64,000 bases of DNA from Spinellus fusiger (Eukaryota > Mucoromycota > Mucoromycetes > Mucorales > Phycomycetaceae): positions 1 to 64,000 of the forward strand of contig JALLLS010000047.1 of assembly GCA_025094145.1 (NCBI GenBank). The letters run 5' to 3'. Below are positions 1 to 64,000 of this stretch, piece after piece. A program made the translations under genes and the position numbers. The notes under the pieces are model-generated. The model did not search any database. It was not told the DNA's origin and saw nothing but the letters and a program-made list of their open reading frames with translations. Each line of letters starts with the position of its first letter. Positions within the stretch are counted from its first letter, which is position 1.

Positions 1-1
1 T

Positions 2-1120
2 GATGTAGAAATGAGCCAGCCCACTATGCCTGACACAGTTGGTCAAGGCCACCAGAATTCCCATCCAGGATCTCCTGATGTTCTTAACAGTCAAGTTCAA
101 GCCATGCAAGTGGACGAATCCAATGAATTGAAGCCACTGTCAGATCATGAGAAGAATCAGCTACTAACGCAGATTTTTGTCAAGATTGGCATGAGAGACC
201 AAACAAAGCAGGTAATCCTATCAAGTGTTTTGTACCATGATGACTCATTTTATATAGGGCATTGTTGAGCTTTATCAATTCCAAAAGAACTATCCCTCGG
301 CAGAAGGCAAAGTCAATACCTTCTTAAGCCAGTCAGGAACTTACTTCCAGAGTTATATCCGACGAGGACTAAGTAATTTGGCAGCCGAAGACAATGAACT
401 CCGAGCATCTACATTGCACTCACCTTCACCCAACGAATTCCAATACACTCCACGCACTATTTCGCCCCCTGTTCACTCACCTATTCCTGATACCAGAAAT
501 GCAGATCATCGCATGTCATCTGATCGATCTATTCTTGGAGGTAAGCAAAACATAGTCATGGATATGGAAGAGTGATTGTGTAATGTCTGATTCCATGTGT
601 GTATGTGTACGTGCGTGTAGATGAAGCAGCCGAGAAACGACAAAGACTTCTCCGACTACAACAAAAGTTTGGATACAAGACAGAGGTAAGTTTTTTTTTC
701 TCTATGTTTGTGACCCAACAGTACACTAAAAGCAGATTTCTATTAGGATGACTCAGTAACAGAGATAATGCAAGTACGCCAAGAAACCTCACCAACCTAC
801 ACCACATTTCCCTCCCGTAGATTATCCTCTATGAATCCTGTAAGTCACAAGTAGAAAGGCATAAACACACACATAAACATAAAGAGTGTGTGGGTAGTGT
901 AGCTATGTTGTGTATTACTAGAGAGAAAAGAATAAAAAGGTTGACGATTGGCCATTGACGATTGTTATATTCTATCCCATAGGATGCCCAGACTTCTTCC
1001 TACCGAAATTCAATGCACGGTGAAACCGATAGAGCACAATCAGTATCGGCTCTTAAAGAGAAACTTGCCAAAATGAAGCAGGTCATTAATTCTGCAGCAT
1101 CCACCACATCTAATCCATGA
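2..1120 (+). CDS. XMAP215/Stu2/Alp14-family microtubule polymerase, C-terminal part (5' end outside window)
   Basis: Exons 2-211, 258-540, 621-685, 747-839, 983-1120; the frame is open to the window edge, so the N-terminal TOG domains lie upstream. The 262 visible residues include a segment (FVKIGMRDQTKQ, then GIVELYQFQKNYP, then YIRRGLSNLAAED) that matches the conserved C-terminal domain of the XMAP215/ch-TOG family, which follows the pattern of a helix, GLxELYxxKKxxP and FFQSYxxRGL. It is followed by a Ser/Pro-rich linker and a short terminal helix (ALKEKLAKMK), also usual in fungal members. Known family role: adding tubulin at microtubule plus ends and at spindle poles. All four introns are 46-143 bp GT-AG and keep the frame. 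AATAAA-like signals follow the stop near 1165-1185. Confidence 0.82.
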
Positions 1121-1487
1121 TAAAGCTTAAATATTTAGCTATGTAGCGTAATTCCTTTGTTTAAAAATAAACTTGGCTAAATAAAAACAGCACCAGACGT
1201 CATTTTTCATATATTCATTGAATTGAAATAGAGTAAATCATAGTAGTCATAGTAACAAAAAAAAAAGAAAAAAAAAGAAAAAAAAATAACAAGGGAAATA
1301 AGACATTTGGCCTAGAGTCTAATGCTATTTTTTCTATTATTTTTCGATCGGCTCTATCCATGTGAACTTAAATATCGAACTATCGCTATAGAATGGGATC
1401 TTTAAATGACACAAGTACTCACTGATACGCTGATCAGAACATATCCGAAGCGTCAAGACACAGCATAATACAAATCTCCGCCATTTG
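1121..1487. other. Intergenic region with poly(A)-rich tract
   Basis: Holds the 3' flank of the preceding gene and the promoter region of the next. An A-rich tract with interspersed G lies at about 1256-1289. No ORF or RNA gene is seen. Confidence 0.6.
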
Positions 1488-1495
1488 TATAAATA
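1488..1495 (+). promoter_or_regulatory. TATA box of the GPI-protein gene
   Basis: TATAAATA sits 56 bp before the ATG at 1551, followed by a CT-rich leader (TCTCTACTCTCTCACTCACT) immediately before the start. The same spacing is seen for the small gene at 21.7-22.0 kb. Confidence 0.7.
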
Positions 1496-1550
1496 CAGAC
1501 GACTTGAATCAAGAAATCAATAGTTAATTCTCTCTACTCTCTCACTCACT

Positions 1551-2266
1551 ATGAAGTCCATTCTTGCTACATTGGCTGTTTTGTCTCTTGGTTCTCAGAT
1601 GGTCTTGGCTGCCTGCCAATGCGATCCCTCTGACACTGCCTGTTTGTCTGCCTGTGGTAAGTCAATGCCCCAATAAATTCAAAATAAGCTCACTCACCCA
1701 TTCCGTCTTCAGTCAAGAGCACCAATGACTGTGTTGCTGATTGTGCCAGTGATACTACTTGCTACTTGAACTGCATCAACGGCTCATGGCCCGGAACCAG
1801 TGGCACTTCTATTGCTGTTGCTGCCTCCAGCACTGAGGCTGCTGCCTCTGCCGCTGAATCCACCAGCGTCCATGCCTCTGCCACACACGCCGCTTCTTCT
1901 GCCGCTCAATCAGGGGCCTCTCACTCCTCTGCTACTGGAAAGGCTGCCACCACCACTATCACCACCACCACCACCTCTACTATCCCTGCTGCCTCTGCCA
2001 CTGACTCTGCCTCCACCACTGACTCTGCCTCCTCCGTTGTCCCTGAGGTTTCTTCTTCCATTGTCTCTGCTCCTGTCTCCTCCGTTGTCCCTGTACAGTC
2101 CACCACTGTAGCCTCCTCCAGTGCTGCTGCCGTGACTCCTGCTGCCACCACCACTGCCGCTCTTACTAGCCAATCCCCCAAGGCCGGAAGCTCTGCTACC
2201 AAGACAGGTGTTTCTGTCTTGTGCTTGACTCTCTTGTCTGTTGCTGCTGGTGCCATCATGCTCTAA
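1551..2266 (+). CDS. GPI-anchored, Ser/Thr/Ala-rich cell-surface protein with an eight-cysteine N-terminal module
   Basis: Exons 1551-1656 and 1713-2266 encode 219 residues. Residues 1-20 are a clear signal peptide (MKSILATLAVLSLGSQMVLA). Residues 22-56 carry eight cysteines in CxC, CxxxC, CxxxC and CxxxC spacing, suggesting four disulfides. From about residue 65 the chain is nearly all Ala, Ser, Thr and Val, a typical O-mannosylated stalk. It ends with a small-residue site (AGSSATKTG) and a hydrophobic tail (VSVLCLTLLSVAAGAIML) typical of GPI attachment. The intron separates the signal/Cys module from the rest. A strong TATA box and a compact CT-rich leader suggest high expression. AATAAA lies at about 2356. 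The product should sit in the plasma membrane or cell wall; its specific function is unknown. Confidence 0.85.
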
Positions 2267-5200
2267 ATGCCATATCTCTTACCTTTTACCTTTTTACTTT
2301 TTTTTTTTAATATATTTCATTACTTTATTTCCACTGTAATCTAAACGATCTATTCAATAAAATAAGATCTATACCAACTCTATTCTACTCTAATGTACTA
2401 TTGTCTACGGTCTGCCTTACCGACCAAGTTATAGACTAGGCTTGGTTACTTGAGATCGCCTTCAAGTAAAGCTCCCAAGTGTCAGATACATCTCCGCATG
2501 TAACACCTTTGACAAATCATATTTGTTAAACAACACTCAAGTCTGATTTTTGAGAAACCAAATCTTATTCTCAATGTATCTTGGTGTAGACCCTTTTGTT
2601 ATTTAAAGTTTTTTTTTTTTTTTGTTAAAGTTATTTATTTTTCTTCCGCCTTTTTTTTTTCTTTTTTTTTCTTTCTTTTCTCTCTCTCTTTGGAAAGAGA
2701 GCTACATTGGGTGGTGAACCTGACAAACAATAGGTGAGGCTTGAATAAAACAGAAATAAACATCACCACGCAAAGAAGCACAATGACTTTGTATCGAAAA
2801 AGAAGCACAATGACTTTGTATCGAAAAAGAAGCACAAGAAATAATACAAACTTTTTTTTTACGCTGCGTTCACCCCACCAAAAATATTAAAATAAAAAGG
2901 AAAAAATAGTCTATCTATGGAAATGCCTTTTCTATTTCAGACTGAGTGCTAAATGAACGACCCATTCTTCAGGGAATCAGGGCACTACTAACTGGATGAG
3001 GGGGGGGGAATATTAGTGAAACACTGAAATAAATGAATAAATAGAAATGGTATAGGAAATAAACATTGAATCAAGCAATGTGGCGACCCTCCCAATAACA
3101 CTTCTTTGACCCTTTATCACAACTTATGACTCCGTTGGGTGGTGGGTTTCGCTGAATAAAACTACAGTACAATCAGTATCTACTTTATTATCACTGCTGC
3201 TACCACTGTTATTATCATCAATGTCCCTAGTCTCATTGATCTAATAAATTCCATCCAAATGTCAAATGTCAAATAGAAGAAAGATAGAAAAAAAAGAAAA
3301 AAAAAAGAAAGAGGACGTGGGTATGTCTGTGCCTTGATCTTTTCTCTCTCCCTGGACTCTTTTTCTTTCTTTCTTTCTTGTTTTTTCACTACGCTCAATG
3401 GAGCAGACTATAAACTGACTTGAATCTTGATTTATCAGAGCTCCCATATTTGTAGCGATGAAACATCTCTATTTCAGAGGTCCGTGCATCCAATAGCAAC
3501 GGCACCTCAAGATAGACCTTTATGGTGCTGATGTTCGGTAGATACCTTCCGCTCTTGGTGTAGAATCTCCTATTTGATTCCATTATGATGAAGGATATAA
3601 ATAATTCACCAGTGTCATTTATTGATTTAGGTAAGACGTCCTCTTCTCTTTCTTGGAGAGAAAAACCCCCTTCAGATGACACATCAGAGCATGGAAGATA
3701 CATAGATAAACAGAATACTAAAATGATAATAAGAGAAGAGAGAGAGAAATGCAGTCTATCCTACCCTACTTCACAGTGCTAACTCTTTTGCTTTTAGAAA
3801 TGGAAATTCCCAGAGTGTGTTCTTAAAAGACAGAATGAGGGATGTGTGTATGTGTGTAATACTATTTGAAGGGGAGTGTTTTACAATGCATACAATAATA
3901 GGCAGCAAAGGGTGCTTATCTTTTCGCTTTCTCTCTTTCTCTTTCTCTGATAGGCTATACATATCAATCAATGTAAATATCTTCTCTTTTTTTTCTTTCT
4001 GTCTTTTTCCTTATTCTTATAAAGAATAGAGTACAAAAGAACAATTGACTTTCAAGAACAGTCCAGGTTTATGCTACATGACACAATCCAAACCCGTGGT
4101 GGGTAGTAAAAGTAGCTCTCATGATATGTGCTAGCTAGTCTGTTCTTCTCATCATCTCTGCAAGTGCTTCGTCTGTTTATAGAAATCAGAGCACTTCACA
4201 ACACTATGTATCATTTAGACAGCATTTGCTGTTCATTGAGAAGATCTATTCTTTTTTTTTTCCTTTCCTTTCATTATTTGGGTTTCCTTGTATTACGACT
4301 TGAATTATTAAGAAAGTATCGGACTTGGAGGATACTAAAAAAAAAAAGGATAGCTAGAGACCAGATAAAAAAGACACACAACCAAGTAACATCAGAGTAC
4401 TTTTATTACCCCAAATTTATCCAAATTTACTTTTATCTTTAATAGTTAAACTCTTTATGTATAAATATGTGTGTATAGTTATCAGAAGGGGTAGGCTAAG
4501 ATGATTTGTAGGCAAATAACTAAGGTACATTCAGGAAGTGTAGATAAATAGTATTTCCCGTAAGGTTCCAAGTTGGATTTTTTTTCTTTCTTTCTTTGTT
4601 CTGAGAAACAATATAAACACAGGAAAGTGGATTATTTAGTAAGTTGAATTTAAGTAACGTATGACTATTTTGTGCCAATGACACAGTTTGAGGGAAAAAG
4701 AAATGCACAAGGCAAGAGTTAAAATGATATGCGCTCAAGTAAATAACAATATCATTCGTATCTCAATACCCTTATTTTACTGTACCTCCGAAAAGGAGTG
4801 ATAATTGTAGGTGTAAATTATCATCTGCTTTCAAGGGTTGTTCTTTTAAAAGAGATCAGTAGTAGTACTTGAGACACACACAAACAATGCATATTTTCAT
4901 CTGTATTTCTACTCGTCGGGTAATACTTATTATGCTAGGATAGAAAAAGAGGGCATGTTTATTGGTGTGAGATGATTTTATCCAACTCTTTCACTAGAGC
5001 CAACTAATTATAGAACTATCAATCGTTTGTCATGCATATCTATGCGTTTTTATATATTAACTGCTGCACCTTATCACCACTATGATTTCTTCATTGTACT
5101 AATCATGGACTAAGCTCGATTCTATTGATCTATAGGCTACTCTTATTTACAAGAGATAGAATTATAAAACATTCAACAGCACAAGATGTATTCAAGATGC

Positions 5201-8200
5201 CTATAAAAGAGAGAGAGGAAAACCTTGCCTTAATATTTTAAGTATTTGGTTACAACAGTACACTATCTTAGTTTGGATTGTTAGTTTACAAACGGCATGA
5301 CTATTCTGACAATTAACCTTAATAAAGTGAACCTATGCCATTAGAAAAGAAAAGAAAACATCAACTTTTTAATAACACTCAAGCAAAAAAAAAAAGAGTA
5401 AATCGTACCAGTTACCAATAAAAATAAACTGGGAGACTGCTGTTTTATCCAACTTCTTCTTGATATGGTTTTTATATTCCGCTATAGTAGTATCGTAGTT
5501 AATTGTGTCATTAGAGAGATAAAGTATGTTGGAATAGAATGTCACTCTTTCTAATGTTTTTTTTATAGCCTATATGATTTCAACATAATTTAAGCGATTT
5601 ATGTTTTTATAGTAAGAATGAACACCTTTTGTCTATAAGTAGTGTATCAATACCATTAAATTAGCTTGATAGTTATTAATAAAATGAAATGAGGAAATAT
5701 TTGACGTTTCAAATTCCAAGTCCTTTTTTATTCTTTTTTTTTTATTCTTCTCTACTTTTCCTTGATCATTTCTCTTATATCTTCATCTAGTTCTGTGTGC
5801 AATGTCTATAATTTTCATTCGATCCTTATTGAATGGACCATAAAACCATACACAAAGCAAATAGCTTCTTGTCGATCTTATTAGTGACAGGTTCTCTTTT
5901 TCAGTTAACAAAAACTCCGTCACCATGCAGAACACTATAAGAAACTTCCTAATGGCTATCATTTTATGCACTTCTTAGATATAAGCCTCCTATTCTCAAT
6001 CCCACAGTAAAAGAACATAGATCAACCAGAGAATATATTTACAACTCAAAGATATAGAAAAATGACAAAATGAATGCTCTAATTTTTATTTTAGATCTTT
6101 CTGATCTTATATCTCTGTTGTCTTCTCACAGGACTGTGGTTCTATCAATTCACTGACAATTAAAATAGAAAGAATATAACTCACTAGAATTTGAAATGTT
6201 CAAGTACTTTTCACAAATAACATTTCATAGACACAATGTAAATGGCACCAAAAGAGTATCAGTGAAATTCATATCAATCTTTTGTGGTTTATTTATTATT
6301 TTCAGAGTGTCAATACTTTATCAATTCCATTTTGAATGCACACTATAGTTATTGGACATGGTATTTTACTCTGACATGTTATTTAGACAGAATCAAGATA
6401 TCCTTTCGAAATAGTTAGTGATAAATGACTATACATTTTCTGATCTATCAAGATGGATGTTCGTACTGCCGATGAAATTATTCATTAATGTCCGCCATTA
6501 ATTGGAATTGTATTTATTAGTTTATTATTCAACCCAGAACATAATAAGTCTCAAAGCTAATTAGCATAGAAAGCTTGAAGTATGTCATGACACCGTTGTT
6601 TTAGTTTACTGAATCCTATTGAAATATCAATAACATTAATAATCAACTATTGACACTCTTATTCTTATAATTTTCATTTTTTTAATAGAATTAAAGTGAG
6701 CTACAAGACAAAGAGATGGAGTAGTTTATCAGAGAGAGGATTCTGGGCCATTTCATTTTTCAAGATATTCTTCTGGTCTTGGCTTTAATGAGGTGTTTCT
6801 TCCATAAAAGAAAATTGTCCCGAATTTCATATTCCCACTAGCTTTATCTTTTTTTTATTTTTATTTCATGTTTTCAACTTTGCGATTACAATTCACTAGT
6901 AACATGCACCGAATAAAGTCAAATAATTGTTTGTGCATTTACTTGATCAATATATAGCTTGTTATTTATATATTTATAAAAACACAAAGTGTCTTTCAAG
7001 TTGGATTTACTTTTATTATGCAAACATGATAATATACTGAAAGATCAGAATAGGTATACTATTTCATAAACTGATATAATCTCCTCATTGTGAATGTATG
7101 TATGTTTTTATTATTGGTTGTTGCTATTATACCATTTCTTTCATTGCCTTCTCTATCCCATATTGCTCACTTATTGCACGAGACTCATGATATTATTTAT
7201 ACACATGTCATCATTGAGACACATTTTGTCATTATAGATGGGTCAATGATGACTTAAAGGTGATAGTGTTGGTATTGATAGTGTATTCAAGATAATAATT
7301 GTAACCATAACCAAATTATAAAATTGGTACCATGACATGAAAGCAATTCTTGTCTGCTTTGATTTACAGTAATAAATAAACAAATAGTATTGAAAGAGAG
7401 ACTCGGATGAATAAGAAAGATGGCATACACTTTTCCAGATATATTTATAAGATATATACAATTATAATAAAGATTTGTGAAGAAAATAAACAGATATTTA
7501 AAGTAGCATGGTCATTCCTCTTTCAATTCTTATTCAAAATTTACACCAGCTAATAAGCACATGTAACTGAAGTTCAGGTTATATAAACATTTACATCAGA
7601 TCTGTGAGTAATAAGACCTCAATGTCTGGTCAGCTAATATCAATGAATCGATCATTTGGCTAGCCATGTCAACAAATATTGTAAAAAATAAAACAAGGAA
7701 GATTTTTTTCCTGGAATACTCTATCCGCACCAAAAGCTATTGTAATAAATGTGATACAGTCTATAGATTACCTTAGTGGTGAATATTTTGAGAGATATTT
7801 CGTTATAAGAGAGAATGTTCATTGTAAAAATAAAATAAAATAAAAAATAAAAGGTACAGCCATGTCTTAAAGAAAGTAAACTATTCTATTTTTGATTCCC
7901 GCCCATTTCTCATCTTCAGAACAAGTTACTCTCTGGAATATAACCATATTAAGAATCACTCCAGAAAGATGTCTAAATTATGGAAAGTAAAATTATAATA
8001 GTGTGATTACAGTACTATGATACCTAGCCCAAATTCATGATACCGATCGTATTGATTATTTTAAACTTATCTAAGTATGACTATTAATAATGAAAGTGTA
8101 ATCTAGATCAAGAAATATCATTTGAAAACTGTTCTGGTGATGCAATCGGAATGAATAATTAAGTCTTCATCAGTGTTCTAATTCTCATCATTGTCATCAT

Positions 8201-8929
8201 GGAACAAATAGATCAGTTTATGACAGATGTAAAAGATGTTCAAACCAAGTATCATTTTTATATATACATACCTTTTGGTCTACCTGATGAACACTCGGAG
8301 TCCTTAGCTAAAGAATTCATGAAGCTCTGATCACATAAAAATAAAGTCTAATAACGAAAATGTTACACGGAGTCTAAAAGTCTTGCATTACTTTTTATGT
8401 TTAGTGTAATACGTTGGACTATTCTTTCTTTATTTTTGTAATGGGGTGAAGCAATTATATGTACTATGTATTCTTTTAAACTAAATCATCAGATAGAATA
8501 AATGAATCTATATGAAGATATCTATTGAAAGATGTCAGAGTGTAATCTGATCCTTGATGAATAACCAAGAAAGATACAGAATGCCGGATTTTATAGCTAC
8601 TGGGTCTTATGTCATTACTGCCAACTAGGCCGATTGTGTCCAGGTGACAGTTACATTTATTGCATAGGCTTTTTAGTGACCTACGAATGTCTTCAGATCT
8701 TACAAGAGAAAATGATGTTTTTATTGCTGATTGATCCTGACGATAGAATGTCTATGACTATTTCTAAACTTTCAATTTTTCTTGCTGATGTCATATACCA
8801 TCAATAGAATAGTTTCAAATAGGAGCATGTTGAATACTAGACATTATAATGTCTTTTGCATAAAAAATTCAATAAGATACACTTCATTATTATTTTGGAT
8901 AGTTTACCTCTAGTATGGGTTTCCATCTG
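2267..8929. other. AT-rich gene-poor island, left part
   Basis: No ORF with family resemblance or codon continuity. Contents are poly-T/poly-A tracts, a 27-bp tandem repeat at 2773-2836, purine-rich tracts (about 3280-3400) and short random ORFs. A 43-codon ORF starts with the ATG near 8200 and is not recognised. I see no terminal repeats that would define elements here; old, decayed transposons are likely but not demonstrable by eye. Confidence 0.6.
2773..2836. repeat. 27-bp tandem repeat, about 2.4 copies
   Basis: The unit begins AAGAAGCACAATGACTTTGT and ends ATCGAAA. It is repeated head-to-tail without change and then broken off in a third partial copy. Confidence 0.8.
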
Positions 8930-9471
8930 TTAGTTAACCGAGGCTCCAGCAATAACTGGGGAGGAGAAAGATGGAGATGAACCAATAGGTTTGGACCTTT
9001 TCTTGGTTTTAGTAGTATCTTTATGTTCTCTTTTGTTATATCTACAAAAGCACTATGAGAGGGCACCATTTTCCCTTGGAGACATTAGACTATGTCCAAA
9101 GTTCAATGTAGCAGCTAGATCACAGTTCCAAACCCTCAATGTCTTGTATTTCATACAATATTGGTTTGAACACCTATTTGAAGGGAGAAAGATGAGTTTC
9201 TTTTTTGATATAAAATTAAGAAGAAATGACCTGAGAAGACCATGACATTTAACTTGGAGCATTTTTGTTCATTGATAGGACATAGGGTTCTTGACATATT
9301 TAAATGTTTCCAAAGGTGAGAACTTGCACCCAGGACACAGGCTCGATGTTTTGAATTCATTGATAAGATAGAGTCTGAATCCTTCTTTCTTTAACATCCT
9401 CCGCATGTCTTTTCCCTTTATTGTCATTCTTCTGGTAGGATTCGCACCTGAATAACTTGCTATAGTCACCT
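8930..9471 (-). pseudogene. Fanzor/TnpB-like nuclease relic (C-terminal part)
   Basis: Read on the minus strand, a probable last exon starts after ...TTTCTATAG at 9471. It contains a segment ending INEFKTSSLCPGC (the helix and first zinc-knuckle pair before RuvC-III in TnpB/Fanzor proteins). After a frame change come KCHGLLRS and then RVWNCDLAATLNF, matching the family pattern of knuckle plus WNRDxxAxxN. The catalytic Asp of RuvC-III is retained but Arg before it is Cys. A basic Ser/Pro-rich tail runs to a TAA at 8930-8932. At least one frameshift and one in-frame stop (after ENGALS) break it. An ORF at 9952-10158 on the same strand could be an upstream exon, but I could not link it. Confidence 0.6.
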
Positions 9472-10640
9472 ATAGAAATCAAATACATGTAAGAACCCTA
9501 GGTTGATTCTATAAGCACATTGTGTGTTTTCTTTACTTTATTCGTATTTTATTGGCTGTATAACATCTTTAGTTCAGAAAGAATAGATAGAAATACAATA
9601 AGAAAAAGGAAATAAATAGTTATTGTATTAGCAACATTGAATAGTGTCAGCTATTATTTATCATCCATTGATGTGATGGTGTCGTTAATAGCTTCTTAGG
9701 TCCAAAGGTATTGGTTTAGTTAACGTACGACTCACTCTGCTCTTTTTTTATTCAACCTGTATGTTATTATTTTATTCTAATGATTATTACAGATAGAAGA
9801 ACTTTAAGGAAATAACCACCAAAAGTTACATATACTAATGCAGGCTATTGTAGTTTTATATTATCTCTGAAAGATCCATTCACTGTATTCAAATATACTA
9901 CAGCTTATCATAGATGCTTCATCACAAACCATTGATTGTGTAGCTGTTTTTTTATGAAGTTTTAACTGTTAGTTTCTTGCTGTTTAATACAAGAACTAAG
10001 GTAACAGCATCCTGTATCCTGCTTATTATATCTCTTCTCAGTGTGTCATGGTTATGCTGTATGAGATTCAGGCAACCTTGTTCAATGTTAGTATTTACTC
10101 TGTACTGATAGAAAGGCTTTCCAAATAAATGCAAGTGATTTATTTTTCTGTACATCAATCCTAAGCAGTAGTATTTTAGTGTGCTTATCTTGACATTTTG
10201 GTCATTGACTGAGCATGTATCTCTATTCTAACCTAACTGCACTGTAGGAAGAAAGAAGTACGTAGCTCATAGGATCATGCGACTGATTTATCTCACTTAT
10301 TCTTTACATTAAGATACCATTTCTTGGTCTTATCACAATGACACCACCTTCTGTTTGGTTTCTATCATTATTTGGACAGTTGAAATTACTTTTGTGTAAA
10401 TGACCATATCCATAACAGTTTGTATATCTATTTTGAAGATGGTCCACTCAAAAGAAGTTATTGGGTATAATTAGGATAAACATACTTGTTCAAGAAAGTG
10501 TTAATACAGCCATACTCAACTGAATCTAATCATTTTCAAGATAAATATCAGGACGAAATAGATAGAACATATTCAACATTAAATAAAACACTTTACATTT
10601 GATTTAGAATATTCAAACTTAAACACAACAAAACTCAATA
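9472..10640. other. AT-rich spacer between transposon relics
   Basis: No recognisable gene. The minus-strand ORF at 9952-10158 (68 aa) may be a further piece of the Fanzor-like relic downstream of it, but no family motif is visible. Otherwise only AT-rich DNA. Confidence 0.4.
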
Positions 10641-10676
10641 TCTTTAATTATCGAAAATAGAAAAATAATAGGAATT

Positions 10677-11330
10677 AATACTTTGTATGCCCTCCTTTGG
10701 CATCAATGACTGTCTGGTATCTATCTGTCCTACTTTGAATTTATTATTGTGCAAGTTCAATACCAACTCACTCTCACTCCTCTGCAAATAGAATATTCAA
10801 ACATTCTACATTGTTAATAGATACCCTTCTTTCTTCAATTCGTCAAAGGCATATCAGACGTGTTCAATTGGGTTCAAAAAGGGCTTTGTGTAGGTCAGTA
10901 ATCAAAGCCCCTAATATGATGTGTCTCTTTTCCCCATCCAGCATAGACCCCAATATGACAGCTAGGACTCTTTTATTGTAACAGAAACTCACTGTTATTC
11001 TTTATGGTACAAGTCAATGTACCAAGAATGGAACTCACCAACTAAAACAGTGATGTATTCGTCTTAGTTTACAGTGCCATCAATAAAGACTAATGGGCCA
11101 AATCCATCAGCCTAATGGCAGCTCCAAAACTTCACACCATCGCCACCAAACTACATTGTTGGAGCAATAGTATTATAACTATAACGTTCTCTAACTATTT
11201 TAATGACATAGGTATCTCTATTATTCCCTTTTATCACCATGCTTCCCAAAAAATATTAGATAATAAATTCAATGAGACTGACCCTTCTTAAAAAGTGATT
11301 TTTCACTAATTATATAACTAGCAGCCATAC
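10677..11330 (-). pseudogene. Tc1/mariner-type transposase relic
   Basis: Minus-strand reading in shifting frames gives, in the order expected of a Tc1 DDE transposase, a degenerate KFGGDGVKFWSC (compare the GGxxMVWGCxS block), GPLVFIDGTVN, NPIEHV with YAFDELKKEGY (the block holding the third acidic residue), and the C-terminal DAKGGHTKY before a TAA at about 10677. Several in-frame stops and frameshifts show it is dead. The N-terminal HTH region is not recognisable and the terminal repeats were not found. Confidence 0.6.
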
Positions 11331-11412
11331 ATTGGCCCACGACGGGAATTTTGCAACCTACTCTTTGCTTCGGGGAAAATTTGCCCTTTGTAACGGGCCG
11401 TGACTGCTAGTC

Positions 11413-11479
11413 CTTTGGGTGTGTACATCAAGCCAATGTTTATCAGAACTGTGTATTAGAACTGTGTACACACCCAAAG
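11413..11479. repeat. 14-bp perfect inverted repeat at the left edge of a TIR element
   Basis: CTTTGGGTGTGTAC at 11413-11426 is the exact reverse complement of GTACACACCCAAAG at 11466-11479. The right arm is the left terminal repeat of the element starting at 11467. The left arm is therefore an extra, outward-facing copy of that terminus 39 bp away. Confidence 0.75.
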
Positions 11480-12806
11480 ATTTTTCTGGCCTTTAAGCGG
11501 GGATATCTCCTTCCTTTTAAGACCAAAAATATTTTACCATTTTATGGAACTGTGTTTAAAATCAAAGGTTTGCAAGTATTTGTAATAAAGAGTACTAAGG
11601 TTATCAACAGGACCACTAGAGAGATAAATGTATAGATATTTGGTCTCTAGCAGTGACGAAAAAATAGAGTATTAGTAAAAAGGCTGGTCTAGGGAAATCA
11701 AAGAGGGTACATGAACAGGAACACAACACGATTTGATCACAACAGGTAACTAAGCAACTGTTCTTTAAGCAATTCTTTTTCTTTCTAAAATGTTGTTGTA
11801 GTCTGCATTACTTTGGTAGTTCTGATTAAGTAAATGACTTGTGAAGTTTCGTATTGTTCTCTTCCGCTCGGATATTAATACCTGCCAACCACACTGTCTG
11901 TTGTTCTTCATAACTTCTACCCTCTTTAACTTGTTTGCCTTTGTCTGGCATATAAACCAACAGTTGTGATCTGGTGAGTGTCTGTGTATGTTTATTATGT
12001 CTGACATGTTAGTCAGTTCCTATTGTATATTCTTTTATTTTAATAAACCCAGTGAATCCATTACAAAGGCAAAGGCAAGGTGCCAGTGCAAGGGTAATAC
12101 GACACACACATAGAGTACATTAATACATCTCGAACTAATTGTTTTTACTGTTTTATTATTGAAAAGGGATTTTAGCGCCCAAAAATATTGGAGTATGATT
12201 CTACCAAGCTGCCAAATTTAAAGGTCATCGTGTTAGTTTGACAAGAATTTTATATCAATCACTGAAGAAGAGACAAAAGGGTGGAGATCTTCTTGTAGTT
12301 GATGTTGATAAGTTTCGAATATCAAAGGTAAACATGATTGATCTCTCACCCAATATGAAAAGCTCTTCTAACAGCTATTTTGTTTTATTTTTTTGTTCTC
12401 AAGATCTGCCACACTTATAACACAAATAAACTCACCGAGGTATTAGTGAATTTCAACAGTATCCACGCTTGCCAAAGTTGTGGAATTGTTTGAAACAGAG
12501 ATGTGAATGTATCAAAGAATATCTATACAACTGTAGAAGAGGGATTAAAAGGTCGCCACCGACCAGCTCCATTCTGTCGAGAAGAATAGATATTCTTATT
12601 TGTATTTATATTATATCATATCGCCACATCGAAAGTGGTCTCCTCCAGGATTTAGATATCTACAGGTAAATCTACATAGTAATTATTTGTTTAAAAAACT
12701 AACATGAATACATCTTAATTTATTTTTGCACCCCAAATCGATGTCATTTTTAAACAATTGTATCTCGACTATTTCCTTTTATATCCTAAAGATCTCCTGG
12801 TGTGTA
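11467..12806 (+). mobile_element. TIR DNA transposon carrying a Fanzor/TnpB-like remnant, copy 1
   Basis: This 1.34-kb stretch is collinear and highly similar, by eye over most of its length, to 34089-35436. The right terminus (CTCCTGGTGTGTA) is the reverse complement of the other copy's left terminus (TACACACCAGGAG); the left terminus here has drifted (TACACACCCAAAG). Both ends begin and finish with TA, consistent with the TA target duplication of Tc1/mariner-type elements. Inside, the + strand holds a broken Fanzor-like C-terminus at 12199-12589. A full Tc1-type element starts 25 bp beyond the right end. Confidence 0.72.
12199..12589 (+). pseudogene. Fanzor/TnpB-like remnant in element copy 1
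   Basis: Exon pieces 12199-12327 and 12404-12589 flank a GT-AG intron. The first reads KFKGHRVSLTRILYQSLKKRQK ending VVDVDKFRISK; the second has ICHTYN, ACQSCGIV, then a TGA stop in place of Trp, then NRDVNVSKNIYTTVEEGLK and RPAPF. This matches the TnpB/Fanzor C-terminus (zinc knuckle CxxC...CxxC, then WNRDxxAxxN holding the RuvC-III Asp). The second knuckle Cys of the first pair is Tyr. A TGA immediately upstream of the first piece is shared with copy 2. Confidence 0.65.
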
Positions 12807-12830
12807 GTCTATTGTATTGGATAGATATAG

Positions 12831-13759
12831 TACAGTCCCAAGTAATAAGTGACTAAACAAAAAATTAACTATTTTGAAACTATTTTTATTTTGAAGAATA
12901 AAGGCATATCTATCAGTCCAAGATGTTCATAATAAAAGGTTCATGGAATAACATAAGATTTGGAATAGTTGTTCTTTAAATGATTTTCTGCATCCTCATT
13001 ACAAAAATATTTCTCAGTACTTTGTAGCAAGGCCATTGTTCTTGATTATAGTGGAGCACCGTCTTCTTGGAAGAGGATGGTCTCATTGAGGTCTTCTTGC
13101 AATTTTTGGGATTAGGGAAGAAAGTGTTTGGCAAGTACATTGACACACTTGTCTTGATCGATTGATCCCTCCAAGAGTACAAGAGGCTCTACACCATTCC
13201 AATCGTCTTTGCTTGTGAGTAAGTGTCATACTAGGTTTTCTTGATGGTGAGCATGAAAAAAAACCCCTGAGTTTATTCATATATTTTATAAATGTTCTAT
13301 GGCAAATATCCACGCCTGCATCATTAATACTTTTCAAATGATATGCAAACATTTGCATAGGTTTTCTATGAATAGACAAAAACAATGTCAGTTTTGAATT
13401 AGATAAAATCTTTTCATGCCTTCCTGTGTGTATTTTGAGTTGAATTGTGCTTTTGTTTTTATACAATAGAACGATCTTGTCCACTGTGCTCTTTGGGAGG
13501 TCGAGATCTTCAGAAATCTATTGATAAGTAGCATGTCTTTTCCATTGTCCTATGATTTGACTTCTAATAAACATATCATACTCTCTTCTTTTGGTGGGGC
13601 TATCTTCATGTTCTTGGCTAAGAGTTGGCTGATTTTTATTGCTTGAAGTCATTTTTTGAATAAGTTAGAAAAGAAAAGAAAAAGACCTCTATTTTATTTT
13701 TTGTTCTTCAAAAATAAAAAAATGGTTTGCCGTTTAGTCACTTATTACATGGGACTGTA
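12831..13759 (-). mobile_element. Tc1/mariner-type element with 28-bp terminal inverted repeats
   Basis: 12831-12858 (TACAGTCCCAAGTAATAAGT then GACTAAAC) and the reverse complement of 13732-13759 agree at 27 of 28 positions. Each end includes TA, the expected target duplication. The 929-bp element is shorter than the 1.2-1.6 kb usual for Tc1 elements because the transposase gene inside is internally deleted (see the pseudogene entry). Nearly unchanged ends imply fairly recent movement compared with other relics here. Confidence 0.85.
12950..13652 (-). pseudogene. Internally deleted Tc1-type transposase
   Basis: The minus-strand reading starts with ATG at 13652 (MTSSNKNQPTLSQEHEDS). It runs through an HTH (ISEDLDLPKSTVDKIV) that follows one in-frame TAG, then a second HTH (NDAGVDICHRTFIKYMNKL) ending LTHKQRRLEW. 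The chain then jumps, in another frame, to WNGVEPLVLLEGSIDQDKCV, so the first catalytic block (the FSDE-type region) is missing. The second block, ILFQEDGAP with its acidic residue, is present near 13065-13085 and is followed by a stop. The third block (DLNPIE type) was not found. The protein cannot be an active transposase, so the element would need help in trans. Confidence 0.75.
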
Positions 13760-14480
13760 TATAACCACCTATCCATTAGATACTAGAAAGTTCTGCAAAG
13801 TATATTTGGTAATATACAAAATATACCTTTTGATTCCGGGTTTTTGAACAATAGAATAGATAATAGATAATATATTTATTATCATTATTGAAACTATTTA
13901 ATTTATTCATATTATAAAATTATTAATAAAATATTGAGAAGTAATATCAGCTCACTCTTTATAACTGTGAAGTGTGAGGTGTAAGAATAGCAAAGCAACT
14001 GTTTCCTAATTATTAATGACTATAAGGTGTAGAAGTAGTATCTCGGTATCTAAATATATTTACATTGTCAAGGGGTGTCGATTTAATAATTGTGTCTCCG
14101 AAAATATTTTCTATTGATTATAACTTCAGGCGTAGGAATAGTAATTCTATGGTGTATAAGATTGAACATACAAAGTCTTTCTTTTATTTCATAAACACAT
14201 ATAAAATAATTTATATAAATCCTCATTTAATATTTATCTACACTACCACCAGAAAAGGAGTCTTGCATAAGCACACTACCACTGTCATACTCATTAGTAA
14301 ATTCCATATATCTTAGTAATATACCATCTTTTCTTTCAGAACATACGACTGCAGGTATTCTTAGTAATAAACTAGTACTTTGACTCCAGATCAGACGGTA
14401 AAGCACTATTAGTCAAGCGACACTCTAATGCTTATGTTCATCAATAAGGCCAGACTCAAACATATTTTAAAGGGAAGATC
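13760..14480. other. AT-rich spacer before the HTH-array genes
   Basis: No supported gene. AT-rich DNA with short ORFs only. It forms the 3' flank of the minus-strand HTH-array gene. Confidence 0.5.
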
Positions 14481-15407
14481 TTAATTTCCTACACCAGCAT
14501 GTAGAAGAAGAAGGGCCTCTAAACTAGCTGGGTCGTGATCATGCATAATGCCTTCAATTTCTGGAATAGATTGCAATTCTATTTGAGAGCTATCTCCAAC
14601 TCGGCTTTCTCGGTTATTTTGTTCCTCCTTGTCTCTTATGGACTTGAGATATTCATTTTCTCTGTATGCCTTCAAGATTCTGGAAACAGTCGCTCGGCTA
14701 GTGCCAACCATAGCAGCAACATTTTTTATGCTAATGCCATTGACATTGCTCTCGTGCAGAATGGTGTTACGCATGGCTTCATCAATAGGTTTCATTTTTC
14801 TAGGAGATTTGCGGGTCTTTTTTGTATTTGGAGAATATTCCATTAAGATTCTGCCAATAGTTGATTTACTAGTGCCAACCATAGCAGCAATTTCCCTTTG
14901 GGTGAGGCCATTAGCATTGTACTGATGTAGAACAATTTTGCGCATGTTATCATCGACAGGTTTTCCTTTACTGCACGGTATGCGAGTGCTTCCAGTGCTA
15001 AGAATATGTTTCTTTAATATTCTACCAACTGTCTTCCGACTAATGTCCATCATGGCAGCAATCTCTTTTTGCTTGAGGCCATTGACATTGTGTTCATGTA
15101 GAATAATGTTGCGTATACTCTTATCAGCAGGCTTCCATTTGATACGAGGTATACGAGTATTTCCAGTACTAATAGCATGTTCAAGCAGGACTCTGCCAAC
15201 AGTCTTTGGGCTAATACCAACCATGGCAGCTATTTCTTCTTGGGTGAGGCCGCTGACCTCGCGCTCATGTAGAATGGTGTTGCGCATAGTTTCATCAACA
15301 ATTTTCTTTCTTCCACGAGTTCCACGAGTATTTAAAGTATTAGGAGTATTTTCAGTAGTAGTTTTTTTCTCTGTGGCAGTTTTTCTCTCTGTGGGTGAGG
15401 TAGGCAT
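14481..15407 (-). CDS. Tandem helix-turn-helix array protein, 4 units (left member of divergent pair)
   Basis: One uninterrupted ORF. I choose the ATG at 15407 (MPTSPTERKTATEK, 308 aa) over the upstream in-frame ATG at 15473, because the 22 extra codons are CT-rich, leader-like sequence. After a Thr/Lys-rich leader come four units of about 57 residues, each with a basic linker, DExMRNxILHExxVNGL (helix 1), TQxEIAAMVG (helix 2) and SxxTVxRIL (recognition helix). The fold pattern is the trihelical HTH found at the start of Tc1-type transposases. Unit starts are roughly residues 31, 88, 145 and 202. The last ~55 residues are acidic and end LEALLLLHAGVGN, with no known domain. No catalytic domain is present. 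Presumably a nuclear DNA-binding protein; function unknown. It faces the 7-unit paralogue at 15810 across a shared inverted repeat. Confidence 0.72.
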   Translation of the reverse strand: MPTSPTERKTATEKKTTTENTPNTLNTRGTRGRKKIVDETMRNTILHEREVSGLTQEEIAAMVGISPKTVGRVLLEHAISTGNTRIPRIKWKPADKSIRNIILHEHNVNGLKQKEIAAMMDISRKTVGRILKKHILSTGSTRIPCSKGKPVDDNMRKIVLHQYNANGLTQREIAAMVGTSKSTIGRILMEYSPNTKKTRKSPRKMKPIDEAMRNTILHESNVNGISIKNVAAMVGTSRATVSRILKAYRENEYLKSIRDKEEQNNRESRVGDSSQIELQSIPEIEGIMHDHDPASLEALLLLHAGVGN

Positions 15408-15526
15408 TGTATGATAAAAGTGGTGATAATGGAAGAATAAACAAAAAAAAAGGTTCGTATTTCGACACCTCAAGTCACATAAACATCGAATTGACCATAA
15501 TAAGCAGTCATTTCACTCCATCGACA
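15365..15526. repeat. Left arm of a 162-bp inverted repeat
   Basis: The reverse complement of this arm matches 15691-15852 with only about two mismatches that I can see (near 15412 and 15519), including an identical run of nine A/T. It covers the first 14 codons of the left HTH-array gene (from MPTSPT), its leader and about 120 bp of 5' flank. Confidence 0.88.
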
Positions 15527-15690
15527 CCAAGCCACATAAGTATAATCAAACAGCCACTTTATTATTCTTACACTCTATAATCCGCAGTTACAGAGTCAAC
15601 ATTAAGGTATCTTACCGTCTCATAGATTCAAATATTTTTTGTCAATACCTATTTTTTTATTGTGAAGAATGATATGCCTGTGGAACTTAG
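15527..15690. promoter_or_regulatory. Shared spacer between the divergent HTH-array genes
   Basis: A 164-bp unique AT-rich spacer between the two inverted-repeat arms. With the arms it must carry the regulatory DNA of both genes, since the start codons are only 402 bp apart. No clear TATA box in either direction stands out, so promoter positions are inferred from gene layout only. Confidence 0.45.
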
Positions 15691-15852
15691 TGTCGATAGA
15701 GTGAAATGACTGCTTATTATGGTCAATTCGATGTTTATGTGACTTGAGGTGTCGAAATACGAACCTTTTTTTTTGTTTATTCTTCCATTATCACCACTTT
15801 TATCACACAATGCCTACCTCACCCACAGAGAGAAAAACTGCCACAGAGAAAA
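15691..15852. repeat. Right arm of the 162-bp inverted repeat
   Basis: Mirror copy of 15365-15526. It covers about 120 bp of 5' flank and leader plus the first 14 codons of the right HTH-array gene. Identity stops abruptly at both arm ends, although the two proteins remain related beyond. Confidence 0.88.
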
Positions 15853-17321
15853 CTGTTGAAAAAGAGCTAGTAGCCACCAATGAGATAAATATCAACAATG
15901 AAAAGACTATTAATACTGAAAATAACAATAAGTCTCATGGCAAAAAGAGATCTATCACTGAGGACATACGCAACACCGTTATATATGAGAACAACGTCAA
16001 TGGACTCAGCCAGGTAAAGATAGCTGCCATGGTTGGTATTAACCCAAAGACCGTTGGCAATATCTTGCGTCAGCAAATGCTTATTACTGGAAACACATCT
16101 ATATCTTGCAACAAAGGAAAAGTCGTTGATGAAAACATGCGTAAAGCCATTCTTCACGAGCGAAACGTCAATGGCCTGAGTCAGACAAAGATTGCTAGCA
16201 TAGTCGGCACTAGCAAATCGACTGTTTCCAGAGTCGTAGTTGAATACATTCTTAGCACTGGAAAAATCCCTGAACAACGCAACAAAAAGAAGTATATTGA
16301 TGATAAGATACGCGATGCTGTAATACACGAGAGAAACGTCAATGGTTTTAACCAAACAAAGATTGCTAGCATAGTTGGTACTAGCAAATCAACTGTTTCC
16401 AGAATCATTGCTGAACACATTATTAATACTGGAAATATCCCTGAACATGGTAACAGAAAGAAGCCTATTGATGAAGAGATACGCAACACCATTATACACG
16501 AGCACAACACCAATGGTCTCAGCCAATGGAGAATTTCAGCCATGGTTGGTGTTAGCCCAATGACTGTTTCCAAAATCTTGAGTGAACATACTCATAGTAA
16601 TGGAAACACCTCCAAGCCTCCCAGAAAAAAGACATACATTGATGAAGGCATGCGCAACACCATTATACATGAGTACAATGTCAACGGTCTCACTCAAATG
16701 AAGATTGCTGCTATGGTTGGCGCAAGTGGAGCTACCATTTCTAGAGTATTGAATGATCATGCGCTTAGTAATGGAAATGCCTTTGTATCTCGTAGCAAAA
16801 TGAGAGTTGTTGATGAAAACAAGCGTAATGCTATTTTACATGAATACAATGTCAACGGCCTTAAGCAAAAAGATATTGCTGCTACAGTTGGTACTAGCCT
16901 ATCGACTGTTTTCAATATCTTGAAGACACACGCTCTTAGTAATGAAAACACCCACATCAACGCCAAAAATGGTACAAATACGGAGATTATTGATGAAAAA
17001 ACACGCAGCATTATTTTGCATGAGCACAATGTCAATGGCCTTAGTCAATGGAAAATAGCTACTATGGTTGGCCTTAGTCCATCGACTGTTTTCAGAATCT
17101 TAAAATCATTCAAGAAAGATGGGACACCTGAGCCTCTAAAAACTTTAGGGACGAGGTCTACCATCACCAAGAAAGACAAGTTGGAGTTTGCTCGTGAATT
17201 GAGTCATGAGTTGAGTCAAAATCCATCCCAGAGCATGAATGCAATCCGTATAAAAATGGCTAATCCACTTGCCCAGTCTACTTTCTACAGGCTGATGAGG
17301 CAGATCAAGACTATCATATAA
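15810..17321 (+). CDS. Tandem helix-turn-helix array protein, 7 units plus a C-terminal second HTH (right member of divergent pair)
   Basis: One uninterrupted ORF of 503 codons from the ATG at 15810; an in-frame ATG at 15744 would add 22 leader-like residues. The first 14 residues equal those of the left gene. An Asn/Thr/Glu-rich leader is followed by seven HTH units with a ~57-residue period (consensus DExxRNxIxHExNVNGLSQxKIAxMVGxSxxTVxxIL), separated by basic linkers with GNxS-like ends. After unit 7 the tail (TKKDKLEFARELSHELSQNP, then QSTFYRLMRQI) looks like the second HTH subdomain of Tc1-type or paired-type DNA-binding regions, so the C-terminus resembles a complete bipartite transposase DNA-binding domain with no catalytic part. 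The open frame, kept over seven repeats in decayed DNA, argues for a functional or recently functional gene. Presumably nuclear and DNA-binding; function unknown. Confidence 0.75.
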   Translation: MPTSPTERKTATEKTVEKELVATNEININNEKTINTENNNKSHGKKRSITEDIRNTVIYENNVNGLSQVKIAAMVGINPKTVGNILRQQMLITGNTSISCNKGKVVDENMRKAILHERNVNGLSQTKIASIVGTSKSTVSRVVVEYILSTGKIPEQRNKKKYIDDKIRDAVIHERNVNGFNQTKIASIVGTSKSTVSRIIAEHIINTGNIPEHGNRKKPIDEEIRNTIIHEHNTNGLSQWRISAMVGVSPMTVSKILSEHTHSNGNTSKPPRKKTYIDEGMRNTIIHEYNVNGLTQMKIAAMVGASGATISRVLNDHALSNGNAFVSRSKMRVVDENKRNAILHEYNVNGLKQKDIAATVGTSLSTVFNILKTHALSNENTHINAKNGTNTEIIDEKTRSIILHEHNVNGLSQWKIATMVGLSPSTVFRILKSFKKDGTPEPLKTLGTRSTITKKDKLEFARELSHELSQNPSQSMNAIRIKMANPLAQSTFYRLMRQIKTII

Positions 17322-20300
17322 AGAGTTGTATTTGAGCCTGTCTTCATTGACAAGTATAAACAGTAGAGTCTCGTTCGACTAATAGCAATTTACTGTTTCA
17401 TTTGATGAGTCAAAATATAGCACGGTGATAAAGAAAACTACCCTGAATTTGGGAGTGTAAATAGTTTGTTTCTCTTAGTTTAGATTTACGATCTTTTGTC
17501 GTGATAAGTGAAAAAGAGTTATATGAATCAAAATAAATTAACTAATATATCTTTTCTTATTATTACTGAAAACAAGACCGTTATCATTTGCTTCAAATAA
17601 CTATTCTCAAATATAGAGTTTTCTTTTAATCCCGACTTTGTTTAGTCCAGGATAAAAGTCATGAGATGTCTTTTAAATATAAATATGATGATATCTGTAC
17701 AATAAGATCATTCCATTTGTTGTGAAAAGATAAAAGTTTCTTTTCAAGGTATTATTACCAAGCCAAAGCTAATGGTTAGTAAATAAAACCACCTTTTCTT
17801 TAGACTTCTCAGGCATATCATTATTTTAGTGCTGCTGTTATCATTATTTATAATTGAGCCAGACAAGATGGATAATAACCCGTCATTGTCATAGATTACC
17901 AAAAATAAAAACATAAAAAAACATAAAAACATAAAAAAAACATCTTTATCTTTTCTACTCAAGCTTTAGTAACATGAATGCCTGATTGCTTATGCATTCA
18001 TCATAATAGATTAAGGGTTTGAGATATTAAATAAATCACACATTCATCACTTTGATAAAATCAACCTCATAAAAAAGTGTGCCTTGACCTGAATGAAAAA
18101 TAGAAACGATAGAGTATTATTTTCTTCCTATTAATAAATGGAAACTTAGTCTGTACTTTTCTTCTTCCTTTTCATAAAAATAAGGTGAGTGCTACGCATA
18201 GTAATAGCCTGAAGACTAAAACATTATATGTCTAGAAGACTCGCATACTTATTTCGACTTAAATGTAGATTTTACAATATTTTATGAGTAAATAGTTATA
18301 CCTCAACAAATCAATATCAACATATAGATTACTAGAGAGTGTTGGCTACTAAATGAGAACACTGAGACTATAGGAATCCTTTCTAGGATCTTTAGATAAC
18401 ATAAAAGAAACGTAAGTCTTTCGATCAAGTCTAAAATGGGAGTTTTTATTTATATATTGATATAAAAGTCACTACCACGATGCCTATCCCATAATTGTAT
18501 CTCTAACATGGATAGGGCTTAGTACCGACCTTAAACAAAAAATTAGTATGAAAGTTTAGTTTTATGTTTATGTTTCAAGTTTCAAGTTATTTCTATATAT
18601 TAGGACACCATTTTTTATCTTCTCATAGAGTGTTGATGAAGTAATAATAGTATTCCCGAACCTATTCCAGAGCTATCTAACCATTCAAGCAAGAAATTAT
18701 AACTCATCTGTACTGGTGATGAGAAAAGAATTGTAGTATGTACATTATGTAAAGTCTACATTAAGTAAAATAAATTTAAGTGCGCACAATAATTTAGATT
18801 ATTTCCGTAGAATATTGAGAGCCTACTACAAAGTTAGTAAAAAAGTTGAAAAAGAGAAATGACCAAATGAAACCAATCTTGCTAGCCAGTTGTTTTTATT
18901 AGTATCTCTTGTTCTTTTTACAATAAATAGATGGTACAATGTTGTGTTTAATGATTCAAATATGTAATGTATTCAATAAGGAAAGTATTTTTATAGGCTA
19001 GCTTGATGAATTCAGTCATATTTATTATTATTATTAAGTAATTATAATTCATAGTTAAAATAAGCTGAAACATGTCTTAGAAAATTAAGCAATGCAAACA
19101 TACGGATAGAATCTCGAACCAAATCTCGAACATTTTCAAGCCTCCTCCTGGGCAATGGGATATATTCTCTTTTACAGCGAAAGAAATAGAGTGCCGATGA
19201 ATTATTAAAATGACTATCCTTCTGGCAATTTTTTTTTATTAATATGTATAATGAAAAGAATTTAAATGGATACAATTCCATACAACAGTCGGTTTAAATA
19301 GCGCTCGTTAAAGAGAGAACCACCAGCCCAACTCTTTATTGTCACAAATTGATGAATAAATAGTGCCTCTTAATAAAAACATAGAGCTCTATTAAAATAT
19401 ACTATTAAGCATATTTAGCACATTTATATAATGATTTCATGTTGTATACATTTTAAGTTTATGTTTGAAAAGAAACCTGGAGATTGTATATTTGTGTCAA
19501 AAGCGGTGAAACCTCCGCTGTATTTTTTTTTATATAAATAATAATAAAAACTTTGTTAACTTAATTTCATTTGGTAATTTTTAGCATATTCTATACTGAT
19601 TTTACTCTACATAGTTAACATAGTTAACATATTCTACACTAATTATATTCTAAATAGTTAAAAAGCAGGCTTCAAGGAAATAAAAGCAAACAAACAAACA
19701 AACAAACAAACAAAATACAGAACTGTTTCTATAAATCATTGGATAAATGTAGAGATTACAACATCAACAAAAAACATTAATAGTCTTATGAATAAATGAC
19801 GATGGACTATTTGAGTGCTGTCTGTTCTTGGTTATTGCATACTATTAAGTGATATTGTATGGATTAAAATTATAGTCTATCTTTCTGTACTATTTGCATA
19901 AAACCCCTTTCCAAATAGACTTTATTATTTATTTTATCAAGCAACACTAAAGAACATGACCTTGATAGTTTATTTATATTCAATAGATTATATAGTTTTT
20001 TTTAAAAAAGAAAAAAAAAGAAAAAAAAAAAGAGTGAGCACTAACCTATTTATATTAGGCTGGCGTTGTTAATGCTTTGCATCAAACCTTTATTATTATT
20101 ATAAACTCTGTAAGTTTTAACTGTTGGAGAATAATCATTATAACATTCAGAACAGTCAATACATATTCTTCACTTGGCTAAAATAGAATGATTTTCTTAA
20201 CTCAATAGAATAGCCGCAGTAAAATATGTAATTCAATTCATCTTAATATAGCCTCTATAAACATAGTATTTAAAACATCTTCTATTGCAAGATAAATAAT

Positions 20301-21726
20301 TAAAATGAAAATTCCTTTTTTTACTGAATATGTATCCAAAATCACACAGCATGCATTAGTCATTACATAATGATCCATACACTTTAGGTTTTGAAATTAT
20401 AATGATGCACTCTTTATTAAAGATGACAAACTTGGAACTCATCAACTATTTTGTTTGATACAATCAGCCCATTGATAAGATACTAATTTGTAACTCTTTA
20501 TGTGATGTTACTGATGTATAAGGTGCACAGTATTGTTAAGTATAATAATGCTATACCTTATGATATAATCATTCTTCTTATCATTGTTTGGTAGAAACTA
20601 ATGAATTGCCACTATTAATCTGAGTCTTCATAACCAATAAAAGGCAAAGCATAGAGCAGCTATATTTAGAAAGAATCTCTATTAGGCTGCATAGTTATTC
20701 TAATGAAGGATAAACCTACTATTTCAGATAACTTGCTAAGGTATCCTGGGATTTAGTTAATAATAAATATCTCTTTTTTTTTTTAAAAAAATAAAATAAA
20801 ATAAAAATAAAAATAAAGGGAAAAAGGGAAAAAGAAAAGGAGAATTCTTTATGGGGTGTGCCCCATTCAAACATTCTTATCACAACCGGTGGTTACTAAT
20901 CAAAGTCGAGTTACGCTCATTAAAACATTAAATATATTTTTAAATGAATATTAAATACACAAGGCCCAGACTCTTATATCTATCTATCTATCTATTTCAT
21001 TTAATAAACATAACACAAAACTCTTTCTATTGAGTGGTTTAAAGAGATAAATACAAGACAAAGCAATCATCCATATACTACAAAGTGCTGTTAATTCTAC
21101 ATGAGTTTCAAGAGATCTAAATGATAGAAAGGTAAGCCTCAATGAATTGAAGCAAGACATTTGATAATAATAAAATATTAGGGATTAAAAATCAATCCCC
21201 ATATTTTAAGCCATGTTGAGTGAGTATTATTTTTTTCTATTACCTTGGCACATGCCACTCACTGACTTCACTTGTTTTATTAATAGACTTCCAGTTCCAT
21301 AAACTAAAATGAATCCATACCTTTTGTAGATAGGTGTTTATTTTACGTGATAAGAAAATAAAGAGAAAGAGAGAGAAAAAAGGCTTTTAAAAAAAGGTAT
21401 CTAAATTTCCAAGTAAAATCACAGCAAGCAAAATAATTATCAGGGCACATGTAGTTTAATCACAGGTCATAAGGTAACTTTATAAGGTAATTATCAACTT
21501 TAATTTTCAATTAAGACAAGGCTATCTGCATAGCAACAACCAATAAATAATAGTATATACTTTAAAAATGAAAACTAGCACTTCACTTGTCAGTGGAGAA
21601 TCCAGGGATACCGGTAGATGGGAACAATAGACCAAAGAGTTGCTGCGTTTTATTCTTCGCTTGCTTCTTTTATGCTTAAAATGAAATATATACAGGATTG
21701 TAGGACTTTGATTCAATGAGATGGTA
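17322..21726. other. AT-rich gene-poor island, right part
   Basis: No supported gene. Homopolymer-rich stretches (about 19995-20032 and 20770-20820) look like old A-rich tails or expansions. The minus-strand ORF at 19042-19281 (79 aa) has no recognisable motif. No tRNA seen. Confidence 0.5.
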
Positions 21727-21969
21727 TCATGACAGAACCTTGTACTTGACAGAAGAAGCCTTGGGGGTGTTTTTATCCTTGCAAAGTCTTAGTTGATTGG
21801 CAGTGAATTCGCGCAATTGACGTGCATATTCATCTCGTGCCAGTCTTAGAATATCTTCTCTTTTCAATGTCTTTGAGAGATTGGCTTGGGATCCACGAAT
21901 AGTCACATAGGGTATTTTCTGAGAAGGAGTCAATGTTTGAGTAGAAGAGATTGTTTGAACAGTGGACAT
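21727..21969 (-). CDS. Small hypothetical protein, 80 aa, helical
   Basis: Single-exon ORF. The start at 21969 (MSTVQTISSTQTLTPSQKIP) is preferred over the in-frame ATG at 22020 because a TATA box lies only 6 bp upstream of the latter, so transcription must start inside that stretch. The C-terminal half (LKREDILRLARDEYARQLRE and on) is strongly amphipathic alpha-helix with alternating charges; no signal peptide or membrane segment. I do not recognise the family. Its composition is less AT-driven than the surroundings, and the TATA-to-ATG spacing equals that of the GPI-protein gene, which supports a real, possibly stage-specific, gene. Confidence 0.6.
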   Translation of the reverse strand: MSTVQTISSTQTLTPSQKIPYVTIRGSQANLSKTLKREDILRLARDEYARQLREFTANQLRLCKDKNTPKASSVKYKVLS

Positions 21970-22025
21970 TGTGGAGATATGTAGATTAACGTTTTTTTTT
22001 CTCGAGGAGAGGCAGATCATGCCGC

Positions 22026-22033
22026 TATTTATA
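22026..22033 (-). promoter_or_regulatory. TATA box of the small 80-aa gene
   Basis: On the minus strand CCTATAAATAGCGG contains TATAAATA, ending 56 bp before the chosen ATG at 21969. This position decides the choice of start. Confidence 0.65.
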
Positions 22034-25000
22034 GGAAAATCTCAAAGGTTAGCCACACGTACTGCCCAATGACATCATAGATTATCAACTCAGCCCACGA
22101 GAAGGCTTCTTCTTAATTCCCGATCAGATTTTTTTTTCTATCCATCTTTCTCTCTCTTAAGCCTTGGTGTCACTGTCGTCATAGAAACTGTTCATTGCCT
22201 AAATAAAAATAATATCCCGGTATTGGGTAGTATCTTTTGCATGTCTAAAAAATGTGGATGGTCAAAGCGCGGATAATATATTAATGTTGATATCACTTTC
22301 TCCGCCCCACTAGCAGAGAGAATGACACAAGTTATCTGGCAAATGTCAAAATAAAACTAAAGTGAAAATAAAACTCTAAATAGTCTAAAATGAATCCATT
22401 AAAATCATGAAAAAGACCCTGAAAAGATCCCGAAGGAATTAAGTGGTTTCAATTCCATTACTAAGAATAATAAGTAGAATAATGAATAGTAATAAATCTT
22501 TATTATGAGTAATGTAATGATAATGATGATAATGATGATAATGATGATGAGTATAAATAGGAATATAGAGATATACTTATTACTGAGTTGAATAAGTTTA
22601 TTCAAATAGGCCTCTCCTACCTATTCATATCGTTGACCGAGAAATGGAGAAAAAAAATGTAAAAGAAATAGAGTTTATAGGGGATTCAAAAGAATAAATA
22701 AACTGAGGAACTTGAATGGAGTGTCCACTTTCCCCGTAATAAAGCCTAAGTTGTCTTGTGTAGCTTTGTCGGGTGAAGCGGCACATATGCTAGCTACAAA
22801 TAAGTACTTCAACAATAAGCAGTGTCTTCTACTACTTTAGAGTATTGAAGCAGGGCCTATGTCTTTGATACAGTCATGTTCTTCTTTCTTTTATTTAAAG
22901 GAGGGGACTGAGACTATCCAATGTCGAAAAACACTATGCACTAAAAATGCGTTTCAAAGTGTAATTTACCTCTTTCGGCTTATCGGATAAATAAATAGAC
23001 ACGCTCCAATCTTTTAAAGTAAACATCAAGCAATCTCTTGTACTACTAATTTACGTACATCATGAAACTCTTTAGGTATATCTTTTTCTTCTAAAAAAAT
23101 AAAATAAAAAGGCCAGACATAGACTACTTTCATTCAAAAACATCACTTCAACATAATTTAAACTCCTTAATGGTATTCTCTCATCAACCACACCACATTA
23201 TTGGCTGACTTATTTATTTAGCTTATAAATATAGATATGAAAATATATTACAAATCAGCAACCGTCATCACAGTTTAGTATTTGTTTATGCATCAATCAC
23301 AATGAATGCAAAGAAAGTACCTGGCCTTCATTGTGTCTATAAATGATTGTGCATTTGACTATGATAAGCACGTTGTGAGCAGTTCTTCAAAGATTGATAG
23401 ACATAGTGTATTTATAGTAGCTATGTATTACAAACATAATGTACAGACCATAAGAAAAATGCATAGATTAACACACTCATTAAAGGAGATGAAATTATAT
23501 ACAATTTCAACAGCCTACTCGGTAATGAAAGTGAAAAGAGTGTTATCAGATTTAAATAAAAGAAACGGGTTCTTTGAAGTCTATCACAATAGCTTCCCCT
23601 TTGGATGAGGCCTATTACTATAGTTAGGGACACAGACTGCTAACTATAATCATGCTTGTGTCCATGATGGATCTCATGTGAGGTATATCATTATGGACTT
23701 ATTGTTATTACCAAACAGTGAGTAAGCTCCATATGCCCTTTGTGCTATTATATTATTATCTTTCAATGACTCATGGATAGCAAATAAAGATATATTTTTT
23801 CAAAGAATAAAACACCTGTTAGTGAGTTGTAATTGTCTACTATTATGTAAAGAATGATCACGGAACGCTCTTTGTGTTAGTCATCCATGACATCCCAACT
23901 CAATGTGTCTGATCACTTTTTAAGCATTGTTTAAGCATTGCAATTGCATATCTTAATATTTCCTGTTCTTTACTGGCCAAAAAAAGAAAGAGGGAAAGAG
24001 GAAAAGAATATAAATAAGCTTTTTTTTATTGTTTTTTGGTTGTTTTTCTTTCTTTCTAAAAGGGGTGCCCATTCACTTGGATCCAGCTCAATAGAGCATC
24101 TACATGAGAAGTCTTGTATATTACAAACACCAGTAAAATCAAATAAAAGGTTTGAACTCTGTTTGTGAATGGTAGCACATAGCAAGTACGATCAAATGAA
24201 AGTAAACTATGTCCATAGTTAAGGACGGACTTTAAGTGTAACCCACTTGGAGATATTATGCCTCGATCTAAGACTTCATGGCATCAGACAAGGTGCTGAG
24301 TTGATGTCTTTTGTCGACATACTTTCTTATTTTTCCATAGCAACATCATGAGTAGTAAAACATTAAGGTAGAATATACTATACCTTAACCAATAGTATTA
24401 GGATGCTATCACTTGCACTGTGTAACATTTTGCTTAAGCTCATGAAATAGACTGCACTGGACTGAACTAGACTAAGAGATATGAACTGGACTAAGAGATA
24501 CGTTGATGTAATCCTTTGCATTTCTCAGCAGTGGTATGTCCTTTTCAAACGTACTAGAAATATACCACCATAGAATATTACTTTCTCTAATACATCATGA
24601 TCTTAATTTTATTAATAAATTCTTGATAAATCAATAAAACAAAGTGTGGTGAGTTTAAAACATTGGTTGATTTGCGTTGCGTAGTACCTGGTAAATGCAA
24701 GTGTAAAAAGACCAGTGGTAATATCAACTACCAACATCAAGCACAGTTCTAGTCACAAAGTCTCTACTTGCATAATTTCTTCTTCTTCCAGTAATCCACT
24801 TGTCATTTGTAGATTGTAGCATGTAATATGTATTATTCCATAGTAGATCTGTTTAGCACAGTAGTAGTATAATTATGGGATAATTGCATGCATTTCAAAT
24901 ACCAACACTCCAATAGCTGACAAGTTGATTGTATAAGACATGCATTGAAAAAACATAGTCTATGTTTTTTTTTGGTTCTTGTGACAGATTAGAAATAAAA

Positions 25001-26323
25001 CACCAGCAGAGGGAGAATAGACCTTTTCATGAGCTCCATTGTCTACACTTCCCTTTGTAGATCTTATCATAGTATTTCTGCCATGACACGGTTAAATGGG
25101 AGATTACATAATATTTCCTTATATTCCTCATCTCATTTTCAAATCTATCTCTATAAGGATAGCCAATGACATACATATCCTTCCATGTCCCATTTAGAAA
25201 GACCGAAAGCACTGATCTTTATTATCTATTAATACATGTATACTTTACTTTTCACTGTTAGTGCCAAAGTCTCTTTTCTGTTTGTTCTGTTTGTTGATGA
25301 CATGTCCATGCTTATTATAGATACTACTCTCTCTGGACTGTTCTTTTCTTAAATACCATTAGCCTATTCGCTCTACTGGATTGATCTCTAGACCTGGAAT
25401 CTTTAATAAGGTTAAAAACACAAGGGAGGAATAGAGTGAAAAGGAGAAAACTCAGGGATATTTATTGCACGATAAAATAGAATGTGTTCCAATTAAGAAC
25501 AAAGGAAAAATAAACACTGCTCCTCAAACAATAGTTATGAGAATATCTGTCCTTGATAAGGAATATCCACTCTTTCGCACTACCACCTTGATGTTGTGCC
25601 TATTTTGTTTGTTTGTATTGGTCTGTTTTATTTGCCTTATCCCAGTATAGACCACAATAGGAAATATTCAAAAGAAGACATCAGTTCATTGCCTTTGACT
25701 TTATCAGAACGTGTTAGCTGACAGTTTGATTTCCATACACCTGTCTTGATAGCACGTTCTTTGAGAGTCCAATGGTAGTCTCATTATTGGTCGTTGAGTT
25801 ATTATAGGCTGACCATTGAAGGGTAGGTATTAGCCATTAAATCATTAAGCATTTAGTCACACCACTACGGTTTGCTTCTTGTCTCTCTGCCTTTGTCCAC
25901 CTATGATTTGAAACTATAAAATCCTTCTTTTCTCTTTTTCTTACTTGAGAATAGGTGCGAGGAATAAAGTAAAATAAGTATCAGACCTACTCTCTACAGT
26001 GCTATTCTGCAATGGAGCTGAGTCTGTCCATCCATCTATCTTTGGCCCTCTCCAGCCAATGCCCACTGCACATGAAAACCACCCCGCACAGGATAAGAAT
26101 AAGGATAGGGAAAAAGAGATAGCTTATCACTGCCTGGACTGTCATTCCCCCCTCCAGCAGTGGCCATGCATTTTCACCACAAAAGTTGCCTATTCTACTG
26201 AGTATCACGTGAAACACCCGTAGTAAGAAATAGCCCCTTCCTCCTCCTGTCTCTTGCCCTACTCTTTTTTTTTTCTTCTTCTCTTTTTTCCTCTTGAGCC
26301 TTATTAAGTCCTTTCTGTTAAGC
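22034..26323. other. AT-rich region upstream of the BRO1-domain gene
   Basis: No supported gene. A 100-codon ORF at 23306-23608 (+) and a possible minus-strand terminal exon near 22158-22199 were considered and not accepted. A near-perfect hairpin of AAAAAACATAG and CTATGTTTTTT lies at about 24943-24972. The last ~350 bp should include the promoter and CT-rich leader (26235-26300) of the next gene. Confidence 0.5.
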
Positions 26324-29300
26324 ATGGGCACCCCACAGATACCGTTTATAAGTGCACCGTTCAAGCGTACCGAAGATATTGACTGGATATACCCCCTAAA
26401 ACGCTATATTGCTCAAGTGTACCAGGATGACCCTGAGAAATACAATGAAGAGACTTTTACTATTAACCGCCTTCGACAAGACACTCGAGGTGCAGGCAAA
26501 GATATCACAGGAAGAGACCTTCTTTACCGGTACTTTGGTCAGTTGGAGCTACTTGACCTTCGCTTTCCTGTAGACGAGAAACACGTCAAGGTAGTATTTA
26601 CCTGGTAAGTCTTTCTCTCTCTCTCTCTCTCTTTCTTTCTCTCCCTTTTCCCTTTTAGAAAGACCACCACGGTACTTGTGCCTGTTATTCATGTTTATAT
26701 ATTTACAGGTATGACGCCTTCAGTGGACGCCACACATCCCAATACTCTCTTGCCTTTGAAAAAGCAAGCGTCATATTTAACATTGCAGCCACACTCTCCG
26801 CCATTGCAGCCAGCCAGAACCGTGCCGAGGCAGAGGGACGCAAACGAGCCTTCAACTTTTTCCAGGCAGCAGCTGGCATGTTCCAATACATCAATGATAA
26901 CTTTCTACATGCTCCCTCCCTTGACTTGAGCAGAGAAACCGTCAAAATGCTAGGCGAGTTCATGCTGGCCCAGGCCCACGAGTGCTTTCTAGAAAACAGT
27001 CTAAGAGAGAAGAAAAAAAACAGTCTGATTGCCAAGCTAGCAAGTCATGCTGCATGGACGTATGGCAGTCTGATAGATCACTTGCATGATGCCATCACGC
27101 GTGGTGTAGGGATAGAAAAGGCATGGATCCAAGTCAGCCAAACAAAACAAAAGTACTACCAAGCATTGGCTCATTTGCACAAGGCAGAGGCGTGCAAGGC
27201 CGAGAGCAAGTATGGTGAGCAGGTGGTGCGGTTGGCAGCTGCTGAAGGGGTGGCTAAAGAGGCTGCCAAGTTGGCGGGGAGTCTGACGTCCATGCTTCAA
27301 TCGTCCAACCATGCCAATGGCACATTGCCTGCGGACAGTGCTTCTGCGCTTCAGGAGCTATCGAAATCAGTAGCCGCCTCTTGTGGTGAAAAACACACAT
27401 TGGCGATTCGAGACAACGATATGGTCTACCATGACACTGTTCCTCAAGAGTCTATTCTTGTTCCTATTGATCGCTTGAATATCGTCATAGCAATGCCCAT
27501 TACCGAGCTCTATGGTGCCAATGAAGTCAAAAAGGTCATTGGCTCTGACATTTTTCTCCGTCTTGTTCCCTTGAGTGTCCATGAAAGTGCTTCTCTGTAC
27601 TCCGAGGAAAAGGCCCAGCTTGTGAGAGCAGAGTCAGAGAAATGCGATCTTGCCAAGGCAGAGTTGAATGCTTCTTTGGACTACATGAAGTTGCCTGGTG
27701 CCTTGGATAAGTTCAAAAGGGGAACATCTGCAGAGACAGCCAATGAAGTGTCGAGGGGTCTGACGGGAGCTACCTCAGATGTCAGAGAGTGGGCCGATAT
27801 CATTTCATTTGAGGAGTCCAATGAGAGCTCCATCAGCAAACTACGGGAGACACTTGATGGGCTAAAAGACAGGGCAAAGAAGATGTTGGACGATGCTTCA
27901 CTAGGTCTTGATCAAGAGATGCGAGAGTGTGAGAATATGAGAGTATGTCCAACAGCCTACCCTACCACCCTACCACCCTACTACTCTTTCATCTGTTCAT
28001 AGCACTGATCTTTATTTTATTTTATTTTATTTATATCAACAGACCCAATTCGGTGACAAGTGGACACAATCTCCTTCTGGTAGTTTAACCAATGACTTCC
28101 GCAAGGACATCCGTAACTACCGAACGACCCTCGAAGAAGGTGCACAGTCAGATGCACAGTTGCTGCGTTGTTATGAAGTCCTTTGTCAGGACATTGCTAT
28201 TTTGAGTCAAGGCAGTAAAAGCAGAGAATTAGAAGCTATTTTTGTTGAGTCTACTTCTACCTTATCCCAAGAACCTTCTGATAGAGACAAAAGCCTTCTC
28301 GACCTGGACACTGATACTGCCAGCCAACAAAAGGGATTGGATAGCCAAGTGTTGCGAATAGAAGACATCATTGAAATGCTGCTCAAGGTAGAAACCGAGA
28401 GAAAAGAGACACTCGCAGATCTCAAAGAAAAGGTAACTTGTTTTCAAATGAACTGCAAGGATTTGTACTTATAGAATAGACCCACAGACACTCCAGGATG
28501 ATATTTCTCATCTGTTAGTTCTCAACAAAAAGACAGCCAATGTAGAGCAACAGATCTTTACTACTGAACTAGAGAAGTTCCAACCACACCAACAGCGCAT
28601 AGGACAGACTCTCCATAAGCAGCAGGAGCTTATTCAGGAGCTTACAGCTGCTTTTAAGCAACTGATGGAGGGCCAGGATGCCCAGAAATTGCAATCTCGG
28701 TGGGACATTGCAGAGAAGAAGGTGCGTCATGTAACAGAGCGTTTCTATCGAGCCAGCACGGGGTATCATGATGTCAAAGAAGGATTAAAGTAAGTCAACA
28801 AGAGAAAAGAAGAAAAGAAAAGGATCTAAATCAGATAATCATAGCAAGGGCATTCGGTTCTACATCACTATGAACACTTCTATTGAGAGTCTTTTGAACA
28901 GTTGCCGATCCTTTATTCAAGAAAGAGGCCGAGAAAAGGAAGGCCTTGGCTCTAGTCTTGCTAGTGCTCAAAGTGCAAGAGAACAAGAAGTGTTGAAGGA
29001 AAAAATTACCAAGTACACTATGGAAGCAAGCACGCCCAAGAGTGCTGATACTTCTTTATCGCAACTAACAGATCAAACAAGACATATGTCTTTGGGCAAT
29101 ACACCCTACTCTCCTGCCTATTCCAACCCTGCAATACCACCCTATGCACCAACACAACCTCATTACATGAACACTCCATCTTATACGCCTTCATCTACTT
29201 CCCAACTACATTACACAGCACCACCAACACGTCCACCAACAGCACCCTATGCACCCTACCCTGGCCAAGACATCCCACCCTCCTTCCCCCAACAGCCCTC

Positions 29301-29836
29301 TTACCAGCGGACACCACCCTCTGTGCCTGTCCAAACACCTCCTTCCATGAGTTCATCTGGTTATCCAGACACAACGCCTTATCCGTCCTCGTACTCCCAG
29401 CCACACCTTTCTAGGGCATTTCCCTACACCTCATCTCCAGTAGCCCCTGTCCATAGTGCGGGGTATAGCCAGACAACGCCCCCAGGCACTTATCGTGGAC
29501 CTGTACAGCCTCCCACACCTGGTCATCCATCACCACCGCCACTTTCAGTTTCTGCCTCACACCACCCACACCACCAGGGATCCACCCTAGCCCCGTCTCA
29601 TACTGTGTCAGGCTATTACCACGACCCAACAAGACAGCCAGGACAGCCAGGACAGCAGACCTTGTTTGGAAATGGAATGCAACAGCCGTCCCAGTATGAA
29701 AGCATCTACCCAGTAAGACCTGTAGTCCCTCAGTACGGAACACATCCTATTGCACCTGGGTGGTATCCTCCACCTCCACCTCCTCAACAGCAGCAGCAAC
29801 AACAGCAAGCACCTCCATTATCAAGACAGCAGAATC

Positions 29837-29868
<32 letters not shown>

Positions 29869-29961
29869 CCTCCATTACCACCTCAGCATCCCTACTGGTA
29901 CCCTGCCGATCCTAAAGGTGCTTCTGGTCCCAGTGAAAATAGTCGATCATTAATGGACTAA
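26324..29961 (+). CDS. Bro1/ALIX/PalA-family BRO1-domain protein
   Basis: Exons 26324-26604, 26709-27942, 28043-28432, 28488-28789 and 28845-29961 join in frame to 1107 residues. Residues 1 to ~390 are a BRO1 domain (starts TPQIPFISAPFKRTEDIDW; contains the FNIAATLSAIAA helix). Residues ~400-740 are a coiled V-domain, which includes WTQSPSGSLTNDFRKDI and ends around KGIRFYITMNTSIESLLNSC. The tail to 1107 is Pro/Gln/Tyr/Ser-rich with two poly-Gln runs encoded by CAA/CAG repeats. Family role: binds ESCRT-III through BRO1 and cargo or ubiquitin through the V domain, in multivesicular-body sorting or, for PalA/Rim20, alkaline pH signalling. I cannot decide by eye between the Bro1 and PalA branches. 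Confidence 0.88.
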
Positions 29962-30051
29962 AACAAGAAATATTCTTCCAATCTTGTGAAGCATCACTGT
30001 ATGCCTATTTGTATTGGATTTTTAAATCCGAGAAATGACACACTAGAGCAA

Positions 30052-30142
30052 GAGAGAGAGAAAAAGAGAAAAAGGGAAAAAGAGAAAAAGAGAAAAAGAG
30101 AAAAAGAGAAAAAGAATAAAGAATAAAGAATAAAGAATAAAG
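30052..30142. repeat. Purine simple repeat (GAGAAAAA then AATAAAG)
   Basis: A roughly 8-10-bp unit GAGAAAAA(G) is repeated about six times and passes into a 7-bp AATAAAG repeat just after the BRO1-gene stop. The second part also offers several overlapping AATAAA signals. Confidence 0.75.
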
Positions 30143-30200
30143 CAGATAGTGTAGCTGTTAGTATTCTTTATTTCCTAAACATGATCCTAGTACATGTTCA

Positions 30201-30322
30201 AGATGGCAAAATAGCAAAATGGCAAAATGGTAAAATGGCAAAATGGCCAAATGGCCAAATAGTCAAATAACCACTAACCTACTTGCAACATGGTAAAGTG
30301 GTAAATTGGCAAAATGGAAAAT
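30201..30322. repeat. 9-bp minisatellite (AAAATGGC type)
   Basis: Successive CAAAATGG, TAAAATGG and CCAAATGG units with a 9-bp period, then a more decayed stretch to about 30322. Confidence 0.7.
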
Positions 30323-31286
30323 GATAAAACTTAAATGTCTATTGCAGCGAGAAACTATTTACTTTTGTCATCCCAATCTACCTAACCTCCTCCTCCTCCT
30401 CCTCCTACCCCCTTTTATATAGATATATATAGATATAAATAATAGAGAAATGGAGTGTTAGAACAGAGGCCATACATCAATAGAAAGAGAAAGAGAAAAA
30501 AAGAGGTTGAACCATGATTATCTCCCTGCGACTCCTGCTTCTTCCTAAAATAAGAATACCACTATCCAAGTCAAATGTTGCTTATTGGTGCTATTGATGA
30601 AAGACAAGGAGGAATCATAGAAATGGAGAATCATAATAGAGAATCATGATGCTATTGAATTTGTGGTGTATCTGTTTGAGTGGACTTTCTCTCCCTTTGA
30701 CTTGCTTCAGAAACTGGCAGCAGTAGCAGCACGAATATGAACAGTGACATTAGTGCCAAAAGAGAGAGAGAGAGAGACGAGTTCTATCCTGCCTACTTGT
30801 CTGGAGGATCTTCCAATGATCAATTCCACAGAATGGAATGGAGTCTCTATGGACTAGTGTACTGTTCTTACAGTTAATATCTATTCTGTTGTGTTCTTCT
30901 TCAGATTCAGATTCAGGTGTCCATCCCTACTGTTTCCAATGAAGAAGACGAAATAGAGATGGAAATAGAAAGAAAACAAGGGTGGTAAAAGCACTACGCC
31001 TGGAATACTTGGGGTGAAGGGGTGGAGGAGTGAGGAGTGGGGATGAAAAAGGCACAACAAGTGTTCAGACTATTTACTATTTCCCTTTCTCTTTCTTTCT
31101 CTTTATTTCTCTTTCTCCTTCTTCTGCCGTTGCCCGCTGTCTACTTCCCTGCCTATTTCATCTCTGACTCAGTGTTGATTCTCCCATCTCTACTGATTCT
31201 CCCATCTCTATCCTTGAACAAACACACACACACACAAACACACACTCCAGGCAGACCCACCTCCATCCTAAAAACATCTACTTGCT

Positions 31287-32660
31287 ATGGGCTGCTGCCA
31301 TTCCAGTGAAATACAAGACGGCAAGGCTAGACATGAGGAAATCGAGACCCAACTCAAGCGTGATAAATTCAATATGCGAAATGAAGTCAAGATGCTTCTA
31401 CTAGGTCAGAATTCTCTCTTTCTTCTCCTTCTCTCTCCTTCTTTTTCTTTTGTTGACTAAATCTATGAAAACTCCATAAGTCTAACTCAATCAACAGGTG
31501 CTGGAGAATCAGGGAAATCCACTATTCTTAAGCAAATGAAGCTGATTCATGACGGGGGCTATTCAAAAGAAGAAAGGATCACCTTTAAAGAAATCATCTT
31601 CTCGAATGCTATGCAGTCTATGCGAGTCATTCTCGAGGCAATGGATGTGATGGGGATCTCCATAGCACATCTCCAAACCCACGCCCAGATCATCATGAAC
31701 CTACCCCATCAAATAGAGCAAGACACACTGCCACCCGAGGTCACTCTTGCAGTGCAGGCGTTATGGAAGGACGATAACTTGCAAATGGCCTTTAGACGCA
31801 GCCGTGAATTTCAATTGAATGATTCAGCAAAATAGTAAGAAAATTGTTTTTCTCAATACTCTTCTCTTTCTCATCCCCTCTTTCTTCCTTGTCCTCTGTT
31901 GGCAGTTATTTCGATTCTATTGAGCGTATTGGTGACCCTAATTATGTGCCCACAGATCAAGATGTATTAAGGTCCAGAGTCAAGACAACGGGAATTACAG
32001 AGACTACGTTTGCTATTAGTGATTTAACGTATCGTATGTTTGATGTGGGTGGACAAAGATCAGAACGCAAAAAGTGGTTTCATTGCTTTGAGAATGTGAC
32101 AGCACTGATCTTCCTGGTTGCGATTAGTGAATACGACCAGTTTCTTATTGAAGATGAGGCAGTGGTGAGTACTAGTGGATGGCTATAGATTGTCAGAGAG
32201 AGAGAGACTCTTGCTTTAGATTCTTATGATTCTTATGATCCTTAAGAACCGCATGCAGGAAGCATTGACACTGTTCGACTCCATCTGCAACTCACGCTGG
32301 TTTGCAAAGACATCCATCATACTCTTCCTCAACAAGATTGATATCTTTAAAGACAAACTCCCCAAACATCCACTCATCGAGAGCTTTCCTGATTTCGAAG
32401 GTAAGCCCCACCACCTCATTCCATACTCTCTTTTTCTTTCTTTCTTTTGCTCGGTTATTTATCTATTTTTATTAGGCCCAGAAACATACGAGGCTGCTGG
32501 AGATTACATTCTTAAGCGATTTATCTCTCTCAAGGGAGAGGCAAAACAGATTTACACCCATTTTACATGTGCTACAGATACAATGCAAATCAAATTCGTC
32601 ATGGCAGCAGTCAACGATATTATTATACAAAATAATCTACGGGATGTTGGTCTTCTTTAA
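31287..32660 (+). CDS. Heterotrimeric G-protein alpha subunit
   Basis: Exons 31287-31404, 31498-31834, 31906-32164, 32247-32400 and 32476-32660 give 350 residues. MGCC at the start predicts N-myristoylation at Gly2 and palmitoylation at Cys3/Cys4. The P-loop GAGESGKST spans intron 1. Switch I is RVKTTGI (catalytic Arg present), switch [14 protein letters not shown] (catalytic Gln present) and NKID is the guanine-specificity motif; TCATD is also visible. It is therefore a complete, membrane-bound signalling GTPase, expected to couple seven-TM receptors to cAMP or MAPK pathways. The C-terminus NNLRDVGLL lacks the Cys four from the end that fungal Gi-like subunits often have. Length is normal for the family. 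Confidence 0.95.
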
Positions 32661-33271
32661 GCAAACAACACAAACAACAATAATCTACCGTGCTTGTTGA
32701 CCTACAGACATCTTTACTCTATTCTTCTAGTTTTTCATTTTCATTTTCCACTGTCTAATACTCCTATATTCCCAATGTATCTTCGTTTCTTTATCCTACC
32801 TATCCACTGTACTGACTCTCTTTTTATTTTTTATTTTTTTATTTTTATTTCCTTATCTTTTCTAATTCAATAAGCCAAGAGAAAAATAGGAAGTAAACAC
32901 ACTGTCTATCCACAGAGAAAAGAACAAGAAACACATTGCTACTTTTTTATTTATTTATATTTCATTATTATTAGTGTTATTAGTGTTATTATTATTAGTG
33001 TTATTATTATTAGTGTTATTATTATTAGTGTTATTATTACTATGACTATTATTATTACTATTATTACTATTATTATTACTATTATTATTATTATGAGGGG
33101 CTGTTCGTTTGATATTCTCCTTCCCCTAGTATTTTCACTCTCCTCTATTGAAAAGAAAGTGACTTTAAGAAAGGCGACGTCAGAGAATCCATGAGGGAGT
33201 GGCTTGTCTTTCCTTATTGCTCAGTGTAGACACCACCACCCATATCTTTTTTTTTAATAGATATATATCCC
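32661..33271. other. Intergenic region with ATT/AGTGTT repeats
   Basis: 3' flank of the G-alpha gene, a trinucleotide-based tandem repeat (ATTATTAGTGTT units, 32964-33095), then the promoter of the mitochondrial ribosomal protein gene. No ORF is supported. Confidence 0.55.
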
Positions 33272-33467
33272 ATGTCACTTTTCCAACGCATTACTCGGGC
33301 AGTGCATTGGCTTCCTTCTGTGCGCTCACTTTCAACAGGCCGCACTCTGTTGGCTGAAAACACCACCCAAACACCCTCTGTTCAGAGCACAGGATTGTAC
33401 CAATTCTTTGAGAACAACGCCATCTTACCAAGACAGCTGTGGACAGGTGAGGCCAACACACAAACAA

Positions 33468-33520
<53 letters not shown>

Positions 33521-34030
33521 CATACACCCTGTACCCACCAACTTCTATTTCTTGATAGGTCGTTCATGGAAGGCAGATGAGTTGCGTGCAAAGTCATTTG
33601 ATGATCTTCACAAGCTGTGGTATGTTCTTCTCAAAGAGCGTAATCTTCTTGCCACACAGCGGGAGTCAGCAAGACGGTTGCGCCTTAGTGATCAGATATG
33701 GTCCAACACAGGCCGCATGATAAAGGTAAACTGACAGACAGCAACACGTGCACACAGGCATTGACTCCTTTGATATGTGATCAGTGCCAAAAATCCATGG
33801 CTCGTATTAAATTTGTATTGAATGAAAGACAAATTGCTTATGAAAAGACAGTAGCAGTGGTGGAAAAAGAGGCAGCAGAAAAGGCATTGGCAGAGAAGTT
33901 GGCTTTAGTAGCAGAAGGAAAGGCAATAAAGCCAGTAACAGGAAGAACAACAAGGGCAAAGAGGGCAAAGGGGGCAAAGGCAGCAACACCAGCAACAGCA
34001 ACAGCAACAGCACCAGCAGTAAAGAAATAA
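33272..34030 (+). CDS. Mitochondrial large-subunit ribosomal protein uL29m (MRPL47/Mrpl4 type)
   Basis: Exons 33272-33446, 33559-33725 and 33785-34030 give 195 residues. The N-terminus ([20 protein letters not shown]) is Arg/Ser-rich without acids, as expected of a mitochondrial presequence. The core [20 protein letters not shown], followed by [16 protein letters not shown], is the diagnostic MRP-L47/uL29m motif, and [15 protein letters not shown] follows. The last ~45 residues are a low-complexity Ala/Lys/Thr tail. It would be part of the mitoribosome near the tunnel exit. Intron 1 carries CA/TA microsatellites. A transposon is inserted only 58 bp after the stop codon. Confidence 0.92.
33469..33525. 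repeat. CA/TA microsatellite inside intron 1 of the uL29m gene
   Basis: A (CA)n run passes directly into (TA)n and CATATA units within the 112-bp intron 33447-33558. Confidence 0.85.
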
Positions 34031-34088
34031 AAACAGTCCTGTTGTGCACTTTAATAAAGCATTGACAAGGAAATAGACTTTCCCTGTC

Positions 34089-35436
34089 TACACACCAGGA
34101 GATGTTTCTGGCTTTTAGGCGGTGATATCTCCTTCCTTTTACGTCACAATAAAAAGTTCCCTTTTATGTATCTGTGTTTAAAATCAAAGACATGCAAGTA
34201 TTTGTAATAAAGGGCACTAAGGTTATCAACAGGACCATTAGAGAGATAAATGTATAGATATTTGGTCTCTAGCAGTGACGAAAAATAGAGTATTAGTAAA
34301 AAGGCTGGTCTAGGGAAATCAAAGAGGGTAAATGAACAGGAACACAACACACGATTTGGGCACAACAGGTAACTAAGCAACTGTTCTTTAAGCAATTCTT
34401 TTTCTTTCTAAAATGTTGTTGTAGTCTGCATTACTTTGGTGGTTCTGATTAAGCAAATGACTTGTGAAAATTCGATTTGTTCTCTTCTGTTCGAATATTA
34501 ATACCTGCTAATTACACTGTCTGTTGTTCTTCATGACTTCTATCCTCTCTAACTTGTTTGCCTTTGTCTGGCATATAAACCAACAGTTGTGATCTGGTGA
34601 GTATATGTGTATGTTTATTATGTCTGACATATTAGTCAGTTTCTACTGTATATTCTTTTATTTTAATGAACCCAGTGAATCCGTTAAAAAGACAAAGGCA
34701 AGAGGATGGTGCCAGTGCAAGGGTAATACGACACACACATAGAGAGTACATTAATACATCTCGAGCTAATCATTTTTACTGTTTTATTAGTGAGAAGGGG
34801 TATTGGCACCTAAAAAGATTAGAGTATGATCCTACCAAACTGCCAAGTTTAAAGGTCATCGTGTTAGTTTGACAAGAATTTTATATCAATCATTGAAAAA
34901 GAGACAAAAAGACGAAGATCTTCTTGTAGTTGATGTTGATAAGTTTCGAATATCAAAGGTAAACATGATTGATCTCTCACCCAATATGAAAAGCTCTTCT
35001 AACAGTTACTTTGTCTTCTTTTTTTGTTCTCAAGATCTGCCACACTTATAATACAAATAGCCTCACTGAGGTATTAGTGAATTTCAACAGTATCCGCGCT
35101 TGCCAAAGTTGTGGAATTGTTTGGAACAGAGATGTGAGTGCATCAAAGAATATCTATACAATTGTAGAAGAGGCTTTGAATGGTCACCACCGACCAGCTC
35201 CTTTCTTTAGATAAGAATGTATATTTGTATTTATATTATATTATATTATATCACCACATCGAAAGTGGTCTTCCCCAGGATTCAGATACTTACAGGTAAA
35301 TCTACATAATAATTACTTGTTTAAAAACTAACATGAATACATTTCACTTTTTTTGCTCCTTTTCAAATCGATGTCATTTTTAAACAATTGTATTTCGATT
35401 ATTTCCTTTTATATCCTAAAGACCTCCTGGTGTGTA
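34089..35436 (+). mobile_element. TIR DNA transposon carrying a Fanzor/TnpB-like remnant, copy 2
   Basis: Starts TACACACCAGGAG and ends CTCCTGGTGTGTA, perfect inverted repeats of 13 bp; including the flanking C and G they extend to 14. TA at both ends fits a Tc1/mariner-type target duplication. It is collinear with copy 1 (11467-12806) along its whole 1.35 kb. It lies between the uL29m stop codon and a long TTA microsatellite. The ends are better kept than in copy 1, so it is probably the younger insertion. No DDE transposase was recognised inside, so mobilisation in trans is likely. Confidence 0.78.
34830..35214 (+). pseudogene. Fanzor/TnpB-like remnant in element copy 2
   Basis: Exon pieces 34830-34958 and 35035-35214 with a GT-AG intron, at the same place as in copy 1. 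The first reads KFKGHRVSLTRILYQSLKKRQK and VVDVDKFRISK. The second reads ICHTYN, RACQSCGIVWNRDVSASKNI and a RPAPFF ending. WNRD is intact here, keeping the RuvC-III Asp, but the first zinc-knuckle pair has Tyr for its second Cys and a TGA precedes the first exon piece, both as in copy 1. The RuvC-I and RuvC-II regions were not found. Confidence 0.68.
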
Positions 35437-35450
35437 GCAATGCCCTTTTT

Positions 35451-35728
35451 ATTACAATTACAATTACAATTATTATTATTATTACAATTATTATTATTAT
35501 TATTACTATTATTATTACAATTATTATTATTATTATTACTATTATTATTACTATTATTATTACAATTATTATTATTATTATTACTATTATTATTACTATT
35601 ATTATTACTATTATTATTACTATTATTATTACTATTATTATTACTATTATTATTACTATTATTATTATTACTATTATTATTGCTATTATTATTATTACTA
35701 TTATTATTGCTATTATTATTATTATTAT
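35451..35728. repeat. Long TTA/ATT microsatellite
   Basis: About 280 bp of ATTACA then (ATT)n with regularly spaced ACT, giving a higher-order 12-bp unit (ACTATTATTATT) repeated many times. It starts 15 bp after the right end of transposon copy 2 and lies about 240 bp upstream of the glucosidase I start. Confidence 0.92.
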
Positions 35729-35966
35729 ATATTCTGATGTCTTTGTTTTGAAGGGTTTCTTTTTATGCTCTGTTATCAAAGTGTCATTAGCATAGCGAGC
35801 CATACCTATAAATGAACAAGGAACAGGGACAGCAGCGTAAAAAAGGAATCTCCAATGCCTCCTAAGCGGTAGAGATAATCCCCTCCCCTGAGTTTGAATC
35901 TACAGGGCATAATGGTGATATGGAAAACTTGCTAACTTCTCTTTTATCATTTCTCAACGATACTTC

Positions 35967-38153
35967 ATGAGGCCACTCATTCCATGGACACTTGGAACAG
36001 TAGCTGTGATAACACCACTGCTTGATTATGTTAATGCACAAGCAGCTTATGAAGGGGGTGGTGCTGGCCAGGCCACCAACAGTTCTTTACTGTGGGGCAC
36101 TTACCGTCCCAACCTCTACTTTGGAACGCGACCTCGTCTGCCAGAATCCCTCATGACAGGTCTTATGTGGTTTGATGCTAGTCATTATCAAGGATTCCAA
36201 CGTGAGTAATATGTTCCCTCCTCTCTTTTCTCTTTTCTTTTCTTTCCTTTTTTGGGTAATGTTAGTGGTGGTGTAGTAGGACTGTTCTATTGTTCTATCA
36301 CTCTAGTATTAGTATTAGTATTAGTTATGGTGGTGGTGTGTCAGGCAGATCTTCTCAATTCCAGGATAGGGATGCGCCACGCCTGTGACCAAGGAGACGG
36401 TATAAAGGGATATGGTTACAATAAGCACGACGGAAGACACTATGCCACACAGAGTATTCATGATACACCCAACAATCTTCACATTACCACAGAGTTCATC
36501 AAAGTGCCTGGTGGAGAGAATGGTAATTTCTTATGCATAGAGTAGAATGACATGGCATGGTCTTGCTCATCCCTTGTTGATTTGGTATTAGGTGGTGATT
36601 GGGGTGTGCGCATCAAAGGAAAACCAATAGATGATGATTGTGAGTGCCCTGGGATGATAACAGAAAGAAGAAGAAGATGGAACTGACCTTGGTTTATAGA
36701 CGAGTCATTGAACAGTCTTTTGTTTTACATTGGGTTGGAGGGTGAGGGTGGTTTGGACATTGTGAGCAAGTTGGGGAAAGAGGTAAGAGACAGGAATCCA
36801 CAGGGAAACACTAGCCATGAATAATTAATGGGTGCTGTTGGATGTATTAGGGGCTGGCATCACCTGTAAAGATAGAGGGAGATACACCTGAATTAGAGGA
36901 CTTTGAGATCCATATTGTAGATGGTAGGATAACAATTCCAAGGAATCCACAAAGAAAAAGAAAAGAAAAAAGAACACAGGACGCTTTACTAATCTCCATC
37001 TTCATCTCTCTCTATCCATCTTGCACATAACAAGGTCCCAACAACAACCATCCTCCAGGTGTAGAATCAGATTTAAGATTAACCCAGTGGTGGGGCACAC
37101 AGGTATCTGAAGGAGATACATGGAAGGCCAAAGGTAATAAGACACGGCACTGTAGATTTCTTTCTTTCTTTTCTCCTCATGGTTATATTATAGACCATGT
37201 AATGAAGAACATTCTCCAGTCAGCAACCACGAGAATCACACAAGCAAACCAAAAAGAGGTCTTGGAAGTCCCATTTGCTTATTTCACTCTTGCCAATGAA
37301 TTGTCAGAAGGAGAAGGAGAAATAGCAAACTTCTATGCCTTTCAAAAAGTGTTTTTTGGTGCATTTCAGGTACATTGCCATCTGTGCCAATTCAACCTAA
37401 AAACAGGACAGAAGAAAGAAGAAGAGGGCATATTTAACCTTGATACTACTAGTTTGATGTTTTGTTTCGATCCAAGAGTTCTCCCCAGAAGCTGACTAGT
37501 ACGTATGCCTTGTCATTCTTAATCTACAGCTGTATTCATGCCATACTTCATCAGGTGATGTTTTTGACAAGGAAGTGGATCGACTGGAGCAGACCTTTGA
37601 TCTTCGTTTCCAAAATACCTTCCACCTGAATGAAAAGGGATTTTCTCAAGAACAGATAGCATTTGCCAAATATGCCATGAGTAACTTATTGGGAGGCATT
37701 GGCTATTTTCATGGTGCTTCCATGGTAGATAGATCCCATCCCCCCATGCAAGATGAAGAAAACTTCTCAAGTGAACCAGTGAAACCAGAATCAACTACTC
37801 CTTACAGTCTTTTCACTGCTACTCCTAGCCGACCTTTTTTTCCCCGTGGATTTTACTGGTAAGACATCCATAACAAATCCATCTAGAGTCTATTCTATTC
37901 AGAAAAAATAACCGAGTTTCCCTTTCTCTATTATTATTTGTTTAGGGATGAAGGGTTTCATCAGCTCTTGATTGGCAAGTGGGACAATGATCTTAGGTAA
38001 ATACAGCCTGGAGAAAGAACAAGAACAATAGTCTGATTGTCTTTACAGTCTGGACATCATTCAACATTGGGTGTCTCTTATTGATGAGAATGGGTGGGTG
38101 GGCCGAGAGCAGATTTTAGGAGAAGAGGCCCGCAGCAAGGTAAATGGCAACCA

Positions 38154-38192
<39 letters not shown>

Positions 38193-39568
38193 GTTATTAT
38201 AACAATAATAACACAATCTAACACTTTCTATTTCACACTATTCACACTTCTATACCGATATATAAATAAACAAGGTCCCCCTTGAGTTCCAAACACAGTT
38301 TCCCCATTATGCCAATCCACCTACTCTGTTTCTTTCCATCAAACGCTACCTTGATAGATTGAGCCAACACCAACAAGAACATTCCTTCCAATCCAATCCC
38401 ATCATGACCTCGTTGGAAGATCCTCAGTTATTGCGATCGCTTCATTTGGAATTTCCTAGCATGGCTCATGCCTGGCTCACGAAAGTATATCCAAAGCTTC
38501 GATCCAACTGGGAATGGTTTCGTACAACACAAAAAGGATATTTGGAGCGGTTTGGTCGGGCCACTGAGAATGAAGAAGCCTATCGATGGAGAGGACGTAC
38601 ACCCCACCATACATTGACATCAGGTACATGTTCTGTTCTGTAGCTGTTTGGGAAGGTATCTGTGAATTGACCTTGGAGGGTTCCTCTAGGTCTGGATGAT
38701 TATCCACGCGGTGAACCTCCTAATGTTGGTGAACTTCATGTGGATTTAATGTCATGGATGGTGTTTTCGACTCGACTCTTGAAGGACATTTCTAGTCACT
38801 TGGGAGAAGAATACGATAAGGATGTGGCTGAATACACTACCATTGAAAAGAATATGCTACAGAACTTGGAATTACTTCATTGGAGTGAAGAGAACCAGGC
38901 CTTTTGTGATCAGACCATTGAGGAAGGTCAGTTTGACTAAGAAAGAAGGGTGAGAAAGTAGCTAACATGAGGTGTGTAGATAAACCCGTCCATGTCTGTC
39001 ATAAGGGATATATTTCTATATTCCCTATGATCCTTGGTCTTCTTGAGCCCGAATCTCCAAAGTTAAAAGCCATTCTTAATCTAGTAGAGGATGAAGATGA
39101 ACTCTGGTCACCCCATGGCCTTCGTTCTTTGTCCTTGTCAGATCCCTATTATAATACAGGAGAGAAGTATTGGCGTGGTCCTATTTGGATCAACATCAAC
39201 TATCTGGCACTCCAGAGTCTTTATAATGTAAATGGTGTTGGCTCATGCAATGATACCTTGAGTACTCATTGATGATTAATCCATAGAACTACAAGAATGT
39301 ACCTGGTCCTTACCAAGCACAAGCAGAAAGAATCTACAGTCAACTTAGACAGAATATTATTAACACTATATTTAACGTAAGATGATGAGCGTTCACGGCA
39401 TGTCCACAGTCATTCATTCCATATTTTTTGTTACATCCGATGCAGGACTATCAAGAGACAGGTTATGTATGGGAGCAGTATTCGAGTGATACAGGAAAAG
39501 GAGTCCGTAGTCACCCTTTTACAGGCTGGACGAGTCTTGTTTTACTTATTATGGCCGAGGAATATTAA
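35967..39568 (+). CDS. Mannosyl-oligosaccharide glucosidase (ER glucosidase I, GH63)
   Basis: Sixteen exons: 35967-36201, 36349-36522, 36592-36639, 36700-36782, 36851-36923, 37035-37133, 37194-37369, 37453-37498, 37555-37858, 37946-37996, 38049-38139, 38275-38623, 38690-38926, 38980-39227, 39287-39376, 39446-39568, joined in frame to 808 residues. An N-terminal hydrophobic segment (about residues 6-23) fits a type II ER membrane anchor. GH63 hallmarks are [58 protein letters not shown] (catalytic-acid region), [16 protein letters not shown] and ETGYVWEQY. The enzyme removes the terminal alpha-1,2-glucose from Glc3Man9GlcNAc2 on new glycoproteins and opens the calnexin cycle. The exon 1/2 junction is least certain: it yields a short HLLNSRIG segment not typical of the family. 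A TTA microsatellite lies upstream. Confidence 0.93.
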
Positions 39569-41773
39569 TGGAACAGATAATAAACACCCTATTTATTGCA
39601 TTAAGCTGCACTTTATTATTCCAAGTGAAGTTGGTGCATATTTTACTGGAATTCTATCATTAATACTATTAAGTATGTTCCTGCACAACACTGTGATCAT
39701 GCAGCATGTACAGCCATTTCTATCTTAGCATCAGTTTTTGTTTATTTTTTATCATTCTTTTTTTAACGGTGAGTTTCTTCTGCAAGTCCCCTAATCTCTC
39801 TCTCTCTCTCTTCTTTCTTTCTTTCTTTAATATCTACTCATCCTATTACCAATAAAATAGAGATATTTGTACATAACAGACATGTAGGAAGATGAAGAAA
39901 GGGACAACAGCTCCTTGAACTCTAATTCCAAATATTCTAGTCGGAGCAAGAGGTACCTGCCATGATTTAACTTTACCATACTTGTCTTATCTTCCTTATG
40001 AAGTGTCTCCCTCTCGACAGGATTTGAATCAACCTTGCATATTCTTCTCTTCCTTTATGATTGTATTTTTCTCTCTTATATATATATATATATATTCTAT
40101 TCTATTCTAATTTCTAAATAGAAGAAGAAAATAGATGTATGCTTATTTATGTTTATAAACTAGTTTAACATTTTGAAATAGAATAACTGCATTCGTTGAG
40201 ATAAATCAATGTTTTCTTTTTGTTTTTGTTTGGATCTAACATGCAATGAACACATTCACATAAAGATTGACTGGGAATTAATCATATTTTCAATTTTACT
40301 TTGCTCTACTCTTTTTCTATCATGGAGTATGGGTCGATTCAATGCAATGATTGGTAAAGGGACGGGCTACTATATAGGAAATAGACCTATTTATTATAAG
40401 AGAGATATTAATATCAACACTATTATTAATATTAATATTAATATTAATAGCACCAGTAATAAAACAATTATTACTGTTACTATTCCTATTCCTATTCCCA
40501 ATTACTTTTTGGAATTGATCGACCACAAGAATAGATTAGCCCTAGTATGAAGATCCAATGGCACATTGAAAATAAGTCTCCATCTTTCCATTTTATCAAA
40601 AGAACCAACAAAAGCAAATATCACTACAAGCAAACGAATAATGTATATTTTACTCTACTATTCTTCAACAAATAATCACCTTGAATAATAACTATTTTTT
40701 GTTTTTGTCTGTAAGGATGAAAATAAAATAAAATAGAATTGCCATGAATCTTGGTGTGTAAAAAGGGAAAAAAAGCTTGTTCTTGATTATCTTTTCTTCT
40801 TTAATAAATCGTATATGTACATATGTGAATTTGTTAGTGTTGTGAGAATAGACACTCTTTTTAACATCACAATAGTTTCAATAGAGCATACATACTGTAT
40901 TTCTATACAAATAAATAAAAGTCAAAACTAAAACCAAAACTACAACTACAACTACAACTACAACTAAATTCTTATTTTTATTATAAAGGCATAAAATATA
41001 TAGCAAGATGCTTTAAAATAACATTTTGTCATATAAACCATGTCTTTATTCTGTTAGCCTAGTGTGAGATCCTATTGATGAAAATAAAATAAGGAAAACA
41101 CCACAAAAAACCACTCGCATACAATTGACATGAGAGAACAAAGAAAATAATTCCAATTCAAACAAGTGTAAAACATACATTTACAATACTAAAAATAAAG
41201 AGCAATTTCACTCGCCATTCTTTATGGATTCCTTATTTATGAGTTTCTATTCTTCCAATGACATTTTATTTTGAAGCATCTACCGGATCTATCCAGGGAA
41301 TAATGACCAAAAGAGAGAGTTCAAGAGGAGGAATGTGTCCGTGGCATCCAACATCTGACAACGTAGCACAATCAGTGGCAAATTGGTTAATAAATAGTGG
41401 CTCTACTAATCTATCTGGTAAGAGCCGATAGCATGTCACCCATGGCTATGTGTTTTCATACAGCATAACATTAAAATCCAGTCTTCCCATTGCAAAAAGA
41501 CTGAAGAATGTTGTATCAGAAGATATTCAAAGGGGTAAACGCATGTCTTGATACTCCAAGATAAAATAGCTCCTGAGTGTCTTTGCCACGAGCTATCTCT
41601 GGATTAAAAGACAGTCACAGTGGTCGGGACAAAGTACTTGCCTTATTTTACTATATCTAGCTTTGGATTCACTGTATTTCCCTTTTTCTTTTTTTATCCT
41701 CTTTTTTATTGTTACTTGCACTTTCTCAACTGCTACAACCACCAAACTAACAGTATTCCATCTATTATCAACA
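39569..41773. other. Intergenic region between glucosidase I and the Ase1 homologue
   Basis: AT-rich DNA with a TA run (40080-40095), ATTAAT repeats (40405-40450) and a CAACTA repeat (40930-40965). ORFs here are low-complexity. No gene is supported. Confidence 0.55.
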
Positions 41774-44700
41774 ATGGAGAAAGCTTACTCCAAGCTCGCT
41801 GAATTACAGTCACTATGGGTCACTCTCGGTACATCTCAAGATGCTGTCATGACAGACACTAAGCTCATGGTAATGCATCATGACACTTATGCACTACACT
41901 AATAAATATGACTAATACCCAAACTTCTTCTTCTTTTTTCATTTTTAAACTTAGGGAGTAATACAGCAGCTCGATAAAATCGTCTCTCAAGTTGAATTGG
42001 AAAAAAGAGCTCTTGCTGCTGATATTATAGATATCCTTGTAAGTTGCATTAATTTAACAAATCTATTTTGTACTGACCATTCAATTCATGCACTTTATAT
42101 TTTTATATCAATTTCTACTCCTATGTCTCCTTGTATACTGTAATTACAATAATCTTACCACCTACCACCAACACTATCAATGATTGTTTATTCTATCACC
42201 TACAGGAGAATATGGAGACATCTTGTCGTATGATGGGAGTGGATCTTGAAGTATTTCTTAGCTCTCGATTGAGTCAGGATGTTGGCTTCAAATTCTACCC
42301 ACACTGTTACCAGAGCATTGTGCCCAGTTATCCAAAAAGAGATGCATTGGCGGCCCTCAATGCATTATTGAAAAAGGTATAATTAACAATATTTATTGTT
42401 TACTATTTCATCAGATAATCGATGAATTGAACTCACCATCGTTTCATTATTTGAATTTTATTATTTTAGGAACTGTATAAGCGTCGCTATTATCTTGAGA
42501 AATGGCTTTTGAAGATTGATGCTCTTTGCAAACGACTTGCGTTGCCCAACACTGCACCACCATTAGAAGTAAATTTCTCAATTCGAATTTATTGGCATAA
42601 TCATTCTAATTATATTATTGTACATAGGATTTTAATGAAGACATTAATTATGCAAGCATTCAAAGGGTAATTTTTTCATTTTTTTATATATATCTGCTGC
42701 ATAACAAGAGAGTAAAACTAACATATTTTGCCCTCTGTTTTGTTTTGTTTTGTATTGTATTGTTTCTAGGTCAGTTGCCAGCTGCGTGATTTGACTGCCA
42801 TTGAGGTAATAATGGATTTCGAATATTTATGTTATGGAATAATCATACCATTAAAAGAGTACTTACCTATTCTATTGTTGTTATTATTATTATTAGACAG
42901 AGCACAAGTCAAAATTCAAATTATTGGCTTATTCTATTCAATTCTATTGGAACACCTTATCTCACGTACCAGACACTACAGATGCCATTGAGGTTTCTCT
43001 CAAGACTCTTTTCCGCTCAACACCCATCAATGGAAACATTGAACTTGGCATGGAAACATTTGCTTCCAAAGACATCCACTATTTCAAACTGCCATTGCCT
43101 GAGCCTCTATCTCTGTCTCAAAACACTCTGTCTCTGCTTGAAATCAAAGCAACTCAATTCAAAGAAATCTACGACACTAGGTTTAAAATCTATAACAAAT
43201 ATGTCAATGGCATCCATCACCTCTGGGAAGAACTCAAAGTATCCAGTAATAAGCGCTGTTTATTACCGACGACATTGACCTTTTCTAGCCTTCAAAAGGT
43301 AATCTTTTTCCTTTCTCTTATCATTCATGGTCTTATCAAACTTACTATTTTTTCTTCTTCTATTCTTGGTGTTTTAGTTACAAACTGACTTTGAAACTCT
43401 CGATTCAGAGCTAAAGAAAAAGGTCCAAAAGCATATTGCTAAAGTAAGTAAACAAGTCAGCAAACAAATACGTCGGAAATAGAATTACACGTACTAAAAC
43501 TGTTTCAAATAGTTGATAGTCAAGCTTACTGAACTATGGGACCAATGCCTTATACCACAGAAAGATAGAGACATATTTATTAAAAATACTGAACATAATG
43601 GTAAGCTTCTCTGTTATATATATATATTTAGAAAGAGCATGAAAAAGAAAGAAATAACAATACTAACCTTTTTTTTTGTATATTTTTTGTATATAGTAAC
43701 TTCTCTAAATCAAGTAGAGAAAAGCGTTTCTGACTATATGTTAAGCTTGTTAGCCCTTAAACGTGAAACGGGTCTTGTGTTCTCTATTATGAAACAACGC
43801 AAAGAACTTATTCAGGTAAAAATTAAAAATCCATTGTTTTGCATGGTGGCTCATAATTTTCAAATATAGAGAATGGTTGATTTTGAAAAGAATGCCTCTG
43901 ATCCCAAGCGGCTGTTCAGGGCATCCTTTCAGTTAATGGATGAAGAACGCTGGAGAAAGACTTGCTTTCCAACTTTGCTCCAATTGGATGCTGACCTCAT
44001 TTATGCTGTCAAGGACTATGAACAGCTTTCTGGGAAGTATTTTATCTATGATAATCATCGTTACCTTGATATTTTGGTAAATACAACTCTTTCTATAGAG
44101 AAAAAAAAATATAAGCCATTATCACTCAACACTAACCTTTTTTTTTTTAGCATGATGAAATTGCCGACCGCTCTGCGAATCAAACCTTTTTTGGGTTCAT
44201 GAACACAGAGCCAGCTACCCGCTCCGATCGAGCCAACAAGGGAAAGCCTGTATGGGTCAGATCTTCTGGTGTTTTTGGCAAAAAGACAACCACCCAAAAT
44301 CTACATGTGCCTTTTACAGAAGTCCATGTCAAGGGGTCTGATAGTCACTATGGAAATGAAGAGCTTATGAGTGTAGTAAGTGATGAATCACAGCAAGTCA
44401 TCACCAAGGCACACTCGGATCCCACATCTCCTCTTCCTAGCCGTGTGTTAAAGACAGATGATGTCATATCATCTTTTTCTCCTTCCTCAAAGTCAACGAA
44501 TGTTGATCCTACTTTGGAAGCCTCTCCACAGCCCCACCATTCTCGCATCCGGTCTTTCCAAAAAGTACTTTATAAAGTCAGCTTTTCGCCTCCAGAGTCA
44601 AAAACAAAGCCATGTTCCCAACTTTTGCCTGTCAATAAGTCCTCATCTCATGGTGAGGGTAATGAAGGCGTTTCTGGTAGTCCACCTTATTGTGATTCAA

Positions 44701-45887
44701 GAAAAAATACAGGTGTTATTGAACCACGGGAAGACTTTAATGAAATCTACGGTGTGTCTACAAAACACAGCTTGCTCCAGAGTAGTCTAGCCAGTATGCT
44801 TTCCAATGCTTCCTTGTTTGAAAGCAACGAAACTAGGGCACAAAATGAATATTCAGAGTCAAACTCTCTCCCTGAATCAGACCCTCTCCCTGGTATTCCT
44901 ATACCCAGACACAAACAGGCAGCCATTCCCGACAGTGCTTTCCCCGTGCTGGCTTCTATCAATACAGAGAGAGAGAAGACAATTAAAGGCAAGATGATAG
45001 GCATTGTTCCTTTGTCGATGACACAGGACCAAGTAGCCAAGCGTATGAATGCAATGAAGCCTAGTAACCACCATATTCAGACTTTACCAAGTCTTTCTCC
45101 ACCTAAACTGAGACCTCTAGCTCCTACTCAAGTTAACATATTGGCAACATCAAAGCATATGACTGATTATGAGAATAGCAGAATACCCACACCTCTACAT
45201 CTTTCCATTCATCAGGGTAAGGCCAATTCAAGTACCAAAGAAGATGAAAGAAAAAAACAGACCACCCTTAAAAAAGTCTCTTCAAAGGGCTACTCTATAC
45301 CCAGGGGCAGCAAGTCTTGCTATGGCCAAGACAATTTCAAGTTGAATCAAAATTCAACAGAACAATGGCCTGAGTATCCAACTACGCCATCACCGATCAA
45401 ATTATCTGAAAAATCAGATGAATTTTTCAAAGAGTCAAGCACCTATTCATTCCAATCTCCAAAGATGAAAAGGGGCTCAAAACCATTGCCTGTGACCTAC
45501 AATCGAACGGTCAAACACTCTTCACCTACCTCACCCACGTCACCTCTTTCAACAAAGCGGAATCGTCAAATACCTTCTCCATCTTCAGTACAAGTAAAAA
45601 CGCGCGCCCAAAGTGTGTCTCGTGAATTTTCTCTTGAGTTATCCCGGGCCTATACCTACAATCTAGGACAAGAGCATCCAGACTCTTCTCATAGAGATTT
45701 TCATGAAAATACAAAAGTTGGATCTCCAAATCCATTACAGCCATCTACTTCCATCTCTTCTCAGGATTCGCCTTTTTCTTCCTCTTCTTCTGAAGGTGAA
45801 TTGTCACCCAACCAAAGCAAGAGAAATACCCACCACTCTTTTGGAAGTATGTCAAGAATCCCAAAATCAACGTGTGAATATGTGTGA
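41774..45887 (+). CDS. Ase1/PRC1/MAP65-family microtubule bundling protein
   Basis: Twelve exons: 41774-41869, 41955-42038, 42206-42376, 42470-42568, 42628-42666, 42770-42805, 42897-43298, 43378-43443, 43513-43600, 43697-43815, 43870-44076, 44151-45887, joined to 1047 residues. The first ~470 residues are helical: LWVTLGTSQDAV, then the block with YPHCYQSIVPSYPKRDALAAL, then LWDQCLIPQKDRDIF. The conserved spectrin-like microtubule-binding core includes KRLFRASFQLMDEERWRKTC. The C-terminal ~560 residues are disordered, basic and Ser/Pro-rich, with many SP and TP sites suitable for CDK control. Family role: crosslinking antiparallel microtubules at the spindle midzone and in interphase bundles. 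The unusually long, single-exon tail is the main difference from yeast Ase1. An upstream in-frame ATG at 41663 was rejected because it adds a leader-like hydrophobic stretch. Confidence 0.9.
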
Positions 45888-47110
45888 AAAAAAAAACTTT
45901 GATAGTTTTGTTCTTGGTGTATTTATTTTTTTATTTTCATTTTCATTTTCATTTTCTTGTCTTTTCGAACATAGTTTCTTTTTTTTCTTTTATTATCTTC
46001 TTTATTGAACTTATATATACGCATTTACATATAGTTTTTTCTTGTTCTTGTTTTTCTTGTTCTTGTTTTTCTGTTTTTCTGTTTTTCTGTTTTTCCTTTA
46101 TTATATTTATATATGTGCATGTGTATGTGTCTGATATTTCAGTTTCTTTTTTGCCGATTTATATCTTTTTGACTTTGAAAAAATAATAATGAAGAAAATA
46201 TATAAAATCATGGACTCTTGTCTCATATGGTATTCATTGGTTCCTGTGAATGAACTTTTTTTTTAAATGACATAACAAAAAAAATACTCTCTATTTTATC
46301 AACTGTTGTTCTACTGTTAAGTAAACATAATAAAATTCCTTTGAAAGATGAAAAATAAAGCACATGTCGTTGATTAGATTATTATTATTATTATTATTAA
46401 AAAAAGCAACTTGAAAAACAGTACTCTATTTTTTTTAGACATGCAAAGCACAGGCTATGCATTAATATTCACTATTGACAATGAATATATGAAAAGGTGG
46501 GAACTGAATTCATATGAAATATATATATTACTATAAAAGTACTCGGTAAATACAGAGATTGAATCCAATAGAAAGTATTCACAAGTGACTTGTTCAAAAG
46601 TATTTAAATAATGAAGAAAGAGATTGACAGTTCATCTTGGTTTGATCAATTTGACAGGCATTGATACACATAGACGTACACATACATATGCATTGCATAG
46701 GCACACATAATAAAGATCGCTTTTTATAACACATGGAACATTTCTGCATAAACTGACAGATCGAAAACAGTGATCTAGTTTAAGTTCTGATTAGGTTTGT
46801 TGAATCTCTATGATTTTAACTTTATGAATTGCATCATACTATTATTTTATTTTTCCTCGGTATCTTACTCCCTCGCATATATTTATATATTTATACAGAG
46901 TTAAAAATAAAAGAAGCTTCATTAACACTGAAAGAACAATATCTTAGTCAATGGTTTATCATCTGGAAAAGACTGTTTTAATTTTAAATATTTAGAAAGT
47001 CTGTTTTTATCCTCGAGCCATGCTTTGAAAAATGAAAATAATTGTTTTCCTCTCAACTGAGAAATTTAAAAAATTATAGTTCAAACAACACTATGTTTTT
47101 TTATTATTAA
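45888..47110. other. AT-rich intergenic region
   Basis: T-rich 3' flank with TTTTC/TTTTG repeats (45920-46100), ATT repeats (46378-46400) and AT-rich DNA. No gene is supported. Confidence 0.5.
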
Positions 47111-47119
47111 AAAAATAGA

Positions 47120-47490
47120 CTCATCCTTCTTTTCAGTACTAAGAGAATATTCATCCAAGATTTTGAATTATTCTCTTGACTGATGTCTCTAATAATAGTA
47201 ATTTCATCTTGGCTGAAGTCATTGGCATTGTACTAATGTGAAATGGTGTTATGCATCTTTTCATCAACAGTCTTTATTTTTCTATAAGACACTAGAATCT
47301 TCTCGGTAGTATGAGAGTACTCATTAGTGTCTATATCCCCAGTAGCAACATTTTTTTCTTTCAGTAGTGACCTCTTGCTTATCAGCAAAAGTTTTTTTTT
47401 TCATTCGTAGCTATTTGCTCATTATTAACAGTTTCTTTGATAATTGTTATTTGCTCATTAGTAGGTATCTGTTCATCAATTTTTCTCCCT
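47120..47490 (-). pseudogene. Decayed third member of the HTH-array family
   Basis: On the minus strand an Asn/Thr/Glu-rich leader (IPTNEQITIIKETVNNEQIATNE) resembles the leader of the 7-unit gene at 15.8 kb (ELVATNEININNEKT). After A-run frameshifts come TVDEKMHNTISH, a TAG stop, YNANDFSQDEITIIRDIS, and, in another frame, KILDEYSLSTEKK, which together match one HTH unit of the array family. At least two frameshifts and one stop break it. Only one unit is recognisable. It shows that the family was once present at another locus about 30 kb away. Confidence 0.7.
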
Positions 47491-49886
47491 CCCTCCCTCC
47501 CTCTCTCCCTCCCTCTCTCTCTCTATATAGCATTAGTCTATTCAGTGAATGAAGTCGATATTAAGCAATAAAATGTAATAAGAAAGGAAGAAAGGTTGTA
47601 CAGGGCCTGCGGTGCCAAATTGCATATAACAAAATGCGTAATATGAATTGTAAAATCTCCATGATCGGAAAATAGACTTGAAATTTGTATCAATCATTTA
47701 TAGGTTCTTTATTTAAACACTTTGGAAAAACATTAATAGAATGCTATATAAAACTATTAATAGTTTTATAAGGAATATAGTTGAATATCTCATCATTTAT
47801 AGAGTGTGAGTCTTCTTTCTCTGTTCATTACCAAGCTCCATTGATTTGACATTCATATTGGTATAAAAAAATATATATCTGGCCGGATTTTGCAATTGTT
47901 AGTGTCAGTTTTCGATGTAGCTTGGGACAGCTATAATTCCTCCAATGTTTCTGAGTTTTGATCTACCTTCAATAATACACTTTTTAACAATAACAATAGT
48001 TCCTCCATGTAATGTTTTTAATGACCTCAGGAGCCACAGTATCATAAACAACATGTTTGTTTGATGAGTGTTATTTTATGCTCTGTCTCACAGTTGAATA
48101 AACTAGAGAGTTTTTTTTTTTTTTTTAAAAAAAAACCTCAAGGCAAAAGGTGTGGTTTAGAAATTTAATAGATATATTTCTCTATTTGCTTCTGCTATCC
48201 ATTGAGCAGGCTTATATAATTTCTTCCAAGTTACATTGATTGCGTTTTATGATAACAAGTCTTATGGGATTAGATGTTGTGTTCTTTATTCCCTTTTTCC
48301 AACATACTTCTTTCAGATGCTAGTGTACTTGGCTCTGATTGTCTTTTTTTTTCCAAAGGTGTACAAAATACATTCTTCCTTCACTCTTCTCATTCTTCGT
48401 TCGGATTCACCTTTAGCAACAACTATACTCTGATCCATTATCTCTGGACAGTTGACTTGATTTGCATCCAAATCAAAATATTCTCTATTCAACATCAAGA
48501 CCTCCCTGTTAATCTTACTGTTACAAGTGCTTTGAAAGTGTCTAAACGATTGTGTTGATGTTACAGATTCGGAGATAATCAAAGTTCTGAACATTTTAAG
48601 CTAGATAGGGATAGCCGAATCTTTGTGCGAGAAATATAAAGAAGATATTGGTGAATGTCTATTGATCATTAAAATATCAAGTTAATAATTAGTTAATTTA
48701 CACAGTGTTAATATTATTACCTTTGCTAAACATTTTAATTAATGTTGTGAACTAGTAAAAAGGAAATAAAAAAAAACTTCAGCAGAGTAAATAGTGTGAT
48801 ATGCAGCAGTCCGACTAACCCAACCTATCTAGATGTCCTAGAAGATGTTTGTTTATTAGTAGCAAGTTATCCATTAATCAACGGCAAATAGTAATTTGGC
48901 AAATCCACTGGAGTAGAACTAGAAAACATGACTATGACTTGTAGTTGTCTACAAGAAGAATAAAATGACTTTCTTCCTAGTAATCTAAGGTGATGGAGTA
49001 GAATTTTTCTTCTTCTTTTGTCATAGCATTGCTATTTTCATAATGTATGTATCCTACAACACCGTAAATATCTTCCTTAGAACCACCACAAGATGTATAG
49101 AAAAAGTAGTAGCATTGAGACTTGTTCAGTTATCCTCTACCAGGTACTGAACTTGAACTTCACCTTAGCTGAAGCCCGTTGTATGTTCAGCGTGCCTGCT
49201 TCTACTGTAAGAGGCATTGTGAATCATTTCAAAGAGACAAGCTTGATGAAGATGGTGGAGTGATGACATAGGGTTATTACAGTGAGAGGGAGAAGAAGAA
49301 GGCTACTCTGATGTTGTAATAGAGTAGAATACCAAAGGTAATAGACAGCTCCATTGCCAGCATGAGGAAGATGTCAGACTGTGATAGATGCCAATAGTTG
49401 ATAGTAGTTACTGAACAATTTACAATGAAACCACTTTTATTTATTATAAATATTTTCTCTTTATTTATTGAATATTCTATATCTCCATCTAATGAATTCA
49501 TAAAGTGGTAAGACTGACAAGATAAAGCATTTATTTTTATTTATTTTTATAAAATGAAGTCTGCATTTAAAATATCCGGGTCTATTGTTTCTGGTCATTC
49601 TATTTATTTATGATTCCTATACACTAACAGAACACTTTATAAGAATTCAAACTATAAACTCAATTAAAAGGTATTTCTGACTGTGTTGATATTAGAATCC
49701 AAGTCAAATACAATAAACACAAGAGTCATAAACACTTCCATTTCTTTGTTGACATTAAGCTCTTTTCCAGTGGAAATAGTATCTTATCATGTGACTTATT
49801 GCATTTTGAGTAACCGTTCTATTGTAAAGCACTTGTTCTCTCTTTCTGTGCACATCCCTGCTATTTAGTCCATAACACAAGCAACT
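47491..49886. other. Relic-rich intergenic region upstream of VPS45
   Basis: Holds a CT microsatellite (47482-47525), a T16/A10 palindromic tract (48110-48136), a minus-strand ORF of 93 aa at 48313-48594 that I do not recognise, and a short + strand HTH-like trace at about 49140-49262 (NFTLAEARCMFSVPASTVRG). The last ~150 bp is the VPS45 promoter and leader. No complete gene is supported. Confidence 0.45.
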
Positions 49887-52300
49887 ATGAACGTAGTCAA
49901 AGCCGTTCAACACTACGTAGACAAGATGGTCAACAGTGTGCCTGGTATGAAGGCCCTTCTTCTCGACACAGAAACAGTAATGATGAGTTCTTACTCTACC
50001 AACCAAAAGAAGCACCCCAGGAAATAACACGAGTTGTATAGACTCCTATTATCTCTCTTGTCACTACCCAATCTGCGTTATTGACCAAAGAATGTTATCT
50101 TATTGATCGTATTGATAACCATAACAAGGGAAAAATGAAGCACTTGAAGTGTATTTGTTTCTTAAGACCTACTCCAGAGACACTGCAATTTCTGATAGAA
50201 GAGCTCAGAGATCCTGCTTATGGAGACTATTATCTATGTAGGTGATATAATCCACCCTCTTTTCTTTCTTCCTCCTTCAACAGGGTGCTTGGCTATCCAC
50301 TCAGCATGAAGAAACTACTTATGCCAATCATTTCTTAGACTTTAGTAATACTGTAAGCAAGGCAGATATTGAGAGACTGGCAGAAGTCGATGAACATGAA
50401 GTAGTGCGGGAATTACAAGTAGGTTAAAATAAAAGTTATATAACAAAAAAAATATATGAAAATTATATAAAAATAAAAGAAATAAAGAATAGATGGATGT
50501 TAATGACTAGGGTTCTTATTCTATTAGGAGTTTTTTGGGGATTACCAGGCCGTCAATTCTGATTTCTTCTCGCTTGGTATTCCTCCGACTCTGTTTGGAG
50601 ATGCCAGAGATAGTTGGAATCCAAAAGTATTTCAACAGACAGTGCGTGGCATTAGTTCTGTGCTTTTGAGTTTAAAGAAAAAACCACTGATTCGGTACCA
50701 AGGAACAAGTCCAATGGCCAAACGACTAGCACACGAAGTACAGGTAAATGATCAATAATAAAGCTATGGCGGATTCTCCAAAGAACAAGATGAATAAATG
50801 AATAAATGAATGGGTTGATATTAGCACCATATCCAGCAAGAAGGACAGATCTTTGACTTTAGACGACCCGACACACCACCTGTCTTGCTCATACTGGATC
50901 GTCGCAATGATCCCATTACACCTTTATTAGCACAATGGACATACCAGGCCATGGTACATGAATTGATTGGCATTCATCATGGGCGTGTAGATATGTCAGG
51001 TGTGCCTGATACACATAATGAACTCAAGGTACATTCTACATTAACAGAACCACCTACTCAAATGCAACATGTGTATAGGAGATAGTCCTCTCTTCAGACC
51101 AAGATCCCTTTTTTGAAAAGTCAATGTACTTTAATCTAGGAGATTTGGGGGCTCATATCAAGCAGCATGTGGATGAATACCAAGCAAAAGCCAAATCCAA
51201 CCGAAATGTAGAATCTATTTCCGACATGAAGCGTTTTGTAGAGGAGTATCCAGAGTTCCGCAAGTTATCTAGTAATGTCTCCAAGCATGTGGCTCTTGTA
51301 AGCGAAATCAGTCGACGTGTGGGCCAAGAGCATTTACTCAAGATTAGTGAAGTGGAGCAAGGGATTGCATGCAGTGGAAACCACAGCAATGATCTAAAGG
51401 TATGGGTAGATGGATAGAATAGTAAAGTGTATTAATGAAATGCTGTTTAAATACACTAGTCCGTACAACAATTGGTTGAAGATCCAGACATCAACAACCA
51501 TGCCAAGCTGTGTCTAGTTCTTCTTTATTCTTTACGCTACGAAACTACTCCCAACAACGGGATCAAACATCTTGTAAAATTACTAGACAATGCAGGCATC
51601 AGTGAACAAAAGACAATGGTACATGGAGACAATAATAAAAGTCTGGCCATAACTCTTATTTCTTGTAGATGATTCCTTCCATGCTACTCTATGCAGGCTG
51701 CCGTCAACGCCAAGATGATCTATTTTCCAACCAGACATTTCTGTCTCGTAGTAAGAGTGCTCTTAAAGGCCTCAAAGGAGTTGAGAATGTCTATACTCAA
51801 CATACGCCGTTGCTTGGAGAAACATTGGATCAGTTGATAAAAGCCCGTCTTAAAGATACAAGTTATCCTGCAGTAGATGGAACCACTATACCAAGAGAGA
51901 GGTAAATTGAGTCAACAAATAGTAGTTTATCACACACACACACACACACTTTATCTACAGCACACAGCCAGCCTTTTTGTTTTAATGGACTGACGGGTTG
52001 ATTTCATTCTTCTCTAGACCACAGGATATCATTGTGTTTATAGTGGGTGGTGCTACATTTGAAGAAGCAAGATACATTGCGCAATTGAATGCTACTACGC
52101 CTGGTATTCGTATTGTGCTTGGAAGTACCTGCATTCACAATAGTAAAAGGTAAAGAAAGAAAGAAAAAGGTCTTTTTTAATTACTCACCCACTTACACAC
52201 ACACACACACACACATTTTACTGTACGCAGTTTCCTTGAGCAAGTGAGCTATGCAGATTCCCCTGCAGATAGACTAGCTTATTCCCATTCTACAGTATAA
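49887..52300 (+). CDS. VPS45: Vps45, Sec1/Munc18-family vacuolar sorting protein
   Basis: Ten exons: 49887-49976, 50042-50237, 50339-50418, 50528-50743, 50825-51028, 51079-51399, 51460-51618, 51669-51901, 52018-52149, 52231-52300, giving 566 residues, the normal length. It starts [15 protein letters not shown] with [11 protein letters not shown], then a block containing [51 protein letters not shown] and [18 protein letters not shown], all family signatures of the Vps45 branch. Known role: binds the Tlg2-type syntaxin and promotes SNARE assembly for Golgi-to-endosome traffic; cytosolic and peripheral membrane. All nine introns are GT-AG and 50-101 bp. It converges on the eIF6 gene with only 140 bp between stop codons. 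Confidence 0.95.
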
Positions 52301-52440
52301 AATACTCCTTTCATCACCCATGAACAAATCCCAAGAAATCGTTGGCAAGAAGAATAAGCTTAAAACTATTCTATTTCTCTTTAATTATGTTACAGAAAAT
52401 ACAGTACAAAAGTAATTGAAAGGATAAATGAGATCCATAT

Positions 52441-53365
52441 TTATGAGTAGGTGTCTACAAGAGTGTCTCTGAGCTCATTGACAATGGCAGAGGGCTGAGC
52501 ATCCTGCAATTTGAAGATACTCTCCATCACACTCAATTCTGTTGATGTGGTGTCCATACCAGCAAATGCACACCAGTCATTCACTACACATCCAGCACCA
52601 ATAACATCTGAACCGCGGTTGACTGTACCAGCCACCAAAGGAATCTGCAACAAGGAAGACAGTTCATCCTGGTCCTGGATAGAAGTACGGGGATGAACCA
52701 AACCACCTTGGTTGCTCAAGGCGCAGTAAGATCCCACCAACACATTGTCAGCCACTGTCTGTCGGAACACCTCTACTTGGAGAATATCAGCAATAATTTC
52801 CTCTGTCTCGCGATCAATATCAGGGTGAACAAGAGCAACATAGTCATTGCATGCAATCACATTGCCAAGAGCCGACAGACGCTCCTCCACACGCTGGACG
52901 TGGACAGCATCGGGAAGAGAGTTGCGAAGGTGTTGCAATTCTTGGTCGGTGGTTGTGTTGGGGACCAAAAGACCGTTTTTGTTACCGACAGTAAGACGGC
53001 CTACAATGCGAGTACCAGCAATTGATGTGTGGACAATAGGAATAACATCGCCCAACTCTCCTTCAAACACACTGTTGTTGCGTAGAAAGAAAGAAAGAGA
53101 GAATGAGAATGAGTGGTTTCTTTTTTTTTTTGGTTTGAGAGAGGTAAGGATGAGAAGGTGAGGCTTACCTGTAAAAGTTCTCAGAACCACCCAGGGCAGT
53201 GATACAATAGTTGTTGGTAAGTCGAGAGAAGACACCAATCTCATTACTGTTCTCAAATTGTGCGCCTAGAATACAACAGTAAGTCCTTCTCCTTTTCAAT
53301 TCACCCGATCTGTATGCTGGGCATGTTCTCCAAACACAGCCTTCTCACTACTTACGAACTGCCAT
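52441..53365 (-). CDS. TIF6: Eukaryotic translation initiation factor 6 (60S anti-association factor)
   Basis: Minus-strand exons 53365-53356 (only 10 nt), 53265-53169 and 53071-52441 join to 245 residues, exactly the length of yeast Tif6 and human eIF6. It starts [20 protein letters not shown] and includes [53 protein letters not shown] and [21 protein letters not shown], all conserved pentein-fold blocks. It binds the 60S subunit at uL14, prevents premature joining to 40S and is needed for 60S maturation. The start is certain because the tiny first exon supplies the invariant MAVR. It is followed upstream by the DDB1-type gene on the same strand (177 bp away). Confidence 0.96.
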
Positions 53366-53541
53366 GGCAATGAAACAAGGGCTTTTTTGAAGAAAGGCTT
53401 TTTCTTGCAAGATTCTTGTGCGCTGGATTTTATTATTTTATTATTGATTGCCGCAGCAAGGTTTTTTTTATATGGAAAATAGCCAATCCTTGTACATGAT
53501 TGTGACGTGTAAAAATGAGAGAGAAAAGTGCCTACGGAGCT

Positions 53542-56500
53542 TCAACGAGCATGGGAAAGAGAGATGATCAGTTGCTCCAATGACTCGAGTGGTATAGAAA
53601 CAACCTGTGTACGTGAGCAGACAGTCTTTTTATCCTCCAATGAAAGATCAAGAAACCGTTCAATGAGATCGCCATCCACAAATCCCTTGGGCTCTCCTGT
53701 ACGAATACCATTGTTAAAGGTCCTCCAGCTGCGGTGAGAAAGACTGCCTACAGTGGGCATAAACTCCTCCAGGTTGTGCTGTAGTCTGAGCAGTACATCA
53801 TGTTCTGCCTCGGACAGAGTGGAGATGGCACCAATGGCACCTTCCACTGTGGCAAATAAAAAGGTGTCCCTCGACACTGCCTTTACGTCTGCCTCCTTTG
53901 GATCGTCCGCAAGAGAACCACTTCGGAATCGATTGATAAGGTAGCCTAATTGGTATTCTCCTGTGATTTCTAGGCAGGGGGGTTCTTCCGTGTCTTTAGT
54001 CTCGGCTGCTTTTAATGTGAAGAGATTGCGGGACATATCGGCTCCGACAAGAAGATCCTTGGTGGTGATTTTGACCGCCATCATCCAGCTGGTGTTATAG
54101 TCTTTGGCGATTCTTTCTAACCGGGCTGTTTGAGAATCCTCCATTTTGAGAAGCTCCATAGAATGCATCAGATCACCCACAAGGATTTTGTCATCCCGTG
54201 TGTCCAAAGAAATACCAATAATATTAGCATGGTGTTTGGGAATAAAGGCAATTCTTTCTCCCTTGGGTGCATAGGGATCAAAATGAGACATATAGTAGAT
54301 CTGTAGGTAGATCATATAGAAAACAGTGTTAGTGAATAGAGTGTAGATTGGCAGTAGACACTTACTGTACCATCCACAGTAGCAATCATACTGTTTTTGA
54401 ATGGCTTAATATCATACACAGCTCCAGGCAGTCGTAATGTATCCACAAGAGAATAGTCTCTATTGCGATTCACTTGGTACACCATAAAATGGCCCTCACT
54501 CTTATCCTCCTCCTCTCTATCCTCCTCCAGTCCTGTTCCTACAAACACAAAGGCAGAGGCATGACCAGGAATCAAAGCACTGATCATACTAGAGACCATT
54601 TCATTCGGTAATAGATCAAAGGTAGCCAAGCCTAGAATAATAAAGAGATAGATAGATAGATGAGTCTTATTGACATCCATAAAGACATTCTCAACACCCA
54701 TAGAAGAAGAGAGAGAGAGATCATTTGTATCCCTCTTTCTATAGAGCCATGTCTATATTCTTTTGTCATTACCTTGGAAAGTGGAAGCATCAAAGATCTG
54801 AATCCAGCAGGTGTAATGTTCTTGTCCATGGATGATCTTGAGTTGTGCAGTGCCAACAGCAAGTGTTTTAGATTCTTCGTGGTAAGTAATACGACGGGCC
54901 ATACGACGATCCAATGGTATTTTAGTAGCATGGACTTTACGTGTATGATCAATCTGGCCAAGAATCAAATGTTCATTATTGGCGATCAAGACATCTTTGT
55001 CTGTGTTTTCACGCATAGTACTAAAGGCCACCACACCCTAAGTAGTGTTAATATATTAATATTAATATTGGTATTGGTGTTGGTGTTGGTGTTGGTGTTG
55101 GTGTTAATATTAATATTAATATTGGTATTGGTATGGGCAGAACTACACTCACTTACATCAATGTTCACAGCAGAATAGGTTAGCTTTCCATGAGCACTTT
55201 GGATAATAATGGGACGATCAGAAGCAGCAAACAAAGTATCAGGACCATGGCTTGGTAAAGAATGCAGTGTAATGCAACGTGTGCCTAGTGTAATCTCCTT
55301 TCTCTCCGTCATTCCAGTATGTAGGCAAAAATAAACAAGTCGCCCATCACCTACTCTTTCAGTTATTTCTCTCTTCTTCTCTCGTCTTATCTCTACAGCC
55401 AATCCACCTACCTAGTGTGGCAAGAAGATAAGGATCACCTCCTAGGTGTGCATATCGAATGGCTCTGGGTGCAAGCTCCGTCGACACTACACCTTGGAAC
55501 AGAGTGGTGAGAGAAGGAAGCTCCAGGACATGTCCTTGCACACCCTCCCACAGCCCCACAGCCACGTACTGAGAAGAAGAGCTGTGTGGATCAGAGATTG
55601 TAATATCAAGACAGGCCACTTCACTCTCGAATACTTTTATCCTAGAGTCACTCTATAAGATCAGTAGTTCTCAAGGGACACTACCTACTTTTTTTGAACA
55701 AGGACTCCGTTGCATATTTCAATGTAAACAAGTGTACCATAGCCACACGACAAGACACATTGAGATGCATTGGAGTGGGCCACTGTAATGGATGCAGATT
55801 CACCCACTTCTAGGGGTGGATACCATGCACTGAGAAGTTTTCCTCCTTCTGCAAGAGACATCAGCCAAACACCTTCTGCAGTGACTTGTAACAGACACTG
55901 ATCCTTGGTTACTGACAGAGAAAGAGTTTTTTCTTTTTTAATAGCAGAGAGAGATGTGATTTCTTCTACTCTTCTTGCATTTGGATTGTACCGCAACAGA
56001 CGTGTTCTGTCCATAAAAGACAGGAGAATGATCTTATCGGTTCTATAGACAGTATCAGTGATGAGGAGCACCCTCCAGTAGTCCTTACCCTGTGGCTTCA
56101 GAAGAGAATGTCCAGATAGTATGGATGCCTGGGATAGGGACCGAGGCTTTCTTGGTGAATTTGATACCTCCTTGGACTATTCTTAGGCTTCCGTCATTGG
56201 ACACACCAGAACAACACACCATGGTTTGCTATAAAAATGCAAAATAGACGATGAGACCTTGGAAATAGACGAGGACATTGGCTACCTTTCCTTGATGATC
56301 AAGGTCAAATACACAGAAATCCACAATGGGAGCCAGACTTGCATATTCTTCAATGACTTTGAACGTGTGTTCTGGTGTAGGAGTGAATTTTATCAAACAA
56401 GAGTCGCCCTGAGAAGATCCAACATAGACTAATCCTGATCCCATGCATACAATTGTAGAAGGTACACATGTCTAATCCAATTTAGTCTCTCTCTCTCTCT

Positions 56501-57727
56501 CTCTTCTTTACATATCACAAATGCTTACATGGCCTATCAACTCCAAATGCACCCTAAAGGTATTCTTCTTGGGTGAATAGAGAGTCATAAGGTAGAGTGC
56601 ACCTGTAGAATCACCTAATAGACACCGCACACCCTCCACACAATCCACCATGCCATAGCCACGGATCATCATCTGCTCCATGCTTCTTGTATCGCCCTTT
56701 CCTCGAAGATCAAAGTAGGACACTGAAAAATCACCCACAACAATCACACCTCCCATTGCACCAGGAACAGGAATCAGTGTATGAGCAGAACTCTCTACCT
56801 GAACATGAAACTCCTGATGCTCTTCAATTGTTTTACTGTCAATATTAATGGTGTATGTCTTGATATATTTGTCGTTCAATTCTGCAGCATAGAGAATAAC
56901 CAATTTGAGAATATCCCCAGAGTAAGTACATGCGATGGAGTAGACTGAATTCTCAAGAATACTACAAGAAAGAAGACATTGGTTCTTTCTTATTTGACGA
57001 GAGTATCTTCTCTTCATGGACTTACTGAGAGTTAAATGCAATGTGAGGGGGATATACGCCTGGTTCTCTCCCTTTTCCCTTTTTATTCTTCATCATCTTC
57101 CGACTAGATTCATGCAATGTCACCACAGAAACAACACTGGTGTACAAATACACCACTATCACTTTCCCCTGTGGATCGGTGGATGTCTGAGGACCCCGGT
57201 TGGATCTTCTTGCTGCCTTTTCTTCCAAGTGTCCCTCTACATAGGTCCCTATGGACTTGGTTTTCTGGTCATAGGAGAGAACAACATACTGGTCTTTGCT
57301 GAAAAGCACAAATAAACCACACTGGTCTTGTCCCTACAAAGGGGAGAGAGAATAAGAGAGAATAAGAGAATAAGAGAGAGAGATTCAGAAGTGGATTCAA
57401 GTTCATGCACAACCTACTGGTATATCACAGACTTTGAGTGCCTCAATACGACCAAACAGTCCAAGCTCATAGACGCTTTCCAGCTCCACGCCATTCAGAC
57501 TGTATACTTCGATACGCGTTCCCTTACTAGACTGTCTTGTGAGTAGACGTCTCTTTCTCTTTCTCTTTCTCCTTTCTCTTTCTCTTTTCTACTTTCTCTG
57601 TGGGATAGTGGATGGTGTGGACTTGCCTGATAATGAGGTTGTTAGCTTCACTGTCCATAAAGGGTCCCTTGACAGCGTGACGAACAGCTGTTGAGGATTT
57701 GGCTGTGATCACATGAAGAGCACTCAT
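53542..57727 (-). CDS. DDB1: DDB1-type UV-damaged DNA-binding protein (three beta-propellers)
   Basis: Twelve minus-strand exons: 57727-57627, 57535-57418, 57333-57026, 56961-56529, 56471-56286, 56228-56089, 56042-55689, 55650-55412, 55350-55157, 55037-54773, 54631-54366, 54300-53542, giving 1120 residues (human DDB1 has 1140). Family landmarks: SALHVITAKSSTAVRHAV at the start, RIEVYSLNGVELESVYELGL, GLVYVGSSQGDSCLIKF, EVACLDITISD, FAASDRPIIIQSAHGKLTYS, VGDLMHSMELL, SWMMAVKITTKDLLVGADMS and GFVDGDLIERFLDLS near the end. Role: adaptor of CUL4 ubiquitin ligases and damage recognition; nuclear. Intron 1 has a GC-AG pair (GCAAGT donor), intron 6 is only 46 nt, and intron 9 holds a TTGGTG minisatellite. 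The N-terminus is shorter than usual by a few residues but starts properly. Confidence 0.93.
55049..55133. repeat. 6-bp repeats in intron 9 of the DDB1 gene
   Basis: AATATT blocks flank several TTGGTG units inside the 119-bp intron 55038-55156, giving a partly mirror-like order of units. Confidence 0.75.
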
Positions 57728-58300
57728 GGTAGACAAGTAAGAAGTCTACTCTACGCAACTCGAGGTCATCGTTTTTGTCTGGTTTAAAACAGTCACATGG
57801 AAGGGAAGAGGCCAATGCACTGATCTTGTGAGACAATGCTGCAATAAAAACAGCAATATTCCAACGCACTGTCTTTAGATTTGAGCAGAAAGTGTTTGTG
57901 AGGGGGGTCACGTGTGCTTTTGTATTCTATTTGTTTCTATGTTCCCTCTGTTTCTTTTTTTATGCGTTCCAAGAAATGGGTTGACTCTAAAGTAGACACG
58001 GTTGATGATAGGAGTATGAATGTTCTCTATGCATTTGGATGGGCCTACATCAGCTGACATGTTGGATTCCAGAGTGTGGAGATGGAGTGTGTATTGATAA
58101 ACACCCTACCTTCATCAATATAGCAATAGAAGACCCCATGATAGAATTACCATGGAAACAGGGACAGGCATAGAAACAGGCATTTGCCATGGAAACGCCT
58201 ATTCTCATCATTGAGCAGTAAAAGAAGTGACACAAAAAGAGCCAACAAAAAGAACAAGTCACACAGTCTCACAATTTCCCCTGTCTTTCTTTCCATCCTC
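57728..58300. promoter_or_regulatory. Divergent promoter region between the DDB1 and mitochondrial carrier genes
   Basis: A 573-bp spacer between two start codons facing away from each other, so it must hold both promoters. No clear TATA box is seen. CT-rich leader DNA precedes the carrier ATG. Confidence 0.5.
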
Positions 58301-59745
58301 ATGGCGTCTCACATTACTTCTCATCAACTGTCAGCTACCGAAATAGCCCTCTGTGGAGGTGTAGCAGGTATGACAGCCAGGTAAACAAAAAACCAACCCC
58401 AAACCAACCCGACTCATACGGAAAGAATAACTTAGACTGGTGATTTCCCCTTTGGATGTCATCAAGATTCGTCTACAGATGCAATCTCAACCCTACACTC
58501 TCAGCCACATCCTCACACACAAAAGACACCTTCTCAACCACCCTATACCCACATCTACACATAAATACAATGGTATTTTTCATGCTGCCAGACTGATTGC
58601 TAAAGAAGAAGGCATACGAGTAAGAAGAAAGAAAGAAAAAAGAAAAAAACATTTGTTATTATTATTATTATTATTATTGGATCCATGGAAGATAAAGACA
58701 CTGATTAGACATTGTTTTCTTTTTCTTTCTAAAAAAGGGGTTTTTCAAAGGAAACATGCCAGCAGAGTATCTTTATCTTACATATGGAGCAGCACAGTAC
58801 TTTGCTTATCATCACTTGGAACTGGCCCTAGATAAAGTAAGTCCGTGGTGGGCAGAGTGAAGGATGAGGGTTCTCATGGACATTCTTTATTCTATTCTAT
58901 TCTATTCTATTCTATCTTTATATATAAATGTATGTACATGTATAGCAATCGTGGGTTCATCTGACACCACCCACACGTGCTTTTGTGTGTGGTATGCTGT
59001 CAGGCAGTTGTGCCACATTCATCACCTACCCATTGGATCTCCTACGCACTCGATTCGCAGTTCAGGGCAACCATAAAGTAAAAAGACAAGAGCGCATGTC
59101 ATGCGATTTAACCCTTAGGTCTATTCTAGTGTTATGGGAGCCGTGCAGGAGATCTATACCAAGGAAGGTGTACGTGGGCTGTATCAGGGCCTATTTCCTT
59201 CCATGGTACAGATCATGCCGTACATGGGACTTATGTTTCTTAGCTATGACAGTCTATGTCGTGGGATGACTTGGTTAAAGGTAGGTATCTATGACTGTAA
59301 AGGTGTAGATCTGTCAAGAGAAAGATATACACAGCACATGCATCCTCTTATTTATTTGTTAAAAAAAAAGAATCGAGATCTCCTTCAGGACACCAATAAA
59401 AGAACACAGGACATGGTGTGTGGATCTCTCGCCAGTATCATCAGCAAAACAGGTGTGTTTCCCTTGGATGTTGTGCGTAAACGGTGGCAGGTCCAGGGCC
59501 CACACCGGGCAGACTATGTGATTGCCTCTATTCCTTGCTATTCACGGACTTCTTTGTGGACGTGTATGCAGTCGATTCTACGCAAAGAAGGATTCTTGTC
59601 CCTCTATAAGGGTCTATTGCCTGGACTGTTGAAGGCGGGTCCTGCAGGTGCTGTTCATTTTCTAGTATTTGAGTCAGCAAAGGATGTTGCTATATATTAC
59701 AAAACATCCAAGACGGACTTATTCTCTACTTCATTAGCCCTTTAG
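58301..59745 (+). CDS. Mitochondrial carrier, thiamine pyrophosphate carrier type (SLC25A19/Tpc1)
   Basis: Six exons: 58301-58380, 58436-58619, 58738-58836, 58946-59077, 59119-59280, 59389-59745, giving 337 residues. The three repeats each carry the carrier signature Px(D/E)xx(K/R)xR: PLDVIKIR, PLDLLRTR and PLDVVRKR, with matching second motifs (GIRGFFKGN, GVRGLYQGL, GFLSLYKGL). NMPAEYLYLTYGAAQYFAY after the first repeat is typical of the Tpc1 branch. The protein should sit in the inner mitochondrial membrane with six helices and import thiamine pyrophosphate in exchange for nucleotides. The substrate is inferred from branch likeness. A longer-than-usual matrix loop after the first signature (residues ~45-70) is His/Pro-rich. 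Confidence 0.9.
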
Positions 59746-60564
59746 ACATTAGACATTAGACATTAGACATTAGATATTCATATTCTTATTATTAATTTTT
59801 ATCATTTCATTGGACTAATTTAGAACAATTTTTATATCTATTTACTTAATATTACTTAATATTACTGTATAGATATCAGATAGATGTGTATGTGTGTGTG
59901 TGTTTCTTATAGGACTAAGTGTGGGGCGGAGTGGCACCAGTCAACCCAAGAGATGGTAGCATTGAGCACTAACACTTTTATAGTAATTAATATATTTATC
60001 TTGTGATTCCATGGTTATTCCTTGGAAACTGCTACACAAAATAACCTTGATAGGGAATTAACTGTCATTTTATTGTCCACCTGAACATGCAACTGAGATA
60101 AGGTTTGTGCTATAAAAAGGTAGATATCACTGTTGATTGGCTTTCTTTTATATTTATAAATGTATATATTTATATATTTGTATATTTGTATATTTGTATA
60201 TTAAGGGCAGGTCTAAGAGTCTTTTTTTTCTCTTTTTTTTCTTTTTTTTCTTTCATTTCATATTATTTTACTGTGGGTGGTATCTTTATTGAATAGATGA
60301 GCTATTCAAAACAGAAAAGAAAAGATAGTCACTGGGAAAGTATCTATTCTTTTCTTCTGACTCAATAATAAAGAAATAGGGTGTGAATAGCTAGAAATAT
60401 CATTCTTCTGAGAATAGGAATGTTAGTAAATAATAATAACAATAACAATAATAACAATAATAACAATAATAATAATAATAACAATAATAATAAAAATAAA
60501 AAGCAAGGCACTACAGGCACACTAATAATAGTAAGAGCAGTGGTCATTACAGTAACCTGGGAAA
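59746..60564. other. Convergent 3' intergenic region
   Basis: Between the converging carrier and MFS genes. Holds an ACATTAG repeat just after the carrier stop (59746-59775), TATATTTG repeats (60165-60205), T-rich tracts, and an AATAATAAC repeat (60430-60500). No gene is supported. Confidence 0.55.
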
Positions 60565-62542
60565 TTAGTTGTGGTGTCTCCACTGCATCATAACAGGACT
60601 GCAGACAAGAAGACTCAATCCAAATACAAGCATAAGGACTTCAAAACTAGACCATGCCATAATACTACCTGCCAAGACTGGCCCCACAAACATCCCAATG
60701 GAATAGGCCATATTGTACAGAGCATAGACTAAAAGATGAGCCAACGAAGCATTGGACAATTACCTTGAGCATAAGCAGCACCTCCCTAGAATACAATACA
60801 ATTCCAATGTTTATCCGTCAATAGGCATACATGTTGAGTCTAAACCCCATTCACAAACACAACACACATACCAATTCATGGACTGTTTCGCCCATTTCAG
60901 GAAGAATAGGAGTCAGTGTGACGGGACTGGAGAGACCAAAGACCATAAGAGGAGGAAGGATCATGTAAATGGAAGAATAAGGAATCGCCACCAATGGAGA
61001 GATAATGGCCATCATGACCATGCCAATAGCTGAGATGGGTTTACGCCCCATCTAATAGGAGATGAAGAGGATGAGTCCAAACATTTTGGTGTTATAAGGA
61101 GAGAAGACAGTTACTTTGTCTGATAGATGACCAATGGCAGGAGCAAGAAAGGCAGGAACCACCATGGCCACAAACACCACTAAGAGAATAGGCTATCTTC
61201 CATTAGCACACCTTTATCCAAGACTCTACAGCAAGACACTTTACATCCAACAGCAGAAACAGAGGCATTGTAGGTCTTTTGCAAATGGAGTGGTAATGCA
61301 GGTTCAATGCCTGCAAACACAGAGGCACTGACCACCACACATATTAAGCAGGAAAGAATACGCCAATTCTTTAACAGGGACCCCATTGTCACTTGCTGTT
61401 TCTTTGCGAGAAGAGGAGAGTTCTCGGTGGCGGTGGCATTAGCAGTGGCATTAGCAGTGGCATTAGCAGTGGCAGATACATGCTGAGGTTCAATGTCTTC
61501 CTGAGTAGAAGATACTTTTACATTGCTTTCTTCAGTGGGTGTAGTATGAAGTGGCTCATGAATCCAGACAATAGCAAGAAAGTTGACTACAGCAAACCCA
61601 GCACAGAATGTAAAGGGTGCACTGAATCCACCGTATTCAAAAAGGAAACCACCTACTGCAGGGCCAATAGCAAATCCCACAGTATGTGCAGTGAGCACAG
61701 TGCCCATCACAACACCCAGTCGTTTTGTAGGGAATACATCTGCTAACATTCCTAATCCAATTGTCCTATGCAGAAGGGAAGGGTGAGGAGAGAGGACATA
61801 TAATAAGTAAGAAATCCTTCTTCTTTTCTTTTTCATCCCAACACCCACTCTCATAACAGATGTTCTATAGCAGTCCCATGATTCATTACCATGAGGCTCC
61901 TCCTGCCACACCCTGAGCCATACGTGCAAATACAAGCAGCACATAAGTATCGGCCACAGCAAACGCAAGAGTTGAAATGACCAGTCCAAGCATGCCCCCC
62001 ATCATTGGATAGCGTCTATTTTGGTACTTGTCGGACAGAATAGCAAAAATGGGTGTAGAAATCAAAAGACCAAAGGCTGCAGATACAGGGAAGGAGTGGT
62101 GTAAATTCCTTAAAGATTTAGTTCTCACGGCATAATACAAAATAAATAAAAAAAGACAAAGAAGGAGAATTACCGTAGCATCCAAATAAGAAGCCTACCA
62201 TGGCAGAGTTGCCTTTGAGCCGTTCAATAACGATCATTGGTAGACAAGGAATCACCACACCATAGACAAGCATATCACTTTAAGCACAAAAGAAAGAAAG
62301 AAAGAAAGATAGAACATTGCAATTCAACAGGAAGAAAAGAGTCCAATACAACAAGACAGAGATGGGTCATAAGCATAAGAAACCTCTTTTTCTTCCTCTT
62401 TTTCTTCTTACATAAAAAGAGTCAGTGCAACAACACAAGCAATACTGATATTGGATCGACGTAATCTGTGCCAACTACTCTTGGTAGCCATGAGGGGTTC
62501 TTGGTGTGCTGCAGAAGAAGTCTCTTCTCTTGCAGTATCCAT
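60565..62542 (-). CDS. Major facilitator superfamily transporter (DHA1/VMAT-like drug:H+ antiporter type)
   Basis: Eight minus-strand exons: 62542-62412, 62277-62174, 62076-61890, 61765-61245, 61179-61115, 61051-60872, 60785-60764, 60728-60565, giving 457 residues and about 12 hydrophobic segments in two halves. The first helix includes DMLVYGVVIPCLPMIV. Motif A-like loops are present in both halves (AILSDKYQNRRYPMMGG and GHLSDKMGRKPISAIG). The helix-5 region has GFAIGPAVGGFLFEYGG, an antiporter motif C pattern. The central cytosolic loop carries an in-frame (ATAN)n repeat. Closest in style to vesicular-amine/multidrug transporters; the substrate cannot be read from sequence. Start at MDTAREE is preferred over an upstream in-frame ATG because the extra stretch lies in CT-rich leader DNA. 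Exon 7 is only 22 nt. Confidence 0.88.
61427..61474. repeat. 12-bp coding minisatellite in the MFS gene
   Basis: GCATTAGCAGTG is repeated about three to four times in frame, coding (on the minus strand) for alternating Ala-Thr-Ala-Asn in the loop between the two halves of the transporter. Confidence 0.85.
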
Positions 62543-64000
62543 GTCAATAACAATAGCAGAAAGAAAAAGAGAAGAAAAAGAGAAGAAAAAGAGAAGAAAA
62601 AGAGAGGCAAATCTGGTAAACAAACTCAACCAGGGAAAACAAAGTAATTTTTATCTATTTTTTAGTGTATTTTATTCCAAATTTCTATTCTTTATTTGTA
62701 TCGACTGAGCCATACAAAGTGGCAAGGAGAGAACCTTTTATTCTATTTTGTAGATGAGTCACCTATGCTGGTGCGGTGAACAGAAGAGGGCTTTGAAAAT
62801 AGAGTAACCTGCATACAACGGAAGCACTGTTATTTGCTTACTCTTCCTGGGTAGGATATGAACTATGTGACTGTAAATGGCACGTCCCTTTCTTTATTAT
62901 TATTACTATTATTACTATTACTATTACTATTATTACATGAATTACATGAGGTGAGGAATGGTGTGGAGAGTGGATAAACAAGATAATGTGTGTGGAGATG
63001 ATGAAATAGATAGTAAATCACTGTTAAATAACAATGGATAAATCATTATCCCATCAACGCTTACAAAATAAAAACCAATTCTACATAGAACATTTGAATT
63101 ACTCACCATTTCCTCTTCTTATTGATAGAGAACAATCCAAGAAATCCTTGTTGTGTATTTTATGCTGTACACTAGAACACACTGAAAAACGAGGGGCTTA
63201 CCTCCAATACTATGCCTGGTGTGTACAACCTACCCTCCATTGAGTTCAGAATAGATTCAAAGACAAATAGAAAGTGATACTGAAATTGTCAGTCCACTAA
63301 CACTCTGTTCTTCATGCAGGTGCCGTTGTAGGAGAACAGAGTCCAAGGGTGCAAAGATACTATACTAAAGAAAGAAAGAGAGAATGGCACCAACACAAAT
63401 AAAAGGGAAAAGAGGCAAATAGGATGAATAGAGTAGGAGGGTCTGCATGATAATTTGCCTGGACTGGGTGTGGCAAACTGGTTTTCATTTTCTGTTCTTG
63501 AAATAATAAGTGAGAAAATAGGCAAGTATTTTGGTGTCTATGTGGCTTTCATTGTTTTGAAGAGATAGATAGATAGATAGATAATATATAAATATATAAA
63601 TATATATAGCAGGGTTGGAGGATTCTTTTTATGATTTATTCTAGTGTTCAAAAGACACTGCAGAAATGAATAAACTGACTCTTATAAATACAGTATTTTT
63701 TTTACACTTGCTCATGGCACTTGGGATGACTTTGACCTCTTCCTTTATAAGACAAATGAGAAATAAGAAATGCCACAGTAAATGAACAAGAGTGTCTGAT
63801 GAAATATTTCATTGTTGATATTTCATCTCTCTACCTTTAGTAAGAATGAGTAGATGTCTGTAGTCAATGTATAATTCACTATCCATCACAGTCTTGTCGT
63901 GCGTATGTCTTTTTTGATGAGAGACATGATTGGACATAACAACAACAACAACAACAACAATGAGGAATAAGTATTTCTACAGAAATATACACTGAACAAA
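62543..64000. other. Terminal intergenic region
   Basis: 5' flank of the MFS gene with GAGAAGAAAAA repeats (62560-62605), ATT/ACT repeats (62895-62936), GATA repeats (63563-63583) and an ACA repeat near 63941-63960. A 69-codon ORF at 63034-63243 is not recognised. No gene is supported. Confidence 0.5.

Follow-up and report, generated by a model that had tools for sequence, protein, structure and literature searches.

A tandem helix-turn-helix array gene pair and its family in the fungus Spinellus fusiger, with ancestry in a Tc1-type transposase N-terminus

A Divergent Gene Pair Sharing a Palindromic Upstream Region

The window analysed here, a stretch of 64,000 nucleotides of Spinellus fusiger DNA (positions 1 to 64,000 of contig JALLLS010000047.1, assembly GCA_025094145.1), contains two divergent genes, A and B, whose coordinates are given in Table 1. 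Both frames (308 and 503 residues) are open throughout, as originally predicted. A repeat search found four unit copies in A and seven in B, spaced at 171 nt with a single 180-nt step, and nearly all of the best 25 Pfam matches of each protein (of 93 for A and 58 for B) are to helix-turn-helix (HTH) families, with HTH_23 ranking first (E 4.1e-24 for A and 7.5e-36 for B). The repeated unit is an HTH of 57 residues, and the AlphaFold model of the 503-residue protein has seven three-helix HTHs, joined by linkers of low confidence. No catalytic transposase (DDE/D) domain occurs among those best 25 matches of either protein, in keeping with the original prediction. Pfam TnsD also matches B (2.6e-12, over the cut-off), a match that extends over part of the model and is probably due to generic HTHs.

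The description of the proteins as pure tandem arrays holds for their bulk, which is made up of HTH units, but not for their ends: A closes with an acidic tail and B with an eighth, different three-helix domain (residues 454–498 of the AlphaFold model), the counterpart of the RED HTH in Tc1 transposases. The pLDDT of this domain is about 50–62 in the whole model and about 80 when it is modelled as part of a 113-residue piece.

The pair forms a palindrome, its 180-nt inverted arms spanning the upstream region and the first codons of both genes; within 15365–15518 the arms are identical at 153 of 154 positions. No further copy of the arms was found in this genome. A Tc1-like element adjoining the pair occurs at no fewer than 39 other places. 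The inverted match between the 3' ends of A and B is that of paralogous 3' ends and is not taken as a transposon end.

Although the arms are 95% identical, A and B are not recent duplicates of each other: the best match of A is locus L043, that of B is L027, neither gene is among the other's eight best matches, and their tails belong to different classes. The near-identical arms join two distant family members. The pair may be expressed from this single palindromic upstream region, which would lately have been exchanged or homogenised between them.

Table 1. Positions in the window of the two array genes, their units and tails, and the inverted repeats
Feature	Position	Strand	Remark
Array gene A	14481..15407	-	308 aa; four units of HTH type; acidic tail (class X)
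A unit 1	15150..15320	-	residues 30-86; coordinates converted from residue numbers
A unit 2	14979..15149	-	residues 87-143
A unit 3	14808..14978	-	residues 144-200
A unit 4	14637..14807	-	residues 201-257
A acidic tail	14484..14636	-	DNA homologous to B's RED-coding tail, other reading frame
Array gene B	15810..17321	+	503 aa, 7 HTH units + RED-like tail
B unit 1	15933..16103	+	residues 42-98
B unit 2	16104..16274	+	residues 99-155
B unit 3	16275..16445	+	residues 156-212
B unit 4	16446..16616	+	residues 213-269
B unit 5	16617..16787	+	residues 270-326
B unit 6	16788..16958	+	residues 327-383
B unit 7	16968..17138	+	residues 387-443
B tail	17148..17318	+	RED-like second HTH; helices 454-470, 472-482, 486-498
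Left inverted arm	15365..15544		A first codons + upstream region; 171/180 identical to right arm
Palindrome spacer	15545..15672		128 nt
Right inverted arm	15673..15852		upstream region + B first codons
A 3' end + downstream	14376..14506		70% inverted match to 17283-17417
B 3' end + downstream	17283..17417		inverted match to 14376-14506

A Genome-Wide Family and Its Transposase Ancestry

The window genes have company in their own 38-Mb genome: the family occupies about 50 places including these two, a search having given 101 matches at 52 places (51 if two matches on contig C137 are one); at 48 of the 52 the first-listed match contains no stop. All 22 other loci that were read are arrays, of 4 to about 10 units, and three are broken by stops. 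The fetched loci carry 4–9 units, and about 10 were counted by eye in L041. Stops split three of the 20 fetched loci, and others show decayed units or short tails; the fetched loci were mostly the best scorers, so the sample is biased toward open frames. Ten of 51 places lie on contig C110, which makes up 3.1% of the genome (P 3e-6, for a contig picked after the count), a clustering that fits local duplication. The 5' regions of L021, L036, L037, L039, and L040 are near-identical.

The same genome encodes a complete Tc1-type transposase, L042, in which one unit, RED (PF01498), and DDE_3 follow one another in a single frame; it matches Pfam PAX at 8.1e-05, just over the cut-off. The array unit aligns with the first (PAI-like) HTH of L042, the last unit and tail of B align with its unit and RED stretch at 35%, and array frames that retain RED stop just past it. 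Judged from these alignments, the arrays are a Tc1-type transposase N-terminus in which the first HTH has been multiplied to between 4 and about 10 copies and everything beyond RED is gone.

Outside this genome, no relative of B was found at E 0.001 in a collection of 5.8 billion proteins (7,996 candidates scored), and a 15-member alignment likewise gave no match at that threshold (7,995 candidates scored). A control gene did find its Mucorales relatives there. Among viral contigs, 122 pattern matches yielded no confirmed case. These collections may lack this genome's own records. Judged by titles and the beginnings of abstracts, none of the papers found in literature searches describes HTH arrays of this kind; the phrase "tandem helix-turn-helix" occurs once in PMC10085805.

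Descent from a Tc1 transposase leaves room for arrays that serve transposons, either as genes of non-autonomous elements or as truncated-transposase repressors (the KP protein of the P element is a precedent), kept for binding Tc1 ends and moderating transposition. Tc1-type sequence is indeed common in the flanks, where 7 of the 50 open reading frames scanned match PF01498 and 4 match DDE_3, and a search for DDE_3 (150 of 1,544 candidates scored) placed at least three matches no more than about 4 kb from an array place (C110:632537, C110:465663, and C47:36419). We nevertheless regard this explanation as rather unlikely. Around the 20 loci and the window neither constant ends nor terminal repeats were found, homology boundaries differing from pair to pair; the places cluster in a way that fits local duplication; no second copy of the window arms was found, against the many of the neighbouring Tc1-like element; and the two flanking DDE_3 frames that were traced (those of L025 and L035, out of four) run antisense to the array.

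Two related candidates were set aside. Inverted repeats of about 100 nt around L022, L023, and L025 resembled the ends of a mobile element, but there is an extra copy next to L022 and L025, and the homology boundaries vary by pair. The array was also considered as half of a two-piece transposase; the traced DDE_3 pieces are on the opposite strand, and at L022 a separate Tc1 N-terminus lies about 1.1 kb upstream, but none of these pieces is in frame with an array. We take such transposase pieces as neighbours of the arrays, though a two-gene arrangement may exist among the places that were not read.

Selection on Units and Tails

Among 51 scored columns of the unit alignment, entropy is highest at columns 39 (3.36 bits) and 38 (3.06 bits), the second and first residues of helix 3, the recognition helix. 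In 43 pairs in which each unit was used once, pN/pS is 0.41 (0.34–0.51) outside columns 38, 39, 42, and 43, and 1.13 (0.67–2.31) at columns 38 and 39, not significantly above 1; pN at these two columns is 2.9 (1.75–4.2) times that of the remaining columns. Relaxed constraint at 38 and 39 is possible. The highest pN in the independent pairs falls at column 7, which precedes the first helix, with column 28 third. The 884 unit pairs of at least 80% identity give 0.58 overall and 1.30 at columns 38 and 39, although outside the 43-pair set such statistics ignore shared ancestry and gene conversion. For the window genes overall, pN/pS is 0.56 (A) and 0.60 (B). Between units and paralogues the overall values range from 0.41 to 0.62, away from the ratio near 1 that would have spoken against the original prediction, and we read them as purifying selection on the unit scaffold.

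Fifteen genes (class X: A and 14 others) end in an acidic tail, whereas B and six other loci (class R) keep the RED HTH in frame; L028 and L041 have neither tail. The tail of A is not unrelated sequence but RED DNA in another frame: in the +1 frame, all 15 class X tails match the RED profile (E 1e-14 to 5e-4). On this evidence, the class X tail arose by a frame change in RED DNA. In the frame now used its pN/pS is 0.40 (10 close pairs pooled) or 0.37 (six pairs among four groups); class R tails give 0.70 (three pairs). A programmed frameshift or an intron could conceivably restore RED in class X, but stops precede or interrupt the +1-frame relic, and L021, L023, and L029 differ among themselves at 35/41/68 sites for codon positions 1/2/3 in the frame now read. 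Elsewhere the third-position excess is slight (23/26/30 within groups; 12/15/19 for A against L043) or little (103/159/170 when A and L043 are compared with three others). With a pN/pS of 0.54 against L043 and 0.57–0.88 against other groups, the tail of A itself has weaker support for constraint.

These results bear on whether slippage and recombination in defunct transposon DNA simply threw off the arrays, with frames open by chance, which we consider highly improbable. Repeats grow easily, some copies are broken, and the recognition helix has a pN/pS near 1, all as neutral or relaxed expansion would have it. The ratio outside the reading columns, however, has an upper bound of 0.51, and most groups show constraint on the tail in its new frame. 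Most frames are open at divergences where simulated neutral ones close: in 400 runs a 1.5-kb frame stayed open in 1.25% at 0.1 neutral substitutions per site and in none at 0.2. The near-identical 5' regions of five loci also argue against it.

Proposed Function and Comparison with Known Systems

The units are conserved everywhere but at the positions where contact with DNA bases is expected, a pattern suggestive of a class of long-site DNA-binding proteins that has not been described before. Our main reading, to which we give a probability of roughly 0.6, is that the family, of about 50 places, is lineage-restricted and consists of modular proteins of this kind, built from a Tc1-type transposase N-terminus. 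The original prediction of an undescribed multi-HTH family from a domesticated and amplified transposase DNA-binding unit is supported by the genome-wide family, the parent architecture in L042, purifying selection between units, and the lack of outside relatives despite a working control.

Each HTH would use its own recognition helix to read a few base pairs; strung together on flexible basic linkers, the HTHs would jointly recognise a single long composite site, while the tail might recruit partners. The proteins are probably regulators or transposon repressors; sequence-specific repression of transposons or other repeated DNA is the most plausible role, transposon ends being the presumed binding site of the HTH in the parent transposase. 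New specificities could come from duplication or loss of units and from changes in recognition helices. Proteins with many HTHs and low-confidence, basic linkers might instead coat DNA non-specifically, in packing or architecture, but we think this quite improbable, since variation focused on the start of the recognition helix would be unexpected were specificity irrelevant.

Zinc fingers and TAL repeats are known to form long arrays in nature in which the DNA-reading modules differ from one another; we know of no such arrays made of HTHs. If our main reading is true, proteins with 4 to about 10 HTHs, a conserved scaffold, and variable helices offer material for an HTH recognition code, and the family shows how pieces of a transposase can become a modular reader. 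The class X tail would be a conserved protein tail made by frame change, its former domain still recognisable in another frame.

Among the closest known systems are the Tc1/mariner (IS630-Tc1) transposases: the unit, the RED-like tail, and their order match those of L042, but the arrays lack the DDE domain, repeat the first HTH 4 to about 10 times, have recognition helices that vary by unit, and in class X have lost RED through a frame change. Paired domains have two HTHs, against up to ten here; the likeness lies in a pair of dissimilar three-helix HTHs connected by a linker. Tc3, Pax, and Mos1 give weak structural matches: Pax6 (E 0.03) and Pax5 (E 0.07) are the first two Foldseek matches of the B C-terminus and reappear in another comparison, and the top matches of B are unrelated proteins.

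Animals have recruited transposon DNA-binding domains such as Pogo/CENP-B and HTH-Psq and expanded them differently in each species; the passages of PMC10027918 on this subject report no tandem Tc1 HTH arrays. The TnsD target selectors of Tn7 carry several HTHs per protein, linked to target choice (PMC10293859). The arrays share this multiplicity; TnsD differs in being bacterial and having a TniQ core.

TAL effectors are likewise modular repeats with variable reading residues, of a different repeat length and fold. C2H2 (KRAB) zinc-finger arrays combine tandem modules, a conserved scaffold, and variable base-reading residues in a clustered, fast-changing family. The arrays follow the same logic, with putative base-reading residues more variable than the scaffold (column 7 also being high), and differ in their HTH fold, their transposase origin, and the lack of a conserved cysteine column in 127 units, hence of Cys2-His2 zinc ligands. 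More tentatively, and with the odds somewhat against it, the family may be an HTH-based fungal counterpart of zinc-finger arrays: about 50 fast-changing long-site readers that evolved to repress transposons, with an acidic tail born of a frame change as the effector.

The array pair and its family

The divergent genes A and B (see table) lie where the original prediction had placed them and encode the expected numbers of copies of a 57-residue, PAI-like helix-turn-helix (HTH) unit, with a period of 171 nt in both. That both proteins consist mainly of such units, as proposed, is borne out by their Pfam matches, nearly all of which, among the best 25 listed per protein, are to HTH families, and by an AlphaFold model of protein B, built on an alignment of 15 family members, in which seven three-helix HTHs (pLDDT about 80) are joined by low-confidence linkers. 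Residues 454-498 are predicted to form an eighth three-helix domain, of low confidence in the whole-protein model and with a pLDDT of about 80 when modelled with the last unit apart from the rest.

Coordinates of the array genes and of near-identical upstream stretches in other loci of the genome
Feature	Location	Strand	Description
Gene A	window 14481-15407	-	308 aa, 4 units
Gene B	window 15810-17321	+	503 aa, 7 units
Upstream stretch	L021:4557-5041		near-identical
Upstream stretch	L036:3584-4063		near-identical
Upstream stretch	L037:2697-2937		near-identical
Upstream stretch	L039:3964-4439		near-identical

When protein B was searched against the same genome (197 contigs, 38.08 Mb in all), 85 of 590 candidates were scored, which makes the count of places a lower bound. 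The 101 matches, sorted by hand, comprise the first matches of at least 52 places (51 if two on contig C137 are one), 21 additional matches from places already counted, 24 of the ordinary-transposase type (31-40% identity, spanning about the last unit and tail only; two, L042 and L044, were retrieved), and 4 short, marginal matches excluded from the count. The first-listed match is free of stops in 48 of the 52 places. We retrieved 20 among the best-scoring loci and four short stretches; for other places array status is judged from match length alone. An HMM made from the 11 window units identified 127 units in the 20 loci and the window, five of them lone units in flanks, with arrays of 4-9 units; stops split three of the 20 loci (L022, L025, and L040). 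By eye, L041 has a 596-aa frame of about 10 units and L043 a 494-aa frame of six. Contig C110 (3.1% of the genome) carries 10 of 51 places (P 3e-6) and C137 five (P 4e-5), both contigs having been picked after counting. From these matches we conclude that A and B are members of a genome-wide family, not an isolated pair.

Inverted arms spanning the upstream regions and first codons of A and B are identical at 171 of 180 nt, or 153 of 154 adjoining the genes. The possibility that the gene bodies are recent copies of each other was ruled out, since A is nearest to L043, which like A belongs to tail class X, and B to L027, of class R (both classes are described below). Because the arms are nonetheless near-identical, the upstream and start region has probably been recently exchanged or homogenised between two distant, head-to-head family members. 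No further arm copy was found in the genome by a search that skips very common words, except one 71% match around the spacer. In one subfamily, the upstream ~200 nt are nearly identical among copies and, judged by eye, better conserved than the arrays they precede. The genome also contains many equal-scoring pairs of transposase or array matches that face opposite ways and are separated by a few kb (e.g., C150:112430/119640, C24:3099/6267, C6:1390/3820, C182:1535/14650), a pattern that numerous recent inverted duplications in the genome or in its assembly would produce.

Transposase origin and the acidic tail

L042 is a Tc1-type transposase with a single open frame ordered as one unit, a RED-type HTH (PF01498), and DDE_3; its unit and RED stretch align at 35% with the seventh unit of B plus the tail that follows it. 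This order and alignment identify the array proteins as the N-terminus of an L042-type transposase with its first HTH multiplied, in agreement with the predicted amplification of a transposase DNA-binding unit. Among 24 array genes read, seven (B, L024, L027, L030, L031, L033, and L038) form class R, whose frames end just past a RED-like tail; 15 (A and 14 other loci) form class X, with an acidic tail; and L028 and L041 have neither.

The ends of A and B align as the same DNA in different reading frames. A RED profile made from nine sequences matches the +1 frame of all 15 class X tails (E 1e-14 to 5e-4), as against best values of 0.055 in frame 0 and 0.69 among shuffled controls (20 per tail). 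The class X tail, on this alignment evidence, was born by a frame change in RED DNA. In the frame in use, pooled pN/pS is 0.40 for 10 close pairs and 0.37 for six pairs among four groups, and differences among the L021, L023, and L029 tails number 35, 41, and 68 at codon positions 1, 2, and 3. The tail of A has weaker support than the pooled class (0.54 versus L043; 0.57-0.88 versus other groups). Thirteen of the 15 tails contain [IV]-K-[HQ]-E (e.g., the L023 C-terminus), which fits the SUMO attachment consensus; those of A and L043 lack its lysine and share DHDPxSLxALLLLHAG in its place. Both are candidate effector motifs.

Variation and selection among units

Entropy was computed over 116 units (11 of the 127 were left out as short or outside arrays) and 51 columns. 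It is highest at columns 39 (3.36 bits) and 38 (3.06 bits), followed by 7, 43, 49, 47, and 46. Helix 3 of the modelled unit (residues 79-93 in unit 1) begins with columns 38 and 39, which are classical base-reading places of an HTH. DNA-facing columns (38, 39, 42, 43, and 46; a set fixed after the first entropy table) exceed other polar columns (P 0.001), and the 127 units contain 103 distinct recognition octets, counting gapped strings.

Using no unit twice left 43 independent pairs of 75% to under 99.9% identity. Their pN/pS is 1.13 (0.67-2.31) at columns 38 and 39 and 0.41 (0.34-0.51) over all columns other than 38, 39, 42, and 43, the pN ratio of the former to the latter being 2.9 (1.75-4.2); pN is highest at column 7, then 39, 28, 42, 43, and 38. 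Pairs that share ancestry give, at columns 38 and 39 versus overall, 1.09 versus 0.62 (287 within-array pairs), 1.30 versus 0.58 (884 pairs, ≥80% identity), and 2.31 versus 0.62 (78 pairs, ≥90% identity). Values in the window are 0.56 for A, 0.60 for B, and 0.61 between them, none of them near 1, the dN/dS value that, together with broken copies in all sister strains, was originally named as speaking against the proposal. At the level of sequence, the unit scaffold is constrained; the reading residues are either free or diversifying, and the data fit both alike.

Flanks, proposed function, and known systems

Homology boundaries differ from copy to copy, and no constant terminal repeats were found around the arrays of the 20 loci and the window; thus, as far as seen, the arrays do not appear to be a simple transposon. 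Near the pair lies a Tc1-like deletion derivative (12831-13759) whose inverted ends are 28 nt long and which recurs in at least 39 other genome places.

Architecture, origin, between-unit selection, and pattern of variation can be read directly from the genes. As for function, the array proteins would read long DNA sites sequence-specifically, with the tails as effectors, and would repress transposons or repeats. That they instead act for transposons seems unlikely to us. Among 50 flanking ORFs (49 of 110 listed, one from the window), PF01498 occurs in seven, DDE_3 in four, and reverse transcriptase in one, and a few look host-like (e.g., ribosomal L16, CTNNBL, ApbA); the two DDE_3 ORFs traced run in the opposite direction to their array.

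In searches that score the candidates sharing most words, neither protein B nor the 15-member alignment found any relative within an E cut-off of 0.001 among 5.8 billion proteins, a collection that perhaps does not include the source genome's own records. It does cover Mucorales, since a BRO1-like control gene of the window found Rhizopus microsporus (65%), Zychaea, Backusella, Umbelopsis, and others. No description of such HTH arrays was found in the literature searched. Two known kinds of protein resemble it: transposase-derived DNA-binding proteins, with which it shares its origin, and modular array proteins, with which it shares its layout. As far as these searches reach, the union of both, as HTH arrays with variable recognition helices, is new.
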